This document shows positions 1-64,000 of a stretch of DNA of 64,000 nt, piece after piece (position 1 is the stretch's first letter; every line of letters starts with the position of its first letter). The translations under genes and the position numbers were made by a program. The notes under the pieces are model-generated. The model searched no databases. It worked only from the letters and a program-made list of their open reading frames with translations, and was not told the origin of the DNA. The stretch comes from Hufsiella ginkgonis (GTDB lineage Bacteria > Bacteroidota > Bacteroidia > Sphingobacteriales > Sphingobacteriaceae), in assembly GCF_009834915.1 (NCBI RefSeq), contig NZ_WVHS01000001.1:1178001-1242000 (forward strand), written 5' to 3'.

Positions 1-593
1 GCAGTGGTGTTATCACCGATAGGCTCAGATTCGCCCTTACCCACAGTAGTTAACCTTGCACCGGCAATTCCCTGCGTTACCGCATAGTTTCTAACGGCAT
101 TGGCACGTGCTTCTGAAAGGGTTTGGTTATATGCATCGGTACCATCGCCATCGGTATGGCCGATCACCAGGATATTGGTTTCAGGGTTATTTTTCATGGT
201 AGTGGCCAGGTTGGCGATATTGGTCATCGCATTGCTCTTCAGGTCGGATTTGTTGGTGTCGAACAGGATCCCGGAGTCGAATTTCACGATAAGGCCTTCG
301 TCGGCCGAGATCACTTCTGCACCGGGAACGGTTTTGCGGATCTCTTCGGCCTGGCGGTCCATCTTACGGCCGATAAAAGCGCCGGCTGTACCGCCGATCG
401 CACCACCGATGATGGCGCCAACCGCCGTGTTACCTGCTTTTTTACCGATCAATGCGCCCAATGTACCACCGGCCGCAGAACCGATCACCGCACCTTTTTG
501 AGTTTTGCTTAAACTGCTGCAACTGGTACCGATCATGGAGGCGGTAGCCAATGCCACACAGGTTATCGCTATTTTAATTTTCAACGTTTTCAT
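1..593 (-). CDS. OmpA-family lipoprotein with glycine zipper (C-terminus cut by window edge)
   Basis: Predicted outer-membrane lipoprotein that anchors to peptidoglycan through an OmpA-like domain. The reading frame starts at the ATG complement of 591-593 and runs off the window after 197 codons. A type II signal peptide ends in the lipobox IGTSC (Cys25). Glycine-rich repeats with GxxxG spacing (residues about 34-77) form a glycine-zipper segment. The OmpA_C domain follows with VKFDSGILFDTNKSDL and VIGHTDGDGTDAYNQTLSEARA; the TD and R positions match the usual diaminopimelate-binding motif. The layout resembles YiaD-like proteins. The family is clear, but the missing end prevents a length comparison. 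Confidence 0.93.
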   Translation of the reverse strand, partial: MKTLKIKIAITCVALATASMIGTSCSSLSKTQKGAVIGSAAGGTLGALIGKKAGNTAVGAIIGGAIGGTAGAFIGRKMDRQAEEIRKTVPGAEVISADEGLIVKFDSGILFDTNKSDLKSNAMTNIANLATTMKNNPETNILVIGHTDGDGTDAYNQTLSEARANAVRNYAVTQGIAGARLTTVGKGESEPIGDNTT

Positions 594-818
594 AATAATA
601 TTCTTTAGTCCGGTAATTCCAATTAGGATGCCAAACGTATATATACGTGTCACAACACTGTATCACAAGGATTTAACCGCGACGCAAGTTCCCTTCTCGC
701 GTCATCATGACCATTTTTTAGTACATATCACAGCGGGAAATGCACCATTCGTCGCCAAAATCCGTCCTCCCGTCGGTATTTTTATACTGTATTACCGCAA
801 TTCGGATATCTTCGGAAC

Positions 819-1895
819 ATGCAAAAGGAGTTGTCGTTTTATAACAGGTATAGCTGGCTAAGGATCAACATCAAGTATGGCTTGCTGCTGGGTTTGCTTA
901 TCGGCACACTGCTTTGCATATTCCGTTCGATCATCCAGGGGCAGATCATCCCGGGGAGGAGCATTCTTTATAACATGCTTTTTAGCGTGGTAATTTCGCT
1001 AAGTATTTGCAACAGCACGTGGGTGATGGAATGTTTATGGAAACTCAGGTCCGGGAAGTACTGGCAGTTTATCGCGCTTTATTACATTGGTTGCCTAGCG
1101 GGAATGGTGATCGGGATCGAGCTGACGTATGTGCTGATCTCTTTTATTTTCCACACGAAGTATGTGTTTCTCAGTCACCCCGCCGATCTCATGGCAAGCT
1201 GCTTCATTGTCCTGCTGGTATGCACTATTATATACACCTACAAATCTCAGCGGGAAGCGCTGTATAATAAGATCAAAGAAAAAGAGCTCGATATGGCAAA
1301 GCTCAGCCAGCTTAAAACGGAGGCCGAGCTGCAGGCGCTGCAGTCGAAGATCAACCCGCACTTTTTGTACAACGCGCTTAATTCCATAGCGGGACTGATC
1401 CACGAAGATGCCGGCAAAGCGGAAGACATGACCATAAAGCTCTCCAAGTTATTTCGCTACAGCATGAACGCTAAACACGAAAACTACGCTACCATCGAAG
1501 AGGAGCTGGAGGCAGTGAACACCTATCTCGACATTGAAAAGGTACGGTTTGGCGGCAGGATCAATTTCGAAGTACAAGTGACCGAAAAGACCTATGGCGT
1601 ACGGATCCCGCGGTTCCTTATTCAACCGCTGGTGGAAAATTCGCTTAAGCACGGCCTTAACAACGTAACAACAGGCGGAAAGCTTTCCGTAAACATTTAT
1701 CGTGCTGACCACGGGATCGTGATAGAGGTGGCAGACAACGGGGCACCCTTCCCCGCGGAGTTAACCGCAGGCTACGGGCTGCAAAGCACTTACGACAAAC
1801 TGAACCTGTTGCATCCGGACCAATACGAAGTGCAGCTGATCAACCACCCAGACAAAAAGGTCCGGATCGCTATTCAAATCAACCAGCCGCTATGA
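819..1895 (+). CDS. LytS/YehU-type membrane sensor histidine kinase
   Basis: Sensor kinase of the His_kinase (PF06580) class that pairs with LytTR regulators. Four hydrophobic segments occupy residues about 20-40, 50-73, 82-111 and 124-142. A short coiled segment follows, then the phosphoacceptor motif NPHFLYNALNSI with His181. An N-box-like QPLVENSLKHGL and a G-box ADNGAPFP form the ATPase part. There is no extracytoplasmic sensor domain, so sensing probably occurs in the membrane region. The stop overlaps the next start by 4 nt (ATGA), so the pair is co-transcribed and translationally coupled. A -7-like box TATCTTCG (807-814) lies 4 nt before the ATG. Confidence 0.93.
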   Translation: MQKELSFYNRYSWLRINIKYGLLLGLLIGTLLCIFRSIIQGQIIPGRSILYNMLFSVVISLSICNSTWVMECLWKLRSGKYWQFIALYYIGCLAGMVIGIELTYVLISFIFHTKYVFLSHPADLMASCFIVLLVCTIIYTYKSQREALYNKIKEKELDMAKLSQLKTEAELQALQSKINPHFLYNALNSIAGLIHEDAGKAEDMTIKLSKLFRYSMNAKHENYATIEEELEAVNTYLDIEKVRFGGRINFEVQVTEKTYGVRIPRFLIQPLVENSLKHGLNNVTTGGKLSVNIYRADHGIVIEVADNGAPFPAELTAGYGLQSTYDKLNLLHPDQYEVQLINHPDKKVRIAIQINQPL

Positions 1896-2641
1896 TAACC
1901 TATAAAACACTGCTGATCGACGATGAGCCCCTTGCCAGGCAGCGATTAAAGCGCCTATTACAACCATTCGGGCAGTTCGACATTGTCGGCGAAGCCTCCA
2001 ACGGCGAAGAAGGCCGTGTGCTGGTGGATGAGCTGCAGCCCGGGCTTATATTTCTCGACATCGAGATGCCTGTTCTCAACGGGTTCGAGATGCTGGCTGT
2101 CATCCGCCATCAGCCCAAAGTGATCTTTACCACGGCTTACGACCAATACGCCATCAAAGCGTTCGAGGAGAATTCGGTAGATTACCTCCTGAAGCCCATC
2201 GAGCGCGAGCGGCTGGAGAAAACCGTGAAAAAGCTTCAGCACACAGACGCCGGGCAAAACCTGGACGACCTGCAGCACCTGATCGAACAACTGAAGCCGA
2301 AGAAGGAGGTCAAAACCCTAACGGTAAAGACGGGCGACAAGATACTGCTTCTTAAGCTCGACGATATCTGTCACATCGAAGCCGAAGATAAATATGTTTT
2401 CCTTCGCACGGCGGATGGAAACAACCACCTGACAGAGTTTACCTTATCGGTGCTGGAAGCAAAACTGCCTGAGAACTTCATCCGGATCCACCGCGGCTCC
2501 ATTATCAATACCGATAAGATCCGTGAAATCAGGAAAAGCTTTAACGGTGCACTGGTTTTTGTAATAAACGATAAAAACGGGAGCAAGGTCACCTCGAGCC
2601 GCTCATACGGTGAGGAGCTGAGAGCAAGGTTTGACATTTAG
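1892..2641 (+). CDS. LytTR-family response regulator
   Basis: DNA-binding response regulator, partner of the upstream kinase. The receiver domain (residues about 5-120) has the acidic pair DDE near residues 10-12, the phospho-acceptor Asp56 in FLDIEMP, and a conserved K in YLLKPIERERLE. A LytTR DNA-binding domain occupies about 143-249, with TVKTGDKILLLKLDDICHIEA and the RIHRGSIINTDKI segment typical of the fold. Length (249 aa) is normal. The stop codon directly abuts the stop of the convergent SDR gene with no spacer and no terminator hairpin. Confidence 0.95.
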   Translation: MITYKTLLIDDEPLARQRLKRLLQPFGQFDIVGEASNGEEGRVLVDELQPGLIFLDIEMPVLNGFEMLAVIRHQPKVIFTTAYDQYAIKAFEENSVDYLLKPIERERLEKTVKKLQHTDAGQNLDDLQHLIEQLKPKKEVKTLTVKTGDKILLLKLDDICHIEAEDKYVFLRTADGNNHLTEFTLSVLEAKLPENFIRIHRGSIINTDKIREIRKSFNGALVFVINDKNGSKVTSSRSYGEELRARFDI

Positions 2642-3427
2642 CTACAGGGAAGGCGTCTTTCCTCCATCCACCGGAACATTAATCCCGTTGATATACCTGG
2701 CAGCAGGCGTTGCAAGAAATGCGATCGCTGCGGCTACGTCTTCCGGTGTGCCGATATATCCTGCAGGAATTTCTTCGATCATGTCATTCTTCACCTCTTC
2801 CGCCGTTTTCTGCTGCTTTTCTGCGCGGCTGTCTATCAGCGATTGCAGGCGTCCGGTCATCGCAGTGCTTGGCAATACGTTGTTTACCGTGATCCCGGAA
2901 GGGCCCAGTTCTGTTGCTAGTGTCTTCGCCCAGCTGGCCACGGCGCCCCGGATGGTATTGGAAACCCCCAATCCCTTAAGCGGTGTTTTTACGGAGGTAG
3001 AGATCACGTTAATAATGCGGCCCCAGCCGGCTTCGATCATCCCCGGTGTTACGGCCTGAACAAGTACGTGGTTGCAGATGAGGTGATTGGAAAAAGCCCG
3101 GGTAAACTCGCCGGGCGCTGCATCTATGGCCGGCCCACCCGCAGGCCCGCCGGTATTGTTAACGAGAATATCTATGCGGTGGTTCGCCAGGTATTCATCT
3201 ATTACCGTTTTTAACTTCGCGGGATCATCAAAATCGGCCACCAGGTAATGGTGCGATTCCGTATCGTCGGCCGGAAGATGCACCAGTACCTCTTTCAGCT
3301 TTCCTTCGTTGCGGGCAACCAGGGTAATACTGGCGCCAAGCATAGCCAGCTCTGCCGCAGCAGCACGCCCGATACCCTGGGTGCTTCCGCAAACCAGGGC
3401 CCTTTTTCCGGTCAGGTCTGTGATCAT
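2642..3427 (-). CDS. SDR-family protein with atypical catalytic residues
   Basis: Short-chain dehydrogenase/reductase fold of 261 aa. The N-terminal nucleotide-binding motif is GSTQGIG (residues 14-20), followed by a VARN stretch and an NNTGGPAGG segment in place of the usual NNAG. The Tyr-xxx-Lys catalytic pair of classical SDRs is absent: at the aligned place the sequence reads GVSNTIRGAV, giving Ser156 and Arg160. The end IAFLATPAARYINGINVPVDGG is canonical. Proteins with this S-N-x-x-R pattern form a recognised divergent SDR group often labelled 3-oxoacyl-ACP reductase; the substrate is unknown. The start lies 1 nt from the stop of the upstream ABC gene, so the gene probably shares its transcript. 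Confidence 0.9.
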   Translation of the reverse strand: MITDLTGKRALVCGSTQGIGRAAAAELAMLGASITLVARNEGKLKEVLVHLPADDTESHHYLVADFDDPAKLKTVIDEYLANHRIDILVNNTGGPAGGPAIDAAPGEFTRAFSNHLICNHVLVQAVTPGMIEAGWGRIINVISTSVKTPLKGLGVSNTIRGAVASWAKTLATELGPSGITVNNVLPSTAMTGRLQSLIDSRAEKQQKTAEEVKNDMIEEIPAGYIGTPEDVAAAIAFLATPAARYINGINVPVDGGKTPSL

Positions 3428-3428
3428 A

Positions 3429-4130
3429 TTATTGCATAACAGAAAAATATTCTTCCAGTTCTTTCAAAGTATTCGCATCGGTGTGGATGTCTTTGATGAT
3501 CTTTCCTTTTTCCATCAGGAGAATACGCTGGCAAACTTCGGTTACGTGGCTCAAATCGTGGCTGGAGACGATAGTGGTCATATTACCCGAAGCGGCGGCA
3601 TCTTTAAGAATGGATTTAAGGCGGATCTGCGTACTTGGATCGATATTGGCAAAAGGCTCGTCGAGCATCAGCAGCTCCGGCGACTGAAGCAGGCAGGCCG
3701 CTACGCCCACCTTGCATTGGTTGCCTTTAGAAAGGTCGCGGATGTACTTACGTTTGTTAAGGATCTCCCCATTAAAAAACTCCGTCAGCGTACTCAGCTT
3801 TTCGTCGACATGCGCACGTGTAAGCTGGTGCAAGCTGCCCACGAAGTAGAAATATTCTTCCGGGGTGAGATAATCGATCAGGAAACCTTCGTCGAGATAC
3901 GCCGCGGTATAATCCCGCCAATTTTCGTTTTGCACTACGTTGGCGCCTTTAGAGAGCACTTCCCCGCCATCGCTGCGGATAAGGTCCAGGATCATGCGGA
4001 ACAGCGTAGTTTTACCTGCGCCGTTATTGCCGATCAGGCCAATGGTTTCGCCCTTGTTAATAACGAGTGCCGGGATGTTTACCACGCGTACACCGCTGTA
4101 ACTTTTTGTGAGATTTTGTACTTCGATCAT
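3429..4130 (-). CDS. ABC transporter ATP-binding protein
   Basis: Nucleotide-binding subunit of an ABC transporter, 233 aa. Walker A is GNNGAGKTT (near residues 33-41), the signature motif reads DLSKGNQCKVG, and Walker B is LLMLDEPFANID; the switch His is in VSSHDLSHV. It is encoded directly after the DUF5687 permease (1-nt gap) and must be its ATPase. The permease family suggests an exporter whose cargo is unknown. Its stop is 1 nt from the SDR start, forming a permease-ATPase-SDR transcript. Confidence 0.95.
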   Translation of the reverse strand: MIEVQNLTKSYSGVRVVNIPALVINKGETIGLIGNNGAGKTTLFRMILDLIRSDGGEVLSKGANVVQNENWRDYTAAYLDEGFLIDYLTPEEYFYFVGSLHQLTRAHVDEKLSTLTEFFNGEILNKRKYIRDLSKGNQCKVGVAACLLQSPELLMLDEPFANIDPSTQIRLKSILKDAAASGNMTTIVSSHDLSHVTEVCQRILLMEKGKIIKDIHTDANTLKELEEYFSVMQ

Positions 4131-4131
4131 G

Positions 4132-5610
4132 TTATTCGTTCCTGAAGCCTTCGGCTATTTTATAACGCTGTTTATTAAACCGTTTCGTCAGCAGGTCGAT
4201 CCAGGTCTTCCTGGTAAGCAGGAAAACCATCCCGATGAGCCCGAGCACCACCAGGCCGAGTGTCTGCTGGTGTAGCAGGTTAAAGGGCAGAAATATGAGC
4301 AACGGGGTAACGAATAGCGGGATACTCAACAGGAACTGGCTCGCGCCAACACCCTCCCAGTTAAACGAGGCTCCTTTTGAAAGGTTTATCTTTTTGTAGT
4401 TGTAGGTGGCAAACCAAAGTACGATGAACGAGCTCACCCCCATATTCCACAGGTACATAGCGGTATGCGCGTAAAGGATGTGCCATCCGAAATAGGTGTA
4501 CGGCGTGCTCAGGATGTAGGCCACAGTGGAGGCTATAGTGAACATCAGGAACTTGGCGGCAAAAAAATCGCGGATGCGCACCTTACTAACCAGGATCCCG
4601 TCAAAATGGCTGCTTTGCCAGCTGAACATAAACTGGCCGTAATTGATAATGAAGATGCCGGTGATAAAGGTTCCGCAAAAAATGGGCGCCCAATAGATCG
4701 TGGAAGTTTGCGGCTTTGTATAAAAGATCAGTCCGTAGAGCAGGAAAATAAAGCTCATCGTCAAGGTCGATTTCGGCCGCTTATTGCGCAGGATGAGCTT
4801 CACCTCGTTGGCAACAAGATCACCGACAGCCCCGAAGCGGTCAAGGAAAGGGATCTCGGTGCTTGATTTAACCGCCGATGATGAGGCCCTCAGCTCATCG
4901 AGGTAAAGATTACTTTTCAGGAACAGGTAGTTTACGTAAAAACAGCCGACAGCGAACGCCAGCACGGCCAAGGCAAGCGCCGGGGCGGTAATGATCGAGT
5001 TAAATAACCACGATGATGCCGCCGCAATGGAGATCACATGCCATTTAAAATCCAGGTAGCTCACCAGGCCTATCGCGCCCAGGAAAAGCAGCATCACCCA
5101 GCCGTTCAGGTTTACTTTTCGCTTAATGTAAAGGCTAAAGAAATGATTGAATAGGGTGAGCCCGAGCAGCGACAGCAGTATCCCGGTGAAAGCCAGCCCG
5201 CCCTTCTGTGGGAGCACCACTTTCAGTAAAAACGGCAGCGAGAGAATGAAAGGACTATAGTTGAACGTAGTACTTAACGACGACAACGAAAGATAATTAA
5301 CGATCTGCTTCTTCCTGATCGGTAAGATCAGGTAAGGCTGAACGCTTAGCGTGGGCAATTCCTGCAACTGGAAGCGCATAACCAGGTCTAACAGGAAATA
5401 ATAGAGTATAAAGCCGTTAAATGACGCGATCACGTCCTGTCCCGGGAAAACTTTTCCCAGGATCTTGTCCATGGCGAACGACAGCACCAAAAAGATCGCC
5501 ACAAAATAGAGGATGAGCAGCCATAACACCACGCGTATCGCGATGCTCTTACCGGTATTTTTCGATCGCCAGAAGGATTTCCATTGGTGATCCAGGAATT
5601 GAGTGGTCAT
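4132..5610 (-). CDS. DUF5687-family ABC transporter permease
   Basis: Integral membrane protein of 492 aa with about ten to twelve hydrophobic segments and a cytoplasmic N-terminus (MTTQFLDHQWKSFWRS). The opening FLDHQWKSFWRSKN and the LPIRKKQIVNY loop are typical of the Bacteroidota-restricted DUF5687 family, which forms the membrane part of two-gene ABC exporters. A hydrophilic stretch around residues 235-275 separates two membrane halves. The ATPase gene follows immediately. The start ATG lies after a 68-nt gap from the DUF3052 gene, so the gene may have its own promoter, though no clear -7 box was found. Confidence 0.88.
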   Translation of the reverse strand: MTTQFLDHQWKSFWRSKNTGKSIAIRVVLWLLILYFVAIFLVLSFAMDKILGKVFPGQDVIASFNGFILYYFLLDLVMRFQLQELPTLSVQPYLILPIRKKQIVNYLSLSSLSTTFNYSPFILSLPFLLKVVLPQKGGLAFTGILLSLLGLTLFNHFFSLYIKRKVNLNGWVMLLFLGAIGLVSYLDFKWHVISIAAASSWLFNSIITAPALALAVLAFAVGCFYVNYLFLKSNLYLDELRASSSAVKSSTEIPFLDRFGAVGDLVANEVKLILRNKRPKSTLTMSFIFLLYGLIFYTKPQTSTIYWAPIFCGTFITGIFIINYGQFMFSWQSSHFDGILVSKVRIRDFFAAKFLMFTIASTVAYILSTPYTYFGWHILYAHTAMYLWNMGVSSFIVLWFATYNYKKINLSKGASFNWEGVGASQFLLSIPLFVTPLLIFLPFNLLHQQTLGLVVLGLIGMVFLLTRKTWIDLLTKRFNKQRYKIAEGFRNE

Positions 5611-5678
5611 GGGAGCTAAGATATGATTTCTTGTTTACTGTTAGACGCGGGTCGAACGTTTTACACTCTTTAAAGATA

Positions 5679-6083
5679 TCACCTGTTCTCTGTCCGCCAC
5701 ACGATTTTCAACCCCGACCAGGTTTCGTCGACGGCGCACACTTTCACATCGACTAACCCCATGGCGAGGGCGGTATCGCGCACCAGGTTTTCGCTCATGT
5801 CTGATACGATGCCCGAAGTCTTCTTCGGCCACGATACCCATATCGTGCCATTCCTTTTGATCTGCCCGCTGGCCGAAGTCAGCAATGGTTTTACTTCAGC
5901 CGCCGATCTGATAAACAGGTGTACCAGGTCTGGTTGACTCTCCGGGTTGTTCCAGTTCACCCGCTCGGGGAGGTCGGTTAACAGGTCCCGGAAATGCGCC
6001 GGCTCATTTACCGTGAACACCGAAAACCCGGCTTTAATACCGAGTTTTTTTGCGAGCGGGGTTTGAGAGTATCCGGAAGACAT
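5679..6083 (-). CDS. DUF3052-family small protein
   Basis: Soluble 134-aa protein with no signal peptide. The opening SGYSQTPLAKKLGIKAG, the middle WVSWPKKTSG and the ending DETWSGLKIVWR match the DUF3052 family, small bacterial proteins of unknown function. The gene starts 9 nt after the M16 protease stop and is presumably the last gene of that transcript. A reading frame overlapping its 3' part (5641-5841) was judged a shadow. Confidence 0.85.
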   Translation of the reverse strand: MSSGYSQTPLAKKLGIKAGFSVFTVNEPAHFRDLLTDLPERVNWNNPESQPDLVHLFIRSAAEVKPLLTSASGQIKRNGTIWVSWPKKTSGIVSDMSENLVRDTALAMGLVDVKVCAVDETWSGLKIVWRTENR

Positions 6084-6092
6084 CCACCTTCC

Positions 6093-8912
6093 CTACTTCG
6101 TTTCCGGCAAAAGCTGGAACCTGATATAATTTTCTCCGCCCCAGTACTTGTTGGCAGCTTCCTTAAGCCCCTGGATCGTGATCTTTTTCAGGTCATCCAG
6201 GTAAGAAAGCACTTCCTTAGGGTTCTCATTGTTCTGGTATTTTCCCGAAATGTAGCTGAGCCAGAAATCATTTTGTTTCAGTTGGGTTTCCGTGGTGCGT
6301 TGTTCTTCGGCCAGGAACTTATCGAGATCGGCCTGTTTCGGGCCATTCTGGCGGATCTTATTCAGCTCATCGAACGTGGCAGCGACAAGCTTATCCACGT
6401 TTTCGGGCGCGCAGCCGAAGGTGATGGTGAAATTGTACCGGCTTCTCGGGTTTTTAGAGTAAGCGGCGCTTACGCCCGGGCTATACACACCGCTTTCTTC
6501 TTCGCGCAGGCGCTGGATGAGCGTAATCTGGAGGATCTCTTCCAGGGCGTCTACCTGGTTGTTATTTTCTTCGCTATAAACATAGTCGCCGCCGATCACC
6601 ATCCGTACCGAGGCTTTGGGCTCTTTGCCTTTGTTCACCGTTTTGGTGACGCGGCCTTTTGGCGGAATGATGCCCAGGTCGCGGGCTTCTTCCTTCCGTC
6701 CCGCGGAGGGAAGTGCACCGAGGTATCGCTCCAGCAGCGGTTTCAGCGCTTCCACCTCGAAGCTTCCTACGAAAGTAAATGTAAAGTCGCCGGCATCGGC
6801 AAAGCGTTCCTTGTAAATATCGTAGGCGCGGTCAAGGTTCACCTGGCTTATTTTTTCCAGGGAAGGGCCCGTACGGCGTACGTTGTAGTTGCCCATTACG
6901 GCCGCAATCGTGTCAGAAAAAACGCTGTTGGGATCGCTCCCGCGATTGGCCAGGCTTGCTTTTGAGCGCGAAATCGTCCCCTGGAAGATCTCGGGATCTT
7001 TGCGCGGTGCGGTAAAATACAGGTATAACAGCTGCAGCGCCGTTTCCAGGTCGCGGGGCGCCGCAAAGCCGTTTATTCCTTCAAACCGCTCAGAAATATA
7101 AGGAACCACGAAAGCCTGCTTACCGGTAAGGTATTTCGTTAACTGCACCGACGAATAATCGCCGGCGCCGCTTCTGCCGATCAGCGAAGCTGCGCTGGCA
7201 GCCGATTGGTAGTCGGCGTCGCTGTACAAGGAGCTGCCGCCGGGGCTAAAACTGGTAAACTGGATCTCGTCGTTTTTATAGTCGGTAGGTTTCAGCACCA
7301 CTTTAACGCCATTGCTCAGGGTAAGTTCGGTGATGCCCAGTTCGGCAATCTTTTTCTCACCGGTAATTTTCCCGGCAGTTGGCTTCACAGGCAACAAAGG
7401 CTTAGTATTTACTTCATCTTTGTATGCTACGATGTTTTCCTGCTGCACGCTTTTGATCCAATCGTTTACCCGCGCTTCGCTGGGAAGTGTGGCCGCATCT
7501 TTTTCAGGGCCCATGATGATCACGTCGCGGTTTACATCCACCAGGTATTTTTTTGCGATGTCGTTCACTTCCGCCAGGGTGATGCCCTTTACGTTTTTCT
7601 GGTTGAAGTTGTATTCGTATTCTATGCCCGGGCTTGCATCGCCATTGAGGAACAGCTGGAGATACTCCTGCACATAATTCTCCGAGGAGGTTTTACCGCG
7701 TTCCTTATAAGCCGATTCGAGGTTGGTCATGTAAGAAGATTTGGCCCGCTCGAGCTCCGATTCCGTGAAACCGAATTTCTTGACACGTTCCGTCTCGGTT
7801 AACACCGCTTTGAAGCCTTTTTCGAGCTCACCGGGACGGGCGACGATAAAGGACGATGCGGCGTCCAACCCGGCAAGAAATCCGCTGATGTTATTTCCGC
7901 CCTGGATGTACGGCGGGTTGGCCTGTTTGCCCAGCTCGCTGAACCGGGCGCCGATCATCTGGTTGTACAGCGACCGCACGATAGAGTTACGCAGGTCGGC
8001 GGTAGTTTTGATATCTCTTCCCGGGTGCTTTACGATGATCTGCATCACGGTCGACGGCATTTCGGGGTCGGTAACTGTTATAAACTGGTTCTTCCCCGTT
8101 AGCGGGATAGTGTATTTGGTGCGCGGCTTCGGCGCTGCCGGGTTCTTCAGGTCTGAGAACCTGGTCTTGATGAGTTGTTCTACCTGGTTCACGTCAATGT
8201 CGCCCACCACGATCAGCGCCTGCAGGTTTGGCCGGTACCAATCCTTGTAAAATTTACGGATGGTTTCTGGCTTAAACGTTTTCAGCACTTCCTCGGTACC
8301 GATGGGAAGGCGGTTGGCGTAACGGGAATTGTTAAAGAGCATGGGGAGATACTTGTTCTGCATCCGCTCGTCGGCGCCCTTGCCCAATCGCTTTTCCTCG
8401 AGCACCACGCCACGTTCTTTGTTGATCTCCGAAGGGTCAAGCAACGCTTCCTGCGCCCAGTCGCGCATGATCTGGAAGCCGTTCTTCAGGATCGCAGCGT
8501 CATCCGTAGGCAGCGGCAACTGGTAAACCGTTTCATCGAAACCCGTGTAGGCATTCAGGTCGGCGCCAAACCTAACGCCCGATTTCTGCAGGTAATCTAC
8601 CAGGGCGTTCTTCGGGTAATGCGTGGTACCGTTAAAGCTCATGTGCTCCATAAAGTGGGCGAGCCCCTGCTGTTCGTCTGTTTCCAGGATGGATCCCACC
8701 TTATTGGCCAGGTAAAGCTGTACCCGGTTTTTGGGCTCCACGTTTTTGCGGATATAGTACGTAAACCCGTTGGCAAGTTTGCCGGTGCGCACGGCCGCAT
8801 CGAGCGGAAGCGCTTGTGTTGCCGCCGTTTTAGACGGAGCCACCTGCGCATTGGCAAGCTGGTACCCGGCTGCCGCAGCCAGCAGGATAAGGGTTAAGAA
8901 TTTCGATTTCAT
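6093..8912 (-). CDS. M16-family zinc metallopeptidase (two-repeat, exported)
   Basis: Insulinase/pitrilysin-type peptidase of 939 aa. A Sec signal peptide (residues 1-22, ending ANA|Q) sends it to the periplasm. The first M16 domain carries the inverted zinc motif HFMEH (His86, Glu89, His90) and a downstream Glu in GVVLEEKRLGKG. The C-terminal half repeats the fold without the zinc motif, as expected for a substrate-binding lobe. Bacteroidota homologues are usually annotated as processing-type proteases; the substrate is unknown. It sits between a DUF2059 and a DUF3052 gene with gaps of 18 and 9 nt, so all three are probably one transcript. Confidence 0.95.
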   Translation of the reverse strand: MKSKFLTLILLAAAAGYQLANAQVAPSKTAATQALPLDAAVRTGKLANGFTYYIRKNVEPKNRVQLYLANKVGSILETDEQQGLAHFMEHMSFNGTTHYPKNALVDYLQKSGVRFGADLNAYTGFDETVYQLPLPTDDAAILKNGFQIMRDWAQEALLDPSEINKERGVVLEEKRLGKGADERMQNKYLPMLFNNSRYANRLPIGTEEVLKTFKPETIRKFYKDWYRPNLQALIVVGDIDVNQVEQLIKTRFSDLKNPAAPKPRTKYTIPLTGKNQFITVTDPEMPSTVMQIIVKHPGRDIKTTADLRNSIVRSLYNQMIGARFSELGKQANPPYIQGGNNISGFLAGLDAASSFIVARPGELEKGFKAVLTETERVKKFGFTESELERAKSSYMTNLESAYKERGKTSSENYVQEYLQLFLNGDASPGIEYEYNFNQKNVKGITLAEVNDIAKKYLVDVNRDVIIMGPEKDAATLPSEARVNDWIKSVQQENIVAYKDEVNTKPLLPVKPTAGKITGEKKIAELGITELTLSNGVKVVLKPTDYKNDEIQFTSFSPGGSSLYSDADYQSAASAASLIGRSGAGDYSSVQLTKYLTGKQAFVVPYISERFEGINGFAAPRDLETALQLLYLYFTAPRKDPEIFQGTISRSKASLANRGSDPNSVFSDTIAAVMGNYNVRRTGPSLEKISQVNLDRAYDIYKERFADAGDFTFTFVGSFEVEALKPLLERYLGALPSAGRKEEARDLGIIPPKGRVTKTVNKGKEPKASVRMVIGGDYVYSEENNNQVDALEEILQITLIQRLREEESGVYSPGVSAAYSKNPRSRYNFTITFGCAPENVDKLVAATFDELNKIRQNGPKQADLDKFLAEEQRTTETQLKQNDFWLSYISGKYQNNENPKEVLSYLDDLKKITIQGLKEAANKYWGGENYIRFQLLPETK

Positions 8913-8930
8913 AGTAGTACGTAGAAAGTA

Positions 8931-9380
8931 TTAGTTAAAATATTTTGCGATGATCGCCTGCATCTCTTTGGGATGATCTTTCACCAGCTTCTGCCCTACC
9001 TGTATACTCCTGCTCGAAAGGATGGTTGCTTTATCGATGAACTTTCTGCCTGAAGGCGTTTGGTAAAAGCGGCTGATATCTTTTAATTCCCCTTCGGTAA
9101 ATTCCTCCATGTAAATATCAACGTATGCCTGCTTCATTTTCTCCCAGGTGGCGTACTTCTCCAGGAACTCCCGCATGGCAGCGGTAAATTTCTGCCGCTG
9201 CATTTCGGGTATCGCGGCTGTTTGGGCGCTTACCGCAGCATCTATGGTGCTCTTAAAGTTCGCCTGCAGCTTCATGGCGGTTACCAGTTCTTCGGCTGCC
9301 CGGTAGTGACTGCTTTTCTGCTGCGCATGGGATGCGAGGAACATACAACAAAGGGAAAACAATAAAAAGGAACGTTTCAT
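8931..9380 (-). CDS. DUF2059 domain-containing exported protein
   Basis: 149-aa protein with a Sec signal peptide (MKRSFLLFSLCCMFLASHAQ). The mature part is helical and contains the DUF2059 signature EFTEGELKDISRFYQTPSG followed by RKFIDK, with the family's conserved TEGEL and PxGRKF elements. The function of DUF2059 proteins is not established; they are periplasmic. The gene lies 18 nt upstream of the M16 protease gene, which suggests a shared periplasmic role. Confidence 0.88.
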   Translation of the reverse strand: MKRSFLLFSLCCMFLASHAQQKSSHYRAAEELVTAMKLQANFKSTIDAAVSAQTAAIPEMQRQKFTAAMREFLEKYATWEKMKQAYVDIYMEEFTEGELKDISRFYQTPSGRKFIDKATILSSRSIQVGQKLVKDHPKEMQAIIAKYFN

Positions 9381-9420
9381 CTCGATCTGTTTTCTGTTAG
9401 ACGACTTTTAACGCCGGATG

Positions 9421-10563
9421 TTAAACCTTTATGATGATCTTTTTCGAATACATCCACCAGAGGATCCCCAGCCAGAACAGGATGTTCGTGATCGCCCAGG
9501 CCAGCGAGGCATTGATCGGCGAAAAATGCGGCACAAAGTAACTGCTGTACAGCCATGTCTTAAAACTGACCTCTTTGCCTTCTGCCTGCACCATATACAG
9601 GTTCATAGACCGTGCCAGCAAGCCCGAAGCTACAAATACCACGATGGCGTTTACGCCATAAACCACGAACGCGGTGGTCCATTTTTTATACCCCTGCACG
9701 TCAACGATCCAGTAGAGCAGCGCCAGGCCCATCATGGCCAATCCGCCGGAATACAGCACATACGAGCTGGTCCACAGGGACTTGTTTATGGGAAACTGCA
9801 GGTCCCAAAGCAGCCCCAGCATCACCGCAAAGATCCCGGTCACGAATAGCCAGGTCACCTTCGTAGCTTCATCCCTGTCTTTTCTTTTGAGCCAGGTCCC
9901 GGTAAGCACACCGAACAGTCCCGTAGAAACCGCAGGCATGCTGCTCAGCAGCCCCTCGGGATCCCAGGTTACCGCCGATTTCCACAAATGCGGAGAAGTG
10001 ATGAGGGTACGATCTAGCCATGCCCCGAGATTGGTTTCCTTCTCGAGGTTTGGATAGCCCACGCCCGGAACCGGTACGAACGTCATCAGCGCCCAATATG
10101 CGATCAGCACGGCCACCAATACCCGGAGCTGCGTTTTGGGCCCCGTTTTAATAAATAATACGGCTGTGACGAAGTACACCAGCGCGATCCGCTGCAGCAC
10201 GCCGGGGATCCGCACCGTGGCGAACGAGCTGACCGGGTCGGTAAAAACCTTGGGAAACAGCGACATAAAGAGGCCGAGCCCAAATATGATCAGCGCCCTT
10301 TTCAGCGAAACCAGGATCAGTTTGTTGTGGTTCCCAGTTAGTTCTTTCTTCTTCCCCAGTGCATAAGAAACCGAAACTCCCACAATAAACAGGAAGAAGG
10401 GGAACACCAGGTCGGTAGGCGTACACCCGTTCCATTCCGCGTGTTCCAGCGGAAGATAGATCCTGCCCCAATCGCCCGGGTTGTTCACTAGAATCATCAT
10501 AGCGACGGTGAGTCCACGGAAAACGTCGAGGGAAAGTAACCGGATGGGCGGGTTGGACGTCAT
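9421..10563 (-). CDS. NagX-like heparan-alpha-glucosaminide acyltransferase-family membrane protein
   Basis: Polytopic 380-aa membrane protein of the COG4299/DUF5009 family, related to lysosomal HGSNAT and bacterial NagX. The start RLLSLDVFRGLTVAMMILVN and the segment CTPTDLVFPFFLFIVGVS are family signatures; about ten membrane helices follow. NagX-type proteins occur in N-acetylglucosamine-use loci, and this gene lies beside the NagB/PIG-L fusion, which supports a part in amino-sugar metabolism. Enzymatic activity in bacteria is unproven. The stop is 40 nt from the DUF2059 start; the 127-nt gap upstream contains a GTTTAACG-type repeat. Confidence 0.87.
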   Translation of the reverse strand: MTSNPPIRLLSLDVFRGLTVAMMILVNNPGDWGRIYLPLEHAEWNGCTPTDLVFPFFLFIVGVSVSYALGKKKELTGNHNKLILVSLKRALIIFGLGLFMSLFPKVFTDPVSSFATVRIPGVLQRIALVYFVTAVLFIKTGPKTQLRVLVAVLIAYWALMTFVPVPGVGYPNLEKETNLGAWLDRTLITSPHLWKSAVTWDPEGLLSSMPAVSTGLFGVLTGTWLKRKDRDEATKVTWLFVTGIFAVMLGLLWDLQFPINKSLWTSSYVLYSGGLAMMGLALLYWIVDVQGYKKWTTAFVVYGVNAIVVFVASGLLARSMNLYMVQAEGKEVSFKTWLYSSYFVPHFSPINASLAWAITNILFWLGILWWMYSKKIIIKV

Positions 10564-10690
10564 ACGCCGGACGTTATGCGTTTTTAAAAGATTTCATTTA
10601 TAAAACTAATAAATAATCTTGATGACGGCACCAGGGCGAGTCCCATAGTTATGAAGATCTTACTTTATCAAGATTTATCTGCATGGCGCC

Positions 10691-12613
10691 TCACAGCCTA
10701 TACCTCACAAACGCCTCCATCGCCTCGTACTCCGCCAGTCCCAGCCGGTCGTAAATATGGGCGGTTTCGCGGGTGCGTTCCTCGGCCCGTACCCAGAACT
10801 CGCGGGCATCGTCGCCGGGGAAAACAGGGCGGTCTTTCTGTGACTGGTGCTTGAAGATAGCGAAGCGCTTGCGTTCCACTTCCTGGGGAGAGAGGGGAAC
10901 GGCCATTTCGATCTCGTGGGTTTCAAATTCATGCCAGGCCCCGCGGTACAGCCAGATCCAGCAATCATTTACCCAGTCTTCCGTTTCCTTCAGGCGTTTG
11001 AGGGCCGACAATAAGATATCGAAACAAACCTGGTGCGTGCCATGCGGATCGGCAAAATCGCCCGCAGCAAATACCTGGTGGGGTTTTACGGATTGCAGTA
11101 ATGCGATGGTTTTCTCAATGTCGTCTTCACCCACCGGGTTGCGCTGTGTTTTACCACGGTCGTAGAACGGGAGATCGAGGAAGTGGATGTGGGCATCGTC
11201 GAGGCCGGCAAAACGCGCGCCTGCAATGGCTTCGCCTTTGCGCACAAGGCCTTTAACGGTCTGGATCTCCCTGGTATCGGCCTGGTTCGGTTGTTTGGTG
11301 GCCAGGAACTGGCGCATGTCTTTATAAAGCTGGTCGAGGGTTTCGGTATCAGACCCCTGGCTTTTGCTGAAATCGATGGCGAACTCCACGAAACGCAGCG
11401 CATCGTCGTCCCATACCGCCGTGTTGCCCGAGGTCTGGTAAGCCACGTGCACGTCATGTCCCTGGTCGGCGAGGCGGATAAAGGTACCGCCCATCGAGAT
11501 CACGTCGTCGTCGGGATGCGGCGAAAAAATGATCGATCTTTTTTTTGCGGGCTCGGCGCGCTCCGGGCGACGCGTGTCCTCCTCTCGCGGTTTACCGCCC
11601 GGCCAGCCGGTAATGGTGCGCTGTATGGCGTTAAATACGTGGATATTAATAGAGTATACCGGCCCGTGATCTGTTGCCAGCTGCGCCATGCCATTGTTAT
11701 TGTAATCTTCTTCGGTGAGCTTCAGGATCGGCTTTCCCAGCGAGCGTGCCAGCCAGATCACCGCCTTGCGTACCATCGACGCGTCGTTCCAGTTACAGTC
11801 TTTTACCAGCCAGGGGATATCGAAACGGGTAAGCTCAGAAGCTGCATCCTCGTCGAGCACAAACTCCACGTTCTCCGAAAGCTGCAGGTAGGTGGCCGGA
11901 ACGTCCGAGGATATTTCGCCTTCTACCGCCTTTTTTATGATAAAAGCTTTCTTTTTATTCCATGCCATCAGGACGATCTCGCGCGCTTTAAAGATGGTGC
12001 CGATGCCCATGGTGATGGCTTTGGTAGGCACGTTCTGCTTACCGCCGAAGTCGCGGGAAGCATCGCGGCGGGTAAGGTCGTCGAGCGTAACCAGGCGGGT
12101 GCCCGAGTTGGGTGCAGAGCCCGGCTCGTTAAAGCCGATGTGGCCGGTACGGCCTATCCCCAGGATCTGCAGGTCGAGACCCCCGTAGGCACTGATCTTT
12201 TGTTCGTAATCGAGGCAGAAAGCGGCAATATCTTCGGGCGCCAGCGTACCGTCGGGGATGTGCACGTTGGCCATATCGATGTCGATCTGGTCGAACAGGT
12301 TCTCCTTCATAAACGTCACGTAGCTCTGTGCCGCCGAGGGCTTCATCGGGTAATACTCATCGAGGTTAAAGGTTACCACACCCTTAAAGCTCAAACCCTC
12401 TTCCTTGTACAGGCGAACAAGCTCTGCATATACACCGATCGGTGTTACCCCAGTGGCCAACCCGAGCACGGTAGTTTCACCCAGCGCTTGTTTTTTCCTG
12501 ATAAGGTTGGCGATGCGCGCGGCGATCTGCCTGGAAGCAATATGCTGATCCGGGTATACCGTAACCGGTAACTTCTCGAAGCGGGTTTCCTCGAGGAGGT
12601 TTAATCGTGCCAT
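10691..12613 (-). CDS. nagB: Glucosamine-6-phosphate deaminase fused to PIG-L-type deacetylase domain
   Basis: 640-aa two-domain protein. Residues about 1-290 form a NagB domain with GLATG (51-55), NLDEYYP (83-89, the active-site aspartate region) and GHIGFNEP (157-164, catalytic His). Residues about 355-640 are a PIG-L/LmbE domain with the zinc motif HPDDD (366-370) and a PHGTH segment. NagB converts glucosamine-6-phosphate to fructose-6-phosphate and ammonia; PIG-L enzymes remove N-acetyl groups from amino sugars. Fusions of this size occur in Bacteroidota and are annotated as deaminase-like. Key residues of both halves look intact. A -7 box TATATTTG is at 12640-12647. nagA lies elsewhere in the window (53.8 kb). 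Confidence 0.92.
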   Translation of the reverse strand: MARLNLLEETRFEKLPVTVYPDQHIASRQIAARIANLIRKKQALGETTVLGLATGVTPIGVYAELVRLYKEEGLSFKGVVTFNLDEYYPMKPSAAQSYVTFMKENLFDQIDIDMANVHIPDGTLAPEDIAAFCLDYEQKISAYGGLDLQILGIGRTGHIGFNEPGSAPNSGTRLVTLDDLTRRDASRDFGGKQNVPTKAITMGIGTIFKAREIVLMAWNKKKAFIIKKAVEGEISSDVPATYLQLSENVEFVLDEDAASELTRFDIPWLVKDCNWNDASMVRKAVIWLARSLGKPILKLTEEDYNNNGMAQLATDHGPVYSINIHVFNAIQRTITGWPGGKPREEDTRRPERAEPAKKRSIIFSPHPDDDVISMGGTFIRLADQGHDVHVAYQTSGNTAVWDDDALRFVEFAIDFSKSQGSDTETLDQLYKDMRQFLATKQPNQADTREIQTVKGLVRKGEAIAGARFAGLDDAHIHFLDLPFYDRGKTQRNPVGEDDIEKTIALLQSVKPHQVFAAGDFADPHGTHQVCFDILLSALKRLKETEDWVNDCWIWLYRGAWHEFETHEIEMAVPLSPQEVERKRFAIFKHQSQKDRPVFPGDDAREFWVRAEERTRETAHIYDRLGLAEYEAMEAFVRYRL

Positions 12614-12639
12614 AGGAGCTTTTTTTATGAATGAGCGAC

Positions 12640-12647
12640 AAATATAA
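12640..12647 (-). promoter_or_regulatory. -7 box for the nagB fusion gene
   Basis: TATATTTG on the minus strand fits the Bacteroidota -7 consensus TAnnTTTG exactly and lies 26 nt upstream of the ATG. No TTTG is present at the expected -33 position. Confidence 0.55.
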
Positions 12648-12717
12648 AATTAAAACCATTTTTCATGTTCATTTCATCTTCCTGTAGGAGATTCGTAGGG
12701 TGATTCAGCAAATGATA

Positions 12718-13605
12718 ATGAAAACGATTACAAGAAATCGCATCCTGCTGCTCCTGTCGGCGATCCTGTTTGCAGCGGCGTCTTGCAAGAAAGAGAACAC
12801 CACTACTGCAGGCGAACAGATCAGCCTGCCCTCGGGGGCGATTGCGGTAACATCTGGCACCGCAACCGAGGATGCCGTATACCTGGTGAACACCTGCCCT
12901 AAAGGCGGAAAACTGGATTCGGTAGCATTTAGCGCGCTGCCCGCCGCTACTGTTAGTTACCTGTCGGCAAATTATACCGGCTATACCTTCCAAAAGGCGT
13001 TTAAAGCAAAATCCGCCAATGGCGCGGCCGATAGTTATGTGGTGGTGATCAGCTTCAACGGCAAACCGGTAGGCTTAAAGTTCGATACCGCCGGCACTTT
13101 TGTAAGCATTTTCGAACAACGTGAGGCCCGCGACCTGAAGAACAAAGGCTGGCACCCCGGCGGCCGCTTTGATATGCGCGATGGAAGATGCCGCGACACC
13201 CTGGCACTTTCAGCCCTGCCGGCAGCTGTAAAAACATATTTCACTACGAATTTTGCGCAGGATACCCTGCTGCACGCCACTACCACCAAAGACGGGAGCT
13301 TCCTGGTGATCAGCGCCAGCAAAGGATTATTCATATCGGCGTTCAGCCCGGCGGGCGTATTCGTAAAACGCACGGCTATTACCGAACCCGCCAAGCGCAG
13401 CGAAGTAGCGCTTGCAGCCCTACCCGCCGTGGCCCGCACCTATTTAACGAACACCTTTGCAGGCTATGTTTTCAATAAGGCTTATGTATTAAAAACAGGC
13501 ACCGCGGTGAAAGGCTACACGGCCCTTATCGATGCCAGCGGAACAAAATATGCGGTCGCCTTTAACGCATCGGGCGACTGGATCAAGACAGTGACAGTGA
13601 GGTAG
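12718..13605 (+). CDS. Exported lipoprotein with three PepSY-like repeats
   Basis: About 295 aa. I start it at the ATG at 12718 because MKTITRNRILLLLSAILFAAASC is a good lipoprotein signal (Cys near residue 23); in-frame starts at 12700 (GTG) and 12712 add only a few polar residues. The mature part contains three similar units, each opening with an ALPA motif: SALPAATVSYLSANYTGY, SALPAAVKTYFTTNF and AALPAVARTYLTNTFAGY, each followed by a strand-rich stretch. This is the pattern of the PepSY-like/BLIP-like (DUF2874) proteins of Bacteroidota. No enzyme motif is visible. The gene is monocistronic, divergent from nagB. Confidence 0.85.
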   Translation: MKTITRNRILLLLSAILFAAASCKKENTTTAGEQISLPSGAIAVTSGTATEDAVYLVNTCPKGGKLDSVAFSALPAATVSYLSANYTGYTFQKAFKAKSANGAADSYVVVISFNGKPVGLKFDTAGTFVSIFEQREARDLKNKGWHPGGRFDMRDGRCRDTLALSALPAAVKTYFTTNFAQDTLLHATTTKDGSFLVISASKGLFISAFSPAGVFVKRTAITEPAKRSEVALAALPAVARTYLTNTFAGYVFNKAYVLKTGTAVKGYTALIDASGTKYAVAFNASGDWIKTVTVR

Positions 13606-13637
13606 AGTTAGATGTGAATCCTGTGAAGCGAGGCAGA

Positions 13638-13688
13638 GCAGCGGCAGCCGGTAAGTTTTGGGAGAGGCTTACTTTGGGCTGCTGCTGC
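13638..13688 (+). terminator. Strong stem-loop downstream of the PepSY-like gene
   Basis: GCAGCGGCAGCC (13638-13649) pairs with GGCTGCTGCTGC (13677-13688) at 11 of 12 positions plus one wobble, and GTAAG/CTTAC extends the stem inward. No U-run follows, so it may be an mRNA 3' structure rather than a classical intrinsic terminator. Confidence 0.4.
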
Positions 13689-13746
13689 GAAACCCGCTGT
13701 TAAACGTACACGTCAAACCCTATTAGTTATTATATAAGATTGTACG

Positions 13747-13754
13747 TAGATTTG
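13747..13754 (+). promoter_or_regulatory. -7 box 5 nt before a start codon
   Basis: TAGATTTG fits TAnnTTTG exactly and ends 5 nt before the ATG at 13760, so the transcript of the Pro-rich gene would begin at or next to its start codon. No -33 TTTG was found at the standard spacing. Confidence 0.5.
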
Positions 13755-13759
13755 TATTA

Positions 13760-14176
13760 ATGCGCACCCCCCTTCTATATATTTTCCTGCTTGCACTGCT
13801 ACCCATGGTATCGGCCGCTAAAACAGTAGGTATTGAGGGGGGCGGGGCTGTTTTCGCCGGCCGGCTGATAGATACCACCATGCTGGCAAGCGCATCAGAC
13901 ACCACCCGTTCGCGCACACCGGACCCGCGCGACGAGGAAAAGATCAAGGAAATTGCACGTCCCAAAAGACAGTTCAGGCCCGAAAAGATCGACGACCAGA
14001 ACAGCCAGGGTTCCCGTCCCGGTAGCCCTGTACCGTCAACCATGCCGTACCCCGGGCAAAGGCCCGGCACCGTGCAGCCCGGTCGCCAGCCAGGAATGAA
14101 CCCCGGCAGGCAACCCGTAAATAACAACGGCCGCCCGCAAACCACCACTCCCGGCAGCAGCAGGCGTCCCGGCTAA
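13760..14176 (+). CDS. Small Pro/Gly-rich exported protein of unknown function
   Basis: 138-aa protein not recognised as a family. A signal peptide (MRTPLLYIFLLALLPMVSA) is followed by a short Gly-rich stretch, a charged linker (DPRDEEKIKEIARPKRQ) and a low-complexity C-terminal half dominated by Pro, Gly, Arg, Gln and Thr with repeated PG-Q-PG units. It looks like a disordered surface or periplasmic protein. A consensus -7 box lies 5 nt upstream. It precedes the two-component operon by about 78 nt and may be its first gene, but this is not certain. Confidence 0.65.
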   Translation: MRTPLLYIFLLALLPMVSAAKTVGIEGGGAVFAGRLIDTTMLASASDTTRSRTPDPRDEEKIKEIARPKRQFRPEKIDDQNSQGSRPGSPVPSTMPYPGQRPGTVQPGRQPGMNPGRQPVNNNGRPQTTTPGSSRRPG

Positions 14177-14214
14177 CAATCGCTGGCTGCACACAAACCA
14201 TTTTAGTTTCTGTT

Positions 14215-14247
14215 AATTGCTGACAGCTGATTGCTGACAACTGATAC
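14215..14247 (+). repeat. Dispersed AGCTGATAACT-like repeat, copy 1
   Basis: Alternating GCTGACAGCTGA, TTGCTGACAACTGA units lie directly before the response-regulator start. Related copies occur at 18488-18521, 19639-19670 and 52189-52220, all ending just before genes. Confidence 0.6.
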
Positions 14248-14254
14248 TACCACG

Positions 14255-14941
14255 ATGAACGTCCTGATCGTTGAAGACGAAAGAAGCCTGGCCCGGGAAG
14301 TAGAAACTTTCCTGAAAAAGCTGTTCTATACCTGCGAGATCGCCTTTACCGGAAACGAAGCCTCCGAAAAGATCGCGGTAAACCTGTATGATTTTATCCT
14401 GCTCGACCTGGGGCTGCCTGATTACGATGGCCTCGACCTGCTCTCTGAAGCAAAAAAGCACAACCCCGAGGCGGCCTGTATCATTCTAACGGCCCGCGGA
14501 AGCATCCAGGACCGGGTAAAGGGCCTCGACCTGGGCGCCGACGATTACCTGCCCAAACCATTTTCATTGCTCGAGCTGCAGAGCCGCATGCAGGCCATCG
14601 CGCGGCGAAAGTTCGACCTGCACAGCCCCCTTATCGCCCTTGGCGAGTTCTCGCTCGATCTTACCCGGCGCATCCTGAGTCATCATGGCACCGAGATCAC
14701 CACTATTACCCGGAAGGAATTCGACCTGGTAAGCTACCTCGTGCTTCATAAAAACCGTACCTTAACCCGCATGCAACTGAATGAGCACATCTGGGGCAGC
14801 CTGATCACCGACGACTACGACTCCAACTACATCGATGCCCACATCAAAAACATCCGGAAAAAACTGGGCGTTTTTGGAAACACCGACTGGCTCGAAACGG
14901 TTAGGGGAGTGGGCTACCGCATCCGCATCGGCCAGGGATAG
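14255..14941 (+). CDS. OmpR/PhoB-family response regulator
   Basis: 228-aa regulator. I start it at the ATG at 14255, giving MNVLIVEDERSLAREV, the normal beginning of a receiver domain; an upstream in-frame TTG at 14231 lies within repeat sequence. The receiver has the acidic cluster VEDE, phospho-acceptor Asp in LLDLGLPDYDG (residue about 50) and Lys in DYLPKPFSL. The C-terminal winged helix (about 130-226) includes LTRMQLNEHIWG and ETVRGVGYRIR. It is paired with the kinase gene 35 nt downstream. Confidence 0.95.
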   Translation: MNVLIVEDERSLAREVETFLKKLFYTCEIAFTGNEASEKIAVNLYDFILLDLGLPDYDGLDLLSEAKKHNPEAACIILTARGSIQDRVKGLDLGADDYLPKPFSLLELQSRMQAIARRKFDLHSPLIALGEFSLDLTRRILSHHGTEITTITRKEFDLVSYLVLHKNRTLTRMQLNEHIWGSLITDDYDSNYIDAHIKNIRKKLGVFGNTDWLETVRGVGYRIRIGQG

Positions 14942-14976
14942 GCCGATCAATGACAACCTGAAAGCTGACGGCTACT

Positions 14977-16305
14977 ATGAAGCTTCACACCAAACTCACG
15001 CTCTTCAACACCCTTTCCAAGCTCGTTATCGTGGTGCTGTTCGTGATGCTTATCCCGCTGCTCACCCGCAAGATCAACCAAAGCTTTATCGACAACCGGT
15101 TGCTGAAGCAAAAAGACAAGGTGATGCAGGTGATCGACAGCCTGGGCATACGCTACTATATGCCCGACGATTCGAGTTACGGCAGCTATACCATGCTGAA
15201 GGAGGAATACATCGCGCTCGACCGCTACAGCTCTCCGGTTCAGCTGGATACCATTGCCAACGAGCGGCGTATGGTGGAACGCGACACCATCGAATACCGA
15301 ATCCTGAGCCACACCTTTAAGGCCGGCAACAAAGACTACCTGCTCGAGATCGGCAAAAGCGTGAGCACCATTGGCGAAACAAGCAGCCCGCTGCAAAGCA
15401 TCGCCCTCCAGGTGCTGCTGGGAATGGTGCTGCTTACCATCGTGGCCGATTTTTCGTATGCCAACTACATTCTTCAGCCGCTGGACAGGATCATCCGTGC
15501 GAAACTCCTCGGCAAACGCTTCCCGCTGGTGGGCACCTACCCGCGCATAAAAACCAGCACCTACGATTTTAAATACCTCGATGAAAGTATCCACGAGATG
15601 ATCTCCCACATCGAGCAGGCTTTTCAGAAAGAACGCGAATTTATTTCCAATGCCTCGCATGAGCTGATGACCCCCGTTTCTATCCTCCAGAACAAGATCG
15701 AGAACCTTTTCGACCGCGAGGATATCACTGACGACGTGCAGATGCAGCTCATCGCCATGCAAAAAACCCTGAATCGCCTGAAAAGCATCGCCCAAACATT
15801 GCTGCTCATTTCGCAGATCGAGAATGACCAGTTTATCCGCGAAGACACCATACAGGTAGAAGAAATCCTTAAAGAAGTGTACGAGGAGATCGCCATCCGC
15901 ATGCAGGACAAAAACCTCGGCTTTACCCTCGATGTGCCACCCGACACCAAACTGGTGAACGTAAACCGGTTCCTGTTATTCAACCTGTTCTTCAACCTGG
16001 TTAACAACGCCATTAAGTACAATGTGCCCAATGGCGCCATCCGCATCACAGGGAGTATGGTGCACGGGAAGTTCCAACTGGCATTTACCGATACCGGGAA
16101 AGGCATCCCCGCCGAACAGATCCCGCTGATATTCGACCGGTTTAAAAAGTTCAGGCAATCTTCGCCGCAGGAGAGCTTCGGCCTGGGCTTGCCTATCGTG
16201 AAATCAATTGCCGGGTTCCATAATATTTTAATAAAAGTTGAGTCTGAAACTGGAAAAGGAACTACGTTTACGTTAACATTTCCCAGCGAACTGTTACCTG
16301 CATAA
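14977..16305 (+). CDS. Sensor histidine kinase (HisKA type)
   Basis: 442-aa membrane kinase, partner of the preceding regulator. Membrane segments at about 14-30 and 146-165 flank a periplasmic domain of about 115 residues. The phospho-acceptor His is in FISNASHELMTP (about residue 228), followed by the N-box NLVNNAIKYN, G1 box DTGKGIP, F-box IFDRFKKF and G2 box GLGLPIVKSI. The ATG at 14977 follows a short GCTGACGGCT repeat-like stretch. anmK starts 2 nt after its stop, making a regulator-kinase-anmK transcript. Confidence 0.95.
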   Translation: MKLHTKLTLFNTLSKLVIVVLFVMLIPLLTRKINQSFIDNRLLKQKDKVMQVIDSLGIRYYMPDDSSYGSYTMLKEEYIALDRYSSPVQLDTIANERRMVERDTIEYRILSHTFKAGNKDYLLEIGKSVSTIGETSSPLQSIALQVLLGMVLLTIVADFSYANYILQPLDRIIRAKLLGKRFPLVGTYPRIKTSTYDFKYLDESIHEMISHIEQAFQKEREFISNASHELMTPVSILQNKIENLFDREDITDDVQMQLIAMQKTLNRLKSIAQTLLLISQIENDQFIREDTIQVEEILKEVYEEIAIRMQDKNLGFTLDVPPDTKLVNVNRFLLFNLFFNLVNNAIKYNVPNGAIRITGSMVHGKFQLAFTDTGKGIPAEQIPLIFDRFKKFRQSSPQESFGLGLPIVKSIAGFHNILIKVESETGKGTTFTLTFPSELLPA

Positions 16306-16307
16306 CT

Positions 16308-17480
16308 ATGGCCCTTTCAGACATCCGGAAGCTGCTTGCAATCGCCGAAAAACCTTCCAGGCTCGTGATCGGGCTCATGTCGGGCACCTCGCTCGACGGT
16401 CTCGATATCGCCCTGTGCCGCATCAGCGGAAGCGGGGCCCGCACCCGGGCAGAAGTACTCCGGTTCGAAACCACGCCATACCCGAAATCGTTCAAGGAAG
16501 ACGTCCTCGGCATCTTCGCCAGGTCGCAGGGCGATACCGAAAAGCTCACGTTATTGAACGAGGTGATCGGAAGCACACATGCGGGTTATATTTTAGCGGC
16601 GCTGGCGAAATGGAACGTCGACCCGCCAGCCGTCGATTGCATCGCGAGCCACGGGCAAACGATCTATCACGCGCCTAAACGGCTTCACCAGCAAGAGAAT
16701 TATCCCAATGCCACGCTCCAGATCGGCGATGGCGATCACATCGCGGTAAAAACGGGCATCATTACGCTCTGCGATTTCAGGCAGAAACACATCGCCGCAG
16801 GCGGAGAAGGTGCGCCGCTTGCCCTGTATGGCGATAAACTGCTTTTTTCATCCGCAAAAGAATCGCGCGTACTGCTTAACATGGGGGGCATCGCCAACTT
16901 TACGTTCCTCCCGCAGGGCGGAAACGGCCCGGTAATTCTCTCTACCGACACGGGGCCGGGCAATACACTGATAGACGCCGCAACGCGCAACTATTACCAG
17001 CAGGATTATGATGCCGGCGGGCGTTTGGCAGCATCCGGCAAAGCCGACGAAGAATTGCTTGCCGCATTACTTTCCCACACGTTTTTTGAAGAGGCCCTGC
17101 CAAAAACCACCGGTCCCGAGCTCTTTGGCGAAACTTACCTCGCAGCCGCCCTGGAGAAGGCCGGCAGGCGCAGCATCGCACCGCAGGACCTCCTGGCCAC
17201 CCTCTCCAGGCTGACCGCCGTTTCCATTGCAAACGCCATAAAAAAAGTAACAGGTCCCGGGGCGGCCGTTTACGTAAGCGGCGGTGGCTGCCATAACCCG
17301 GTGGTGATGAATGCCATCAAAGAAGCATTACCCGGGTTTGCCATACACAATTTCGCCAAGCTTGGCATTGATCCGGATGCCAAAGAAGCCCTGCTTTTTG
17401 CCGTCCTGGCGAACGAAACGCTGGCGGGGGATCCCGGCATCGACGAAATTACGATGGGCAAGATCTGCTTACCGCGATGA
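16308..17480 (+). CDS. anmK: Anhydro-N-acetylmuramic acid kinase
   Basis: 390-aa cytoplasmic kinase of peptidoglycan recycling: it opens the 1,6-anhydro ring of anhydro-MurNAc and phosphorylates it to MurNAc-6-phosphate. The N-terminal signature GLMSGTSLDGLD (residues 22-33) and the phosphate-binding DTGPGNTLID (near residue 205) are diagnostic, as are CDFRQKHIAAGGEGAPL and the late VSGGGCHNPVVM. Length is normal. It lies in one operon with a two-component system (2-nt gap), an unusual context that suggests regulation linked to wall turnover. A murQ-like etherase gene was not seen in this window. Confidence 0.96.
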   Translation: MALSDIRKLLAIAEKPSRLVIGLMSGTSLDGLDIALCRISGSGARTRAEVLRFETTPYPKSFKEDVLGIFARSQGDTEKLTLLNEVIGSTHAGYILAALAKWNVDPPAVDCIASHGQTIYHAPKRLHQQENYPNATLQIGDGDHIAVKTGIITLCDFRQKHIAAGGEGAPLALYGDKLLFSSAKESRVLLNMGGIANFTFLPQGGNGPVILSTDTGPGNTLIDAATRNYYQQDYDAGGRLAASGKADEELLAALLSHTFFEEALPKTTGPELFGETYLAAALEKAGRRSIAPQDLLATLSRLTAVSIANAIKKVTGPGAAVYVSGGGCHNPVVMNAIKEALPGFAIHNFAKLGIDPDAKEALLFAVLANETLAGDPGIDEITMGKICLPR

Positions 17481-17489
17481 CGACGGAAG

Positions 17490-18386
17490 TTACCTGGTTG
17501 ACATCGGCTTAACGGTGTAGCCTGCTTTTTTTAGCAGGCTGAGCAGTCCTTTTTCTCCCGGAAGGTGACCGGCGCCAACCACGAAGAAAGTTGGGCCTGC
17601 CTCCATTACCCCGGGTACTTTTCCAGCCCATTTTTTGTTGCGGTCGTATAGTATGTCGTTCAACTCAGCTGTGGTATAATCCTCGTAACCGCTAAGAGAT
17701 TTTTCAAGGGCTTCCAGGTTTGCCGCTTTATAGGCATTAAAAAGCTGGGCGCTCTCTTTGCGGCACTTATCTATCTCACGCACGGTTTTGAGCAGCTGCT
17801 CCTTTTGGCGGGCAATCGGCGTATTAAATAAAATAGCGCTCTGCTCCTCTACCGTTTCAAGGCCGCGGATCATCTTACCCGTCCGTTTAGCCTCATCCTG
17901 GAAATATTGGTCGAGCGCAGGGTTCGACTCCGTTACGTTATTCGGGGCGACCATCCCAGCGATGGTCACCTGTATAGCAGCGGGCTTAAGTGTTTTAAGC
18001 ATGTCGAGTTTAGCGGCGCCGGGCAGTTTTTGTAACGCCTGGTCTACTTCGGTGTATTCTTCAGCGGTAAGCACGTCGGCAATCGTACCTTTTTCCATGG
18101 CAATGAACGGAAACACCTTTTGCATCAGCGAGGCAGCATCGGTGAGCACGATCTCGCCCATAACTCCCGAGGTTTTATTAAACGCCTCCAGCACTTTCGG
18201 CAGCGTGTCGATAAAGTTTTTTCCCGCAAGGTGGTAGCTCCCGAAAATATATGACGGCTGCTTTAACCCGTTACCGCTTACCTGCCATAACAGGGTGTTG
18301 TTTCTTTTCGCGGAAGTTTGCGCATACGAACCAATGCCTGGAAGCAGGAAAAAGAAGAGGAGAAGCTTGAGATTTTTGGGGAGCAT
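17490..18386 (-). CDS. TraB/GumN-family exported protein
   Basis: 298-aa protein with a Sec signal peptide (MLPKNLKLLLFFFLLPGIGSYAQ). The family's two His motifs are present: FGSYHLAGK near residue 50 and VVGAGHLPGEKG near residue 273, together with a helical middle. TraB/GumN proteins are proposed metalloproteases related to Tiki; activity of bacterial members is not established. It is convergent with anmK (9-nt gap). A small perfect inverted repeat AGCCTGC/GCAGGCT within its last codons (about 17519-17539) might help end anmK transcription. Confidence 0.9.
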   Translation of the reverse strand: MLPKNLKLLLFFFLLPGIGSYAQTSAKRNNTLLWQVSGNGLKQPSYIFGSYHLAGKNFIDTLPKVLEAFNKTSGVMGEIVLTDAASLMQKVFPFIAMEKGTIADVLTAEEYTEVDQALQKLPGAAKLDMLKTLKPAAIQVTIAGMVAPNNVTESNPALDQYFQDEAKRTGKMIRGLETVEEQSAILFNTPIARQKEQLLKTVREIDKCRKESAQLFNAYKAANLEALEKSLSGYEDYTTAELNDILYDRNKKWAGKVPGVMEAGPTFFVVGAGHLPGEKGLLSLLKKAGYTVKPMSTR

Positions 18387-18487
18387 GGGGCGGGGGGTTC
18401 AGTTGTCGATACTCAGTTTGAATAGTACAAATTAATGGATTTTTGGTAACTTCCTTGTTAAAACCTAAACCGGTTCCTAACACGCCT

Positions 18488-18521
18488 AAAAACTGATCGC
18501 TGAAAACTCATAACTGATCAC
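18488..18521 (+). repeat. Dispersed AGCTGATAACT-like repeat, copy 2 (runs into a -7 box)
   Basis: CTGATCGCTGAAAACTCATAACTGATCAC is followed at once by TATCTTTA. The segment GCTGA(a/t)AACTCATAACT is shared with the copy at 19639-19670, which is likewise followed by TATCTTTG. Confidence 0.65.
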
Positions 18522-18529
18522 TATCTTTA
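18522..18529 (+). promoter_or_regulatory. -7 box for the desaturase gene
   Basis: TATCTTTA, one base from the TAnnTTTG consensus, 48 nt before the ATG at 18578. It directly follows the dispersed repeat. Confidence 0.5.
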
Positions 18530-18577
18530 CCAACAACCAATCAGCGGACCTCACCCTATGCTGACCAATCCGGTATT

Positions 18578-19648
18578 ATGGCGCTGCTCGATTACGTACT
18601 ACAGGAACCCGCCTACGGCTGGAAAGATTCTACCGGTAACCTCGTTAAACCTACCGTCGGGGAAATCTTAAAAGAGTTCTTCTCGCGGCTGAACATTGTT
18701 AAGGACCGCAAAAACTGGCTGCCTTTTTTCAGCTGGCTTAAGGTGGTATGCCTTATCCCGTTCTTTTTCCTGTTCGTGTTTAAGTTCTTCAGCCTGGGAA
18801 TGCTGGCAGCGGCATTCATCTACAGCATGATCATTATGGGTACCCATGGCACTATCTGGCACCACCGGTATTGTACACATGGCGCTTACCGTTTCCGCAA
18901 TGCATTTTGGCGTTTCTTTACCCAAAACCTTACGATTAATGTAATCCCGGAAGAAATTTACGTGATTTCGCACCACGTGCACCACGCCAAGTCAGACCAG
19001 CCCGGCGACCCTTATAACGCGTCGGCCGGCTTCCTGTATTGTTTCCTGGCGGATGTGAATCACCAGCCCATCGCAAAATACCTGTCTGAAAACGATTATC
19101 ACCGTCTTACGCTATTGATGCAGCATACCGGTATCAATCCCAATACCTATGTACAATACAAAAAATGGGGCTCCCTCGTTCATCCCGGGAGGGCGGTTTT
19201 AAGCTGGGTGCTTAATTGGTCGTTCTGGTATATGGTGTTCTGCTTGCTGGGCGGACATGCGCTGGCATGTACCCTGTTTGGCGCTGCCGGTTTCTGGGCG
19301 GTGGGTGTACGTACATTTAACTATGAGGGACATGGCAAGGGCGGGGACAAGCGCCGTGCGGGCACAGACCATAACCTCAAAGATATGTCGGTGAACCAGC
19401 TTTGGCCCGGCATCGTAGCCGGCGAATGGCACAATAACCACCACCTGTTCCCCAAAAGCGCACGCAGCGGCTTCAAAGCGCACCAGGTCGACCTTGCATT
19501 TTACTATATCCGCCTGATGTACGCGCTCGGCGCCGTGTCTGGCTACCGCGATGACAAGAAGAACTTCGTGAAACAATATTATGAGCCGTATTTGGAAGGG
19601 AAAGCAACGAGAGACCGGCTATTGCGCCATAAAAGAACGGATAGCTGA
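18578..19648 (+). CDS. Membrane fatty-acid (acyl-lipid/acyl-CoA) desaturase
   Basis: 356-aa di-iron membrane desaturase that introduces a double bond into fatty acyl chains. The three His boxes are present: HRYCTH (96-101), HHVHH (132-136) and HNNHH (285-289). Hydrophobic stretches around 53-90 and 205-245 span the membrane. The third box resembles delta-9 acyl desaturases (EWHNNHHLFP). Its TGA stop lies within a dispersed GCTGACGGCTGA-type repeat, and pruA begins 35 nt later from its own promoter. Confidence 0.93.
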   Translation: MALLDYVLQEPAYGWKDSTGNLVKPTVGEILKEFFSRLNIVKDRKNWLPFFSWLKVVCLIPFFFLFVFKFFSLGMLAAAFIYSMIIMGTHGTIWHHRYCTHGAYRFRNAFWRFFTQNLTINVIPEEIYVISHHVHHAKSDQPGDPYNASAGFLYCFLADVNHQPIAKYLSENDYHRLTLLMQHTGINPNTYVQYKKWGSLVHPGRAVLSWVLNWSFWYMVFCLLGGHALACTLFGAAGFWAVGVRTFNYEGHGKGGDKRRAGTDHNLKDMSVNQLWPGIVAGEWHNNHHLFPKSARSGFKAHQVDLAFYYIRLMYALGAVSGYRDDKKNFVKQYYEPYLEGKATRDRLLRHKRTDS

Positions 19649-19670
19649 CGGCTGATAACTCATAACTCCC
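19639..19670 (+). repeat. Dispersed AGCTGATAACT-like repeat, copy 3 (provides a stop codon and runs into a -7 box)
   Basis: ATAGCTGACGGCTGATAACTCATAACTCCC begins inside the desaturase's last codons (stop TGA 19646-19648) and ends at the pruA -7 box. It shares GCTGATAACTCATAACT with copy 2 apart from one base. Confidence 0.65.
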
Positions 19671-19678
19671 TATCTTTG
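19671..19678 (+). promoter_or_regulatory. -7 box of pruA, 5 nt before the start
   Basis: TATCTTTG matches TAnnTTTG exactly; the ATG follows after CCGCC. The predicted transcript would be leaderless or nearly so. No -33 TTTG is seen at 19 nt. Confidence 0.6.
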
Positions 19679-19683
19679 CCGCC

Positions 19684-21315
19684 ATGATCAAAGGATTCTT
19701 TAACGTACCTGCTCCCGTAAACGAGCCGGTATTGAACTACGGCCCGGGAAGCAAAGAACGGGCACTTTTGAAACAGGCCCTGGCCGATGCGCGTTCGCAG
19801 GAGCTGGATGTGCCTATGTATATCGGCGGCAAAGCCGTACACACGGATAAAAAATCGGCGCTTCGCCCGCCTCACGACCACCAGCATGTGCTCGGTCGTT
19901 ATTCGCAGGGCGACAAGACCCATGTTGCCGACGCCATTAATGCCGCGCTTGCCGCGAAAGCCGCATGGGAGAACCTTTCATGGGAACACCGCGCAGCAAT
20001 CTTCTTAAAGGCCGCCGACCTGATCGCCGGTCCCTACCGCTATAAGCTCAATGCCGCAACGATGCTTGGCCAATCAAAAAACGCGTACCAGGCGGAGATC
20101 GATTCGGCCTGCGAGATCATCGACTTCCTGCGTTTCAACGTAAAATACATGAGCGAGATCTATGCGCAGCAGCCTCCTGTTTCGCCGCGCGGCGTATGGA
20201 ACAGGGTGGAACAGCGGCCGCTGGAAGGCTTTGTGTTTGCCCTTACGCCTTTTAACTTCACCGCCATAGCGGGTAACCTGCCAACCTCGGCCGCCATGAT
20301 GGGCAACGTAGTGGTATGGAAACCGGCTAACACACAGATCTATGCCGCCAATGTGCTGATGGAGATCTTCATAGAAGCCGGCGTACCGGCAGGTGTGATC
20401 AACCTGGTGTATGTTTCCGGTCCCGATGCCGGCGAAGTGATCTTTAATCATCCCGATTTTGCGGGGATCCATTTTACCGGCTCAACCGGTGTGTTCCAGG
20501 ATATCTGGAAAACGATCGGCAACAATATCCACAAGTTTAAAACCTACCCGCGCATTGTGGGCGAAACCGGTGGAAAAGATTTTATCCTCGTACATGGATC
20601 CGCCGATGCGGACGTGTCGGCCACGGCCATTGTGCGCGGCGCGTTCGAATACCAGGGTCAGAAATGTTCGGCAGCCTCGCGCGTGTACGTAGCGGCTTCG
20701 ATCTGGCCGGCGGTAAAAGAAAAGATGCTGGCAGACCTGGCTACCTTTAAAATGGGACCGACGGAAGATCTCGGCAACTTTATAAACGCCGTGATCGACG
20801 AGAAATCGTTCGATAAACTGGCGAAATACATCGACGCCGCTAAACAGGATGCGGGTGTAGAGATCATTGCAGGCGGCAACTATGATAAATCAACCGGCTA
20901 TTTTATCGAGCCCACGGTAATCGTTACACAGGACCCATCCTACGTAACCATGTGCGAAGAGCTTTTCGGGCCGGTACTGTCTATATATGTATATGATGAT
21001 GCGGATTTCGACGGCATACTAAAAACCATTGACGAAACGTCTATCTACGCACTCACCGGCGCCGTGATCGCGCAGGACCGCTACGCCATCGAGCAAGCGT
21101 GCCATGCCTTACGCAATGCGGCCGGCAACTTCTACATTAATGATAAATGTACCGGCGCGGTGGTCGGCCAGCAGCCCTTCGGCGGAGCACGCGGTTCGGG
21201 CACCAATGATAAAGCAGGCTCAATGATCAACCTGCTGCGGTGGAGCTCGCCGAGGGCGATCAAGGAAACGTTCGACCCGCCGAAAGATTACCGGTACCCG
21301 TTTTTGGAAGAATAA
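19684..21315 (+). CDS. pruA: 1-pyrroline-5-carboxylate dehydrogenase
   Basis: 543-aa NAD-dependent aldehyde dehydrogenase that oxidises glutamate-gamma-semialdehyde to glutamate, the second step of proline catabolism. The general base Glu294 lies in VGETGGKDF and the nucleophile Cys328 in YQGQKCSAASR; the N-terminal PVNEPVLNYGPGS and FTGSTGVFQDIWK are typical of the stand-alone mitochondrial-type P5CDH family. Length fits this family (about 540 aa). No proline dehydrogenase gene lies in the window. It is transcribed from its own -7 box. Confidence 0.95.
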   Translation: MIKGFFNVPAPVNEPVLNYGPGSKERALLKQALADARSQELDVPMYIGGKAVHTDKKSALRPPHDHQHVLGRYSQGDKTHVADAINAALAAKAAWENLSWEHRAAIFLKAADLIAGPYRYKLNAATMLGQSKNAYQAEIDSACEIIDFLRFNVKYMSEIYAQQPPVSPRGVWNRVEQRPLEGFVFALTPFNFTAIAGNLPTSAAMMGNVVVWKPANTQIYAANVLMEIFIEAGVPAGVINLVYVSGPDAGEVIFNHPDFAGIHFTGSTGVFQDIWKTIGNNIHKFKTYPRIVGETGGKDFILVHGSADADVSATAIVRGAFEYQGQKCSAASRVYVAASIWPAVKEKMLADLATFKMGPTEDLGNFINAVIDEKSFDKLAKYIDAAKQDAGVEIIAGGNYDKSTGYFIEPTVIVTQDPSYVTMCEELFGPVLSIYVYDDADFDGILKTIDETSIYALTGAVIAQDRYAIEQACHALRNAAGNFYINDKCTGAVVGQQPFGGARGSGTNDKAGSMINLLRWSSPRAIKETFDPPKDYRYPFLEE

Positions 21316-21332
21316 GCTATCTATAATACAAT

Positions 21333-21346
21333 CATGTAATTACATG
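21333..21346. promoter_or_regulatory. 14-bp perfect palindrome
   Basis: CATGTAATTACATG is fully self-complementary and lies in the 149-nt gap between pruA and the XRE gene. It could be an operator; no binding protein is identified. Confidence 0.3.
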
Positions 21347-21464
21347 GGCATCGGTGCGGCGTATAACGGGAGATAGACGGGAATAAGGTGCGCTAAGCGG
21401 AAACAGACGGAAATTGAAATAGTAAGCAGCGTTTAGCGGAACGAAACGGTGCAAAGTAAAATCA

Positions 21465-21728
21465 CTACGATGCGGCCACCGATCTCAGCTGCACAAGATC
21501 TCCCGTTTCGGTGTTGATCACATCCATCATCTCTACTTCAAGCAGCATGGCGATGTGAAATAAGCGGCTCAGCGTGATCTGGCAATAACCCAGCTCGATC
21601 TTGCTGTAAGCATTTTGCGAAATTTCCAGCTTGGCAGCCAGGTATTCCTGCGTGTAGTTTCTAAATTCTCTGATCTTCCGGATGTTCGAGGCTACTTTCT
21701 TAGCTTTAATACGTGATATCTCCTTCAT
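21465..21728 (-). CDS. XRE-family helix-turn-helix regulator
   Basis: 87-aa DNA-binding protein consisting almost entirely of a Cro/CI-type HTH: KIREFRNYTQEYLAAKLEISQNAYSKIE with the typical recognition helix, then LFHIAMLLEV. I start at the ATG complement of 21726-21728 (MKEISRIKAKKV); another in-frame ATG 33 nt upstream adds RRPNRQKICL, which is less natural. Its neighbours are pruA and an ABC-transporter remnant, so its target is not evident. The short form lacks any sensor domain. Confidence 0.85.
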   Translation of the reverse strand: MKEISRIKAKKVASNIRKIREFRNYTQEYLAAKLEISQNAYSKIELGYCQITLSRLFHIAMLLEVEMMDVINTETGDLVQLRSVAAS

Positions 21729-21808
21729 GAGGCAAATTTTTTGGCGGTTGGGCCGTCGCATTATTAGATATACCTCTACTAACGATGTTTTTTGCCTGAT
21801 GGATTTAA

Positions 21809-21987
21809 GAAGTCGAAAATGACCCGGCCATACTTATCCTGGACAAAGCCGCCTCGGCCCTGGATTCTGATTCGGAACAACATGTGCAAAAGCCATCAGC
21901 ATCCTGCGCGAGCAGGAAAAAACCATCGTAATTATCGTCCACCGGCTGAGTACGGTGATGAATGCAGACAAGATCGCCGCCGCCAGC
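21809..21987 (+). pseudogene. ABC transporter ATPase C-terminal remnant, frameshifted
   Basis: A fragment of an ABC-type exporter ATPase. The first part (from 21821) reads DPAILILDKAASALDSDSE, the Walker B/D-loop region, with Lys in place of the catalytic Glu (normally DEATSALDS). After 21891 the frame shifts by one base, consistent with loss of one A in an A-run, and continues AISILREQEKTIVIIVHRL then STVMNADKIA, including the H-loop His. An in-frame stop lies just upstream (21806-21808), and homology ends where the flavin-reductase-like gene begins. About 55 codons remain; no other part of the transporter is present. Confidence 0.75.
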
Positions 21988-22872
21988 TTACGCCAGCAGT
22001 ACCTTCCACGCATTTTCTACGTCATCGTTTTCGAGCAGCCGTTTTGCCAGCATCGTGAGCTGTACTTCGCGGCTGTACTGGTCGCCGATGGTGGCGTCTA
22101 AAATGTCTTTAACTTCCTCGTACAGGTGCACTTGGGCAATTTCCAGGTCTGCGGGCAGGGCCGAAATGTTGCCGAGCTTACCAAGGTCGTTCCCGGTCAG
22201 GATGCGCGAGGTACGGATCCGGGCCGGGATGGCATCTACGCCGATACCGATGGAAACCAGCGGCTTAGCCACCTTAAACAAGCTTTCGGGGGTTACGCGG
22301 CAGTACCAGTCGCCGCCCAGCCGGGCTACCAGGTCGAGCTTTGCCTGGTTGATCGTACCGTTTTCAAGGAGATCCTCCGCCAGGTGGATCCGCTTGACCT
22401 CGGCCAGCACCAGGTTGCCTGCCCCGGGGCCGTCGCCCAGCGCGATCACGTTAGTTACCACGCACTCGAACTGTACCGGCGATTCGGCTACGCGCGGCGG
22501 ACGAATGATCTCTGAAGCGATCTCCGTAAAACCGGCTTTCACAAACTCATTCACCTCTCCCGGGTATTCGGTGCTGGCCAGGGATGTTTGCTGTACCATC
22601 GGGTAATTTACCACGTTGATGGCTACTTCGGGCACCTGGCGGATATTTTCCAGCGTATGTTTAATGGTATTGTCGCGCACCCGCCTCGAAGGAGAAAAGA
22701 TGACCACCGGCGGGTTGGTGCTAAAGATATTGAAAAAGCTGTAGGGACTGAGGTTTACATTTCCCGCAGCGTTAACCGTAGAGGCGAAACAGATGGGGCG
22801 CGGCGCCACCGTGTATTGCAGGTAACCGTGCAGCTCTGTAATGGAAATCGCCGTAGGATCAATCGTTTTCAT
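21988..22872 (-). CDS. Flavin reductase-like (FMN-binding split-barrel) protein
   Basis: 294-aa protein with a flavin_reductase-like domain: after an N-terminal TEL-HGYLQYTVAPRPICFAST, the sequence NLSPYSFFNIFSTNPPVVIFSPSRR corresponds to the FMN-binding split barrel of FMNH2 reductases and DIM6/NTAB-type proteins. It is encoded next to fumarylacetoacetase (45-nt gap, same strand), opposite hmgA-hppD, an arrangement common in Bacteroidota tyrosine-degradation loci, so a role in that pathway is likely although its reaction is unknown. The gene's 3' end abuts the ABC remnant. Confidence 0.87.
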   Translation of the reverse strand: MKTIDPTAISITELHGYLQYTVAPRPICFASTVNAAGNVNLSPYSFFNIFSTNPPVVIFSPSRRVRDNTIKHTLENIRQVPEVAINVVNYPMVQQTSLASTEYPGEVNEFVKAGFTEIASEIIRPPRVAESPVQFECVVTNVIALGDGPGAGNLVLAEVKRIHLAEDLLENGTINQAKLDLVARLGGDWYCRVTPESLFKVAKPLVSIGIGVDAIPARIRTSRILTGNDLGKLGNISALPADLEIAQVHLYEEVKDILDATIGDQYSREVQLTMLAKRLLENDDVENAWKVLLA

Positions 22873-22917
22873 TGTAATAGGATAGTAAACAGGATAGGTC
22901 CCTGAAGCTCTATCTGG

Positions 22918-23913
22918 TTATTTTTTTAACGCCAGCAACGAAAAATCCGTACCTGCCCGCCGGATCGTATTGCCCAGCACGCCTAAACCGGTTACCTCCA
23001 TTTCTACCAGGTCGCCGTCTTTAAGCCATTGGGTTTCATAATTGGGATCGTTTAGCAGCCCGGTGCCGTTCAGTTCCAGGAAACAGCCCGTACCCACCGT
23101 TCCCGATCCGATCACATCACCCGGGTAAATATCCGCGCCATAGGCGCAGCGTTCTATGATCTCTGCAAAGGTCCAGTCCATATCGGCCATGGTGCCGGCA
23201 GATACCTCTTCGCCGTTTACGTGGCAGGTCATTTTCAGGTCGTAGGCGTTACCTGTATGGCCCGGTTTGGCCGCCACCTTATAAGGCTCAAGTTCGTCGG
23301 GAGTAACCAGCCAGGGCCCGATCACGGTCGAAAAGTCCTTACCCTTCGCCGGGCCCAGGTTCAGCAGCATTTCCTCCATTTGAAGAGTCCGGGCGCTCAT
23401 GTCGTTCATGATCATGTACCCGGCAATGTAGCTGTCAGCCCCGGCAGCGGGGATGTTGCGGCCCTTTTTTCCAATCACTACGGCCACTTCCAGCTCGAAG
23501 TCGAGCTTCTCGAAATGGTCGGGCATACACCAGATCTCACCCGGCCCGTTAATGGCATGGTGGTTGGTAAAGTAAAACACCGGGTACTGGTCGAACTCCG
23601 GGATCATCTCCGCTTTCCGGTTGCGGCGTGCGGCGGCAACATGCTGGCGGAAGGCGTAACCGTCGCGGCACGAAGCCGGATGCGGTACCGGCGCCATCAA
23701 CTCGTAGAACACTTCCTCGCGCGCTTTGAGGCCGCCCGACTTAATAGCCGAGTTTACTTTGCGGGCATGCTCCATGATCTCTTCGCCTTCCTGCAAAAAC
23801 TGGTTCATGTTATCGGGGATCAGCTTGTCGCACGAATGCAGGTTGTAAATATGGCCGTTAATAAATAGTCCGAGGTGTTCGCGGTCTTCGGTGCGATAGG
23901 ATACTAGCTTCAT
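22918..23913 (-). CDS. Fumarylacetoacetate hydrolase family protein (fumarylacetoacetase)
   Basis: 331-aa FAH-fold hydrolase, expected to split fumarylacetoacetate into fumarate and acetoacetate, the last step of homogentisate degradation. The metal-binding acidic motif is in DFELEVAVVIGKKGRN, followed by GYMIMNDMSARTLQ and LGPAKGKDFSTVIGPW, characteristic of FAH and close relatives. The catalytic His segment is probably DGYAFRQHVAAAR. The short length is common for bacterial members. Context with hmgA and hppD supports this substrate over other FAH-family reactions. Confidence 0.9.
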   Translation of the reverse strand: MKLVSYRTEDREHLGLFINGHIYNLHSCDKLIPDNMNQFLQEGEEIMEHARKVNSAIKSGGLKAREEVFYELMAPVPHPASCRDGYAFRQHVAAARRNRKAEMIPEFDQYPVFYFTNHHAINGPGEIWCMPDHFEKLDFELEVAVVIGKKGRNIPAAGADSYIAGYMIMNDMSARTLQMEEMLLNLGPAKGKDFSTVIGPWLVTPDELEPYKVAAKPGHTGNAYDLKMTCHVNGEEVSAGTMADMDWTFAEIIERCAYGADIYPGDVIGSGTVGTGCFLELNGTGLLNDPNYETQWLKDGDLVEMEVTGLGVLGNTIRRAGTDFSLLALKK

Positions 23914-24027
23914 AGTAAATCTTGGTTAGTGGTGTAAAACTACAAGTTTGGCAATGATAATGTACAGCGATATAAATTATTCCCCATTGCATTGCACTTA
24001 TTCAGCTAAACCCGTTACCTTTATGAC

Positions 24028-24138
24028 ATGTTCGCGAAGCTTACACTAACCATCCAGCAGCTCCGGCTCGTATCCCGGGAGGTTATCGCTTCGTTCCGCT
24101 ATTCCCTGCTGTCTAAACTGGTTTTTGCGCAGTACTAA
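24028..24138 (+). CDS. Possible small protein (36 aa) upstream of hmgA
   Basis: Reading frame MFAKLTLTIQQLRLVSREV continuing IASFRYSLLSKLVFAQY, stop TAA at 24136-24138. It begins 4 nt after a -7-like TACCTTTA, so it could be a leaderless small gene. The composition is amphipathic and basic. It is not recognised; it could equally be a remnant or chance frame. Confidence 0.25.
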   Translation: MFAKLTLTIQQLRLVSREVIASFRYSLLSKLVFAQY

Positions 24139-24189
24139 GTACCTGCCACGGACATGACGCTGAGCGCCAGCTACATTTCCAGGCGCAGA

Positions 24190-24210
24190 ACGTTCAGCGT
24201 TTAACGTCCA
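24190..24210 (+). repeat. GTTTAACGTCC-type short repeat
   Basis: ACGTTCAGCGTTTAACGTCC recurs almost exactly as TTCAGCGTCCAGCGTTTAACG near 56300, and GTTAAACG/TATAACGT variants occur at 27996-28024 and 28097-28127. Confidence 0.45.
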
Positions 24211-24256
24211 ACCAATTGCGATTCTTATTGTTAACCAATTACTTAACCAACCAAGT

Positions 24257-25414
24257 ATGCCTGTATACCATAAACTGGGCAGTATCCCTCATAAACGGCA
24301 CACGGTTTTCCGTAAACCCGGTGGGGAGCTTTACGCCGAAGAGCTTGTGTCAACCGAGGGATTTTCGAGCCTGTATTCGCTGGTTTACCATTGCTATCCG
24401 CCAACCATTGTGAAGGCCCTTGGCGAACCGTATTCGGTGGAGCCAAAGGTCGCGAGAGAAAAACACCTCAAACATACCAGCCTGCTCGGGTTTAACGTCG
24501 CGCCCGAAGACGACTATCTCCAAAGCCGCAAGGCCGTACTGGTGAACAGCGACCTCCATATTTCGCTGGCCGCACCGCGCCGGTCTATGACGGATTATTT
24601 TTACAAGAACAGCCAGGCCGACGAGGTTATTTTTATCCACCAGGGAAACGGCACCTTAAAAACCGGCTTCGGCAGCATCCGCTTTGGCTACGGCGACTAC
24701 CTGGTGGTACCCCGCGGCACGATCTACCAGCTTCATTTTGACGGAGCAGACAACCGCCTGTTCATCGTCGAGAGCTTCAGCCCTATCCGTACCCCCAAAC
24801 GCTACCGCAATCAATACGGCCAGCTGATGGAGCACTCGCCCTATTGCGAACGCGATATCCGCCTGCCCGCCGACCTGGAAACCTTTGATGAAAAGGGAGA
24901 CTTTAAGGTCCTCATCAAAAAACAGGGAATGATCTACCCCTATACCTACGGCACGCACCCTTTCGATTTTATCGGATGGGATGGCTTTCACTATCCCTGG
25001 GCTTTTTCCATTCATGACTTCGAGCCCATCACCGGGCGCCTGCATCAGCCGCCTCCCGTACACCAGACATTCGAGGGGCATAATTTCGTGATCTGCTCCT
25101 TCGTTCCGCGGAAATATGATTATCACCCGCTGTCGATCCCGGCGCCTTACAACCACAGCAATGTGGATAGCGACGAAGTGCTATATTACGTAGACGGTGA
25201 CTTTATGAGCCGCAAAAGCGTGGTAAAAGGCCAGATCACGCTGCACCCGGGAGGCATCCCGCACGGCCCGCACCCGGGAACGGTGGAGAAATCAATCGGC
25301 AAGGAATCAACCGAAGAACTTGCCGTAATGATCGATCCGTTTAAACCGCTGATGATCACGGACGAAGCGATCCGGATAGAAGATCCCGGCTATTATAAAA
25401 GTTGGGAGGGTTAA
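24257..25414 (+). CDS. hmgA: Homogentisate 1,2-dioxygenase
   Basis: 385-aa non-haem iron ring-cleaving dioxygenase converting homogentisate to maleylacetoacetate. The cupin-like N-terminal half contains DEVIFIHQGNGTLKTGFG. The C-terminal active-site region contains YNHSNVDSDEV (His300, Glu307 as likely ligands) and HPGGIPHGPHPG (third His ligand), preceded by the PPVHQTFEG segment. It is shorter than the human enzyme but of normal length for Bacteroidota. hppD follows after 67 nt on the same strand; fumarylacetoacetase is divergent. No maleylacetoacetate isomerase gene is nearby. Confidence 0.95.
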   Translation: MPVYHKLGSIPHKRHTVFRKPGGELYAEELVSTEGFSSLYSLVYHCYPPTIVKALGEPYSVEPKVAREKHLKHTSLLGFNVAPEDDYLQSRKAVLVNSDLHISLAAPRRSMTDYFYKNSQADEVIFIHQGNGTLKTGFGSIRFGYGDYLVVPRGTIYQLHFDGADNRLFIVESFSPIRTPKRYRNQYGQLMEHSPYCERDIRLPADLETFDEKGDFKVLIKKQGMIYPYTYGTHPFDFIGWDGFHYPWAFSIHDFEPITGRLHQPPPVHQTFEGHNFVICSFVPRKYDYHPLSIPAPYNHSNVDSDEVLYYVDGDFMSRKSVVKGQITLHPGGIPHGPHPGTVEKSIGKESTEELAVMIDPFKPLMITDEAIRIEDPGYYKSWEG

Positions 25415-25481
25415 CCAAGCCTGTCCCCCTCAGGAGGGAAAAAACCCCGGCTAAACATCCTGTAAACAAAAGACTACGATT

Positions 25482-26609
25482 ATGAACACGCAAACCATCT
25501 CAAATACCAATATCAACACCCCCGACTTTCTCCCCCTAAACGGCACCGATTACGTCGAATTTTACGTCGGCAATGCCAAGCAGGCTGCACATTTCTATAA
25601 AACGGCATTTGGCTTCCAGGACCTCGCTTATGCAGGACCCGAAACCGGCATACGCGACCGCGCCTCGTACGTGCTGCAGCAGGGGAAGATCCGGCTGGTA
25701 CTTACCACACCGCTTCGCTCTGATCACCCCATCTCCGAACACATTAAAAAACATGGCGACGGCGTGAAAGTGCTCGCCCTCTGGGTAAACGACGCCTACG
25801 ATGCCTACGCGCAAACCGTAAACCGCGGCGCAAAGCCCTTCCAGGAGCCGCAAACCATTAGCGACGACCATGGCGAAGTACGCACCAGCGGCATACGGCT
25901 TTACGGCGAAACGGTGCATCTGTTCATCGAAAGGAAGAATTATCACGGTGTTTTTCTCCCGGGATATAAAGAGCATACCACAAGCTATCGCCCCGCGCCC
26001 ACGGGTTTACAGTATGTAGACCACTGCGTGGGAAATGTCGACTGGCATAAGATGAACGAGTGGGTGAGCTTTTACGAAGATATTATGGGCTTCAAAAACA
26101 TCCTGTCCTTTGATGACAAGATGATCTCGACCGAGTACTCCGCATTGATGAGCAAAGTGATGAGCAACGGGAACGGCTATGTGAAATTCCCGATCAACGA
26201 GCCGGCGGAAGGAAAAAAGAAATCGCAGATCGAAGAATACCTGGAGTTTTACGAAGGCGAAGGCGTACAGCACCTCGCGCTGGCCACCAATGACATCGTA
26301 GATACCGTAACTAAACTGCAGGAGCGCGGCATCGATTTCCTCCACGTACCCACCACATATTACGATGAACTGACGGACCGTGTCGGTCGTATCGACGAAG
26401 ACCTCGAACCGCTAAAAAAACTCGGCATCCTTGTTGACCGGGATGATGAAGGTTACCTCCTGCAGATCTTTACCAAACCGGTGGAAGACCGCCCCACCGT
26501 TTTCTTCGAGATCATCCAGCGCAAAGGCGCCCGGTCCTTCGGCGCAGGCAACTTTAAGGCCCTTTTCGAAGCCATTGAACGGGAACAGGAGTTAAGGGGA
26601 AATTTATAG
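25482..26609 (+). CDS. hppD: 4-hydroxyphenylpyruvate dioxygenase
   Basis: 375-aa Fe(II) enzyme that turns 4-hydroxyphenylpyruvate into homogentisate. Two vicinal-oxygen-chelate domains are visible. The facial triad can be placed at His181 (YVDHCVGNVD), His264 (VQHLALATND) and Glu343 (FFEIIQRKG); the C-terminal RSFGAGNFKALFEAIEREQ is the family's lid helix. It supplies the substrate of the adjacent hmgA. The ATG at 25482 follows a 67-nt spacer without a clear promoter, so transcription from hmgA is likely. Confidence 0.96.
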   Translation: MNTQTISNTNINTPDFLPLNGTDYVEFYVGNAKQAAHFYKTAFGFQDLAYAGPETGIRDRASYVLQQGKIRLVLTTPLRSDHPISEHIKKHGDGVKVLALWVNDAYDAYAQTVNRGAKPFQEPQTISDDHGEVRTSGIRLYGETVHLFIERKNYHGVFLPGYKEHTTSYRPAPTGLQYVDHCVGNVDWHKMNEWVSFYEDIMGFKNILSFDDKMISTEYSALMSKVMSNGNGYVKFPINEPAEGKKKSQIEEYLEFYEGEGVQHLALATNDIVDTVTKLQERGIDFLHVPTTYYDELTDRVGRIDEDLEPLKKLGILVDRDDEGYLLQIFTKPVEDRPTVFFEIIQRKGARSFGAGNFKALFEAIEREQELRGNL

Positions 26610-26693
26610 CTTTAAGTTTAAGCGATCACTAAATTATGCATGCATAGCATTTTATCCCTTATTTTACTACTTTAGCTTTTCTAACCACATCCT

Positions 26694-27989
26694 ATGATCG
26701 CACAGGTCCTGTTTCTATTGCTGGCGGCTGCATCGGTTGGGCTCTTCACATTCAATGTGAAAAAGATCATCCGGAACATCCGGCTTGGCCGGCCGTTAGA
26801 TCGCTCCGACCGCAAAGCGGAACGGTGGATGGTATTGTTAAAAGTAGCTTTCGGGCAAACGAAAATGGTGGTAAGGCCAGTACCGGGCATCCTGCATTTA
26901 CTAATCTACGCCGGCTTTATCATCATCAACATGGAAGTGCTCGAGATCGCCATCGACGGGATTTTGGGTACCCACCGGGTATTTTCCTTCGCAGGCATGC
27001 TGTACAGCATCCTAACCGGCACCTTCGAATGGCTGGCCCTGGGTGTACTGCTGGCCTGCGTAGTGTTCCTTATCCGCAGGAACGTGATCCGGCTTAAGCG
27101 TTTCACCGGTACGGAAATGACTTCCTGGCCGCGCTCGGATGCCAATTATATCCTCCTTACCGAGATCCTGCTCATGACCGCTTACCTCACCATGAACGCC
27201 GCCGACCGCTCCCTGCAACTAACCGGTGCTGAACATTATAAAGTTGCAGGTGCGTTTCCGGTAAGCGCCTGGCTGATGCCGCTGATGCCCGCAAATGAAA
27301 ACACGCTGGTATTCGTAGAGCGTGCATGCTGGTGGTTCCACATCACCGGGATCTTTGCTTTCTTAAATTACCTGCCGTATTCCAAACACTTCCATATCAT
27401 TATGGCGTTCCCCAATACCTGGTATTCAAACCTGGAACCGAAGGGCGAATTTACCAACATGCAGTCTGTTACAAACGAGGTGAAGGCCATGCTGGATCCT
27501 TCTTTTGTGCCCGGTACGGCTGCCGAAACGTCACGTTTTGGCGCCAAAGATGTAACCGACCTTAGCTGGAAAAGCCTGATGGATGCTTATACATGTACCG
27601 AGTGCGGCCGCTGTACGTCAGAGTGCCCGGCCAATATTACGGGCAAGCTGCTGTCTCCCCGTAAAATAATGATGGATACCCGCGACCGGCTTACCGAGGC
27701 GGGCAAACACCTCGATAAAGGCACGGGAGAACCGGATGGCAAGTCGCTGCTCGACGATTACATTACCCGCGAAGAGATCTGGGCATGCACCACCTGCAAT
27801 GCGTGCACGCGCGCCTGCCCGGTTAATATCGACCCGCTTTCTATCATCGTAGAGCTTCGGCGCTACGCCGTAATGGAGGAATCGCAGGCCCCGGCCAGCA
27901 TTAATAACATGTTTGGCAATACAGAAAATAACGGGGCGCCGTGGAAGTACCCGGCATCTGACAGGTTTGCGTGGGCAAATGATACTTAG
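26694..27989 (+). CDS. Membrane-anchored 4Fe-4S oxidoreductase subunit (HdrE/NarI-like domain plus ferredoxin domain)
   Basis: 431-aa protein. Residues about 1-250 hold five or six membrane helices with His residues placed as in cytochrome-b-type subunits (ILHLLIYAG; WWFHITGIFAFLNY...SKHFHII), resembling NarI/DsrM/HdrE. Residues about 295-395 carry two 4Fe-4S motifs, CTECGRCTSECPANI and CTTCNACTRACPVNI. The following gene encodes the CCG-domain partner, so together they make a split HdrD/GlcF-like quinone-linked dehydrogenase. Electron donor and substrate are unknown; co-location with the tyrosine pathway could be accidental. Confidence 0.85.
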   Translation: MIAQVLFLLLAAASVGLFTFNVKKIIRNIRLGRPLDRSDRKAERWMVLLKVAFGQTKMVVRPVPGILHLLIYAGFIIINMEVLEIAIDGILGTHRVFSFAGMLYSILTGTFEWLALGVLLACVVFLIRRNVIRLKRFTGTEMTSWPRSDANYILLTEILLMTAYLTMNAADRSLQLTGAEHYKVAGAFPVSAWLMPLMPANENTLVFVERACWWFHITGIFAFLNYLPYSKHFHIIMAFPNTWYSNLEPKGEFTNMQSVTNEVKAMLDPSFVPGTAAETSRFGAKDVTDLSWKSLMDAYTCTECGRCTSECPANITGKLLSPRKIMMDTRDRLTEAGKHLDKGTGEPDGKSLLDDYITREEIWACTTCNACTRACPVNIDPLSIIVELRRYAVMEESQAPASINNMFGNTENNGAPWKYPASDRFAWANDT

Positions 27990-27995
27990 GGGTTT

Positions 27996-28127
27996 TGACG
28001 TTAAACGGCGTACGTTCGGTGAAACGCCCTCAAAATAAAATAAAGTCAGTTGATAACCATACGCTATACCATAAAGCTCCCCGGCGCTTTGCCGGATGTA
28101 TAACGTATAACGTAAAACGTATAACTC
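27996..28127 (+). repeat. Repeat-rich spacer between the two Fe-S genes
   Basis: The 142-nt gap holds GACGTTAAACGGCGTACG (about 27998-28014), a TCAGTTGATAACC stretch (28049-28061), and TATAACGTATAACGTAAAACG followed by TATAACT (28099-28125), an almost pure tandem of (T/A)AACGTAT. It separates genes that would otherwise be expected to be adjacent. Confidence 0.55.
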
Positions 28128-28131
28128 CAGA

Positions 28132-28923
28132 ATGACTAAACCACCCACCATGGCCGAAATGGCCGCTTCAGGCCAAACTCCCGAGATCCTTTTCTGGGTA
28201 GGCTGCGCTTCCAGCTTTGATGAACGCGCACAGCGGATTACACGTGCCATTTGCGGGATCCTGCAGCATACCGGTGTGAATTTCGCGGTACTTGGCACCG
28301 AAGAAAGTTGCACCGGCGATCCTGCCAAGCGCGCAGGTAACGAGTTCCTGTTCCAGATGCAAGCCATTGCTAACATCGGGGTGCTGAACGCCTACCAGGT
28401 AAAAAAGATCGTAACGGGCTGCCCGCATTGCTTTAACACCCTCAAAAACGAGTACCCGGGATTGGGCGGCAACTACGAAGTGATACATCACTCACAGCTC
28501 ATCCAGCAATTAATAGACGAAGGGAAGCTCCGCGCCGAAGGCGGCGAATCTTTCAAAGGAAAAAAAATCACTTTCCATGATCCCTGCTACCTGGGGAGGG
28601 CAAACGATGTATATGAAGCGCCCCGAAAAACCCTCGAGCTGTTAGACGCCGATCTTGTGGAGATGAAAAGATGCCGCGCCAACGGCCTGTGCTGTGGTGC
28701 CGGCGGCGCGCAAATGTTTAAGGAGCCAGAGCGTGGCCGGAAAGACATCAATGTTGAACGCGTTGAGGAAGCCATGCAAACCCAACGGGATATTATTGCC
28801 ACGGCCTGTCCGTTTTGCATGACCATGATCCGCGATGGCGTGAAAAGCCTTGAAAAAGAAGATACCGTAACCGTTCTCGACATTGCGGAACTCACGGCCC
28901 GTGCCAATGGGCTTAAAAGTTAA
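28132..28923 (+). CDS. CCG-domain (Fe-S)-binding oxidoreductase subunit
   Basis: 263-aa soluble protein with two cysteine-rich CCG domains as in HdrB/HdrD, GlcF and LutA. Domain one: FWVGCASSFDER ... ESCTGDPAKR ... VTGCPHCFNTLKNEYP. Domain two: FHDPCYLGR ... GLCCGAGGAQMF ... ATACPFCMTM. These Cys sets bind an unusual 4Fe-4S cluster. It is the natural partner of the upstream membrane ferredoxin protein. An intrinsic terminator directly follows. Confidence 0.9.
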   Translation: MTKPPTMAEMAASGQTPEILFWVGCASSFDERAQRITRAICGILQHTGVNFAVLGTEESCTGDPAKRAGNEFLFQMQAIANIGVLNAYQVKKIVTGCPHCFNTLKNEYPGLGGNYEVIHHSQLIQQLIDEGKLRAEGGESFKGKKITFHDPCYLGRANDVYEAPRKTLELLDADLVEMKRCRANGLCCGAGGAQMFKEPERGRKDINVERVEEAMQTQRDIIATACPFCMTMIRDGVKSLEKEDTVTVLDIAELTARANGLKS

Positions 28924-28950
28924 AAGCGATCCGGGGAAGATCGCTTTTAA
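28922..28950 (+). terminator. Intrinsic terminator of the Fe-S gene pair
   Basis: AAAAGCGATC and GATCGCTTTT are perfectly complementary around a 7-nt loop, starting at the stop codon. Confidence 0.75.
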
Positions 28951-29051
28951 TAACACACACATTAAAAATTTGTAGAAGAGAGTCCCTGCCTCACCAGGCA
29001 GCGGGTTGTCTAAAAGTCGTGATATTTATCGCTTATTACCGTTAAAAAGCC

Positions 29052-29222
29052 GGAAGATTTTTCCCAAAAAAACAGGAGATTTTTCCCACGAAATAGCGGG
29101 TTTTTTCCCATAAAATCATGTGTTTTTTCCCACGTTTTTATGTGATTTTTCTCCTGGATCCAGGGTTTTTTCCCACGTTTCCCGGAGAAAAAACCCGTGA
29201 AAACGTGTGATTTTTTTCTAAG
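29052..29222. repeat. Degenerate tandem repeat with a 22-nt period (T-tract plus CCC)
   Basis: About eight units of the form gg(a)gaTTTTTTCCCacg. The CCC triplets fall at 29063, 29085, 29107 and 29129; the fifth unit has CTC at 29151; then CCC at 29172 and 29194; the eighth, around 29216, is degraded. Steps are 22, 22, 22, 22, 21, 22 and 22 nt. The seventh unit has an A-run in place of the T-run. The array fills most of the 308-nt spacer 28924-29231, whose first part carries the terminator and otherwise shows nothing. The period is not a multiple of three and no open frame crosses it, so it is not coding. Confidence 0.8.
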
Positions 29223-29231
29223 AACCAGGTG

Positions 29232-29699
29232 TTAATTTTTTACCTTCAACAGCATTTCAGAAATGCTGTCGAGCTGAGTCGTTTCTATATTTTTTAACGG
29301 AAGGGGCAGCGCACCGGCCATCGAATCGATGTTCCCTTTCCTGTCGTTATAGGTCTGCACGATAATGTCGGCGCCGGCGGTTGTGAGTAATAACGTCCCG
29401 GAAATGGTGTCGCCGAGATAACTGATATCTTTCAAACGCCGCAGGTTAAAGGAGAAATATTCCTGCTTGCCGTTGGGAAAAAACTTCCGTAGCCTGAAAA
29501 AGCCTTCGTCGGTAACATGCAGTTCGAACTTTTTTAACTTCACGTCCGCCCCGGGATTAAAGTACCGCTGCAAACGTTGCTCCAGCCAGGGAAGCGAAAC
29601 GTCGGCTGCACGAAACCCGGGTAATATCGGAAGCACTGCCATCAGCACCAAAATCTTCCGGATACTGCCGGCGAAGTAATTTTTACATTGAGATCGCAT
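29232..29699 (-). CDS. Exported protein of unknown function
   Basis: 155 aa when started at the ATG complement of 29697-29699; this gives MRSQCKNYFAGSIRKILVL and a signal peptide ending near FRA|AD, whereas a longer frame (to 29846) would overlap the divergent gene. The mature part has no recognised domain: a basic stretch (KLKKFELHVTDEGFFRLRKF) then strand-rich sequence with ISGTLLLTTAGADIIVQTY. The minus-strand -7 box TACTTTTG (29724-29731) supports this start. The 3' end is bordered by the 22-nt repeat array. Confidence 0.75.
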   Translation of the reverse strand: MRSQCKNYFAGSIRKILVLMAVLPILPGFRAADVSLPWLEQRLQRYFNPGADVKLKKFELHVTDEGFFRLRKFFPNGKQEYFSFNLRRLKDISYLGDTISGTLLLTTAGADIIVQTYNDRKGNIDSMAGALPLPLKNIETTQLDSISEMLLKVKN

Positions 29700-29723
29700 A
29701 ACATCAGAACTAAAAATAGCTTC

Positions 29724-29746
29724 CAAAAGTATAAATTGTAATTTTG
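29724..29746. promoter_or_regulatory. Back-to-back -7 boxes
   Basis: Minus strand TACTTTTG (29724-29731) serves 29232-29699; plus strand TAATTTTG (29739-29746) serves 29750-30235 and ends 3 nt before its ATG. Both fit TAnnTTTG exactly. The two transcripts start within about 25 bp of each other. Confidence 0.55.
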
Positions 29747-29749
29747 TGT

Positions 29750-30235
29750 ATGAATATTTCCGAAAACTCCCGCGTATGGATCTACCAGTCGAACAGGCAA
29801 TTGACCGGTCCGGAGGTAAAGCAACTGGAAGAGGTGCTGGAGTCATTCACCGGTCAATGGCTGGCGCACGGACATCCGCTGGCGGCACAGGCTGCGGTAC
29901 GTTACGCGCGTTTTATCATTCTCGCCGTCGACGAAAGCCGGGCGGGTGCTACAGGCTGCTCTATAGACAAGTCGGTAAACCTGATGAAAGAGATCGAAAC
30001 CGCATTCAGCATCGATCTTTTTGACCGGTTTAACATTGCCTACCGGGATGGGGAACAGATCGCATCCTGCGGAAGAGCGGCGTTTGAAACCCTGATCGCA
30101 TCCGGTAAAATAACCGAAGACACTATCGTTTTTAACAACCTGGTTCAAACGGTAAAAGGGTTAAACGAGCAATGGGAAGTACCGTTTAAAGAAAGCTGGC
30201 ACCAGCGTGTTTTCAGTCTTCCGACACGGGTGTAA
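29750..30235 (+). CDS. Conserved Bacteroidota protein (often mislabelled ABC transporter ATPase)
   Basis: 161-aa soluble protein. I choose the ATG at 29750 (MNISENSRVWIYQSNRQLT) over the in-frame TTG 6 nt upstream, which lies in the -7 box. The family signatures SRVWIYQSNR, GATGCSIDKSV and the C-terminal WEVPFKESWH-R-F are conserved in Bacteroidota proteins that databases often call ABC transporter ATPase, but no Walker A motif, signature or other ATPase feature is present, so that name is unsupported. Function unknown. It is convergent with mtgA (9-nt gap). Confidence 0.85.
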   Translation: MNISENSRVWIYQSNRQLTGPEVKQLEEVLESFTGQWLAHGHPLAAQAAVRYARFIILAVDESRAGATGCSIDKSVNLMKEIETAFSIDLFDRFNIAYRDGEQIASCGRAAFETLIASGKITEDTIVFNNLVQTVKGLNEQWEVPFKESWHQRVFSLPTRV

Positions 30236-30244
30236 CACCGGGTA

Positions 30245-30973
30245 TCAGATCTTCGCTTTCTTCAGTCTTCGCATATTACGTAAAATAAGGCCCTGCTTAT
30301 AATAAATATACCTCGTTGGATTAGCCGGCGACCATTTGCGCGGGTTGGGTAACACCGCCACGATCAACGCCGCCTCAGACCGGTTGAGGTCCTGCGCCTC
30401 TTTGTGAAAATATACGCGGCTGGCCTCACTTACGCCGTAGATGCCGTCGCCCGTTTCTATTACGTTCAGGTACACCTCAAGGGTACGCTCTTTACTCCAG
30501 AAAACCTCGATCAATACCGTAAAGTATACTTCGAAACCTTTACGGATCCATGAACGGCCAGGCCAGAGGAACACGTTTTTAGCGGTTTGCTGGGTAATGG
30601 TGCTGCCTCCCCTTATCTTTTTGCCTTGCTGGTTTTTTTCGTAAGCCTGTTCGATCGACTCCACATCGAATCCCCGGTGCTCCAGGAACTTGGCATCCTC
30701 TCCCGCCATTGCGGCGATCTTTAAATTACGCGGAATGCTGTCGTAATCCAGCCAGTCTTTCCGGATCAGCCAGGGTTTGCCGTCGAACTTGCGCTCAAAA
30801 CCGCGGGATACCATCAGCCACGTAACAGGCGGATTAATAAAGCGGCAGGCAATTACCCAAAAAATGGTCGCTCCGAAATAGATAAGCATCACTCTTTTAG
30901 CGATCTTCCAGGCACGTCGCCAGCTGATACCACTGCGTGAGGCTCTTTTGGAAGTACTTTCATTTTTGGGCAT
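30245..30973 (-). CDS. mtgA: Monofunctional biosynthetic peptidoglycan transglycosylase
   Basis: 242-aa GT51 enzyme that polymerises lipid II into glycan strands at the inner membrane. One membrane anchor spans about residues 27-46. The GT51 motifs are present: GEDAKFLEHRGFD (catalytic Glu), RGGSTITQQTAKNVFL and the KERTLEVYLNVIETGDGIYG region. There is no transpeptidase domain. I start at MPKNES (30973) because an upstream in-frame ATG adds residues unlike the family. The gene stands alone and faces 29750-30235. Confidence 0.94.
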   Translation of the reverse strand: MPKNESTSKRASRSGISWRRAWKIAKRVMLIYFGATIFWVIACRFINPPVTWLMVSRGFERKFDGKPWLIRKDWLDYDSIPRNLKIAAMAGEDAKFLEHRGFDVESIEQAYEKNQQGKKIRGGSTITQQTAKNVFLWPGRSWIRKGFEVYFTVLIEVFWSKERTLEVYLNVIETGDGIYGVSEASRVYFHKEAQDLNRSEAALIVAVLPNPRKWSPANPTRYIYYKQGLILRNMRRLKKAKI

Positions 30974-31135
30974 ACCTTGTAAAAATAAAAAAGTGGGTGA
31001 CTCCGGCAAAATCATGTTAACCAGGAACGCGGTTAAAAGGGCTCAGGCAAAATAATTGGGGACCGGGATTATCGTCTCCATAACTTTCCGTACTGATCCG
31101 TTAAAAGCATGCCCGGTGCGGAGTTACACGCAAAC

Positions 31136-31166
31136 AAAAAAAGCGTCCCGTAACGGAACGCTTTTA
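31136..31166 (-). terminator. Terminator of the rpsF-rpsR-rplI operon
   Basis: On the minus strand AAAAGCGTTCCGTTACGGGACGCTTTTTTT forms a stem (AAAAGCGT/ACGCTTTT plus CCG/CGG) followed by a U-run, about 30 nt after the rplI stop. Confidence 0.85.
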
Positions 31167-31194
31167 AAAGATAACCGGTAAAGCCGGTCTTTAA

Positions 31195-31638
31195 TTATTC
31201 AGCCACTACTTCGAAAGGAACCTGAACTTTAACCTCTTTGTGGAGGTTAAGGTTGGCAACGTACTCGCCAACAAATTTAGGCTCGGTTTCGAAAGTGATC
31301 CGGCGACGGTCGACTTCAAAACCTTCCTTCTTCAGGGCATCAGCTACCTGGATGGTGTTTACAGAACCGAAGATCTTGCCGCTTTCGCCAGCTTTAGCGC
31401 CGATAGTAAGCTTTACACCTTCTAATTTAGCTGCGGTGGCTAACGCGTCATTCTTGATCTTATCCTGTTTAAACTGTGCTTGCTTTAAGTTTTCGGCCAA
31501 CACTTTCTTTGCAGAAGGAGTAGCTAAAGTAGCAAAGCCCTGGGGGATAAGGTAGTTACGACCGTAACCTGGTTTTACATTTACTACATCATCTTTCTCA
31601 CCGAGATTTTTGATGTCTTGTTTTAAAATAATTTCCAT
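31195..31638 (-). CDS. rplI: 50S ribosomal protein L9
   Basis: 147-aa large-subunit protein. The N-terminal RNA-binding domain starts MEIILKQDIKNLGEKDDVV and continues VKPGYGRNYLIPQGFA, the L9 signature; a long connecting helix (about 45-75) and the C-terminal domain follow. It is the last gene of the S6-S18-L9 operon, 15 nt after rpsR, and is followed by an intrinsic terminator. Confidence 0.98.
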   Translation of the reverse strand: MEIILKQDIKNLGEKDDVVNVKPGYGRNYLIPQGFATLATPSAKKVLAENLKQAQFKQDKIKNDALATAAKLEGVKLTIGAKAGESGKIFGSVNTIQVADALKKEGFEVDRRRITFETEPKFVGEYVANLNLHKEVKVQVPFEVVAE

Positions 31639-31653
31639 TGCGCTTATCCTCCG

Positions 31654-31917
31654 TTATTTTAATGAATCGGTTACATACGGCAACAGGCCGATGTGACGTG
31701 CACGTTTGATCGCCTGGGCTACTTTGCGCTGGAACTTCAACGAAGTACCTGTTAAACGACGCGGAAGAACTTTCCCCTGGTCGTTTACAAATTTTAACAG
31801 GAAGTTTGCGTCTTTGTAATCGATGTATTTGATACCGTTCTTCTTAAAGCGGCAATACTTTTTGCGGTTATCCTCCACCTTGGGAGCGGTAACGTACTGA
31901 ATTTGCTCTTTAGCCAT
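31654..31917 (-). CDS. rpsR: 30S ribosomal protein S18
   Basis: 87-aa small-subunit protein that binds with S6 on the platform of the 30S subunit. The signature [19 protein letters not shown] and the ending [13 protein letters not shown] are diagnostic. Its start and the rpsF stop share the base 31917, so translation is coupled. Confidence 0.98.
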
Positions 31918-32282
31918 TAGTTTGCTACCTCCACTGTTGTAGGTTTGTTCTTGTTGAAGGCGCCGCTGCGTTTCTTGTCGTTATAAGCAACTGCGTGTTT
32001 GTCGAGGGAAATGGTAAGGAAACGTAAAATACGCTCATCCCTTTTAAACTCCACTTCAAGCTTGTTAATTAATTCACCGGGAGCTTTAAATTCGATGAGG
32101 TGATAGTGACCCGTAGTCTTTTTCTGAATCGGGTACGCTAGTTTTTTCAAACCCCAATTATCCTCCTGGATAATTTCGGCTCCGTTATCGGTTAAGATCT
32201 TTACGAATTTGGCTACTGCCTCTTTCGCAACGTCTTCTGATAACAACGGGGTCAGAATGATCACTGATTCGTACTGCTGCAT
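31917..32282 (-). CDS. rpsF: 30S ribosomal protein S6
   Basis: 121-aa small-subunit protein, first gene of the S6-S18-L9 operon. [14 protein letters not shown], the [20 protein letters not shown] segment and [11 protein letters not shown] match S6. A C-terminal Lys/Asn/Thr-rich tail of about 20 residues is usual. Transcription starts from an exact TTTG-N19-TAnnTTTG promoter (32329-32359), leaving a leader of about 40 nt that contains a small hairpin. Confidence 0.98.
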
Positions 32283-32310
32283 TTGTAAGTATTGATTATT
32301 AATTGTTTAT

Positions 32311-32324
32311 CCGTTACAAAACGG
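32311..32324 (-). promoter_or_regulatory. Small hairpin in the rpsF leader
   Basis: CCGTT TTGT AACGG (minus strand) can form a five-pair hairpin right after the predicted transcript start. In many bacteria the S6:S18 dimer binds a CCG-containing leader hairpin of this operon; whether this one belongs to that class is inference. Confidence 0.3.
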
Positions 32325-32328
32325 GACG

Positions 32329-32359
32329 CAAATGTAAGAAGAAATATCTTTTTTTCAAA
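32329..32359 (-). promoter_or_regulatory. Consensus promoter of the rpsF operon
   Basis: On the minus strand TTTG (complement of 32356-32359), exactly 19 nt, then TACATTTG (complement of 32329-32336). This is a full match to the Bacteroidota sigma-ABfr consensus. Confidence 0.85.
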
Positions 32360-32405
32360 GTGAATAATACTGTACCTTGAACGACGCTTAACAGCTGGTA
32401 TTTAT

Positions 32406-33035
32406 ATGGTTAATAAAGTAATGAACAACCTGTTTCTTTGTTTCTGTGTGTGGGCGTTTTGTACAGGCCTGTCATTCGCACAGGACACGCCGATGGGGCC
32501 TGCGGAGAAAAAAATGACCGATAGTGTTTGTAAGTGTGTGAACCTGGTCGATTTAAAGAAAATATCGACCCGCGAAGAGGCAATAGCCGCTTACACGAAC
32601 TGCATTACTAAAAACGCCGACATCATGATGAGCCTGGTGGATGAACGCAAAGCCGACATCAACGACAAAGCGGCGATGACGGTTATCGGCGTCGACCTGG
32701 CAAAGAACCTGCTTAAAACGGGATGCGAAAACTTCGCGCAACTCTCACTCCTCACCACCAAAGGCACGGGAGCCGAAGCCAAAAGCGTAACAACGGGTAC
32801 TTTTAAACGGATTGATGTGAAAGGGTTTAACTATATCGTGCTGAAAGATGCCGCCGGAAACGAGCAATCCTTTTTATGGTTGCGGCAATTTCCCGGTTCG
32901 GAACAATTTGCAGGAAGCACTTTAAAACTGGCGGGAAAACCACTAAAGGTAACCTGGCAGGAAATGGAAGTGTACCTGCCTGCTGCCAAAGGGTATTATA
33001 AGGTGAAAGAGATCACCGCCATAGAAGGCCTGTAA
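32406..33035 (+). CDS. Exported protein of unknown function
   Basis: 209 aa. A Sec signal peptide (NNLFLCFCVWAFCTGLSFAQ) is followed by a helical domain with paired cysteines (DSVCKCVNL ... AYTNCITKN ... LKTGCENF) over residues about 30-115 and a strand-rich C-terminal part (FKRIDVKGFNYIVLKDAAG ... WLRQFPGSEQF). No family is recognised. The alternative start MNNLF (32421) is equally plausible and gives a more compact signal peptide. It ends at a bidirectional terminator. Confidence 0.75.
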   Translation: MVNKVMNNLFLCFCVWAFCTGLSFAQDTPMGPAEKKMTDSVCKCVNLVDLKKISTREEAIAAYTNCITKNADIMMSLVDERKADINDKAAMTVIGVDLAKNLLKTGCENFAQLSLLTTKGTGAEAKSVTTGTFKRIDVKGFNYIVLKDAAGNEQSFLWLRQFPGSEQFAGSTLKLAGKPLKVTWQEMEVYLPAAKGYYKVKEITAIEGL

Positions 33036-33060
33036 AGGGCGGCTTTGGCTTCCGCCCTTT
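33034..33060. terminator. Bidirectional terminator
   Basis: AAAGGGCGG (33034-33042) and CCGCCCTTT (33052-33060) pair perfectly over a 9-nt loop between convergent genes. Confidence 0.8.
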
Positions 33061-33069
33061 ACCAGAGCT

Positions 33070-33666
33070 TTAAAAAATAAACCCGGTACTTACCTGTATC
33101 GACTGGCTCTTCCACTTGTCGCCCGAGCTTACGTCGTTTAGTTCAGACAATCCTACCACATAGCGGCCGCCCACATGAAGTCCCAACACCGGCAGCTTCC
33201 ACTGGAAACCACCCGCCATAGAGAAATCTCCTGATTTGAATGCTTCCTTGCCATTCTGGATCAGGGAATTATCCTTATTGATAGCGATGCTATACTGCGG
33301 ACCTAATTGCAGCTTCAAGTTATTCCCGTAGCTAAGCAAGATGGGGATAGTAAGATAATCGAGCTTTACATGCTTGTTGGCCGGATCGTTCGCATCAAAT
33401 GGCTGGGAGACATCATCGGAAGCGGTAGTTTTGCTTTGAACAAACAGCACTTCCGGCTGCAGGCCCAGCTTGCCGGAAAGGGGCACCTGGAGCAGGCCTC
33501 CAAGGAGGTAGCTGTAAGTAAAACCATCCTTGAACGCTACACCATCGATCTTGTTTCCGTTTACCCCAGCTTTAATACCGAGGTGTAAGCCGCCTTTTTG
33601 GGCAAAACACGGCGATGCCAGAAGTAAACCGGCTGCGAAAATAAATACATTGATTTTTTTTAACAT
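33070..33666 (-). CDS. PorT-family outer-membrane beta-barrel protein
   Basis: 198 aa from MLKKINVFIFAAGLLLA (33666); an ATG 9 nt upstream is the alternative. The signal peptide ends CFA|QK. The mature protein begins GGLHLGIKAGVNGNKIDG and alternates strands with aromatic ends (SYLLGGLLQVPLSGKLGLQPEVLF ... KLDYLTIPILLSYG ... LQLGPQYSI), the pattern of Bacteroidota outer_membrane_beta-barrel_2 (PorT-like) proteins, ending in Phe (STGFIF). No role can be assigned. Confidence 0.87.
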   Translation of the reverse strand: MLKKINVFIFAAGLLLASPCFAQKGGLHLGIKAGVNGNKIDGVAFKDGFTYSYLLGGLLQVPLSGKLGLQPEVLFVQSKTTASDDVSQPFDANDPANKHVKLDYLTIPILLSYGNNLKLQLGPQYSIAINKDNSLIQNGKEAFKSGDFSMAGGFQWKLPVLGLHVGGRYVVGLSELNDVSSGDKWKSQSIQVSTGFIF

Positions 33667-33822
33667 AACCTTCAATTTAATCCGGGCCCCAATGCCCGCA
33701 TTTTGCGGAACAATTATCCGCGCATAATGTTATGACGGTTTTGCAGGCCAAACGGTTGCTTCAACAGCCATTTTATAAACCTCCCGAATGAAATATGGCA
33801 TCTTCTTCCTATTTTCGCACCG

Positions 33823-35601
33823 ATGGAAAACTTCATTGTATCGGCCAGGAAATATCGCCCCGCAACATTCGAAAGCGTTGTCGGTCAGCAGCATATCACC
33901 AATACGCTAAAGAACGCCATTAAGAACAACCAGCTTGCGCAGGCATTTTTGTTCTGCGGACCCCGGGGCGTGGGGAAAACCACCTGCGCCCGTATATTGG
34001 CGAAAACGATCAACTGCCAGAACTTATTGCCCAATACCGAGCCTTGCGGCGAATGTGAATCGTGCCGTTCGTTTCAGCAGGGCAACTCGTTCAGTATTCA
34101 TGAGCTGGATGCGGCGTCGAACAATTCGGTAGACGATATCAGGAGCCTGATCGAGCAGGTGCGGATACCGCCTCAAACAGGCAGGTACAAGATCTACATC
34201 ATCGATGAGGTGCACATGCTTTCGCAAGCGGCGTTTAACGCTTTCCTGAAAACGCTGGAAGAGCCTCCAGGCTATGCGATCTTTATCCTGGCCACTACCG
34301 AAAAGCACAAGATCCTCCCCACGATATTGTCGCGCTGCCAGATCTTCGATTTTAACCGGATCAGGGTTGAAGACATGGCCGCGCACCTGGCAAACATAGC
34401 CTCTAAAGAACAAGTAGCGTATGATGCAGACGGGCTACACCTTATCGCCCAAAAGGCGGATGGCGGATTGCGCGATGCCTTATCGATGTTCGACCAGATC
34501 GTTAGCTTCTCTAACAGGAATGTAACGTACCGGTCGGTGATCGAGAACCTGAACATCCTCGACTACGATTATTATTTCAAGATCACGCAATTGCTGCTAG
34601 AACAAAATACCCCTGAAACCTTGGTGGTGTTTGACGATATCCTGGCGAACGGTTTCGACGGCAACCATTTTATTAACGGGCTGGCTTCGCATTTCAGGAA
34701 CCTGCTGGTGGGAAAAGACGCCGTTACGCTGAAACTGCTGGAAGTAAGCGAGGGGATCCGGCAAAAGTACCTGCAGCAATCGCAGGCAACATCGGTTTCA
34801 TTCCTGCTTTCGGCCCTGAGCATTACCAACCAATGCGACCTTAATTATAAGATGAGCAAGAACCAACGCCTGCAGGTAGAGCTGGCGCTCATCAAGCTTT
34901 GTCACATCGCTTCGGCGCTCAATCTTTCAGAAAACCAGGTAACTGCCGAAGACGGCCAGACTAAAAAAAAAACTGAACCCATAGCGGTAGAGCCGCCGGA
35001 GCGACCGGCCGCTGCACCGGCGATGCCGGCTATACCCGCCGTCCCTGCGGCACAACCCGCGCCGGTGGCGCCAACCGCACCTGCACCAGTTATTACCGAT
35101 GCCCCGCCCACGCCAAAACCGTTCATTAAGCCGGGCCTGGTTGCGTCTGCCTCCCTCATCCCCAATTTAAATGACCTGGAAGGAGGAAAAAAGGAAGAGG
35201 AAAAAAAGCCTGAATACCTTTCGGGCGAAAGCCGGAAGCCTTTTACCAATGATCAATTTCTCCGCGCATGGAATGAATACGCCGAAAGAGCAAAAAGAAC
35301 GAGCAAGATGAACGTTTTTACGCTGATGACGGCCAACGCGCCGCGGCTCCTGGAAAACTTCCTGGTCGAAGTGCTTGTCGAAAATAAAGCGCTTGAAAAC
35401 AACCTGATTCTCGAAAAAATCGACCTGCTTAACTTCCTGCGGTCTAACCTGGAGAACTTTTCCATCGATATCGTTTCGCGCCTGGTAGAGCAAACACAGA
35501 AAAAAAGGCTTTACACCTCCACCGAGAAATACCAGCACATGGTGCAGAAAAATCCGGCGGTGGAGGAGTTTAGAAGAAGATTTAACCTGGGTATCGAGTA
35601 A
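33823..35601 (+). CDS. dnaX: DNA polymerase III subunit gamma/tau
   Basis: 592-aa clamp-loader subunit. The AAA+ core (residues about 1-240) has Walker A GPRGVGKTT, a zinc module built from CQN ... CGEC-ESC, Walker B IIDEVHML and sensor 1 ATTEKHKI followed by the SRC arginine-finger motif. Domain III follows to about residue 375. A Pro/Ala-rich linker (about 383-430) leads to a C-terminal tau-like domain. A -7-like TATTTTCG (33810-33817) ends 5 nt before the ATG. Whether a shorter gamma form is made by frameshifting is not evident, though an A-run (AAAAAAAAA) at 34963-34971 lies just before the linker. Confidence 0.96.
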   Translation: MENFIVSARKYRPATFESVVGQQHITNTLKNAIKNNQLAQAFLFCGPRGVGKTTCARILAKTINCQNLLPNTEPCGECESCRSFQQGNSFSIHELDAASNNSVDDIRSLIEQVRIPPQTGRYKIYIIDEVHMLSQAAFNAFLKTLEEPPGYAIFILATTEKHKILPTILSRCQIFDFNRIRVEDMAAHLANIASKEQVAYDADGLHLIAQKADGGLRDALSMFDQIVSFSNRNVTYRSVIENLNILDYDYYFKITQLLLEQNTPETLVVFDDILANGFDGNHFINGLASHFRNLLVGKDAVTLKLLEVSEGIRQKYLQQSQATSVSFLLSALSITNQCDLNYKMSKNQRLQVELALIKLCHIASALNLSENQVTAEDGQTKKKTEPIAVEPPERPAAAPAMPAIPAVPAAQPAPVAPTAPAPVITDAPPTPKPFIKPGLVASASLIPNLNDLEGGKKEEEKKPEYLSGESRKPFTNDQFLRAWNEYAERAKRTSKMNVFTLMTANAPRLLENFLVEVLVENKALENNLILEKIDLLNFLRSNLENFSIDIVSRLVEQTQKKRLYTSTEKYQHMVQKNPAVEEFRRRFNLGIE

Positions 35602-35612
35602 ATCGACCGTAG

Positions 35613-36035
35613 TTATACGGTATCATTTTTCGGGTATCCTTCTTCGTCCAGGTCGTCCCGGTCGTCTTCCGGTGTCTTTGCAAGCTCTTCGTCTATCGGG
35701 TCGAGCTGGACGATCTTGCCATTATCTATATGCATGGCCAGTTTCTCCGTATCGGTTTCGAGCGACGCTTTCTTGCTATACTCGTCGCCCACATACAGGT
35801 TGGCTTCGTCCCAGTCAGAATTATCGTCTTCGCCATTGGGTGCGGCGGTTTCGTAAGGATCGGGGTGGTCGTAATCGGGATCGTCGCCGGTTACATCAAG
35901 CTCATAGCTTCCGGCTTCTTCGTTATATTTCAGGTTGGTAAGATCGGTGGTTGCGCCAAGGTCGTCCTTTAAGGTCTGGTCGCGGTCCGAGTTATCGTCG
36001 TTAAGCTCGGGGTAGTAGTTATCTTTAGTTTCCAT
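35613..36035 (-). CDS. Highly acidic small protein of unknown function
   Basis: 140 aa from METKDNYYPELND (36035); the longer frame upstream (to 36266) reads poorly and spans the promoter region. The protein is rich in Asp and Glu (for example DDPDYDHPDPYE, NGEDDNSDWDEANLY and EELAKTPEDDRDDLDEEG) and has no signal peptide or recognised domain. It is convergent with dnaX (11-nt gap, no hairpin). It is probably an acidic cytoplasmic protein; function unknown. Confidence 0.65.
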   Translation of the reverse strand: METKDNYYPELNDDNSDRDQTLKDDLGATTDLTNLKYNEEAGSYELDVTGDDPDYDHPDPYETAAPNGEDDNSDWDEANLYVGDEYSKKASLETDTEKLAMHIDNGKIVQLDPIDEELAKTPEDDRDDLDEEGYPKNDTV

Positions 36036-36355
36036 AATAATGGTTTTAAATGATAAAGGATCAAACCCCAAAAAAGTTCTGGGAAATACCGCCCAGCGAA
36101 ACAGGTTAGTCCCGCAAAACGAAAATCCCCTTACGACCTTCTTTCCAAAGACTGTACTTTGTGGGTAGTAAAGGACCTGTTTAAATCCCCCGATTCTTTT
36201 TATCGAAAGACCAATTATTGCCAAAACCCTGTCCGCTTGATATATATTTTTCAAAAAATGTATCATTTATGAATAAGTATGACAAATATTTGGCTTAAGC
36301 GGTTCATTTTTTTACCTTCATAGCAGTTTATTATTAAATTTTTTACAAAAACCAG
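36036..36355. other. 320-nt spacer before the oxidase/aminotransferase/Hint cluster
   Basis: Becomes AT-rich towards the 3' end. A promoter candidate for the plus-strand cluster is TTTG near 36290 with TACCTTCA about 20 nt later (close to 36313-36320). No ORF, repeat or strong hairpin is evident in the rest. Confidence 0.4.
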
Positions 36356-37945
36356 TTGAAAAATATATCCAGGAGAGATTTTATACAAAAAAGCACCGCC
36401 CTGGCAGGCGGAAGTTACTCGTTAATGCTGGCGTTAGGATTATTACGCCCTGTTGAAGCCCACGGATTTGAGTTAGAGGGCAGCGCCGGCGGGCAACATG
36501 TGATTATTTTAGGCGCGGGGCTTTGCGGAATGACCGCAGCTTATGAGCTGGCAAAACTGGGTTATAAGTGCACCATACTCGAAGCGCGTGATCGCACCGG
36601 CGGAAGATGCTGGAGCCCAAAAAAAGGATCCGCTTCCGCCGAAATCGGTAAAGCTCTTCAAATTGGGCAATTCGACGAAGGGATGTATTTTAATGCCGGG
36701 CCTTCGCGGATCCCGCACAACCACGCGCTAACCATGCATTATTGCCGGGAACTGGGCGTACCTATCCAGGTTTATAACAATGTGAACGAGGGGGCTTATT
36801 ACTTCAGTGAAGGAAAGGGCCCGCTATCCAATAAGAAGGTCCGTGTGCGCGAGGTGCATAATGACATGCGCGGGTATACCACCGAGCTGCTGGCAAAAGC
36901 CATGGACCAGGGCAAGCTCGACCAGGCCATGACCAGGGAAGACGCCCAAAAAGTGATCGAATACCTACGGGCGGAGGGCGGTTTGGATATCGACAAGCTT
37001 TACAAGGCCTCTGCCCGGCGCGGTTACACCGAAGAGCCCGGCGCCGGTAATAAAACCGGCAAGATCGCCGACCCGCACCGGCTTACCGACCTGGTGAGCT
37101 CCGGCTTGCTCGACCCCGACTTTTACAACGTGGCCGAATATACCTACGAGCTCCAGATGACCATGTTCCAGGCCGTTGGCGGGATGGAGCAGATTGCCAG
37201 GGCACTCGAAAAAAAGGTGGTTGCCCAGTTAAAAACGGGCAGCGAAGTAACCCATATTCAAAATACCGATACCGGTGTTAAAATAACGTACAAGGATAAA
37301 CTCGGCACACACGAGCTTGCCGGCGATCTTTGTATCTGTACCATCCCGCTTCCTGTATTAAGTAATGTGAACCATAATTTTTCTTCGGATGTAAGCCGGG
37401 CGATCGACTTTACGCCTTACATCTCAACGGGGAAAATCGGGCTACAATTTAAACGCCGTTTCTGGGAGGAAGATGAGCATATTTTCGGCGGGATCACCCA
37501 TACCAACAACGAGCTCACCCAGATCTTCTACCCATCCAATGATTACCTCGGTAAAAAAGGCGTCCTGATCGGGTATTACAACTTTAATGAAAAAGCGAAG
37601 CTGGTAGGAGATTTGTCTATCCCAGATCGCGAGAAGCTTGCGCTTGCCAAGGGAACGCTCATTCATCCGCAATATGCGGATGAATTCGAAAAATCGTTCT
37701 CGGTAAGCTGGCATAAAGTACCTTACAGCATGGGCGGCTGGGCTTTGTATACGAGCGAAACACGTAATTCGCATTACCAGGCGCTGATTAAACCCGACAA
37801 GCAGGTTTATTTCGCCGGAGAGCATACATCTTATTTAAATGCCTGGATGGCCGGCGCATTTGAATCGGCCAGAAGCGTGGTTTCGGCCATTCACGCACGG
37901 GTGAGCGGGCAGCGTTTAACATACCCGGTAACAGGAAAAGGTTAA
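36356..37945 (+). CDS. Tat-exported flavin monoamine oxidase family protein
   Basis: 529-aa FAD enzyme of the amine/L-amino-acid oxidase group. The only start that keeps the Tat signal is TTG at 36356 (an in-frame stop lies at 36335-36337), giving MKNISRRDFIQKSTALAGG with the twin arginines at 6-7. The FAD-binding motif follows: VIILGAGLCGMTAAYEL (GxGxxG at 53-58), EARDRTGGRCW. The C-terminal FAD motif YFAGEHTSYLNAWMAGAFESA is intact. The protein is therefore a periplasmic oxidase that would release hydrogen peroxide and an imine or keto acid; its substrate is unknown. It heads a three-gene cluster with 25- and 28-nt gaps. Confidence 0.9.
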   Translation: MKNISRRDFIQKSTALAGGSYSLMLALGLLRPVEAHGFELEGSAGGQHVIILGAGLCGMTAAYELAKLGYKCTILEARDRTGGRCWSPKKGSASAEIGKALQIGQFDEGMYFNAGPSRIPHNHALTMHYCRELGVPIQVYNNVNEGAYYFSEGKGPLSNKKVRVREVHNDMRGYTTELLAKAMDQGKLDQAMTREDAQKVIEYLRAEGGLDIDKLYKASARRGYTEEPGAGNKTGKIADPHRLTDLVSSGLLDPDFYNVAEYTYELQMTMFQAVGGMEQIARALEKKVVAQLKTGSEVTHIQNTDTGVKITYKDKLGTHELAGDLCICTIPLPVLSNVNHNFSSDVSRAIDFTPYISTGKIGLQFKRRFWEEDEHIFGGITHTNNELTQIFYPSNDYLGKKGVLIGYYNFNEKAKLVGDLSIPDREKLALAKGTLIHPQYADEFEKSFSVSWHKVPYSMGGWALYTSETRNSHYQALIKPDKQVYFAGEHTSYLNAWMAGAFESARSVVSAIHARVSGQRLTYPVTGKG

Positions 37946-37970
37946 TTATTAAAATACTAAAATAAACAAC

Positions 37971-39155
37971 ATGGCAAATCAAATGGATCGCAGAAGCTGG
38001 ATCAAGTCCAGCGCATTCCTGGCTGGAAGCGTGGCTTTCTTTTCAGGATCATTCAACACCGCAGCAGCAAAAACCCGTTCGCTGCTCATGCCGAAAGGTT
38101 TTACTGCGCTTTCTGACTTTGCACAGGAAGAACAGGAATTATTGAACGCTCCCGCAGAAATCACTGCACGTCTCAGCTCTAACGAGAACCCGTTTGGCCC
38201 GTCGCCCAAAGCCAAAAAAGCGATCATGGAAGGAATTGACGGCAGCTTCCGCTACGGATTCGGCGGCACCCGCCAGCTAACCGCCAGGATCAGCGAATTT
38301 GAGGGCCTTGGTCCTGGAATGGTTAGCCTGAGCCCGGGTTCATCGCCGTTCCTGAAAGCAGGCGCGGCCCATTTCTCGAAAGGCGGCGGATCCATCATCA
38401 CCGGCGATCCAAGTTACGATGACCTCACCCGCACCGCGGCAGGAATGGGAGCCAAAATCGTAAAGGTGCCGCTTACCGCCGATTACAAGCTCGACCTCGA
38501 CGCGATGGAAAAAGCCATCGACGGCAGCACCAAACTGGTGTATATCGTAAATCCAAATAATCCCACGGCAACCACCGTCGACACGGCGAAGCTGAAATCA
38601 TTCATCGAGCGGGTTTCTCCTAAAGTAACCGTGTTTGTGGACGAAGCCTACATAGATTATGTAAAAGACCCGAAGTCTGCTACCACCATCGATTGCGTAA
38701 AAAAAGGCATGAACGTGGTAGTGATCCGCACCTTCTCTAAACTATATGGTTTTGCCGGTCTCCGTATGGGTTATATGGTGGCCCAGCCGGCGATGATCCA
38801 GGCGCTGGGCGAATATACCGACGGCGCATTTTCCATTTCGTCGCTTTCCGTTAACGCCGCCGTCGCCAGTTACCAAGACCGCGATTTTATGACCGATGCG
38901 CTGGCGAAAACAGCGGCATCCAAGCAATTTTTGTACGATACGCTCAAAAAAGAAGGGTACGAGTATATTCCGTCAGACGCAAACTTCGTGTTGTTCCCGG
39001 TTAAAATGGAGGCGAAGAAGTTTACCGAAGAGATGTCAAAACGCGGCGTTCAGCTGCGAAACTGGAAATTTAGCGGCAAAGAATGGTGCCGCGTAAGTAT
39101 CGGCACCATGGACGAAATGAAAGCCTTCGCCGCTGCATTCACACAAATCGCTTAA
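37971..39155 (+). CDS. Tat-exported HisC-like PLP aminotransferase
   Basis: 394-aa class I/II aminotransferase closest to histidinol-phosphate aminotransferases. A Tat signal is seen: MDRRSWIKSSAFLAGSVAF (Arg7-Arg8). The PLP fold is complete: RLSSNENPFGPSP, NPNNPT (194-199), DEAY (224-227), the Schiff-base Lys257 in RTFSKLYGFAGLRMGY and a final substrate-binding Arg in CRVSIGT. It follows the amine oxidase by 25 nt. A periplasmic PLP enzyme is unusual because PLP is made in the cytoplasm; the Tat route would export it folded with cofactor. It is unlikely to act in histidine synthesis. Confidence 0.9.
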   Translation: MANQMDRRSWIKSSAFLAGSVAFFSGSFNTAAAKTRSLLMPKGFTALSDFAQEEQELLNAPAEITARLSSNENPFGPSPKAKKAIMEGIDGSFRYGFGGTRQLTARISEFEGLGPGMVSLSPGSSPFLKAGAAHFSKGGGSIITGDPSYDDLTRTAAGMGAKIVKVPLTADYKLDLDAMEKAIDGSTKLVYIVNPNNPTATTVDTAKLKSFIERVSPKVTVFVDEAYIDYVKDPKSATTIDCVKKGMNVVVIRTFSKLYGFAGLRMGYMVAQPAMIQALGEYTDGAFSISSLSVNAAVASYQDRDFMTDALAKTAASKQFLYDTLKKEGYEYIPSDANFVLFPVKMEAKKFTEEMSKRGVQLRNWKFSGKEWCRVSIGTMDEMKAFAAAFTQIA

Positions 39156-39183
39156 CGCGAACTAATAACGAACCTCAAATAAT

Positions 39184-40179
39184 ATGTTAAAAGTAACGTC
39201 AACACTACTGCTTCTTTTTATCACAACCTTTTCATTGGCGCAGGAAACACCCAACCCGCGCCCGATGACCATGGCCGAGTATCAAAAAGCGAAAACCTTT
39301 TCGATCGCTAACCTGGACAATGACACGTATGTGAAGTTCGAAAACGCCTATATTCTCGACCGGTATGAAGCACGGAAGCCCTATTTTATCACCGGCGACG
39401 ACGGCCAGAAAAAACGCATCGACCTGTACAAGCTGATCGCCAGGGAGGGTATGCAGGAGCTCGGCCTCTTCATTTTTTATACGAACGAGCAGGGCAAGGT
39501 ATTTAAGGCATGTATGCCCAATTTCACCGCAGATGCAAAGGTTTGGGAGCAGTACTTTAACGACATCGACAACATTAATAAGGTTGAGAAAAACTATGTG
39601 CTGAAACTTTCTTACATCTTGTCGAAAGAATTGGGATTCCAGCTCTATAAAGCCCTTAACCAGGGTAAAGACCTGTCAAAGGAGTCGGCCACGTATGGCA
39701 ACGATGTTTGTTTCCCCGGCGACGAGGAAGTTACCATGGCCGATGGCAGCACCAAACAACTGCACGATGTAAGGCCCGGAGATCTGGTGATCACGGTAGA
39801 CGCCCGGACCCGGCAGAGCACCGCCGTTAAGGTAAGAGCGCTTTCTGTGCACGATGCAAAGAACTACGCAATCACAAGCCTTACGCTGGTTTCGGCAAAG
39901 GAAACGTTGCTGAACGGTTATAACCAGGTAGCGCTTTCTGCCAAGGTATTGAGCGCTACGCCCAATCACCCGATGAGAACCAGTACCGGCGACCGTAAGA
40001 TCGGCGAGATCGCCGAAGGCGAAAACGTACTTTGCCTGGACGAAAAAACAGGCAAGTATGAGCCATTTGTGGTTCTTGGAAAGAAAGAGTTTGCCGGGGG
40101 AACGCAGAAGGTATACAATATCGTAGCCGAAGGCGGCGATACCTTCCTGATGAACGGCGTAATGGTGAAGCAAAAATAA
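39184..40179 (+). CDS. Secreted protein with C-terminal Hint (hedgehog/intein) domain
   Basis: 331 aa. Signal peptide MLKVTSTLLLLFITTFSLAQ; an unrecognised domain at about 21-170; then a Hint domain beginning at Cys176 (NDVCFPGDEEVTMADGS, GDLVITVD), with the block-B motif TPNH (259-262) and the closing strand DTFLMNGVMV. The protein stops 5 residues later without the HN/Cys extein junction of inteins, so at most an N-terminal thioester or cleavage at Cys176 is expected, as in hedgehog-like proteins. It is the third gene of the Tat oxidase-aminotransferase cluster. A terminator-like hairpin follows. Confidence 0.85.
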   Translation: MLKVTSTLLLLFITTFSLAQETPNPRPMTMAEYQKAKTFSIANLDNDTYVKFENAYILDRYEARKPYFITGDDGQKKRIDLYKLIAREGMQELGLFIFYTNEQGKVFKACMPNFTADAKVWEQYFNDIDNINKVEKNYVLKLSYILSKELGFQLYKALNQGKDLSKESATYGNDVCFPGDEEVTMADGSTKQLHDVRPGDLVITVDARTRQSTAVKVRALSVHDAKNYAITSLTLVSAKETLLNGYNQVALSAKVLSATPNHPMRTSTGDRKIGEIAEGENVLCLDEKTGKYEPFVVLGKKEFAGGTQKVYNIVAEGGDTFLMNGVMVKQK

Positions 40180-40203
40180 GCGGTAAACAATCCATAAAAG
40201 TCA

Positions 40204-40227
40204 GGCAGGGTGGATTACCATCCTGCC
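40204..40227. terminator. Hairpin between convergent genes
   Basis: GGCAGGGTGG and CCATCCTGCC pair over ATTA with one G-U/G-T position, between the Hint gene and rmuC. Confidence 0.65.
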
Positions 40228-40237
40228 CCTCTTTATG

Positions 40238-41590
40238 CTATTCTTCCAGCAGCCGCTTATCCAGTTTCTTTTTCACCCGTGCGCCTAGTTTTTCGAGGTT
40301 CTCTGCGCGCTTCATCAGGTTCCCGTCGCCCGCAGAGAGCTTGCTGAAGGCATTGGTATAATGGCGTTTGGCCGTGTCGATACTGCTGCCGATACTCTCC
40401 ATGTCTGTCACAAACCCCACGAACTTATCATACAGCGCTCCTGCGCGCGTAGCGATTTCGAGCGCATTCTGCGTTTGCTGCTCCTGTTTCCATATGGAGG
40501 CAATGGTGCGGAGCGTAGCCAGCAGCGTAGAGGGAGTAACTATCACTACTTTCCTGTTCCAGGCATACTCAAAAAGCTCCAGGTCGTTCTGTATGGCTAC
40601 CGCGAATGACGACTCGATGGGTACGAACAACAGGACAAAGTCCGGCGAGTCGATCCCATACAGGTCCTGGTAGTTTTTGTTCCCGAGACCTGCCACATGG
40701 CTACGGACCGAAGCCAGGTGATCACGCAGGTGCAGCTTACGTTCCTCGTCTGTTTCGCCATTTACGAGGCGTTCATAGGCCACGAGCGAAACCTTCGAGT
40801 CTACGACTATGTGTTTTTTGTCGGGCAAGAGGATCACCACATCCGGCTGTAACCGTGCGCCGTCTTCCCCGGTGTAGGTTCCCTGCTTCTTATAGCTTTC
40901 GCCCGCTACCAGGCCCGACGCCTCGAGGATCCGGTCGAGCACTACTTCGCCCCAGTTGCCCTGTTTTTTGCTGTCGGCTTTCAGCGCCCTGGTGAGGTTT
41001 CCCGCTTCTTCGCTGATCTGCCGGTTTAGCTCCATGAGCTTGGAAATTTCTCCTTTCAATACATGTCGTTCATCGGATTCCGCTTTATATACCTTCTCTA
41101 CCTTATCCTCGAAGGTCTTGAGATTTTGTTTGAGGGGCGACAGCAGCAGATCGAGGTTCGCCCGGTTGAGATCCGTAAATCTCACCGATTTATCTTCGAG
41201 GATCTTTGCAGCAATAAGCTCGAAATCTTTGGTCAGCTTTACGTGCATCTGGCCGAGATCTGCCTTCTGCTCTTCGATTTTCTCCTGTTGCGCGCGGTAA
41301 TAGGCCTGGGAGCTTTCGAGCGACCGGTTCGCGCGGGCAAGTTCTTCGCGAAGGTCCCTGATCTCGTCATTCAGGCGCTGCCGTTCGTCACGGGAGGAGG
41401 TCAGCTGCTTCTCCCTATCATCGGTAAGTAAGCCCACTTTCTCTTCATGACGCGCCAGGCTGATCTTTAAGTGCTCATTTTCAACACGTAATATTCGCTC
41501 TGCGGCTCCGCCTGATTTCCCCTTCCGCAGGATGATCAGTGTAAAAATTGTTAAAATAAGTAGTATGATAATAATGATCTGCGGCTCCAT
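40238..41590 (-). CDS. rmuC: DNA recombination protein RmuC
   Basis: About 450 aa. A membrane helix at the N-terminus (MEPQIIIIILLILTIFTLII) is followed by a long coiled coil (about 30-190) and the conserved RmuC nuclease-like domain: KQGNWGEVVLDRILEASGL, LQPDVVILLPDKKHIVVDSK, FVPIESSFAVAI. RmuC limits inversions and is predicted to have a PD-(D/E)XK fold. I prefer the ATG at 41590 over the in-frame one at 41608 because it places the membrane helix at the very start. Confidence 0.94.
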   Translation of the reverse strand: MEPQIIIIILLILTIFTLIILRKGKSGGAAERILRVENEHLKISLARHEEKVGLLTDDREKQLTSSRDERQRLNDEIRDLREELARANRSLESSQAYYRAQQEKIEEQKADLGQMHVKLTKDFELIAAKILEDKSVRFTDLNRANLDLLLSPLKQNLKTFEDKVEKVYKAESDERHVLKGEISKLMELNRQISEEAGNLTRALKADSKKQGNWGEVVLDRILEASGLVAGESYKKQGTYTGEDGARLQPDVVILLPDKKHIVVDSKVSLVAYERLVNGETDEERKLHLRDHLASVRSHVAGLGNKNYQDLYGIDSPDFVLLFVPIESSFAVAIQNDLELFEYAWNRKVVIVTPSTLLATLRTIASIWKQEQQTQNALEIATRAGALYDKFVGFVTDMESIGSSIDTAKRHYTNAFSKLSAGDGNLMKRAENLEKLGARVKKKLDKRLLEE

Positions 41591-41689
41591 TGCTAATTTA
41601 TTTATCAAAAATAATGATTTTCCAAGCGTCCGTAACTAAATTTTTATCGAAGGATTGGGCCGACAGGTAGGTAAATTATCCATTTTATG

Positions 41690-41697
41690 TACCTTTA
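41690..41697 (+). promoter_or_regulatory. -7-like box for the Gfo/Idh/MocA gene
   Basis: TACCTTTA, one base from TAnnTTTG, 21 nt before the ATG at 41719. Confidence 0.4.
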
Positions 41698-41718
41698 AAC
41701 CAAACAAACCAATTATTC

Positions 41719-43074
41719 ATGGAAAATTCACGCCGCAAATTCATCAAACAATCCGCCATCGCCGGGGCCGGGCTACTGGTATCAAAGACCGGTTGGACCG
41801 CCCAGAGTTATAAAAGGATCATCGGGGCCAACGAACGCGTACGCGTAGGCGTTGTCGGGTATTCCGACAGGCATAAGAGCTCGCACATGCCTTGTTTCAT
41901 GAACCATTATAAAGAATTGAACTTCGACCTGGTAGCTGTTTCGGATATCTGGAGCCTGCGCCGCGAGGAAGGCGCCGCTGCCTGGAAAGAAAAAATGGGT
42001 CACGACGTGGTTGCCTGCCGAAATAACGAAGAGATGTACGACAAAAAGCTGGTTGATGCTGTATTTGTAAGCACGGCCGATTTCCAGCACGCCACCCACG
42101 CCGCCGAAGCCGTAAAGGCCGGTTGTGACGTGTATTGCGAAAAGCCTTTCGCCGAAACGATGGAAGACAACCGCAATGCCCTGAAAGTGATCAAAGGCTC
42201 CGACCGCATCGTACAGATCGGTTCGCAACGCCGCAGCGGCCAGAACTACCACATCGCCAACGACTATATCCGCTCCGGGAAATTTGGCGACATTACCATG
42301 GTAGAGCTTACCTGGAACGTAAACCAACCAGGCCGCTGGCGCCGGCCAACCGCCGTACCGCTGCTAAAAGAAAAAGATACCGACTGGAAGAGATACCTGC
42401 TCAATCGCCCGTTTGAGGCCTTCGATCCGCGCAAATATTTAGAGTTCCGTCTTTTCTGGCCCTATTCTTCCGGTCTCCCGGGACAGTGGATGAGCCACCA
42501 GATCGATACCGTTCACTGGTTCACCGGCCTGAGCCATCCGCGCAGCGTAGTCGCCAACGGCGGAATTTATATGTGGAAAGACGGCAGAAGGAACTGGGAT
42601 ACCATTTCGGCGGTGTTTGATTATGGCCCGCTGAACGATCCTTCGAAAGGCTTCCAGGTAACATTCTCTTCGCGGATGCACAATGGCGACGAAAACCCGG
42701 CAGAGATCTACTATTCGAATGGCGGCGAATTGAACCTGAACACCAATAAAGTTTCTCCTGCCGGCGGGTTAACCGACAAAACGGCCGCGGTAATGGGAAT
42801 GAAGGGCTTCCTGCTGCCTGAGTCGAGCCTTTCACCCATGGAAAAAGTGATCGCTTCGGCTAATACCGGTGGTGATAAGCTTACTTCGGCACACGTAAGG
42901 AACTGGATGGAATGTATCCGCAGCCGCAAACAGCCAAACGGCCCGGTTGAGGCAGGTTATAACCACTCTATTGCTACCATTATGACCAACGCAGCGGTGC
43001 ATACCGGGCAGAAAGTTACATTCGACGAAAAAACACAGGAAGTAATGGCGGGCGGCAAACCGTTCAAATTTTAG
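41719..43074 (+). CDS. Tat-exported Gfo/Idh/MocA family oxidoreductase
   Basis: 451-aa NAD(P)-dependent oxidoreductase of the Gfo/Idh/MocA group. The Tat signal is NSRRKFIKQSAIAGAGLLV (Arg5-Arg6). The Rossmann part has RVGVVGYSDR, then VFVSTADFQHATHAAEAVKAG and the family's CEKPFAETMEDN (EKP motif). The C-terminal domain contains GQWMSHQIDTVHWF. Such Tat-exported members are abundant in Bacteroidota and probably act on sugars. It is 2 nt from the PmoA-like gene, so the two form an operon. Confidence 0.92.
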   Translation: MENSRRKFIKQSAIAGAGLLVSKTGWTAQSYKRIIGANERVRVGVVGYSDRHKSSHMPCFMNHYKELNFDLVAVSDIWSLRREEGAAAWKEKMGHDVVACRNNEEMYDKKLVDAVFVSTADFQHATHAAEAVKAGCDVYCEKPFAETMEDNRNALKVIKGSDRIVQIGSQRRSGQNYHIANDYIRSGKFGDITMVELTWNVNQPGRWRRPTAVPLLKEKDTDWKRYLLNRPFEAFDPRKYLEFRLFWPYSSGLPGQWMSHQIDTVHWFTGLSHPRSVVANGGIYMWKDGRRNWDTISAVFDYGPLNDPSKGFQVTFSSRMHNGDENPAEIYYSNGGELNLNTNKVSPAGGLTDKTAAVMGMKGFLLPESSLSPMEKVIASANTGGDKLTSAHVRNWMECIRSRKQPNGPVEAGYNHSIATIMTNAAVHTGQKVTFDEKTQEVMAGGKPFKF

Positions 43075-43076
43075 AT

Positions 43077-44135
43077 ATGATTGGTGTATTACCGGGTAAA
43101 AAGTGCATCGCTTTATATGTGATGGCTATAATGTGCGGCACAACAGCTTTGGCGCAAAAGAACGATGACGTGCGCGTAGTAAAAGACGGCACCAAAAATA
43201 AGATCGACGTATGGATCGGGAAAAAACTGTTCACCAGTTTTCTCTATCCCGACACGCTCGAGAAACCGGTACTCTACCCGGTATTTACCGCCTCGGGGAA
43301 AGACGTAACACGCGGATTCCCGATGAATCCTAAAGCGGGCGACCCTACGGATCATCCGCACCATATCGGGATCTGGTTTAACTGGGAAAACCTGAACGGG
43401 CTGGATTTCTGGAATAATTCTTATGCCATCCCTGCCGATAAAAAGAAGCAGTACGGCTGGGTGAAAACCGACAGGATCCTGCAATCTGCCGGCGGCAAAA
43501 CCGGCGTACTCTCTTATCACGCCAATTGGACCAACCAGCAAAACGAAGTATTAGTAGAAGAAACCACCCGGCTGGAGTTCAGTCAGCAAGGCAGTAAACG
43601 GATCATTGACCGTGTAACGGATCTAAAAGCGGTAGTGGAGGCGACCTTTACCGATGCAAAGGACGGGATGTATGCAATCCGCCTCGCGCACGAGCTGCAG
43701 ATCCCCTCATTAAAGGATGAAAAATTTACCGACAGTAAAGGGATCGTCACCGTTGTAAAAGGCGGAACAGATAAAATAGCGAACGGCAACTACGTAACCA
43801 GCGAGGGCGCTACCGGCGATGCTGCCTGGAGCACCCGCGCAAGCTGGTGTAAGGTTTACGGTAAAATGGACGGGGATTCGGTTAGCGTGGTCATCATCGA
43901 TCATCCTAAAAACATCAATTACCCCACTTTCTGGCATGCCCGTGGTTATGGGCTTTTTGCCGCTAATCCACTGGGGGAAAAGATCTTCACCAATGGCAAA
44001 AGCGAAAAGAACCTGAAATTGAAACCCGGCGAGACGGTAAGCTTCCGTTTCAGGCTGGTGGTAGACGAGGGGGCTAAGGCTACTTCATCTACAGATATTA
44101 AAAAGCTGGCGGCAGATTTTTCCTCGAAAAAGTAA
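43077..44135 (+). CDS. PmoA-like (DUF6807) exported protein
   Basis: 352 aa. The signal peptide runs to about residue 26 (MAIMCGTTALAQ). The mature part matches the Bacteroidota/Planctomycetota PmoA-like family (DUF6807): LYPVFTASGKDVTRGFPM, DHPHHIGIWFNWENLNG, HPKNINYPTFWHARGYGLF, and a C-terminal FRFRLVVDEG. Despite the name there is no link to methane monooxygenase; the fold is beta-rich and the function unknown. Members co-occur with Gfo/Idh/MocA oxidoreductases in carbohydrate loci, as here. An intrinsic terminator follows. Confidence 0.87.
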   Translation: MIGVLPGKKCIALYVMAIMCGTTALAQKNDDVRVVKDGTKNKIDVWIGKKLFTSFLYPDTLEKPVLYPVFTASGKDVTRGFPMNPKAGDPTDHPHHIGIWFNWENLNGLDFWNNSYAIPADKKKQYGWVKTDRILQSAGGKTGVLSYHANWTNQQNEVLVEETTRLEFSQQGSKRIIDRVTDLKAVVEATFTDAKDGMYAIRLAHELQIPSLKDEKFTDSKGIVTVVKGGTDKIANGNYVTSEGATGDAAWSTRASWCKVYGKMDGDSVSVVIIDHPKNINYPTFWHARGYGLFAANPLGEKIFTNGKSEKNLKLKPGETVSFRFRLVVDEGAKATSSTDIKKLAADFSSKK

Positions 44136-44150
44136 TAAAACACCCGGAAG

Positions 44151-44175
44151 CGTGCTGAGCTGCAGCACGTTTTTT
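44151..44175 (+). terminator. Intrinsic terminator after the PmoA-like gene
   Basis: CGTGCTG-AGCTG-CAGCACG followed by six T residues. Confidence 0.85.
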
Positions 44176-44309
44176 GTCGGCGACAAAATTTCAGGTGCGA
44201 TCAGGTTTTCGTGCAATTTTGACACCACCGGCTTCCTTCCCGTCCCGTCATCCCTGCATTTACAAAGCGGAATACTTTTTGGTATACCGATAAGAAAAGA
44301 AAGATAACT

Positions 44310-45005
44310 ATGGGAATCCTGTTAATTATAGCCGTTGCGGTACTAAGCTTTATTGTACAATGGCGTTTTAAGAGCAAATTCAAGTTATACGCCGAAACGC
44401 CGATCCATTCGGGTCTTACCGGCCGGGAGGTAGCTGAAAAAATGCTGCGCGAAAACGGGGTTTACGATGTGCGTATCATCGCCGCCGCCGGTCAGCTTAC
44501 CGATCATTACAATCCCTCAGACCGTACCGTTAACCTGAGCCCGGAAATATACCACGGCCGGAGCATCGCCGCGGCCGCCGTCGCCGCACATGAATGCGGT
44601 CACGCCATACAACATGCCAAAGCTTATGGCTGGCTTACGTTCCGCACAGCCATCGTACCGGTAGTAAACATTGCGTCGAACCTGATGCAATTCGTTTTTA
44701 TGCTTGGTATCCTTATGTATGCTGCCATGCAAAGCCCGTTGTTGCTGCTCATCGCCTTTGGCGCAACGGCGGTGATCACCTTGTTCAGCCTCGTTACGCT
44801 GCCCGTTGAATTCGATGCCAGCAACCGTGCCCTGGCCTGGTTAAACAATAACTACGGTGTGATACAGGGCAGCCAGGAACACGCAAAAGCAAAAGATGCC
44901 CTCTGGTGGGCCGCCATGACCTATGTAGTCGCCGCACTTGGCTCTATCGCCCAGCTGCTGTACCTGGCCATGATGCTGTTCGGCGGAAGACGAAGTGATG
45001 ACTAA
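44310..45005 (+). CDS. YugP-family membrane zinc metallopeptidase
   Basis: 231-aa membrane protein of the neutral zinc metallopeptidase family (Zn_peptidase_2, YugP). The zinc motif HECGH spans residues 94-98, preceded by the family's GLTGREVAEKML and DHYNPSDRTVNLSPEIYHG. Hydrophobic segments occur at the N-terminus (GILLIIAVAVLSFIVQW) and at about 115-160 and 200-225. A third ligand is probably in LPVEFDASNRAL. The physiological substrate is unknown. It is followed by a strong terminator. Confidence 0.92.
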   Translation: MGILLIIAVAVLSFIVQWRFKSKFKLYAETPIHSGLTGREVAEKMLRENGVYDVRIIAAAGQLTDHYNPSDRTVNLSPEIYHGRSIAAAAVAAHECGHAIQHAKAYGWLTFRTAIVPVVNIASNLMQFVFMLGILMYAAMQSPLLLLIAFGATAVITLFSLVTLPVEFDASNRALAWLNNNYGVIQGSQEHAKAKDALWWAAMTYVVAALGSIAQLLYLAMMLFGGRRSDD

Positions 45006-45031
45006 ACAAAATCACGAAAGAAGTTTAATAG

Positions 45032-45068
45032 AAAGAGGCCCCGCAGGATGATTGCCGGGGCCTTTTTT
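45032..45068. terminator. Intrinsic terminator between convergent genes
   Basis: AGGCCCCG pairs with CGGGGCCT and is followed by TTTTTT on the plus strand, 30 nt after the peptidase stop. Confidence 0.85.
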
Positions 45069-45084
45069 ATTCGTCGTAGTTAGC

Positions 45085-45471
45085 TTAATTCAGCTTATAA
45101 GGAGCTACCAGGTAAAATTCGGGGATGGTTACTTCGAACTCCTCGTTATCGATGAGGCGCTTCACCTGGTACGACCCTTTCATGGTTCCGATATCTGTTT
45201 TAAGGTTACAGCCCGATACGTATTCGTGGTTTTCTCCCGGTTCTATCACCGGCTGTACACCCACTACACCTTCGCCCTCTACTTCGCGGTGGGTGCCGTT
45301 CGAGTCGAAAATGAACCAGTGGCGGCGCATCAGCTGCACGCTATAGCGACCAAGGTTCTCTATACGTACCTTATATGCAAACATAAAATGTTCGCTTCCG
45401 GGGTTAGAGTATTCCGACTGGTAGATCGTTTCTACCGACACTTTCACGCCATCTGTTATTTCGGTCACCAT
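45085..45471 (-). CDS. apaG: ApaG protein
   Basis: 128-aa single-domain protein with an immunoglobulin/FN3-like fold. The stretch AYKVRIENLGRYSVQLMRRHW, then EVEGEGVVGVQPVIEPGE and YVSGCNLKTDIGTMKGSY is the ApaG signature. ApaG is linked to Co2+/Mg2+ efflux and Ap4A metabolism in enterobacteria, but its biochemical role is not settled. It is followed upstream on the same strand by dusB with a 46-nt gap. Confidence 0.95.
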   Translation of the reverse strand: MVTEITDGVKVSVETIYQSEYSNPGSEHFMFAYKVRIENLGRYSVQLMRRHWFIFDSNGTHREVEGEGVVGVQPVIEPGENHEYVSGCNLKTDIGTMKGSYQVKRLIDNEEFEVTIPEFYLVAPYKLN

Positions 45472-45517
45472 GACTCAATTTTTTTCCAAGTAAGGAATTA
45501 TTTCATATAATTCAAAA

Positions 45518-46510
45518 TCAGGCCGGTACAAAATCTATTTTCTCTTTTATTTCGTCGAGCACCCCGTAAATATCCTGTACATCTTCCAATGAAACGAGTA
45601 GCATCCGGTAATGCTTAAAGTCGGGCACGCCCTTAAAATAGTTTGAATAATGCCGCCTCATTTCAAAGATGCCGGTCCTGCGGCCTTTCCACTGGATCGA
45701 CTTTTCGAGGTGTGTACGGCAAACCTCCACGCGCTCGGCGATGGTAGGACCTTCGAGGTGCCCGCCCGTTTTAAAAAAATGCTTGATCTCGCGGAAGATC
45801 CAGGGGTAACCGATCGCGGCACGGCCGATCATGATGCCGTCGACCTCGTATTCCATGCGCCAGTTGGCTGCTTTTTCTACGCTGTCTACATCGCCATTTC
45901 CGAATACCGGGATCCGGATCCGCGGGTTTCGCCTGATCTCGCGGATCAGCGTCCAATCTGCGCTTCCTTTATACATCTGCGCGCGGGTGCGGCCGTGGAT
46001 AGTTAGCGCCTTAATACCGACATCCTGTAACCGCTCGGCGACTTCACGTACATTTTTGGTGTTATCGTCCCAGCCCAACCTTGTTTTTACGGTAACCGGG
46101 AGGTGGGTAGATTCTACCACCGCTTTCGTCATCGCCACCATCTTATCGATATCCTGCAGCAGGCTCGCGCCGGCGCCACGGCAAGCCACGTTCTTTACAG
46201 GGCAACCATAATTGATGTCGATCAGGTCGGGATTTACACGTGTGGCGATCGAGGTAGCTTCGCGCATGGTCTCGATGCTGCTGCCAAAGATCTGGATGCC
46301 AATGGGGCGCTCATACTCGAAAATGTCTAATTTTTGTACACTCTTGGCGGCATCGCGGATCAATCCTTCCGAAGAGATAAATTCGGTATACATCATATCC
46401 ACGCCATTTTGCTTGCACACGTAGCGAAAGGGCGGATCGCTCACATCCTCCATCGGCGCCAGCAGGAGCGGGAACTCACCCAGGTCTATATTTCCAATCT
46501 TTACCGTCAT
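45518..46510 (-). CDS. dusB: tRNA-dihydrouridine synthase (DusB-type)
   Basis: 330-aa FMN enzyme reducing uridine to dihydrouridine in the tRNA D-loop. TIM-barrel start LLAPMEDVSDPPFRYVC, then DINYGCPVKNVACRGAGASLL (catalytic Cys region), LTIHGRTRAQMYKGSADW and GIMIGRAAIGYPWIF agree with the DusB/Dus family. DusB is favoured by the N-terminal MTVKIGNIDLGEFPLLLAP and by being the usual single Dus in Bacteroidota. It is divergent from the CPBP protease gene (68-nt gap). Confidence 0.95.
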   Translation of the reverse strand: MTVKIGNIDLGEFPLLLAPMEDVSDPPFRYVCKQNGVDMMYTEFISSEGLIRDAAKSVQKLDIFEYERPIGIQIFGSSIETMREATSIATRVNPDLIDINYGCPVKNVACRGAGASLLQDIDKMVAMTKAVVESTHLPVTVKTRLGWDDNTKNVREVAERLQDVGIKALTIHGRTRAQMYKGSADWTLIREIRRNPRIRIPVFGNGDVDSVEKAANWRMEYEVDGIMIGRAAIGYPWIFREIKHFFKTGGHLEGPTIAERVEVCRTHLEKSIQWKGRRTGIFEMRRHYSNYFKGVPDFKHYRMLLVSLEDVQDIYGVLDEIKEKIDFVPA

Positions 46511-46578
46511 TTGAACTGTTCAAAATAGTATTTTTGCGCACCAATTGCGGGTGCAAACTTACAAATAATTGGATATCA

Positions 46579-47517
46579 ATGCAGAAAACCAAGTCATCTG
46601 ATCGCCATCCTTTCGAATTGCTGGTGCTGCTGCTGGTACTGATCCTGCCGGGAATGATCATTTCGATGGTGGCGGCACTCTTCCTGTCGAAAATACTTTA
46701 CGGGGTTCCCCGTTCGGTTATGCAAATGGATATCGACTTTGCCGCCTACCCGGGACCGATGCGTGTGATCCAGCTGGTTTCTTCGATCGGCACGTTTGTG
46801 ATCCCGGCGCTTATCTGGGCAAGGATCTGCAGCCGGCGGCCTTTTGCTTTCCTGAAGATGAACAACACGGCGCCAATCACCTTGTTTGCCATTGCGGCGT
46901 TACTGCTGGTACTTTCCGGGCCATTGCTGCAGCTTACCGTACAGCTTAACCAGCAAATGAAGCTTCCAGGGTTTCTCAAGGGCATTGAAGATTGGATGCG
47001 TACCCAGGAGGACCAGATGATGGAGATCACCAAACAGTTATTGGTGATGAAAAGCTTTCCGATCCTCCTCATTAACCTGCTGATGATCGCGGTGATCCCC
47101 GCAATCGGCGAGGAACTTATCTTCAGGGGCGGGATGCAGCAGATGCTGACGCGGTGGACGAAAAACCACCATGCGGCGATCTGGATAACGGCTATTACGT
47201 TCAGCGCCATTCACATGCAGTTCTATGGCTTTCTTCCGCGAATGCTGCTTGGGGCGCTGTTCGGCTACCTTTTTGTTTGGGGGCGTAGCTTGTGGATCCC
47301 CATTACCGCGCATTTTATTAACAACGGCGTAAGCGTACTGGTTGCTTATGTTTACCAGCAAAAGGGACTGCCCGTCGAAAAGTCGGATGAGCTGAATACG
47401 GGTGGCTGGCAGCTATATGCGGTAAGCTTTCTTTTTACGGTGCTCTTACTTGTGTCGTTCTATTTCATTTCAAAGAAAGGGTCTTTGAAATCAACTTCTT
47501 CCAGTAATACTTTATGA
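46579..47517 (+). CDS. CPBP-family intramembrane metalloprotease
   Basis: 312 aa starting at the ATG 46579 (MQKTKSSDRHPFELLVLL); a longer frame to 46534 starts with a Cys-rich stretch unlike the family. Eight or so membrane helices. The CPBP/Rce1 motifs are present: EELIFRG (Glu178-Glu179 ... Arg183), FSAIHMQF (His) and AHFINNG (His/Asn). Such proteases are implicated in prenyl-protein-type or bacteriocin-related processing; the substrate here is unknown. Its stop overlaps the cdsA start (ATGA), so the two are coupled. Confidence 0.9.
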   Translation: MQKTKSSDRHPFELLVLLLVLILPGMIISMVAALFLSKILYGVPRSVMQMDIDFAAYPGPMRVIQLVSSIGTFVIPALIWARICSRRPFAFLKMNNTAPITLFAIAALLLVLSGPLLQLTVQLNQQMKLPGFLKGIEDWMRTQEDQMMEITKQLLVMKSFPILLINLLMIAVIPAIGEELIFRGGMQQMLTRWTKNHHAAIWITAITFSAIHMQFYGFLPRMLLGALFGYLFVWGRSLWIPITAHFINNGVSVLVAYVYQQKGLPVEKSDELNTGGWQLYAVSFLFTVLLLVSFYFISKKGSLKSTSSSNTL

Positions 47518-48320
47518 AAACCAGGGCAATTACAGGTGTGTTTTTTGTTGCGGTAATGCTCGGCTCCGTGTTGCTCGGCGATTATGCGTTCACGTTTTTT
47601 TTCCTCTTATTAAGCCTGTTAAGCCTTGACGAGTTTTACCGGCTGGTACGCACCGGGTCCGTAAAACCGCAGCGACAGCTGGGTATTGCACTCGGCTTGC
47701 TGGTTTACCTGCCTGTGGCATTTCATTTTTTCAGGGGTACGCCGCTGGATTTCCTGCTGGTGGTCGTTCCGGCGGCCGTGCTGGTTTTTATCGCCGAGCT
47801 TTACCGGAAACACGAAAACCCTTTTCACAATATCGGTTACACCTTGCTGGGAGTGATCTTCGCGGTGCTGCCTTTCAGCTTTTTCCATGCACTGGCGTTT
47901 CTCCCGGGCGATTACCGTTTCCACCTGCCGCTCGGTTTTATGCTGATGCTTTGGGCCAGCGACACCGGCGCGTACCTTTTCGGGATGAAGTTTGGCAAAA
48001 CGCGGTTGTTCGAACGCCACTCACCCAAAAAATCCTGGGAAGGCTTTGTCGGCGGCATGCTTACCAGCTTCCTGGTATCGGTGGTGATCAGTTATTTTTA
48101 TAGCGAGCTTTCGGCGGTAGAATGGGGCGTTATGTCGCTCATTATCGCCACTACCGGCACGCTTGGCGACCTTGCCGAATCTATGCTGAAGCGCAGCCTC
48201 GGGGTGAAGGACTCCGGCTCGCTCCTGCCGGGGCACGGCGGCCTGCTCGATCGTTTTGACGGCTTGCTCCTCTCCGCCCCTCTCGTTTTTGTATATTTAT
48301 ATTTTATTCTCGCCCGGTGA
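47514..48320 (+). CDS. cdsA: Phosphatidate cytidylyltransferase
   Basis: 268-aa membrane enzyme making CDP-diacylglycerol from phosphatidate and CTP. Many membrane helices; the signature near the C-terminus is ATTGTLGDLAESMLKRSLG followed by VKDSGSLLPGHGGLLDRFDG (S-x-x-K-R-x(4)-K-D-x(7)-HGG-x-x-DR-x-D). SDTGAYLFGMKFGKTRLF also matches. It is the middle gene of an overlapping three-gene operon with the CPBP protease and a TonB-like protein. Confidence 0.96.
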   Translation: MKTRAITGVFFVAVMLGSVLLGDYAFTFFFLLLSLLSLDEFYRLVRTGSVKPQRQLGIALGLLVYLPVAFHFFRGTPLDFLLVVVPAAVLVFIAELYRKHENPFHNIGYTLLGVIFAVLPFSFFHALAFLPGDYRFHLPLGFMLMLWASDTGAYLFGMKFGKTRLFERHSPKKSWEGFVGGMLTSFLVSVVISYFYSELSAVEWGVMSLIIATTGTLGDLAESMLKRSLGVKDSGSLLPGHGGLLDRFDGLLLSAPLVFVYLYFILAR

Positions 48321-49369
48321 AAATTAGACCTGTAGATTCCGACGACGATAGCGATTCATCCAAAGGACCGGAAGACCGGTCGCATATTTACATGGCTGTT
48401 ACCCTCGGGGTGATCATCCTGGTAATGGGCTACCTGACGCTGTTCGTAGACGATCCGTGGAAGATCTTTAAAAAAGAACACCCGGCCATAAAACTTACCG
48501 AAGACCGCTCTGAGCTGCTAAGCGAAACCGGAGCCATGAGCGATGACGAAGTAAAACTCTCGCTTGTGAAATTTATCGAAGCCTTCTACTTCGACCAGCG
48601 GCGCGGTTATTTCGATCCGCCAAGTTACTTCGCGCCCATTACCGAAACCTTTTACAATTACCATAACCTTAATTATACCCGGCTGAAAGAGGTTTACTGG
48701 CGCCGCCGCCACGACATGGAAAATCTTAAGCGTAACTGGATCGTGTCGTCGCTCGATTTCAGGCGGGAGGGAACACGCATTATCGCCACCTACATTTCTT
48801 CGGAAAGCTATTACCGGCCTTCGAAAAAAACGCAGGAATCGGCCGACATTAAATATGAGCTCATTACCGACGAGTTCGGCAAGATCGTTTCGCTGCGGGA
48901 ACTGGAAGTAAACAACTTCTTGTCGTACCCGATGGGCGATTCCGTAGATTCTACCGACTCGATATACGCCGACCCGATCGAGCCGGACGGCACACAACCT
49001 CCCGTCCCGTCCCCGCCCATCCCATCCGCGGAAGCGAACGACCAAAAGATCTATGACATTGGCGGAGTAGAAATACCTCCCGAATTCCCCGGGGGGCAAA
49101 AAGAACTGGTAAAATTTCTTAACAGGAATTTGAAGTACCCGCCGCAGGCCCGTTCAAACAACGTGGAGGGTAAGGTATTTACCGGTTTTGTAGTGGAAAA
49201 GAACGGCACGCTCTCTGACTTTAAAGTGCTGCGCGGCATAGGCTCCGGGTGCGACGAAGAAGCGCTGCGCGTGATCCGGATGCTCCCCGCCTGGAAACCG
49301 GCGATGGTGGACGGAAAGCCGGTGAGAAACTCGTACGTGTTATCGGTTACTTTTAAGATCAGCGATTAG
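48317..49369 (+). CDS. TonB-like energy transducer with a long periplasmic stalk
   Basis: 350 aa, GTG start overlapping the cdsA stop (GTGA). A single membrane helix at about 27-44 (MAVTLGVIILVMGYLTLF) follows a very acidic cytoplasmic N-terminus (SDDDSDSS). The periplasmic part has an unrecognised domain (60-215), a Pro-rich linker (about 225-240) and a TonB_C domain starting near PPEFPGGQKELVKFLNRNL and ending AWKPAMVDGKPVRNSYVL. Linkage to cdsA is common in Bacteroidota. A weak hairpin (49384-49405) follows. Confidence 0.88.
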   Translation: MKIRPVDSDDDSDSSKGPEDRSHIYMAVTLGVIILVMGYLTLFVDDPWKIFKKEHPAIKLTEDRSELLSETGAMSDDEVKLSLVKFIEAFYFDQRRGYFDPPSYFAPITETFYNYHNLNYTRLKEVYWRRRHDMENLKRNWIVSSLDFRREGTRIIATYISSESYYRPSKKTQESADIKYELITDEFGKIVSLRELEVNNFLSYPMGDSVDSTDSIYADPIEPDGTQPPVPSPPIPSAEANDQKIYDIGGVEIPPEFPGGQKELVKFLNRNLKYPPQARSNNVEGKVFTGFVVEKNGTLSDFKVLRGIGSGCDEEALRVIRMLPAWKPAMVDGKPVRNSYVLSVTFKISD

Positions 49370-49473
49370 CTGTAAAGGCATACAAGCGGGCTTAATAGCT
49401 CGCTTACGACCGATGAGCCTACCCCTGGTTGACCCGGTAGTCCTGTTCTGCGTAAGCGCCGGGTTAAGCCGCT

Positions 49474-50259
49474 CTAAAACCGGAACCCTGCATCGATCCG
49501 GCTAACCCCGCTTTGCTGAAGTACGAAATAGATCTTGTTCCACTGAACGTACGCGGAGCCGAACATCGTTGCCGACCGTTCAAAAAAACGGTCGGCAGGC
49601 GCTGCAGCAGTTCCCTGGTAAGGGTATTTCTTAAAACTTGTAGCTATCCCCAGCCTGATGGCATACTGCTGATTGCCCGATTTGCGGGAACGCTGCGCGA
49701 CTTCGGTACTTAGCGCCGCCGAGAATATTGAAGTACCGGGAATGGTATAAAAATCACCGGCGGTAAGTACCTGCTTCCGTAACGCGGCAAAATCGCCCGA
49801 CTCTTTGGTATACGAAACGTTTAACCCGATCAACCGGAAGTCGGTATACCGGCTACTCACGAAAGTATTGATCCCCGATGCCGCCTGGAAAGCGGAAAAT
49901 GTTTTCCGCTTGAAGTAGTTTGGATTGGCCTGGTCGATCTTGTTTGTATAAAAGTTCCCGAAGAAGGCGCTTCCGCCATAGGAGATGTTCAGGTGCTTCA
50001 TTACGTGTCCCCGCGAATAATTTAAGCCACCAAACGAAGTGATCTCTCCGGTGAGAGACTCCTCCCTGCTTCCGATAAAGCCCGAAACATAATTGGCCGT
50101 GTGGTGCAGGCTATCCTGCGAAATCGGGCGGGGCTGGTATGCCTGATCACCCCGCAGCAAGGGCGGCCGTACATAATGCGTGAGCACAGCGCCTATACCA
50201 CAGCCGCAAAACGCCTGGGCTAAAAAAGCCGGTATAAGCATTTTTAAGCTGTTTCGCAT
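49474..50259 (-). CDS. Probable outer-membrane lipoprotein of unknown function
   Basis: 261 aa, not recognised. The N-terminus MRNSLKMLIPAFLAQAFCGC looks like a lipoprotein or Sec signal (Cys18/Cys20). The mature part contains alternating aromatic/glycine strands (GGLNYSRGHVMKHLNISYGG, FQAASGINTFVSSRYTDFRL, RLGIATSFKKYPYQ) and ends VSRIDAGFRF with a C-terminal Phe, suggestive of a beta-barrel or beta-rich surface protein. It is divergent from the ribosomal-protein operon and convergent with the TonB-like gene. Confidence 0.7.
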   Translation of the reverse strand: MRNSLKMLIPAFLAQAFCGCGIGAVLTHYVRPPLLRGDQAYQPRPISQDSLHHTANYVSGFIGSREESLTGEITSFGGLNYSRGHVMKHLNISYGGSAFFGNFYTNKIDQANPNYFKRKTFSAFQAASGINTFVSSRYTDFRLIGLNVSYTKESGDFAALRKQVLTAGDFYTIPGTSIFSAALSTEVAQRSRKSGNQQYAIRLGIATSFKKYPYQGTAAAPADRFFERSATMFGSAYVQWNKIYFVLQQSGVSRIDAGFRF

Positions 50260-50292
50260 ATCAATCGGCTGACGGTCAATTTTATAATCCTC

Positions 50293-50323
50293 TTTGCAAT
50301 ATAAATATAATCTTCTATCTTTG
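50293..50323 (+). promoter_or_regulatory. Consensus promoter of the rplM operon
   Basis: TTTG (50293-50296), exactly 19 nt, TATCTTTG (50316-50323): a perfect match to the Bacteroidota consensus. The predicted leader is about 47 nt. Confidence 0.88.
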
Positions 50324-50377
50324 CAGTCCCAATTTAAGGGGTATAGTATATTGTTTAATTAATTTAATATCAAGCAA

Positions 50378-50821
50378 GTGAATACGTTAAGTTACAAAAC
50401 TGTCTCTGCCAACAAAAAGACGGTCAACAAAGAGTGGATAGTTGTTGACGCTGAAGGAGAGATTTTGGGGCGCTTGTCTTCTAAGATCGCGATGGTGATC
50501 CGTGGAAAACACAAGCCAACATTCACCCCAAACGTAGACTGTGGAGATAACGTGATCGTTATCAATGCAGACAAGGTAAAACTGACCGGGAACAAACTGA
50601 GCGACAAGACTTATGTTCGCTACACAGGTTATCCAGGTGGTCAGCGTTTCATTTCTCCTAAGGAGTTATTGGCGAAACATCCGGAGCGCATCGTTGAAAA
50701 AGCGGTACGCGGGATGTTACCTAAAAATCGTTTGGGCCGTGCATTGTACAAAAACCTGCATGTATATGCGGGCGGAGCTCATCCCCATGAGGCACAAAGT
50801 CCAAAAGAAGTTAAACTTTAA
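50378..50821 (+). CDS. rplM: 50S ribosomal protein L13
   Basis: 147-aa large-subunit protein. It begins with GTG (MNTLSYKTVSANKK). WIVVDAEGEILGRLSSKIA, ADKVKLTGNKLSDK, AVRGMLPKNRLGR and KNLHVYAGGAHPHEAQSP are L13 signatures. First gene of rplM-rpsI-rpsB-tsf, preceded by a perfect promoter. The 5' leader is AT-rich, with no recognisable L13 leader structure. Confidence 0.98.
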   Translation: MNTLSYKTVSANKKTVNKEWIVVDAEGEILGRLSSKIAMVIRGKHKPTFTPNVDCGDNVIVINADKVKLTGNKLSDKTYVRYTGYPGGQRFISPKELLAKHPERIVEKAVRGMLPKNRLGRALYKNLHVYAGGAHPHEAQSPKEVKL

Positions 50822-50835
50822 TTAAAGAGAAAGAA

Positions 50836-51222
50836 ATGCCAACTACAAACACTTCAGGAAGAAGAAAAACCGCAGTTGCCCGTATCTATTTAAAGGAAGG
50901 CAGCGGCACCCTTACCGTTAACGGTAAAGACTACAAAGAATATTTCCCCACCTTGCCGCTTCAGTACATTGCTACGCAGAGTATCGAAGTTTCGCAGAAC
51001 GCGGGAAATTATGACGTAAACGTAAACGTAGCCGGCGGCGGCGTAAAAGGACAGGCAGAAGCCGTTCGTTTAGCCATTGCCAAAGCGATTGTTGAACTGG
51101 ACCCTGAAAAGAAATCAGCGCTGCGCGCGAAAGGTATCATGACACGTGACGACCGTATGGTTGAGCGTAAGAAACCAGGACGCAAGAAAGCAAGAAAAAG
51201 ATTTCAATTTAGTAAACGTTAA
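50836..51222 (+). CDS. rpsI: 30S ribosomal protein S9
   Basis: 128-aa small-subunit protein. SGRRKTAVARIYLKEGSGT at the start, GGGVKGQAEAVRLAIAKA in the middle and the basic tail GRKKARKRFQFSKR are diagnostic; the final Lys-Arg reaches the P-site tRNA. It starts 14 nt after rplM. Confidence 0.98.
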   Translation: MPTTNTSGRRKTAVARIYLKEGSGTLTVNGKDYKEYFPTLPLQYIATQSIEVSQNAGNYDVNVNVAGGGVKGQAEAVRLAIAKAIVELDPEKKSALRAKGIMTRDDRMVERKKPGRKKARKRFQFSKR

Positions 51223-51240
51223 TTTCAGGAGGATCAGACA

Positions 51241-52098
51241 ATGGCTAGAACAACATACCAGGATTTACTGGACGCAGGTGTACACTTTGGTCACCTTACC
51301 CGCAAATGGGACCCGAAAATGTCACCGTACATTTTCATGGAGCGTAACGGTATCCACATCATCGATTTAAATAAAACTTTAACAAAGTTAGAAGAAGCTG
51401 CAGCGGCGATCAAACAGATCGTTAAATCAGGGCGTAAAGTACTGTTTGTAGCAACAAAAAAACAGGCTAAGGACATCCTGGCCGAACAAGCGAAAAACGT
51501 GAACATGCCTTACGTAACCGAACGCTGGTTAGGTGGTATGTTAACCAACTTCGCTACTGTGCGCAAGTCGATCAAGAAGATGACCAACATCGACAAGATG
51601 ACCAAAGACGGGACTTACGACGTATTATCAAAAAAAGAAAAGCTGATGATCCAGCGTGAGCGTATCAAATTAGAAACCCTTCTCGGAGGTATTTCTGACC
51701 TGAACCGCTTACCTGCGGCACTGTTCCTCATCGACGTAAAGAAGGAGCATATCGCCGTTACTGAGGCATTGAAGCTGAACATCCCTACTTTCGCGATGGT
51801 TGATACCAACTCGGACCCTTCGAACATCGACTTCCCGATCCCGGCTAACGACGACGCTACCAAATCGATCCTGCTGATCACCGACGTGATCATCAAAGCG
51901 ATCCAGGAAGGTCTCGACGAGCGTAAACGCGAAAAAGAAGACGAAGCGGAAAAAGAAGCTGCAGCGGCAAAATCCAAGATCGATGCGCCTGAAGCACCTG
52001 CGGAAGCTCCTGCACGCCGCGAACGCAAAGTAGCTGCCGAAGCCTCTGCTGAAACTGCTACCGCGGAAGCCGAAGCGCCTGCCGATACCGAAGAATAA
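51241..52098 (+). CDS. rpsB: 30S ribosomal protein S2
   Basis: 285-aa small-subunit protein. LLDAGVHFGHLTRKWDPKM, IIDLNKTLTKLEEA, VTERWLGGMLTNFATV and PTFAMVDTNSDPSNIDF match S2. The C-terminus carries an extra tail of about 50 residues rich in Ala and Glu (from about residue 235), a feature of many Bacteroidota S2 proteins. A GGAGG-like stretch lies before the ATG, which is uncommon in this phylum. A terminator hairpin follows, so tsf may be partly uncoupled. Confidence 0.98.
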   Translation: MARTTYQDLLDAGVHFGHLTRKWDPKMSPYIFMERNGIHIIDLNKTLTKLEEAAAAIKQIVKSGRKVLFVATKKQAKDILAEQAKNVNMPYVTERWLGGMLTNFATVRKSIKKMTNIDKMTKDGTYDVLSKKEKLMIQRERIKLETLLGGISDLNRLPAALFLIDVKKEHIAVTEALKLNIPTFAMVDTNSDPSNIDFPIPANDDATKSILLITDVIIKAIQEGLDERKREKEDEAEKEAAAAKSKIDAPEAPAEAPARRERKVAAEASAETATAEAEAPADTEE

Positions 52099-52106
52099 TA
52101 ATATTT

Positions 52107-52162
52107 AGTTGAAAGGTTGAAATGTTGGATCGTTAAAACCTTTCAACTTTTCAACCTTTTTT
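52107..52162 (+). terminator. Attenuator-like hairpin between rpsB and tsf
   Basis: AGTTGAAAGG (52107-52116) pairs with CCTTTCAACT (52139-52148), or alternatively AAGGTTGAAA (52113-52122) pairs with TTTTCAACCTT (52148-52158); TTTTTT follows. The two pairings are mutually exclusive. Confidence 0.65.
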
Positions 52163-52188
52163 AATTCCCATACATTAGTAATAACCCC

Positions 52189-52220
52189 AGCTGACAGCTG
52201 ATAACTGACAGCTGATAACT
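52189..52220 (+). repeat. Dispersed AGCTGATAACT-like repeat, copy 4 (tandem)
   Basis: AGCTGACAGCTGATAACTG is followed directly by ACAGCTGATAACT, ending 8 nt before the tsf ATG: a near-perfect tandem of the unit found at 14215, 18488 and 19639. Confidence 0.65.
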
Positions 52221-52228
52221 AAAAAAAC

Positions 52229-53068
52229 ATGTCAACCGTACAAATTTCAGCTTCAGACGTAAACAAACTGCGCCAGCAAACCGGTGCCGGTATGATGGAT
52301 TGCAAAAAAGCACTTACCGAGGCAAACGGCGATTTCGAAGCCGCTATCGATTATTTACGCAAAAAAGGCGCTAAAGTAGCTGCCAGCCGCCAGGACCGCG
52401 AGTCGAACGAAGGTGTGGTTATTGCAAAAACCAGTGCTGATGGAAAACGCGGAATTATTGTGGAAATCAATTGTGAAACAGATTTCGTGGCTAAAAACGC
52501 AGATTTCGTATCCTTCGCAAACAGCATCGCCGACATCGCGATCAGCGAAAGCCCTGCAACCCTCGAGGAGTTAACAGCCCTTGACCTGAACGGCACACGG
52601 ATCTCTGACCAGATACTTGACCAAACCGGTAAGATCGGCGAGAAGATCGGTGTTTCCAAGTACGAGTCGGTTACCGGCGAAAAGGTGATCGCTTATATCC
52701 ATGCCAACTACCGCCTTGGCGTATTGGTAGCGTTGAGCGCTGATGCCGAAGGTGTTGAAGAGGCAGGTAAAGACGTATCTATGCAGATCGCTGCCATGAA
52801 CCCTGTCGCCATTGATAAAGGTGATGTCGATGCGCGCACCATCGAGCGTGAGCTCGAGATCGCCAAAGACCAGATCCGTGCCGAAGGCAAGCCCGAAGAA
52901 ATGGTTGAGAAGATCGCCGCAGGTAAGCTGAACAAATTTTATAAGGACAATACCCTCCTTAACCAGGAATTCGTGAAAGATTCGTCGAAGAATATCGCAC
53001 AGTTCCTGGATAGCGTATCAAAGGGGCTGACCGTTACCGCATTTAAGCGGGTGCAGTTAGGAGCATAA
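52229..53068 (+). CDS. tsf: Translation elongation factor Ts
   Basis: 279-aa nucleotide-exchange factor for EF-Tu. The N-terminal UBA-like part KLRQQTGAGMMDCKKAL and the motif EINCETDFVAKNADF are diagnostic. Length is normal. It follows rpsB but is separated by a hairpin and a dispersed repeat; it ends at a strong terminator. Confidence 0.98.
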   Translation: MSTVQISASDVNKLRQQTGAGMMDCKKALTEANGDFEAAIDYLRKKGAKVAASRQDRESNEGVVIAKTSADGKRGIIVEINCETDFVAKNADFVSFANSIADIAISESPATLEELTALDLNGTRISDQILDQTGKIGEKIGVSKYESVTGEKVIAYIHANYRLGVLVALSADAEGVEEAGKDVSMQIAAMNPVAIDKGDVDARTIERELEIAKDQIRAEGKPEEMVEKIAAGKLNKFYKDNTLLNQEFVKDSSKNIAQFLDSVSKGLTVTAFKRVQLGA

Positions 53069-53081
53069 TTAAAGTTGCCGC

Positions 53082-53124
53082 TTAACAACAAAATCCCCTG
53101 GCGCATAGGGGATTTTGTTGTTAA
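53082..53124. terminator. Perfect 18-bp bidirectional terminator
   Basis: TTAACAACAAAATCCCCT (53082-53099) and its exact complement (53107-53124) flank the 7-nt loop GGCGCAT. The TAA stop of the convergent gene (complement of 53121-53123) lies within the 3' arm. Confidence 0.95.
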
Positions 53125-53651
53125 AAACGGAAGCTATACGCTGCCTTCCCCCCCAAAAAGCCCTTGAACCGTACCCTATTGTAGTCGATGCGCAGGTAAT
53201 TTACGTCGACAGCCAAATTAACGGCGTGGTGACGGCTTATCGGGAAAGTGTACCCAATGGCTAGTGTTCCGCCAAGGGAAATATCCATAACATCCCTGTC
53301 GCCCGCAGAAAAGCAGAGATTAGGTCCTCCTTCAAGAAATAAATTGTGGAACATATATCGCCGGTAGTGGATGCCCAATCCGACGTAGCCCACAAAATTC
53401 CTGCCTGCGCGCTCATCGTCAATTCGGTAGGCCGATTTTGGAATAAATCGTTCCATGTCTCCTATTATTGACAGTGCAGACCGATCGGTTATCTTTACGT
53501 CCGTATGCAGGATTAAGCCCGTAGCGGCCTCAAACATCGCTGTAAAAGGTTTGTTGATTCCTGTGCCAAAGCCGATCCCGCTTCTCGCCTGGCAAAATGA
53601 TGGCTGCGTGAAAAAAACCAACGCAATGAGAAGAATGGCATGTTTGATCAT
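53121..53651 (-). CDS. Outer-membrane beta-barrel-like protein
   Basis: 176 aa. Signal peptide MIKHAILLIALVFFTQPSFC|QA. The mature part has the strand pattern of a small outer-membrane barrel: GIGFGTGINKPFTAMFEAATG, YVGLGIHYRRYMFHNLFLEGG, LGGTLAIGYTFP and a C-terminal AAYSFRF ending in Phe. Not assigned to a named family. Its stop codon is part of the shared tsf terminator. Confidence 0.75.
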   Translation of the reverse strand: MIKHAILLIALVFFTQPSFCQARSGIGFGTGINKPFTAMFEAATGLILHTDVKITDRSALSIIGDMERFIPKSAYRIDDERAGRNFVGYVGLGIHYRRYMFHNLFLEGGPNLCFSAGDRDVMDISLGGTLAIGYTFPISRHHAVNLAVDVNYLRIDYNRVRFKGFLGGKAAYSFRF

Positions 53652-53782
53652 GTTATTTTGATATCTAAGGAGTATAACGACATTTATCTCTCGTTACGTT
53701 CTGATTCGTCGAAATGAAACAGGTAACACCTTTTTCATGCAAATAACGAAACTCAACTTTATGAAGAAACTTTCCTGATTTT

Positions 53783-54892
53783 ATGATAACGCTGGTAAAT
53801 ATGGTGATCATTTCAGCCGGTACCGAACAACGCGGTATGGCGCTGCAGGTGAAGGACGGAAAGATCGCACGAATAATTCCGCATAACGAAGTCTCGGACG
53901 ACGAAACGGTTATCGACTTGCAAGGCAACTTCCTCGCCCCGGGCCTTACCGATCTCCAGGTCTACGGCGGTGGGGGTGAATTGTTCGGCGGCACTCCGTC
54001 TGTTGAGGCACTGGCCAAAATGGAAGATGACCTGCTAAACCAGGGCACTACCGGCTTTTTCGCGACTGTTGCCACCAATTCACCGGAAATAGTGGTCCGT
54101 GCCATCGAGGCCGCTAAAGCTTACCGGCCGCAAGCAAAGGGAAACTTCCTTGGTCTTCATCTCGAAGGCCCCTACCTCAACGCAAAGCGGAAGGGTGCTC
54201 ATCCCGCCGGGTTCATAAAAAAAGCCACGATAGAGGAAATAAGGAACTGGGTCGACCTGGCCGGCGGCGAGATCAGGATGGTCACGCTGGCGCCCGAATT
54301 ACAAGACCGGGAAGTGCTGGATTACCTGGATAAACAAAACATTGTGATTTCCTGCGGCCATAGCGACGCCACGTTTGAAGAAGCCTTGAGGTTTTTGACC
54401 AACGCGGTGCCCGCCGTCACACATTTGTACAATGCGATGCCGCAAATGCATCACCGCCAGCCGGGCCTCATCCCCGCCATATTTGAAAAGAAGCCATACA
54501 CAAGTATCGTGGCGGATGGCATTCACGTAAGCTTCCCGATGATACGCCTGGCGAAAACGTTGCTGGGTGAAAAGCTCTTCCTTATCACCGATGCCGTGAC
54601 CGCCACCAGCAAAGGCATCTACCCGCATGTGTTTACCGGCGACAGGTACACCATGCCCGACGGAACGTTATCCGGCTCGTGCCTTACCATGCTTAAAGCG
54701 GTAAAAAATTGCGTGGAACAGGTGAATATCGGCCTCGCTGAAGCGATCAACATGGCCTCGCTATACCCGGCTCAGTTGAGCGGTTGGAGCACAAAGGGGA
54801 AGATTGAGGCGGGGTATGATGCTGATTTATTGGTGTTTAACGATAATTTCGAGGTAAAAGGCACCTACCTGTCGGGAATAAAAGCAAGATAA
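53783..54892 (+). CDS. nagA: N-acetylglucosamine-6-phosphate deacetylase
   Basis: 369-aa amidohydrolase that removes acetate from GlcNAc-6-phosphate, giving the substrate of the NagB domain encoded at 10.7-12.6 kb. Motifs: GLTDLQVYGGGG near the first metal region, GLHLEGPYLNAKRKGAHP, CGHSDATFEEA, THLYNAMPQMHHRQPG and LITDAVTATSKG with the catalytic Asp. Length is typical. It is not in an operon with nagB; its upstream 131-nt gap shows no clear -7 box. Confidence 0.94.
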   Translation: MITLVNMVIISAGTEQRGMALQVKDGKIARIIPHNEVSDDETVIDLQGNFLAPGLTDLQVYGGGGELFGGTPSVEALAKMEDDLLNQGTTGFFATVATNSPEIVVRAIEAAKAYRPQAKGNFLGLHLEGPYLNAKRKGAHPAGFIKKATIEEIRNWVDLAGGEIRMVTLAPELQDREVLDYLDKQNIVISCGHSDATFEEALRFLTNAVPAVTHLYNAMPQMHHRQPGLIPAIFEKKPYTSIVADGIHVSFPMIRLAKTLLGEKLFLITDAVTATSKGIYPHVFTGDRYTMPDGTLSGSCLTMLKAVKNCVEQVNIGLAEAINMASLYPAQLSGWSTKGKIEAGYDADLLVFNDNFEVKGTYLSGIKAR

Positions 54893-54917
54893 AATTTTAA
54901 CACTGGCTTTATTTAGA

Positions 54918-54925
54918 TACTTTTG
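54918..54925 (+). promoter_or_regulatory. -7 box of pyrH
   Basis: TACTTTTG matches TAnnTTTG; TTTT lies exactly 19 nt upstream (54895-54898), three of four bases of the -33 box. Predicted leader about 85 nt. Confidence 0.6.
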
Positions 54926-54939
54926 CGCAATCTTCGAAA

Positions 54940-55026
54940 ATGAAATTTGACTGCCTGCATATATCTTCTTCCCGTTTGCAGCAAATAGTTCACCGTTCTC
55001 AAAAATCACATCCCGATGAAATATAA
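54940..55026 (+). CDS. Possible leader peptide (28 aa) overlapping the pyrH start
   Basis: ATG at 54940 opens [20 protein letters not shown] and ends at TAA 55024-55026, overlapping the first codons of pyrH out of frame. It begins about 15 nt after the predicted -7 box. It could couple translation or be a chance frame. Confidence 0.25.
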
Positions 55027-55720
55027 AAGAATCCTACTGAAACTAAGCGGAGAATCGCTCATGGGCGATCGGCAATATGGAATTGATAACAACCAGGTAT
55101 TGCAATATGCTAAGGACATTAAAACCGTTTTCGATGCGGGCGTAGAAGTTGCGCTGGTTGTTGGCGGCGGTAATATCTTCAGGGGATTAAGCGCAGAAAA
55201 ATCAGGAATGGAACGGGCCCAGGCCGATTACATGGGCATGCTTGCCACCGTGATCAACTGCATGGCGCTGCAAAATGCGCTCGAAAGCCTGGATGTGCCC
55301 ACCCGCCTGCAGTCGGCCATTAAGATGGAGCAGATCTGCGAGCCATATATTCGCCGTCGCGCCATGCGCCACATGGAACTGGGCCGCATCGTGATCTTTG
55401 GCGCCGGGACCGGTAACCCATATTTCACCACCGACACCGCGGCGTCACTGCGTGCCATCGAGATCAAAGCCGATGTGGTATTGAAAGGCACCCGCGTGGA
55501 CGGCATTTACACCGCCGACCCGGAGAAGGATCCTACCGCGACACGCTACGAAAATATTTCTTTCCAGGAAGTGTATGACAAGAACCTGAACGTAATGGAC
55601 CGCACCGCCTTCACATTATGTCACGAAAACAAACTTCCCATCATCGTATTCGATATGAACAGGCCCGATAATTTCCTGCGTGTTGCCAAAGGAGATAATA
55701 TCGGGACCCTCGTAAGTTAA
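55016..55720 (+). CDS. pyrH: UMP kinase
   Basis: 234-aa kinase converting UMP to UDP in pyrimidine synthesis. [47 protein letters not shown] and [12 protein letters not shown] are UMP-kinase signatures of the amino-acid-kinase fold. It starts at the ATG 55016, preceded by an 85-nt leader. Its TAA directly abuts the gldD stop (convergent, no spacer). The usual neighbour frr is not adjacent. Confidence 0.97.
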
Positions 55721-56335
55721 TTAGTTGGCTTTCCAGCGGAATGACCTGATCATTACGTCGATGTCTTTTTTCACGAAATCGAGTACCGGTTGGATCGAAT
55801 CCAGCCTGGGCTCCTCACGAAAGTAAAGAGCGCCGCGGATATAGTGCCGGCTGCTGTCTGTTAGATAAAATTGTACAGACGAGGCGGTGTTGCCTTCGAT
55901 GTGATATAACGCCCCGTAGACATTTTTGGAGGGATAGTTTATTTCCTGCCGGTCGATACCGGTCGATTTAGCCACATGTTTATAGGCGAGCTTGTAGGCG
56001 TCTTCCACCAGCTCGTTTAACCGTTCCCGGTTTGCCACCTCGTAATAGCTCAGGTGAATACGCCCGTTAAACTTCGGGAACAGCAGGTTCGGCGAACAGG
56101 CCTTGCTACCCCCCATGCTATCCGGCACCACCTTCGAATACACCGGGTAATCAAACTCGAACGGACATTCGCCGCTATAGGCCTGGTAAGCTTTTTCGGG
56201 CAGGTCGATCTTAAAGTAGCCCCGTGGTTTCGGCGCATAATCATTACCGCAAGCGTATACCATTAAACATAAACAGGTGCTTATAAAACGTCCGGTATTC
56301 AGCGTCCAGCGTTTAACGTTCCCTACTCGTTCCAT
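55721..56335 (-). CDS. gldD: Gliding motility lipoprotein GldD
   Basis: About 204 aa. The lipobox VYAC precedes GNDYAPKPRGYFKIDLPEKA, the conserved start of mature GldD; the ensuing CPFEFDYPVYSKV and NYPSKNVYGALYHIEGNTAS also match. GldD is an outer-membrane-associated lipoprotein needed for gliding and type IX secretion in flavobacteria. The start is uncertain: ATGs at 56344 and 56335 give an odd N-terminus (ERVGNVKRWTLNTGR) encoded by a dispersed GTTTAACGTTCC-type repeat, and the frame overlaps the aroE 3' end by 13-22 nt. Confidence 0.9.
   Translation of the reverse strand: MERVGNVKRWTLNTGRFISTCLCLMVYACGNDYAPKPRGYFKIDLPEKAYQAYSGECPFEFDYPVYSKVVPDSMGGSKACSPNLLFPKFNGRIHLSYYEVANRERLNELVEDAYKLAYKHVAKSTGIDRQEINYPSKNVYGALYHIEGNTASSVQFYLTDSSRHYIRGALYFREEPRLDSIQPVLDFVKKDIDVMIRSFRWKAN
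56287..56321. repeat. GTTTAACGTCC-type repeat inside the gldD 5' end
   Basis: ATTCAGCGTCCAGCGTTTAACG continues with TTCC; it matches the 24190-24210 copy (TTCAGCGTTTAACGTCC) over most of its length and encodes the atypical first residues of GldD on the minus strand. Confidence 0.5.
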
Positions 56336-57102
56336 ATTTCCCACGATTTCTCCGCCTGCAGGTGCAGCATCTCCATCCCGTTCTTTATGGCAGCGCCCTG
56401 TTCCTTGCCACGGCGTAAAAACTCCGTCTCTTCCGGGTTATAAACGAGGTCGTACAGCAAGTGCTTACCGGTGAGGTATTCGTAAGGGATTGCGGGGCAG
56501 GTATGGTAATTAGGCGACATCCCCAGGGGGGTGGTATTAATCACCAGCGTGTGCTCGGCCATTACCTGTTTATTCAGTTGTTCGTAAGTAATCTGCTTGC
56601 GCACCGGGCGACGCGACACCACGGTAAACTCGATATGCAATTTTTTGAGCACATAGATCACCGCCCTGGTTGCGCCGCCGTTACCCAGCACCAGCGCCTT
56701 TTTATGGTGCTTTTTGAGCAAAGGCGCCAGCGAGGTTTCGAACCCGTAAGCGTCTGTGTTATAGCCATGTAAATTTACCTGCATAAAGGAGATCTCTCCC
56801 GAGAAAAAAGATTCCATAGGCTTGTTATTCAGGATCTTGATGCAGTTAACCGCATCGATCTCCTTCGCCGCTTCGTCCACTTTATCCAGGTAAAACATTA
56901 CCCCGATCTTATGAGGGATGGTTACATTGAGCCCGCAAAGCCCCGGCTCCGAGCGAATAAGCGCCTCCAGCTGGTTGATATTAGGAAGCGGGTAAAGCTC
57001 ATATACATGATCTTCCAGTCCCTCTTCTTTAAATTTCTTTGTGAAGTACTCTTTCGAGAAAGAATGTGAAAGTGGGAAACCGATCAGTCCGAATTTTTTC
57101 AT
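56323..57102 (-). CDS. aroE: Shikimate dehydrogenase
   Basis: 259-aa NADP enzyme of the shikimate pathway. GLIGFPLSHSFSKEYF at the start, NVTIPHKIGVMFYLD (catalytic Lys), a cofactor loop LGNGGATRAVIYVL and TTPLGMSPN are all AroE motifs. It is 7 nt after the phosphosulfolactate synthase-like gene and overlaps gldD, forming part of a four-gene minus operon. Confidence 0.95.
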   Translation of the reverse strand: MKKFGLIGFPLSHSFSKEYFTKKFKEEGLEDHVYELYPLPNINQLEALIRSEPGLCGLNVTIPHKIGVMFYLDKVDEAAKEIDAVNCIKILNNKPMESFFSGEISFMQVNLHGYNTDAYGFETSLAPLLKKHHKKALVLGNGGATRAVIYVLKKLHIEFTVVSRRPVRKQITYEQLNKQVMAEHTLVINTTPLGMSPNYHTCPAIPYEYLTGKHLLYDLVYNPEETEFLRRGKEQGAAIKNGMEMLHLQAEKSWEIWNE

Positions 57103-57109
57103 GCTGTTA

Positions 57110-57871
57110 TTACTTATCCAGGAACAGGCTGAACGTATCGCCCCGCAACCCGAGCCGGATGGTTTCCAGCGAGATCACCTCGGAGGGGGCGATATTCCCC
57201 AGGTTAACATTAGTACCGGCCAGCGAAATGAACCATACCTGCTGCGCTTTTTGCGGAGCTTCCCAGATAATACGCTCCTGCGGGATCTGGGTAAGGATCT
57301 CGTCGATCAGTCCTTCTCGCACTTCGCCGGAATCACGGTAGATGCCCGCGTTACCGCCTTCACGCGCTTCGGCAATTACCTTCCACGAACCGGCTTCTAT
57401 CTCCGCCCGCATCAGGTTGATCCACTTATAAGGGGCGAAGATCTTCTGTGCATCTTTCGAGCCCACTTCCGAGATCACGGTAACCTGCCGGCTTAATTTG
57501 CTGATATACTCGCATTTTACTGCATGGTCGATATCGATCGAACCATCGGAGATCTCGGCATATTCCATACCGTAATCGTCGAGCACACGGCGGTAGTCAT
57601 CAAACTGCCCGCGAACCAGGAACGCTTCGAACAATGTTCCCCCGAAATAAACGGGGATCCCGGCATTTCGGTAAATATTCAGCTTCTCTCTTAAGTTTGG
57701 GGTAACGTATGATGTCGCCCAGCCAAGCTTGATAATATCGGTGTAGGCACCGGCTACTTCGAGAAAATCTTCGGCTTCACGCAGGCTCAGACCCTTATCC
57801 ATCACCATAGTAAGGCCGCTTTGCCTGGGTTTTTGGGTACGGAAGGGAATCTGGTTAAGTTGATAGTTCAT
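57110..57871 (-). CDS. Phosphosulfolactate synthase (ComA) family protein
   Basis: 253-aa TIM-barrel protein. GLTMVMDKGLSLREAEDFLE, DIIKLGWATSYV, GIPVYFGGTLFEAF and EVGSKDA match ComA, which adds sulfite to phosphoenolpyruvate in coenzyme M synthesis of methanogens. Bacteroidota carry this family without making coenzyme M, so the product is uncertain; a sulfonated metabolite or sulfonolipid route is possible but unproven. Conserved neighbours are a TPR protein and aroE. Confidence 0.88.
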   Translation of the reverse strand: MNYQLNQIPFRTQKPRQSGLTMVMDKGLSLREAEDFLEVAGAYTDIIKLGWATSYVTPNLREKLNIYRNAGIPVYFGGTLFEAFLVRGQFDDYRRVLDDYGMEYAEISDGSIDIDHAVKCEYISKLSRQVTVISEVGSKDAQKIFAPYKWINLMRAEIEAGSWKVIAEAREGGNAGIYRDSGEVREGLIDEILTQIPQERIIWEAPQKAQQVWFISLAGTNVNLGNIAPSEVISLETIRLGLRGDTFSLFLDK

Positions 57872-57933
57872 ACTTGTTCCGCAAATATAGGATTTTCGCT
57901 AATCGCTGGATGCACGAAAAGAGTCCTGATTTG

Positions 57934-59337
57934 CTATCGCATGTACCGGTTGATGATGTCGACAATGATCTTGTTCTCCTGCAGCTGGGGCAGGTATTCG
58001 AAAAGGATGGGGTGCTTTTCCGGGTCGGCGTTTAATGCGGTTTCCAGGTAGATCAGCGCCTCGTTGTACTGGCCATCGGCAAAAAGATAGGCCACCATGC
58101 GGTAATAGAGCTCTGCGGCATCGGGAATATGCTTTATCGCGTCAGACATGGTTTCTATCGCCCCCCGCAGGTTCTCCTGTTCATACAGCACAGAGGAATA
58201 GTCGAGCCACGCTTCCATGTCCATCGGGTTAAGCTCCACCACTTTCTCGTAAGCCAGTACCGATTCAGGCAGGCGTTTCAGCTTGTACTCCGCATCGGCA
58301 ATGGCGAACCAGTAATCGGCGTTCTTGTCGTCGAGGTCGAGCGCTTTCTTGTAAAAATGAAGGGATTCGAAATGACGTTCTTCGAAATCAAGCGTTACAC
58401 CGATCCCGAACCAGGCATCGGCGAGCTTAGGGTCCTGTTTCACCGCTTTTTTATAGTAGTGGCGTGCATCTTCCATCTGCTCGAGCTTTTCGTAGCATTC
58501 GCCGATGGCGCAATACGTATCGGCGCTTGGCGGCTCGTATTCGAAGGTTTGTTTGTACACGTCGATGGCATCGTTAAAACGATCCAGGTGTACCAGCGAG
58601 TTCCCTTTATTAAAATACGCCGAAGCGAAATTATCCTTGATCAGGATAGCATAATCATACGCATCGATGGCCTTTTCGAACAGGTTCATCTTATTGTAAG
58701 CGTTACCGAGGTTGTACCAGGCGGCATACGAATAAGGCTCGTTATCGATATATTGCTGGTAAAACATGATGCTTTCTTCCTGCTTATCGAGCACATCATA
58801 GCAAAATGCAAGCTCGTAGAGCGCATCCTGGTTTTCCATATTCTGTTCGAGACACGATTTAAGGTACGTTACCGCGTTCTCATAATCGCCCATGTTCTGG
58901 TAAACATACGCCAGGTGCAGCAGGATCTCGTCTGTACTTTCGGCGAGCTTCAGGGCTTTATCATAATTGAGGATGGCTTCCTCGTGGCGCTCCATACCTT
59001 CGTAAATATTACCGCGGATGGTGTAGATGTCGGCTTCTGATGATTCCAGGATCTCCGCCTTGTCGAGCGACTCGAAAGCACGGGTCAGCTGGTTGGTCAC
59101 CACGAACAGCTGTGCCTGTTTGATACAAAATACTACCGCGAAGGGATGCTGGCTAAGCGCGTAATCCACTACCTGCAGCGCTTTGATGGGGTCGTTCTTT
59201 TCAATATAGTAATCAATGATGTTTTCAAATGCCTGGGCGTCGAAAAAATACTGATCGTGGTTACGGATCATTTCTTCATAACGCTCAACCGAAAACCTCG
59301 GGTCCTCGGAAAAATCAAATTCGAATTCTTCTTCCAT
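57934..59337 (-). CDS. Tetratricopeptide repeat protein
   Basis: 467-aa soluble protein built of about a dozen TPR units with the spacing of A/G at positions 8 and 20 (for example AWYNLGNAYNKMNLFEKAID, ASAYFNKGNSLVHLDRFNDA, ADAWFGIGVTLDFEERHFES). The N-terminus is very acidic (MEEEFEFDFSEDPRF). No signal peptide is evident, so it probably acts as a cytoplasmic scaffold. It is the first gene of the TPR-ComA-aroE-gldD transcript (62-nt gap to ComA). Confidence 0.9.
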   Translation of the reverse strand: MEEEFEFDFSEDPRFSVERYEEMIRNHDQYFFDAQAFENIIDYYIEKNDPIKALQVVDYALSQHPFAVVFCIKQAQLFVVTNQLTRAFESLDKAEILESSEADIYTIRGNIYEGMERHEEAILNYDKALKLAESTDEILLHLAYVYQNMGDYENAVTYLKSCLEQNMENQDALYELAFCYDVLDKQEESIMFYQQYIDNEPYSYAAWYNLGNAYNKMNLFEKAIDAYDYAILIKDNFASAYFNKGNSLVHLDRFNDAIDVYKQTFEYEPPSADTYCAIGECYEKLEQMEDARHYYKKAVKQDPKLADAWFGIGVTLDFEERHFESLHFYKKALDLDDKNADYWFAIADAEYKLKRLPESVLAYEKVVELNPMDMEAWLDYSSVLYEQENLRGAIETMSDAIKHIPDAAELYYRMVAYLFADGQYNEALIYLETALNADPEKHPILFEYLPQLQENKIIVDIINRYMR

Positions 59338-59547
59338 GAAATTACGTTAAGAACGCTGGGCGCGGGTGGATGTTTTACCCCGGCCTGACTGTATCAAAAT
59401 AGGGCTATATTTTATTATCCCTCGTATTAAGTTTTCCACATACCCACAGCGGGTACGTAAATGGTTGGAAAATAATGATTTCGTGATTTACACCTCCCGG
59501 GACCCCGCCTGCCAGATATTATTAACTTTACCAAAAATACGAAAAAC

Positions 59548-61089
59548 ATGTTACCTGACATACATTCGATCCTTGAAAAACTTGGAATAGGACCTGAAAA
59601 TGACGCCTGGAGCACCGGCACGATTTCGGGGAAAGGCAACGGCGCAATATTAGAAAGCACCTCGCCGGCGGACGGAAAAGTAATAGCGACAACAATGTTG
59701 ATAACTGAAAGCGACTACGATACCGTTGTAGAAAAAGCCGCTGAAGCCTTCGCCGGATGGCGGAAAGTTCCGGCACCCAAACGCGGTGAAGCAGTGCGAC
59801 AGTTTGGCGAAGAGCTGCGCAAGTTTAAAGACGAGCTGGGCACCCTGGTTTCGTGGGAGATGGGTAAAAGCCTGCAGGAAGGCCTCGGCGAGGTGCAGGA
59901 GATGATAGATATCTGCGATTTTGCCGTCGGTTTATCACGCCAGCTATACGGCTTGTCCATGCATTCTGAACGGCCCGCCCACCGGATGTATGAGCAGTGG
60001 CACCCGCTTGGAATAACGGGGATCATCAGCGCGTTTAATTTCCCCGTGGCCGTATGGAGCTGGAACAGTGCGCTGGCATGGGTTTGCGGCAACACCTGCA
60101 TCTGGAAGCCATCCGAAAAAACACCGCTCACCGCCATCGCCTGTCAGCGACTGGTAGCACGGGTATTTAAGGCGAATAACGTACCGGAAGGTGTTTCGTG
60201 CCTCGTGATCGGCGACCGCCATACCGGGAAGCTGATGAGCGATGATCCGCGCATCCCGCTTATTTCCGCCACAGGATCTACCCGCATGGGCAAGGCCGTA
60301 AGCGCGGCCGTGGGTGCACGCCTGGGCCGCAGCATCCTGGAACTGGGGGGCAATAACGCCGTCATCGTTACCCCAAATGCCGACCTGCATATTGCCATTA
60401 CCGGCAGTGTGTTCGGCGCTGTAGGTACCGCGGGACAAAGATGCACGTCGACGCGCCGCCTTATCGTACACGAAAACATCTACGAAACATTTAAGCAAAA
60501 ACTCGTAAGCGCGTACCAGCAGCTCCGCATTGGCAACCCGCTGGACCCGGAGGTACATGTAGGCCCGCTGATTGATACCGGCGCCGTACAAAACTACCTG
60601 CAGGCCATTGAACGCTGCAAAGCGGAAGGCGGCAGGTTTATTGTAGAAGGCGGACAGCTAACAGGCGGAGCGTATGCTTCCGGATGTTACGTGAAACCTT
60701 GTATAGCAGAAGTGAACGCCGGTTTTCACATCGTGAAGGAGGAAACTTTCGCGCCTATCCTCTATCTCATGAAGTATAAAACGCTGGAGGAGGCCATTGC
60801 CATCCAGAATGATGTTCCCCAGGGACTGTCTTCGGCAATTATGACGCTGAATCTCCGCGAGGCAGAGCTTTATCTTTCTTGCGTAGGGTCCGATTGCGGC
60901 ATCGCCAATGTGAATATCGGAACTTCAGGTGCCGAGATCGGCGGCGCTTTTGGCGGTGAAAAAGAAACCGGCGGCGGCCGCGAGTCGGGCTCGGATGCCT
61001 GGAAAGCGTATATGCGCAGGCAAACTAACACGATCAATTACTCGAGCGAGCTCCCGCTGGCCCAGGGAATTAAGTTTGAGCTGGATTGA
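59548..61089 (+). CDS. amaB: ALDH7-type aldehyde dehydrogenase (alpha-aminoadipic semialdehyde dehydrogenase-like)
   Basis: 513-aa NAD-dependent aldehyde dehydrogenase of the ALDH7/AmaB group, which oxidises piperidine-6-carboxylate/aminoadipic semialdehyde in lysine degradation. GIISAFNFPVAVWSWNSALAW, the general base Glu in LELGGNNAVIV and the nucleophile Cys in GTAGQRCTSTRR are characteristic of this subfamily. A -7-like TAACTTTA (59523-59530) lies 17 nt upstream. Substrate assignment rests on subfamily signatures; neighbouring lysine-degradation genes are absent. Confidence 0.9.
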   Translation: MLPDIHSILEKLGIGPENDAWSTGTISGKGNGAILESTSPADGKVIATTMLITESDYDTVVEKAAEAFAGWRKVPAPKRGEAVRQFGEELRKFKDELGTLVSWEMGKSLQEGLGEVQEMIDICDFAVGLSRQLYGLSMHSERPAHRMYEQWHPLGITGIISAFNFPVAVWSWNSALAWVCGNTCIWKPSEKTPLTAIACQRLVARVFKANNVPEGVSCLVIGDRHTGKLMSDDPRIPLISATGSTRMGKAVSAAVGARLGRSILELGGNNAVIVTPNADLHIAITGSVFGAVGTAGQRCTSTRRLIVHENIYETFKQKLVSAYQQLRIGNPLDPEVHVGPLIDTGAVQNYLQAIERCKAEGGRFIVEGGQLTGGAYASGCYVKPCIAEVNAGFHIVKEETFAPILYLMKYKTLEEAIAIQNDVPQGLSSAIMTLNLREAELYLSCVGSDCGIANVNIGTSGAEIGGAFGGEKETGGGRESGSDAWKAYMRRQTNTINYSSELPLAQGIKFELD

Positions 61090-61125
61090 TAAGAGTTGCC
61101 GGGGAAGTTCTTACAAGCAAGCCGG

Positions 61126-61818
61126 CTAATTCACCAGCAACTTATACCCTTTGCCATGTACATTTACGATCTCTACCGCGGGATCATCCCTCAGGAACTT
61201 CCGCAGTTTGCTGAGGAACACATCCATACTGCGCCCGTTAAAATAGTTGTCGTCGTGCCAGATGCTCAGGAGCGCTTCCTCTCGGGTAAGCACCTCGTTT
61301 TTCTTGATACACAGTAACCGCAGCAGTTCAGCTTCTTTTGTCGATACTTTCTGCTGGTCACCATCTTTGCTGATCAGCTGTGCGGTATAATCGAACTGGT
61401 ATTTACCGATGTTGAACTTGGAGGGCTGTTCGTCGGTGGCTTTCTCCTGGTTCGACAGGCGTTTCAGCAAAGCGTTTATCCGCAGCAGCAATTCCTCGAT
61501 ACGGAACGGTTTGGTGATATAATCATCTCCGCCAAGGCTGAAGGCTTCTACTTTGTCTTCCATCATTCCCTTCGCGGTAGCAAAAATGATAGGCACTTTT
61601 TCGTTGATGCGCCGGATGTCTTTTCCCAGGGTGAACCCGTCTTTTTTAGGCATCATCACATCCAGGATGCAAAGATCGTAAGTATCCTTGGTAAAAGCCC
61701 GCAACCCTTCTTCGCCGTCTTTGCAAAGCACTACGTGGTATTTCCCCTTTAGTTGGAGATAATCCTGCAGCAGCATGCCCAGGTTTGGATCGTCTTCAAC
61801 AAGTAAGATTTTTTTCAT
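61126..61818 (-). CDS. OmpR-family response regulator
   Basis: 230 aa. The receiver has the acidic LLVEDDPNLG, phospho-acceptor Asp near residue 53 (CILDVMMPKKDG) and Lys in DYITKPFRIEE. The winged-helix DNA-binding domain occupies about 135-228, with STKEAELLRLLCIKKNEVLT and IVNVHGKGYKLL. It lies 27 nt downstream of the kinase gene and is presumably its partner. Confidence 0.95.
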   Translation of the reverse strand: MKKILLVEDDPNLGMLLQDYLQLKGKYHVVLCKDGEEGLRAFTKDTYDLCILDVMMPKKDGFTLGKDIRRINEKVPIIFATAKGMMEDKVEAFSLGGDDYITKPFRIEELLLRINALLKRLSNQEKATDEQPSKFNIGKYQFDYTAQLISKDGDQQKVSTKEAELLRLLCIKKNEVLTREEALLSIWHDDNYFNGRSMDVFLSKLRKFLRDDPAVEIVNVHGKGYKLLVN

Positions 61819-61845
61819 AGTGAGTTACTTTATGGGAGTGAGTAG

Positions 61846-63936
61846 TTAACGCAAATCCTGCGTGGCGGCCAGCGGCAGGGTGATCTCAAATTCGGATCCC
61901 TTATCTTTTTCACTTTTCGCCTTCACCGATCCGTCCAGTTTCTTTACAATGTTGCTCACGTAGCTCAGGCCAAGGCCGAATCCTTTTACATCGTGCAGGT
62001 TGCCGGTAGGTATGCGGTAAAACTGCTCGAATATCCTGGTGAGCTGGTCGCGGTTCATCCCGATACCCTTATCGGCCACCCGGATCAGCAGGTTTTTGCC
62101 TGTATTCAGCGTGGTGATGGTAATTTCCGGGTCGTCTTTGCTATACTTAATGGCGTTATCTACCAGGTTAAAGATCACGTTGCTCAGGTGAAGCTCGTCG
62201 CCGTTGATCACCGATTTCTGCGCATCGAGGTTGAGTGTCAGCCTGGCATTTTTCTTGTTCAGCTGCAGGCCCATGCTATCGATCACGGCCGACACCAGGT
62301 CATTCATTTCCACCGGCTTATGCTCCAGCTTGAGGTCTTCTTTGTCGATCTTGGCGATGTTTAACACCCGCTCTATGTGGTTGCCCAGGCGAACGTTTTC
62401 GTCGTAAATAATGCCTGCCAGGCGACTAATGCGGTTGCGGTCCTCGGTAATTTCCGGGTCTCTCAACGCCTCACTGGCGATCATGATGGTGGCCACGGGG
62501 GTTTTAAACTCGTGCGTCATGTTGTTGATGAAGTCCGTTTTCATTTCCGAGATCTTCTTCTGCTTCAGGATCGAGTGGATGGTATATCCAAAACAGAACA
62601 GCAGCACCAGCAGCAGTGCACCCGAAGAGCCCATCATGGCACTCATCTTCGAAAGGATCACATGGTTTTTATCCGGGAAGGCGATAGTGAGCAGGCCGCC
62701 GTCGCCAACAATATCTCCCGGGAAAAGCTTGGTTTGATACGTATTTTGAGGAATATACGGTTCCTTGTTCGATATCTTGGTAAAGATCATGGAATCGCTC
62801 TTTGCCGAAGCCACTTTAAAGTTATAAGCGATATTGATGTCGCGGCTTTTCAGCTCCGACCGCAGCAGCGAGTCGAGCAGGTTCTTTTTAACACGTTTGG
62901 CCAGCGGAACATTCACATGCTCGAAATCGGCCACCAGCGCCTGGAAAGCGTTGCGGTTACGCTTCTGCTTCACAAAGTTGCTCACGCGCGAAACTTCTTT
63001 GGGACGGTTCTTCTGGTCTTCCTCCAGGATCGGAAGGCTTACCTGCGAGATCCTCGGCTTGGTAAGAAACAGTACCCTTGCCTGGCCATGGTCCATGGCG
63101 ATATATTTGGCGAGCGAGTCCCTGCGGGGACCAACGCGAATGGATTCCCGGGTGATGGCCACGGGTGGCGGAACCACGCGCGTTTCCTGGTAAACCCTGC
63201 CGGTAGCATCTTCTACCTGGAACACATCCATGCGGAAATTTACTTTCACTTCCTCGTCTTCGTTATCCGGCGCCACGTCCATTTGCGAGCTTACCACCGG
63301 GAAACGGCTGCGGATAATACTGTCGGAGATCTTGAATAAGCTATCCGATTTAAATTGCTCATACTGCAGCAACCGGGCATATCGTTCTCCCGAAACGCCG
63401 TTCCTGAAGGTAATGTTCTTCCCCGTCAGCGCGCTGAGGTTTACCCGCGCCGGCATGTTGCGTACCATCGAAACACTTCGCGTACCGGGTTTAATGATCC
63501 CAGATCCCGTTGCCTGGCGCAGGTTACTAAGCCCCAAAAGAATATTGCGGGTGGCCGGCAAAAGATTTCCATAGCCTGTTACACGTACAAGGGTAGTGTC
63601 CGGCGGGTAAATGCGACCCGTTGCCGGCTGTACCGGGTCGCTTACCGGTTCAGCTTTCAGTACGGGCCTGTTCTTAGAGCGTACCACCTGCAAATCCATC
63701 GCTTTGCGGTCGAGCACCATCTGGCGCTCCTGGCGCTCTTTACTGTCGAGGAAGCTAAACACGTCCTGTTTCTCCAGTTTGGTGACCACGTTGGCCAGTG
63801 CGCCCTTCACCGATTGGTTAAAAAGCGCTGTCTGCAGCTGGTATGACTCGCGCATGAAATACACCTGCATAGCCATCACGCCGAGCAGTGCAATACTCAT
63901 TGAGCCAATGATCAGACTGATACTTTTCGTTTTCAT
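61846..63936 (-). CDS. Large membrane sensor histidine kinase
   Basis: 696 aa. Membrane helices at about 8-27 and 435-455 flank an unusually long extracytoplasmic region of about 400 residues with no recognised domain, rich in basic and Pro residues. The catalytic part has MTHEFKTPVATI (His near residue 473), IFNLVDNAIKYS, ADKGIGMNRDQ and FGLGLSYVSNIVKK. A -7 box TATTTTTG (63944-63951) ends 7 nt before the ATG, supporting this start. Bacteroidota kinases of this layout often control envelope functions; the signal is unknown. Confidence 0.93.
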   Translation of the reverse strand: MKTKSISLIIGSMSIALLGVMAMQVYFMRESYQLQTALFNQSVKGALANVVTKLEKQDVFSFLDSKERQERQMVLDRKAMDLQVVRSKNRPVLKAEPVSDPVQPATGRIYPPDTTLVRVTGYGNLLPATRNILLGLSNLRQATGSGIIKPGTRSVSMVRNMPARVNLSALTGKNITFRNGVSGERYARLLQYEQFKSDSLFKISDSIIRSRFPVVSSQMDVAPDNEDEEVKVNFRMDVFQVEDATGRVYQETRVVPPPVAITRESIRVGPRRDSLAKYIAMDHGQARVLFLTKPRISQVSLPILEEDQKNRPKEVSRVSNFVKQKRNRNAFQALVADFEHVNVPLAKRVKKNLLDSLLRSELKSRDINIAYNFKVASAKSDSMIFTKISNKEPYIPQNTYQTKLFPGDIVGDGGLLTIAFPDKNHVILSKMSAMMGSSGALLLVLLFCFGYTIHSILKQKKISEMKTDFINNMTHEFKTPVATIMIASEALRDPEITEDRNRISRLAGIIYDENVRLGNHIERVLNIAKIDKEDLKLEHKPVEMNDLVSAVIDSMGLQLNKKNARLTLNLDAQKSVINGDELHLSNVIFNLVDNAIKYSKDDPEITITTLNTGKNLLIRVADKGIGMNRDQLTRIFEQFYRIPTGNLHDVKGFGLGLSYVSNIVKKLDGSVKAKSEKDKGSEFEITLPLAATQDLR

Positions 63937-63943
63937 CCAGTTA

Positions 63944-63951
63944 CAAAAATA
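63944..63951 (-). promoter_or_regulatory. -7 box of the large histidine kinase
   Basis: TATTTTTG on the minus strand fits TAnnTTTG and ends 7 nt before the start codon; no -33 TTTG at 19 nt. Confidence 0.5.
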
Positions 63952-64000
63952 CGTAAGCGCTTAAATGTCAGCAGATGTTTAACACTTTTTAACAATCCGT

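Follow-up and report, generated by a model that had tools for sequence, protein, structure and literature searches.

Two putative Tat-exported amino-group enzymes and a secreted Hint protein form a co-inherited gene set in Bacteroidota

Three adjacent genes of Hufsiella ginkgonis are kept or lost together. They encode a putative flavin L-amino-acid oxidase (AAO), a pyridoxal-phosphate (PLP) aminotransferase (AT) and a Hint-domain protein that is secreted (HINT), and their shared fate points towards an as yet undescribed extracytoplasmic modification pathway. The gene set, its export signals, its conserved catalytic residues and its strict co-inheritance are matters of observation. On balance, we consider it somewhat more likely than not that the three products constitute an extracytoplasmic module acting in one pathway, in which autoprocessing of HINT would be combined with deamination by AT and AAO. 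The strict inheritance of a small secreted Hint protein with two exported α-amino-group enzymes suggests a testable function for a bacterial Hint protein that is not a toxin.

Organization of the gene set and export signals

The window, i.e., the whole stretch of 64,000 nucleotides analysed here, contains the three genes as ORFs on the + strand in the order AAO–AT–HINT, spanning positions 36356–40179, and the ORF coordinates reproduce the intergenic gaps of 25 and 28 nt given in the initial annotation. AAO (36356–37945, 529 aa, TTG start) was assigned from its ORF, its Pfam match (Amino_oxidase, 187.4 bits) and its similarity to known oxidases, while AT (37971–39155, 394 aa) lies near the PRK09105, HisC and PtaA models. 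HINT (39184–40179, 331 aa) consists of a Sec-type signal peptide recognized by eye and in the alignment (residues 1–20, 39184–39243), an uncharacterised N-domain (residues 21–175, 39244–39708; model mean pLDDT 85.1) and a C-terminal Hint domain (residues 176–331, 39709–40176) that scores 33.9 bits with the Pfam Hint model against a cut-off of 29.7. The signal peptide and Hint domain initially read in the third gene are hence both recovered.

AAO and AT carry a twin arginine in an N-terminal signal, in AAO as the core SRRD (residues 5–8, 36368–36379, from sequence and alignment), and both are predicted Tat substrates, while HINT is predicted to be secreted via Sec. The twin-arginine signals first noticed on the two enzymes of the window recur in their homologues. 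Alignment rows were kept for 73 AAO, 77 AT and 78 HINT sequences from 80 loci, plus the window, the HINT proteins of L106 and L122 being filtered out, and RR is located within the first 25 residues in 73/74 AAO rows and 76/78 AT rows. The three rows without an early RR (L081, L104 and L126) lack it because an interrupted reading frame puts their start inside the gene. The TTG start of AAO agrees with its homologues, which have the same starting place and twin-arginine stretch, and the host genome encodes one TatC above the Pfam cut-off.

Co-inheritance and gene order

Of 399 genomes of the host family, 54 contain close relatives of AAO, and these very 54 are also the ones that contain close relatives of AT and HINT; in every one of them the three are found on one contig and one strand in the order AAO–AT–HINT, which is more than chance. 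The trio is also together in 77 of 80 named Bacteroidota loci, with a contig end reached in the remaining three. The initial annotation had proposed to follow the three-gene order across Bacteroidota; the genes are grouped well beyond this strain, and the refuting case that it named, adjacency confined to a single strain, does not apply. AAO at E ≤ 1e-60 is always accompanied by HINT, in 54/54 family genomes and in 6/6 genomes of a phylum sample of 326; in the large whole-genome runs, only the three to five top-ranking first-look candidates of each genome were scored, and a distant AAO could therefore escape detection. Relatives of AT with 39–42% identity occur in six family genomes without the set.

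A stop codon lies within AAO of G370 and within HINT of G026, and decayed copies consist of AT and HINT remnants in G412 and of HINT and AAO remnants in G199. The association is retained in a divergent branch, in which HINT is only 27–31% identical, with a different gene order in two cases and AAO missing in one. The order AT–AAO–HINT at L145 and L146 indicates that the association outlives gene order, and G603 (L147), which contains AT and HINT with no AAO at E ≤ 1e-20, indicates that AAO is dispensable there.

Clustering of 780 neighbouring ORFs of the 80 loci revealed no fourth core gene, the most widespread family being present in 15 loci (14 of Mucilaginibacter and one of Pedobacter) and representing, by eye, a short-chain-dehydrogenase-like ORF. 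The HINT tree (79 rows) largely tracks host families, and the 54 genomes are therefore non-independent trials. Horizontal spread was considered and rejected, because old vertical inheritance combined with loss is the simpler explanation for such a tree. One of its rows, labelled Williamsia, groups with Chitinophagaceae and probably stems from a mislabelled bin.

The two predicted enzymes

AT matches the class I/II aminotransferase family (Aminotran_1_2, PF00155) with 175.6 bits against a threshold of 19.7 bits, and its aligned key residues are invariant in 16 rows. These include K257 (38739–38741), which we take to be the PLP Schiff-base lysine of RTFSKLYGFAGLR. With its α-amino-acid site intact, AT is predicted to transaminate an L-α-amino acid to the α-keto acid. 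The match to the HisC model TIGR01141 (248.5 bits) stays below the curated cut-off of 276.55 bits, as does the match to PRK09105 below its own, and the PtaA model NF051461 covers residues 63–392 with 212.8 bits against a curated cut-off of 500. PtaA is described in PMC6206403 as a PLP-dependent transaminase of the periplasm, exported by Tat, which converts a bound Glu to a keto acid by removing its amino group. AT resembles PtaA and PvdN, the periplasmic PLP enzymes of pyoverdine maturation, in being a Tat-signalled PLP enzyme, but it stays below the NF051461 cut-off, and its partners are AAO and HINT rather than the products of pyoverdine genes. The set would extend the PLP chemistry of the periplasm to a new setting other than pyoverdine maturation.

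Among solved structures, AAO is closest in sequence to 2jae, an L-amino acid oxidase from Rhodococcus opacus (E 2.4e-99 over residues 40–517). In the alignment with 2jae, R118 (36707–36709) corresponds to the Arg of TRIP and Y408 (37577–37579) to the second Tyr of AYYS, and both are invariant in 14 rows. We take both residues to be α-carboxylate anchors, R118 by equivalence with the TRIP Arg and Y408 by the role presumed for the Tyr of 2jae; a literature search found no publication on the 2jae active site. Full-length similarity and the aligned anchors group AAO with the flavin L-amino-acid oxidases, and the intact site suggests that it would oxidise an L-α-amino acid with O2 to the α-keto acid, NH3 and H2O2. 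AAO differs from 2jae by its Tat signal and its constant partners AT and HINT.

AAO-family enzymes make H2O2, some of them being antimicrobial, and the chemistry of Hint cysteines can respond to redox conditions. The set could on these grounds be an H2O2-producing antibacterial or signalling system, as is known for certain secreted L-amino-acid oxidases, and HINT would then be a sensor or effector under redox control. We consider this very unlikely, as AT produces no H2O2, AAO is missing in G603 and the Hint domain is followed by no further domain. In PADLOC, moreover, AAO alone has a match, to PDLC01086 (E 1.1e-36), which models a C-3',4' desaturase and was probably hit because of the shared FAD fold; AT and HINT have no match at E ≤ 0.01. 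A defence or phage origin was likewise rejected: in PHROGs, AT matches phrog_5879 (E 2.4e-28), a family of unknown function, while the matches of AAO and HINT are weak, and none of the PADLOC or PHROGs matches was accepted as indicating origin.

The Hint domain and its C-terminus

In bacteria, Hint domains have been described mainly as inteins or toxin components. In HINT, the nucleophile C176, H223, T259 and H262 of the T259-P-N-H262 motif, P263 and K331 are among the 13 of 156 Hint positions that are invariant in 83/83 rows. These rows comprise the window, L145–L149 and 77 of the 78 filtered HINT proteins (L117 was left out because of an in-frame stop), and the HINT relatives of A1, L150 and L151 lie outside this count. 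As the catalytic residues are invariant, it is likely that the Hint domain performs an N–S acyl shift. The model of the domain aligns with the intein-like 2lwy (Z 20.0) and with Hedgehog 6tyy (Z 19.9) and 1at0 (Z 19.5) at an rmsd of 1.5–2.0.

In Hedgehog, the Cys and the Thr and His of TXXH are catalytic according to PMC9163320. HINT shares with the Hedgehog Hog/Hint domain the fold, the Cys at Hint residue 1, the TXXH motif, a secreted N-terminal domain upstream and a PF01079 match above the Pfam cut-off, but it lacks the sterol-recognition region and C400, since it ends 0–4 residues past K331, with no Cys there. At the place of the Hedgehog general base D303 (D46), MAFFT pairs S221, with the invariant H223 two residues on, whereas hhalign gaps this stretch. 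A firm equivalence of H223 and D303 was rejected because of this disagreement, and H223 is only a candidate. The pretoxin Hint (PT-HINT) model of polymorphic toxins, PF07591, is matched by 12/19 HINT members at E ≤ 1, but HINT has no toxin or other domain after Hint.

What is new here is that the Hint domain ends in intein register, with Gln, Asp or Glu at the terminal-Asn place and an invariant Lys at the place of the +1 nucleophile (Q330, at place G:7, and K331 in the window; 40171–40176). Residue 331 is Lys in 83/83 rows, including the divergent branch, and is the last residue in 74/83, while 9/83 extend 1–4 residues beyond it. Residue 330 is Q in 80, D in two and E in one of the 83 rows. 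Residue 329, at the place of the penultimate intein His, is M in 48, L in 24, K in six and R in five, and residue 319, at the place of the block F His, is S in 52, T in 19, D in eight, N in three and A in one; no His occurs at either position. The register places residue 329 opposite residue 138 (His) of the 139-residue chain of the Mtu RecA mini-intein and residue 331 directly after the terminal Asn of 6y75 and 6tmm (one protein), 6riy and 9hth, with Asn numbering from the entry titles. In 6zgq, residue 331 falls four past the Asn, in an alignment that gives end points only.

Like inteins and bacterial intein-like (BIL) domains, HINT has the fold, C1, the block B Thr and His and, provided that the register is correct, a residue accepted at the terminal-Asn place of class 1 inteins. 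It differs in the absence of the penultimate and block F His, in having Lys in place of Cys, Ser or Thr at +1, which to our knowledge is used by no known intein, and in having a C-extein of 1–5 residues and a single dedicated host protein. PMC4031507 names Glu, Gln and Asp as substitutes for the terminal Asn and states that about 5% of functional inteins have a residue other than His at the penultimate place. Together, the register, the residues at 330 and the invariant K331 suggest transfer of the N-domain to lysine, the α-amino group of which might then be removed by the exported enzymes.

This suggestion can be extended to a pathway ending in a protein-bound keto acid. HINT would act like an intein with a one-residue C-extein: the thioester would pass to the side chain or α-amine of K331, cyclisation of Q330 would free an N-domain-lysine, and, if the lysine is linked through its side chain and so retains free α-amino and α-carboxyl groups, AT and AAO would convert these to an α-keto acid. 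Support comes from the conserved C-terminus, from the R118 and Y408 retained in AAO and from PtaA, whose substrate according to PMC6206403 is a side-chain-linked Glu with free α groups. The offset in 6zgq, the absent His residues, the rows extending beyond K331 and the Lys at +1, not known from any intein, weigh against it, and it presumes that AAO has access to a protein-bound substrate; we regard it as quite unlikely. The general form, a Hint transferase with cyclising Gln, Asp or Glu and Lys as +1 nucleophile (mostly the entire C-extein), in which the N-domain-linked lysine is deaminated by both enzymes to a protein-bound α-keto acid, appears distinctly unlikely. If true, a three-gene maturation module would generate a new protein-derived carbonyl group in an extracytoplasmic location, and the acyl-transfer product might also be of a new kind.

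In an alternative reading, AT and AAO act together on extracytoplasmic free amino acids as a transdeamination couple, with AT widening the substrate range and AAO regenerating the keto acid, while HINT serves as a binding or scaffold protein trimmed by hydrolysis only. Both enzymes are similar to free-amino-acid enzymes, and hydrolysis is the simplest outcome for a protein that ends with its Hint domain. Such catabolism leaves unexplained that no sampled genome had AAO unaccompanied by HINT and that the C-terminus has an invariant Lys preceded by Gln, Asp or Glu, and the AT–HINT pair persists without AAO in G603. We therefore consider it possible but unlikely.

Proposed maturation pathway

In the favoured reading, that of a three-protein module, HINT would be secreted via Sec and then fold, and its Hint domain would form a thioester at the bond preceding C176. 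Either hydrolysis of this thioester or transfer to an amine would free the conserved N-domain. The two enzymes AT and AAO would be exported by Tat in folded form, with PLP and FAD bound. We infer these reactions, a substrate shared by the three proteins and the union of HINT processing and deamination in one path, which would serve the maturation of the N-domain or of a molecule bound by it. The initial annotation had suggested a system that modifies amines or amino acids outside the cytoplasm, next to a protein of the autoprocessing type; this proposal is partly supported, in that it fits the data and the adjacency extends beyond one strain.

The N-domain matches proteins in 11 of 395 phylum genomes, one in each, and all 11 are HINT proteins; it was seen only fused to Hint in this sample. 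Fold searches with its model returned nothing reliable, the top Foldseek match having E 0.14 (no match at E ≤ 0.001) and the highest VIA-align Z being 5.0; this does not demonstrate a new fold.

Among the matches listed in literature searches, no publication on the AAO–AT–HINT set was found. Publications pairing 'hint domain' with 'aminotransferase' concern, by title, only Clostridium thermocellum and corals.

A conserved three-gene set

Three open reading frames on the plus strand of the window encode a Tat-signalled L-amino-acid oxidase (AAO, 36356-37945), a Tat-signalled PLP aminotransferase (AT, 37971-39155) and a putatively secreted protein composed of an N-domain and a Hint domain (HINT, 39184-40179), separated by gaps of 25 and 28 nt. 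The genes flanking the trio look unrelated to it: dnaX and a minus-strand ORF that has no Pfam match lie upstream, and rmuC, also on the minus strand, downstream. Beyond rmuC, a Gfo/Idh/MocA-type oxidoreductase with a twin-arginine-like N-terminus (SRRKF) and a DUF6807 protein are encoded at 41719-44135.

Among 399 Sphingobacteriaceae genomes, for each of which the large runs scored the top 3 to 5 first-look candidates, HINT was detected in 57 at E<=0.001. Of these matches 54 are strong and three weak or broken, being decayed in G199 and G412 and reduced to 25% identity over part of the length in G326. At E<=1e-60, AAO is present in 54 and AT in 60 genomes, the latter with at least 55% identity in 54 and with 39-42% in six. 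The 54-genome sets for the three proteins are identical, and the order AAO-AT-HINT on one contig and strand is kept in 54/54, which through kinship are not 54 independent trials; stop codons interrupt AAO in G370 and HINT in G026. Within genera, the distribution is patchy. The decayed sets of G412 and G199 (loci L052 and L152) retain remnants of two genes each, and the six genomes with the more distant AT relatives (G036, G027, G109, G015, G074 and G317) are without this type of HINT or AAO. In G395, the set is divided between AT and HINT by two ORFs (129 and 205 aa; L039:6918-8430) that by eye form an IS3-like transposase pair, and both flanking genes stay open.

A named collection, in which 80 of 116 HINT relatives were kept, includes hosts such as Mucilaginibacter, Pedobacter, Chitinophaga, Niastella, Chryseolinea, Hymenobacter, Adhaeribacter, Pontibacter and Rufibacter. 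The complete ordered set occurs at 77 of the 80 loci, with a few genes in pieces and, at L088, only the end of AAO on the contig; at the other three (L102, L123 and L126) a contig end falls within the set. Outside the trio, every ORF family is confined to 15 or fewer of the 80 loci. Pairwise distances of the three proteins are correlated (Pearson 0.86-0.90, Spearman 0.72-0.75; 69 rows), and the HINT tree agrees largely with host families. These findings suggest an old module, inherited vertically for the most part and frequently lost.

Two enzymes with export signals

AAO is a flavin amine oxidase; among solved structures, 2jae, an L-amino acid oxidase, is closest to it in sequence (E 2.4e-99 over residues 40-517). 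R118 of its SRIP motif aligns with the Arg of TRIP in 2jae, and Y408, the second Tyr of YYNF, with the Tyr of AYYS; both are invariant in 14 rows. We take these places to be alpha-carboxylate binders, as in 2jae, although literature support for that role of the 2jae-aligned Arg and Tyr was not found. AT is assigned to the class I/II aminotransferases near the PRK09105, HisC and PtaA models, scoring below the curated cut-offs of all three, and its PLP lysine K257 is invariant (16 rows).

A twin arginine lies within the first 25 residues in 73/74 AAO and 76/78 AT sequences; the three exceptions (one AAO, two AT) are due to an interrupted frame that puts the start inside the gene. Tat export of both enzymes is predicted from these signals, and TatC is encoded in the window's genome. 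The HINT N-terminus resembles a Sec-type signal, as judged by eye.

HINT and its predicted catalytic residues

HINT consists of an N-domain of about 155 residues, for which no Pfam match above threshold was obtained, and a C-terminal Hint domain beginning with C176. Its structure model (mean pLDDT 75.5) shares the fold of the bacterial intein-like 2lwy (Z 20.0, rmsd 1.5, 134 aligned) and matches Hedgehog 6tyy (Z 19.9) and 1at0 (Z 19.5); many inteins match as well. Across 83 aligned sequences, 13 of 156 Hint positions are invariant: C176, F177, G188, G199, V217, H223, T259, H262, P263, V310, Y311, G318 and K331. In Hedgehog, according to a review, the Cys forms a thioester, the Thr and His of TXXH are required, and a protein with His at the place of the general base D303 is still active with a wider substrate range (PMC9163320). 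Since His is tolerated there, H223, which lies two residues off that place in one alignment, is a candidate counterpart of D303.

At the C-terminus, a profile alignment sets residue 329 over residue 138 (His) of the 139-residue Mtu RecA mini-intein chain. In structural rows, a register taken from end points only and from titles that number the terminal Asn, residue 331 directly follows this Asn in 6y75 and 6tmm (one protein), 6riy and 9hth, and lies four residues past it in 6zgq. Together, the profile alignment and these end points indicate that residue 330 most likely occupies the terminal-Asn place, with residue 331 at the +1 nucleophile position. Of the 83 sequences, 80 have Q at position 330, two have D and one has E; residue 331 is K in 83/83 and the last residue of the protein in 74. 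Stated substitutes of the terminal Asn in inteins are Glu, Gln and Asp (PMC4031507). Two histidines of inteins, however, the penultimate one and that of block F, are absent from HINT in the 83 sequences, which speaks against intein-like action.

A proposed pathway

Most likely, the three proteins serve a single pathway, in which Sec and Tat would bring HINT, AAO and AT to the outer side of the inner membrane, a HINT thioester at C176 would lead to release or transfer of the N-domain, and AT and AAO would strip an alpha-amino group within HINT's pathway. The thioester step is proposed because the catalytic residues are invariant, the deamination step because of the export signals and conserved active sites, and the tie between both because of co-inheritance. 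In the boldest version, the N-domain would be passed to K331 with release at Q330, and a side-chain bond would let the lysine keep free alpha groups; such a product would suit AT and AAO, which are seemingly built to deaminate groups of this kind. PtaA performs the same chemistry on the side-chain-linked Glu of pyoverdine (PMC6206403). No description of the AAO-AT-HINT combination was found among the literature matches listed, few subscription journals being covered.

Divergent and variant sets

An N-domain profile search of Bacteroidota matched 11 of 395 genomes. Eight of them carry main-type HINT, while G661, G780 and G603 encode divergent forms (27-31% identity). The gene order in G661 and G780 is AT-AAO-HINT; in G603, AT is upstream of HINT, and a genome-wide search at E<=1e-20 detected no AAO. 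Thus, the association outlasts gene reshuffling, and AT-HINT is able to persist without AAO. AAO itself occurs at E<=1e-60 in 6/326 genomes of the phylum, and HINT is also present in all six. Close to the AAO-less locus of G603 (L147:8506-17420) are another Tat-type AT relative and genes that by eye resemble SusC/SusD. A second AT is found at two loci, L149 (5944-8383), arranged AAO-AT-AT-HINT, and L092 (6764-10474), where the extra copy is downstream of HINT.
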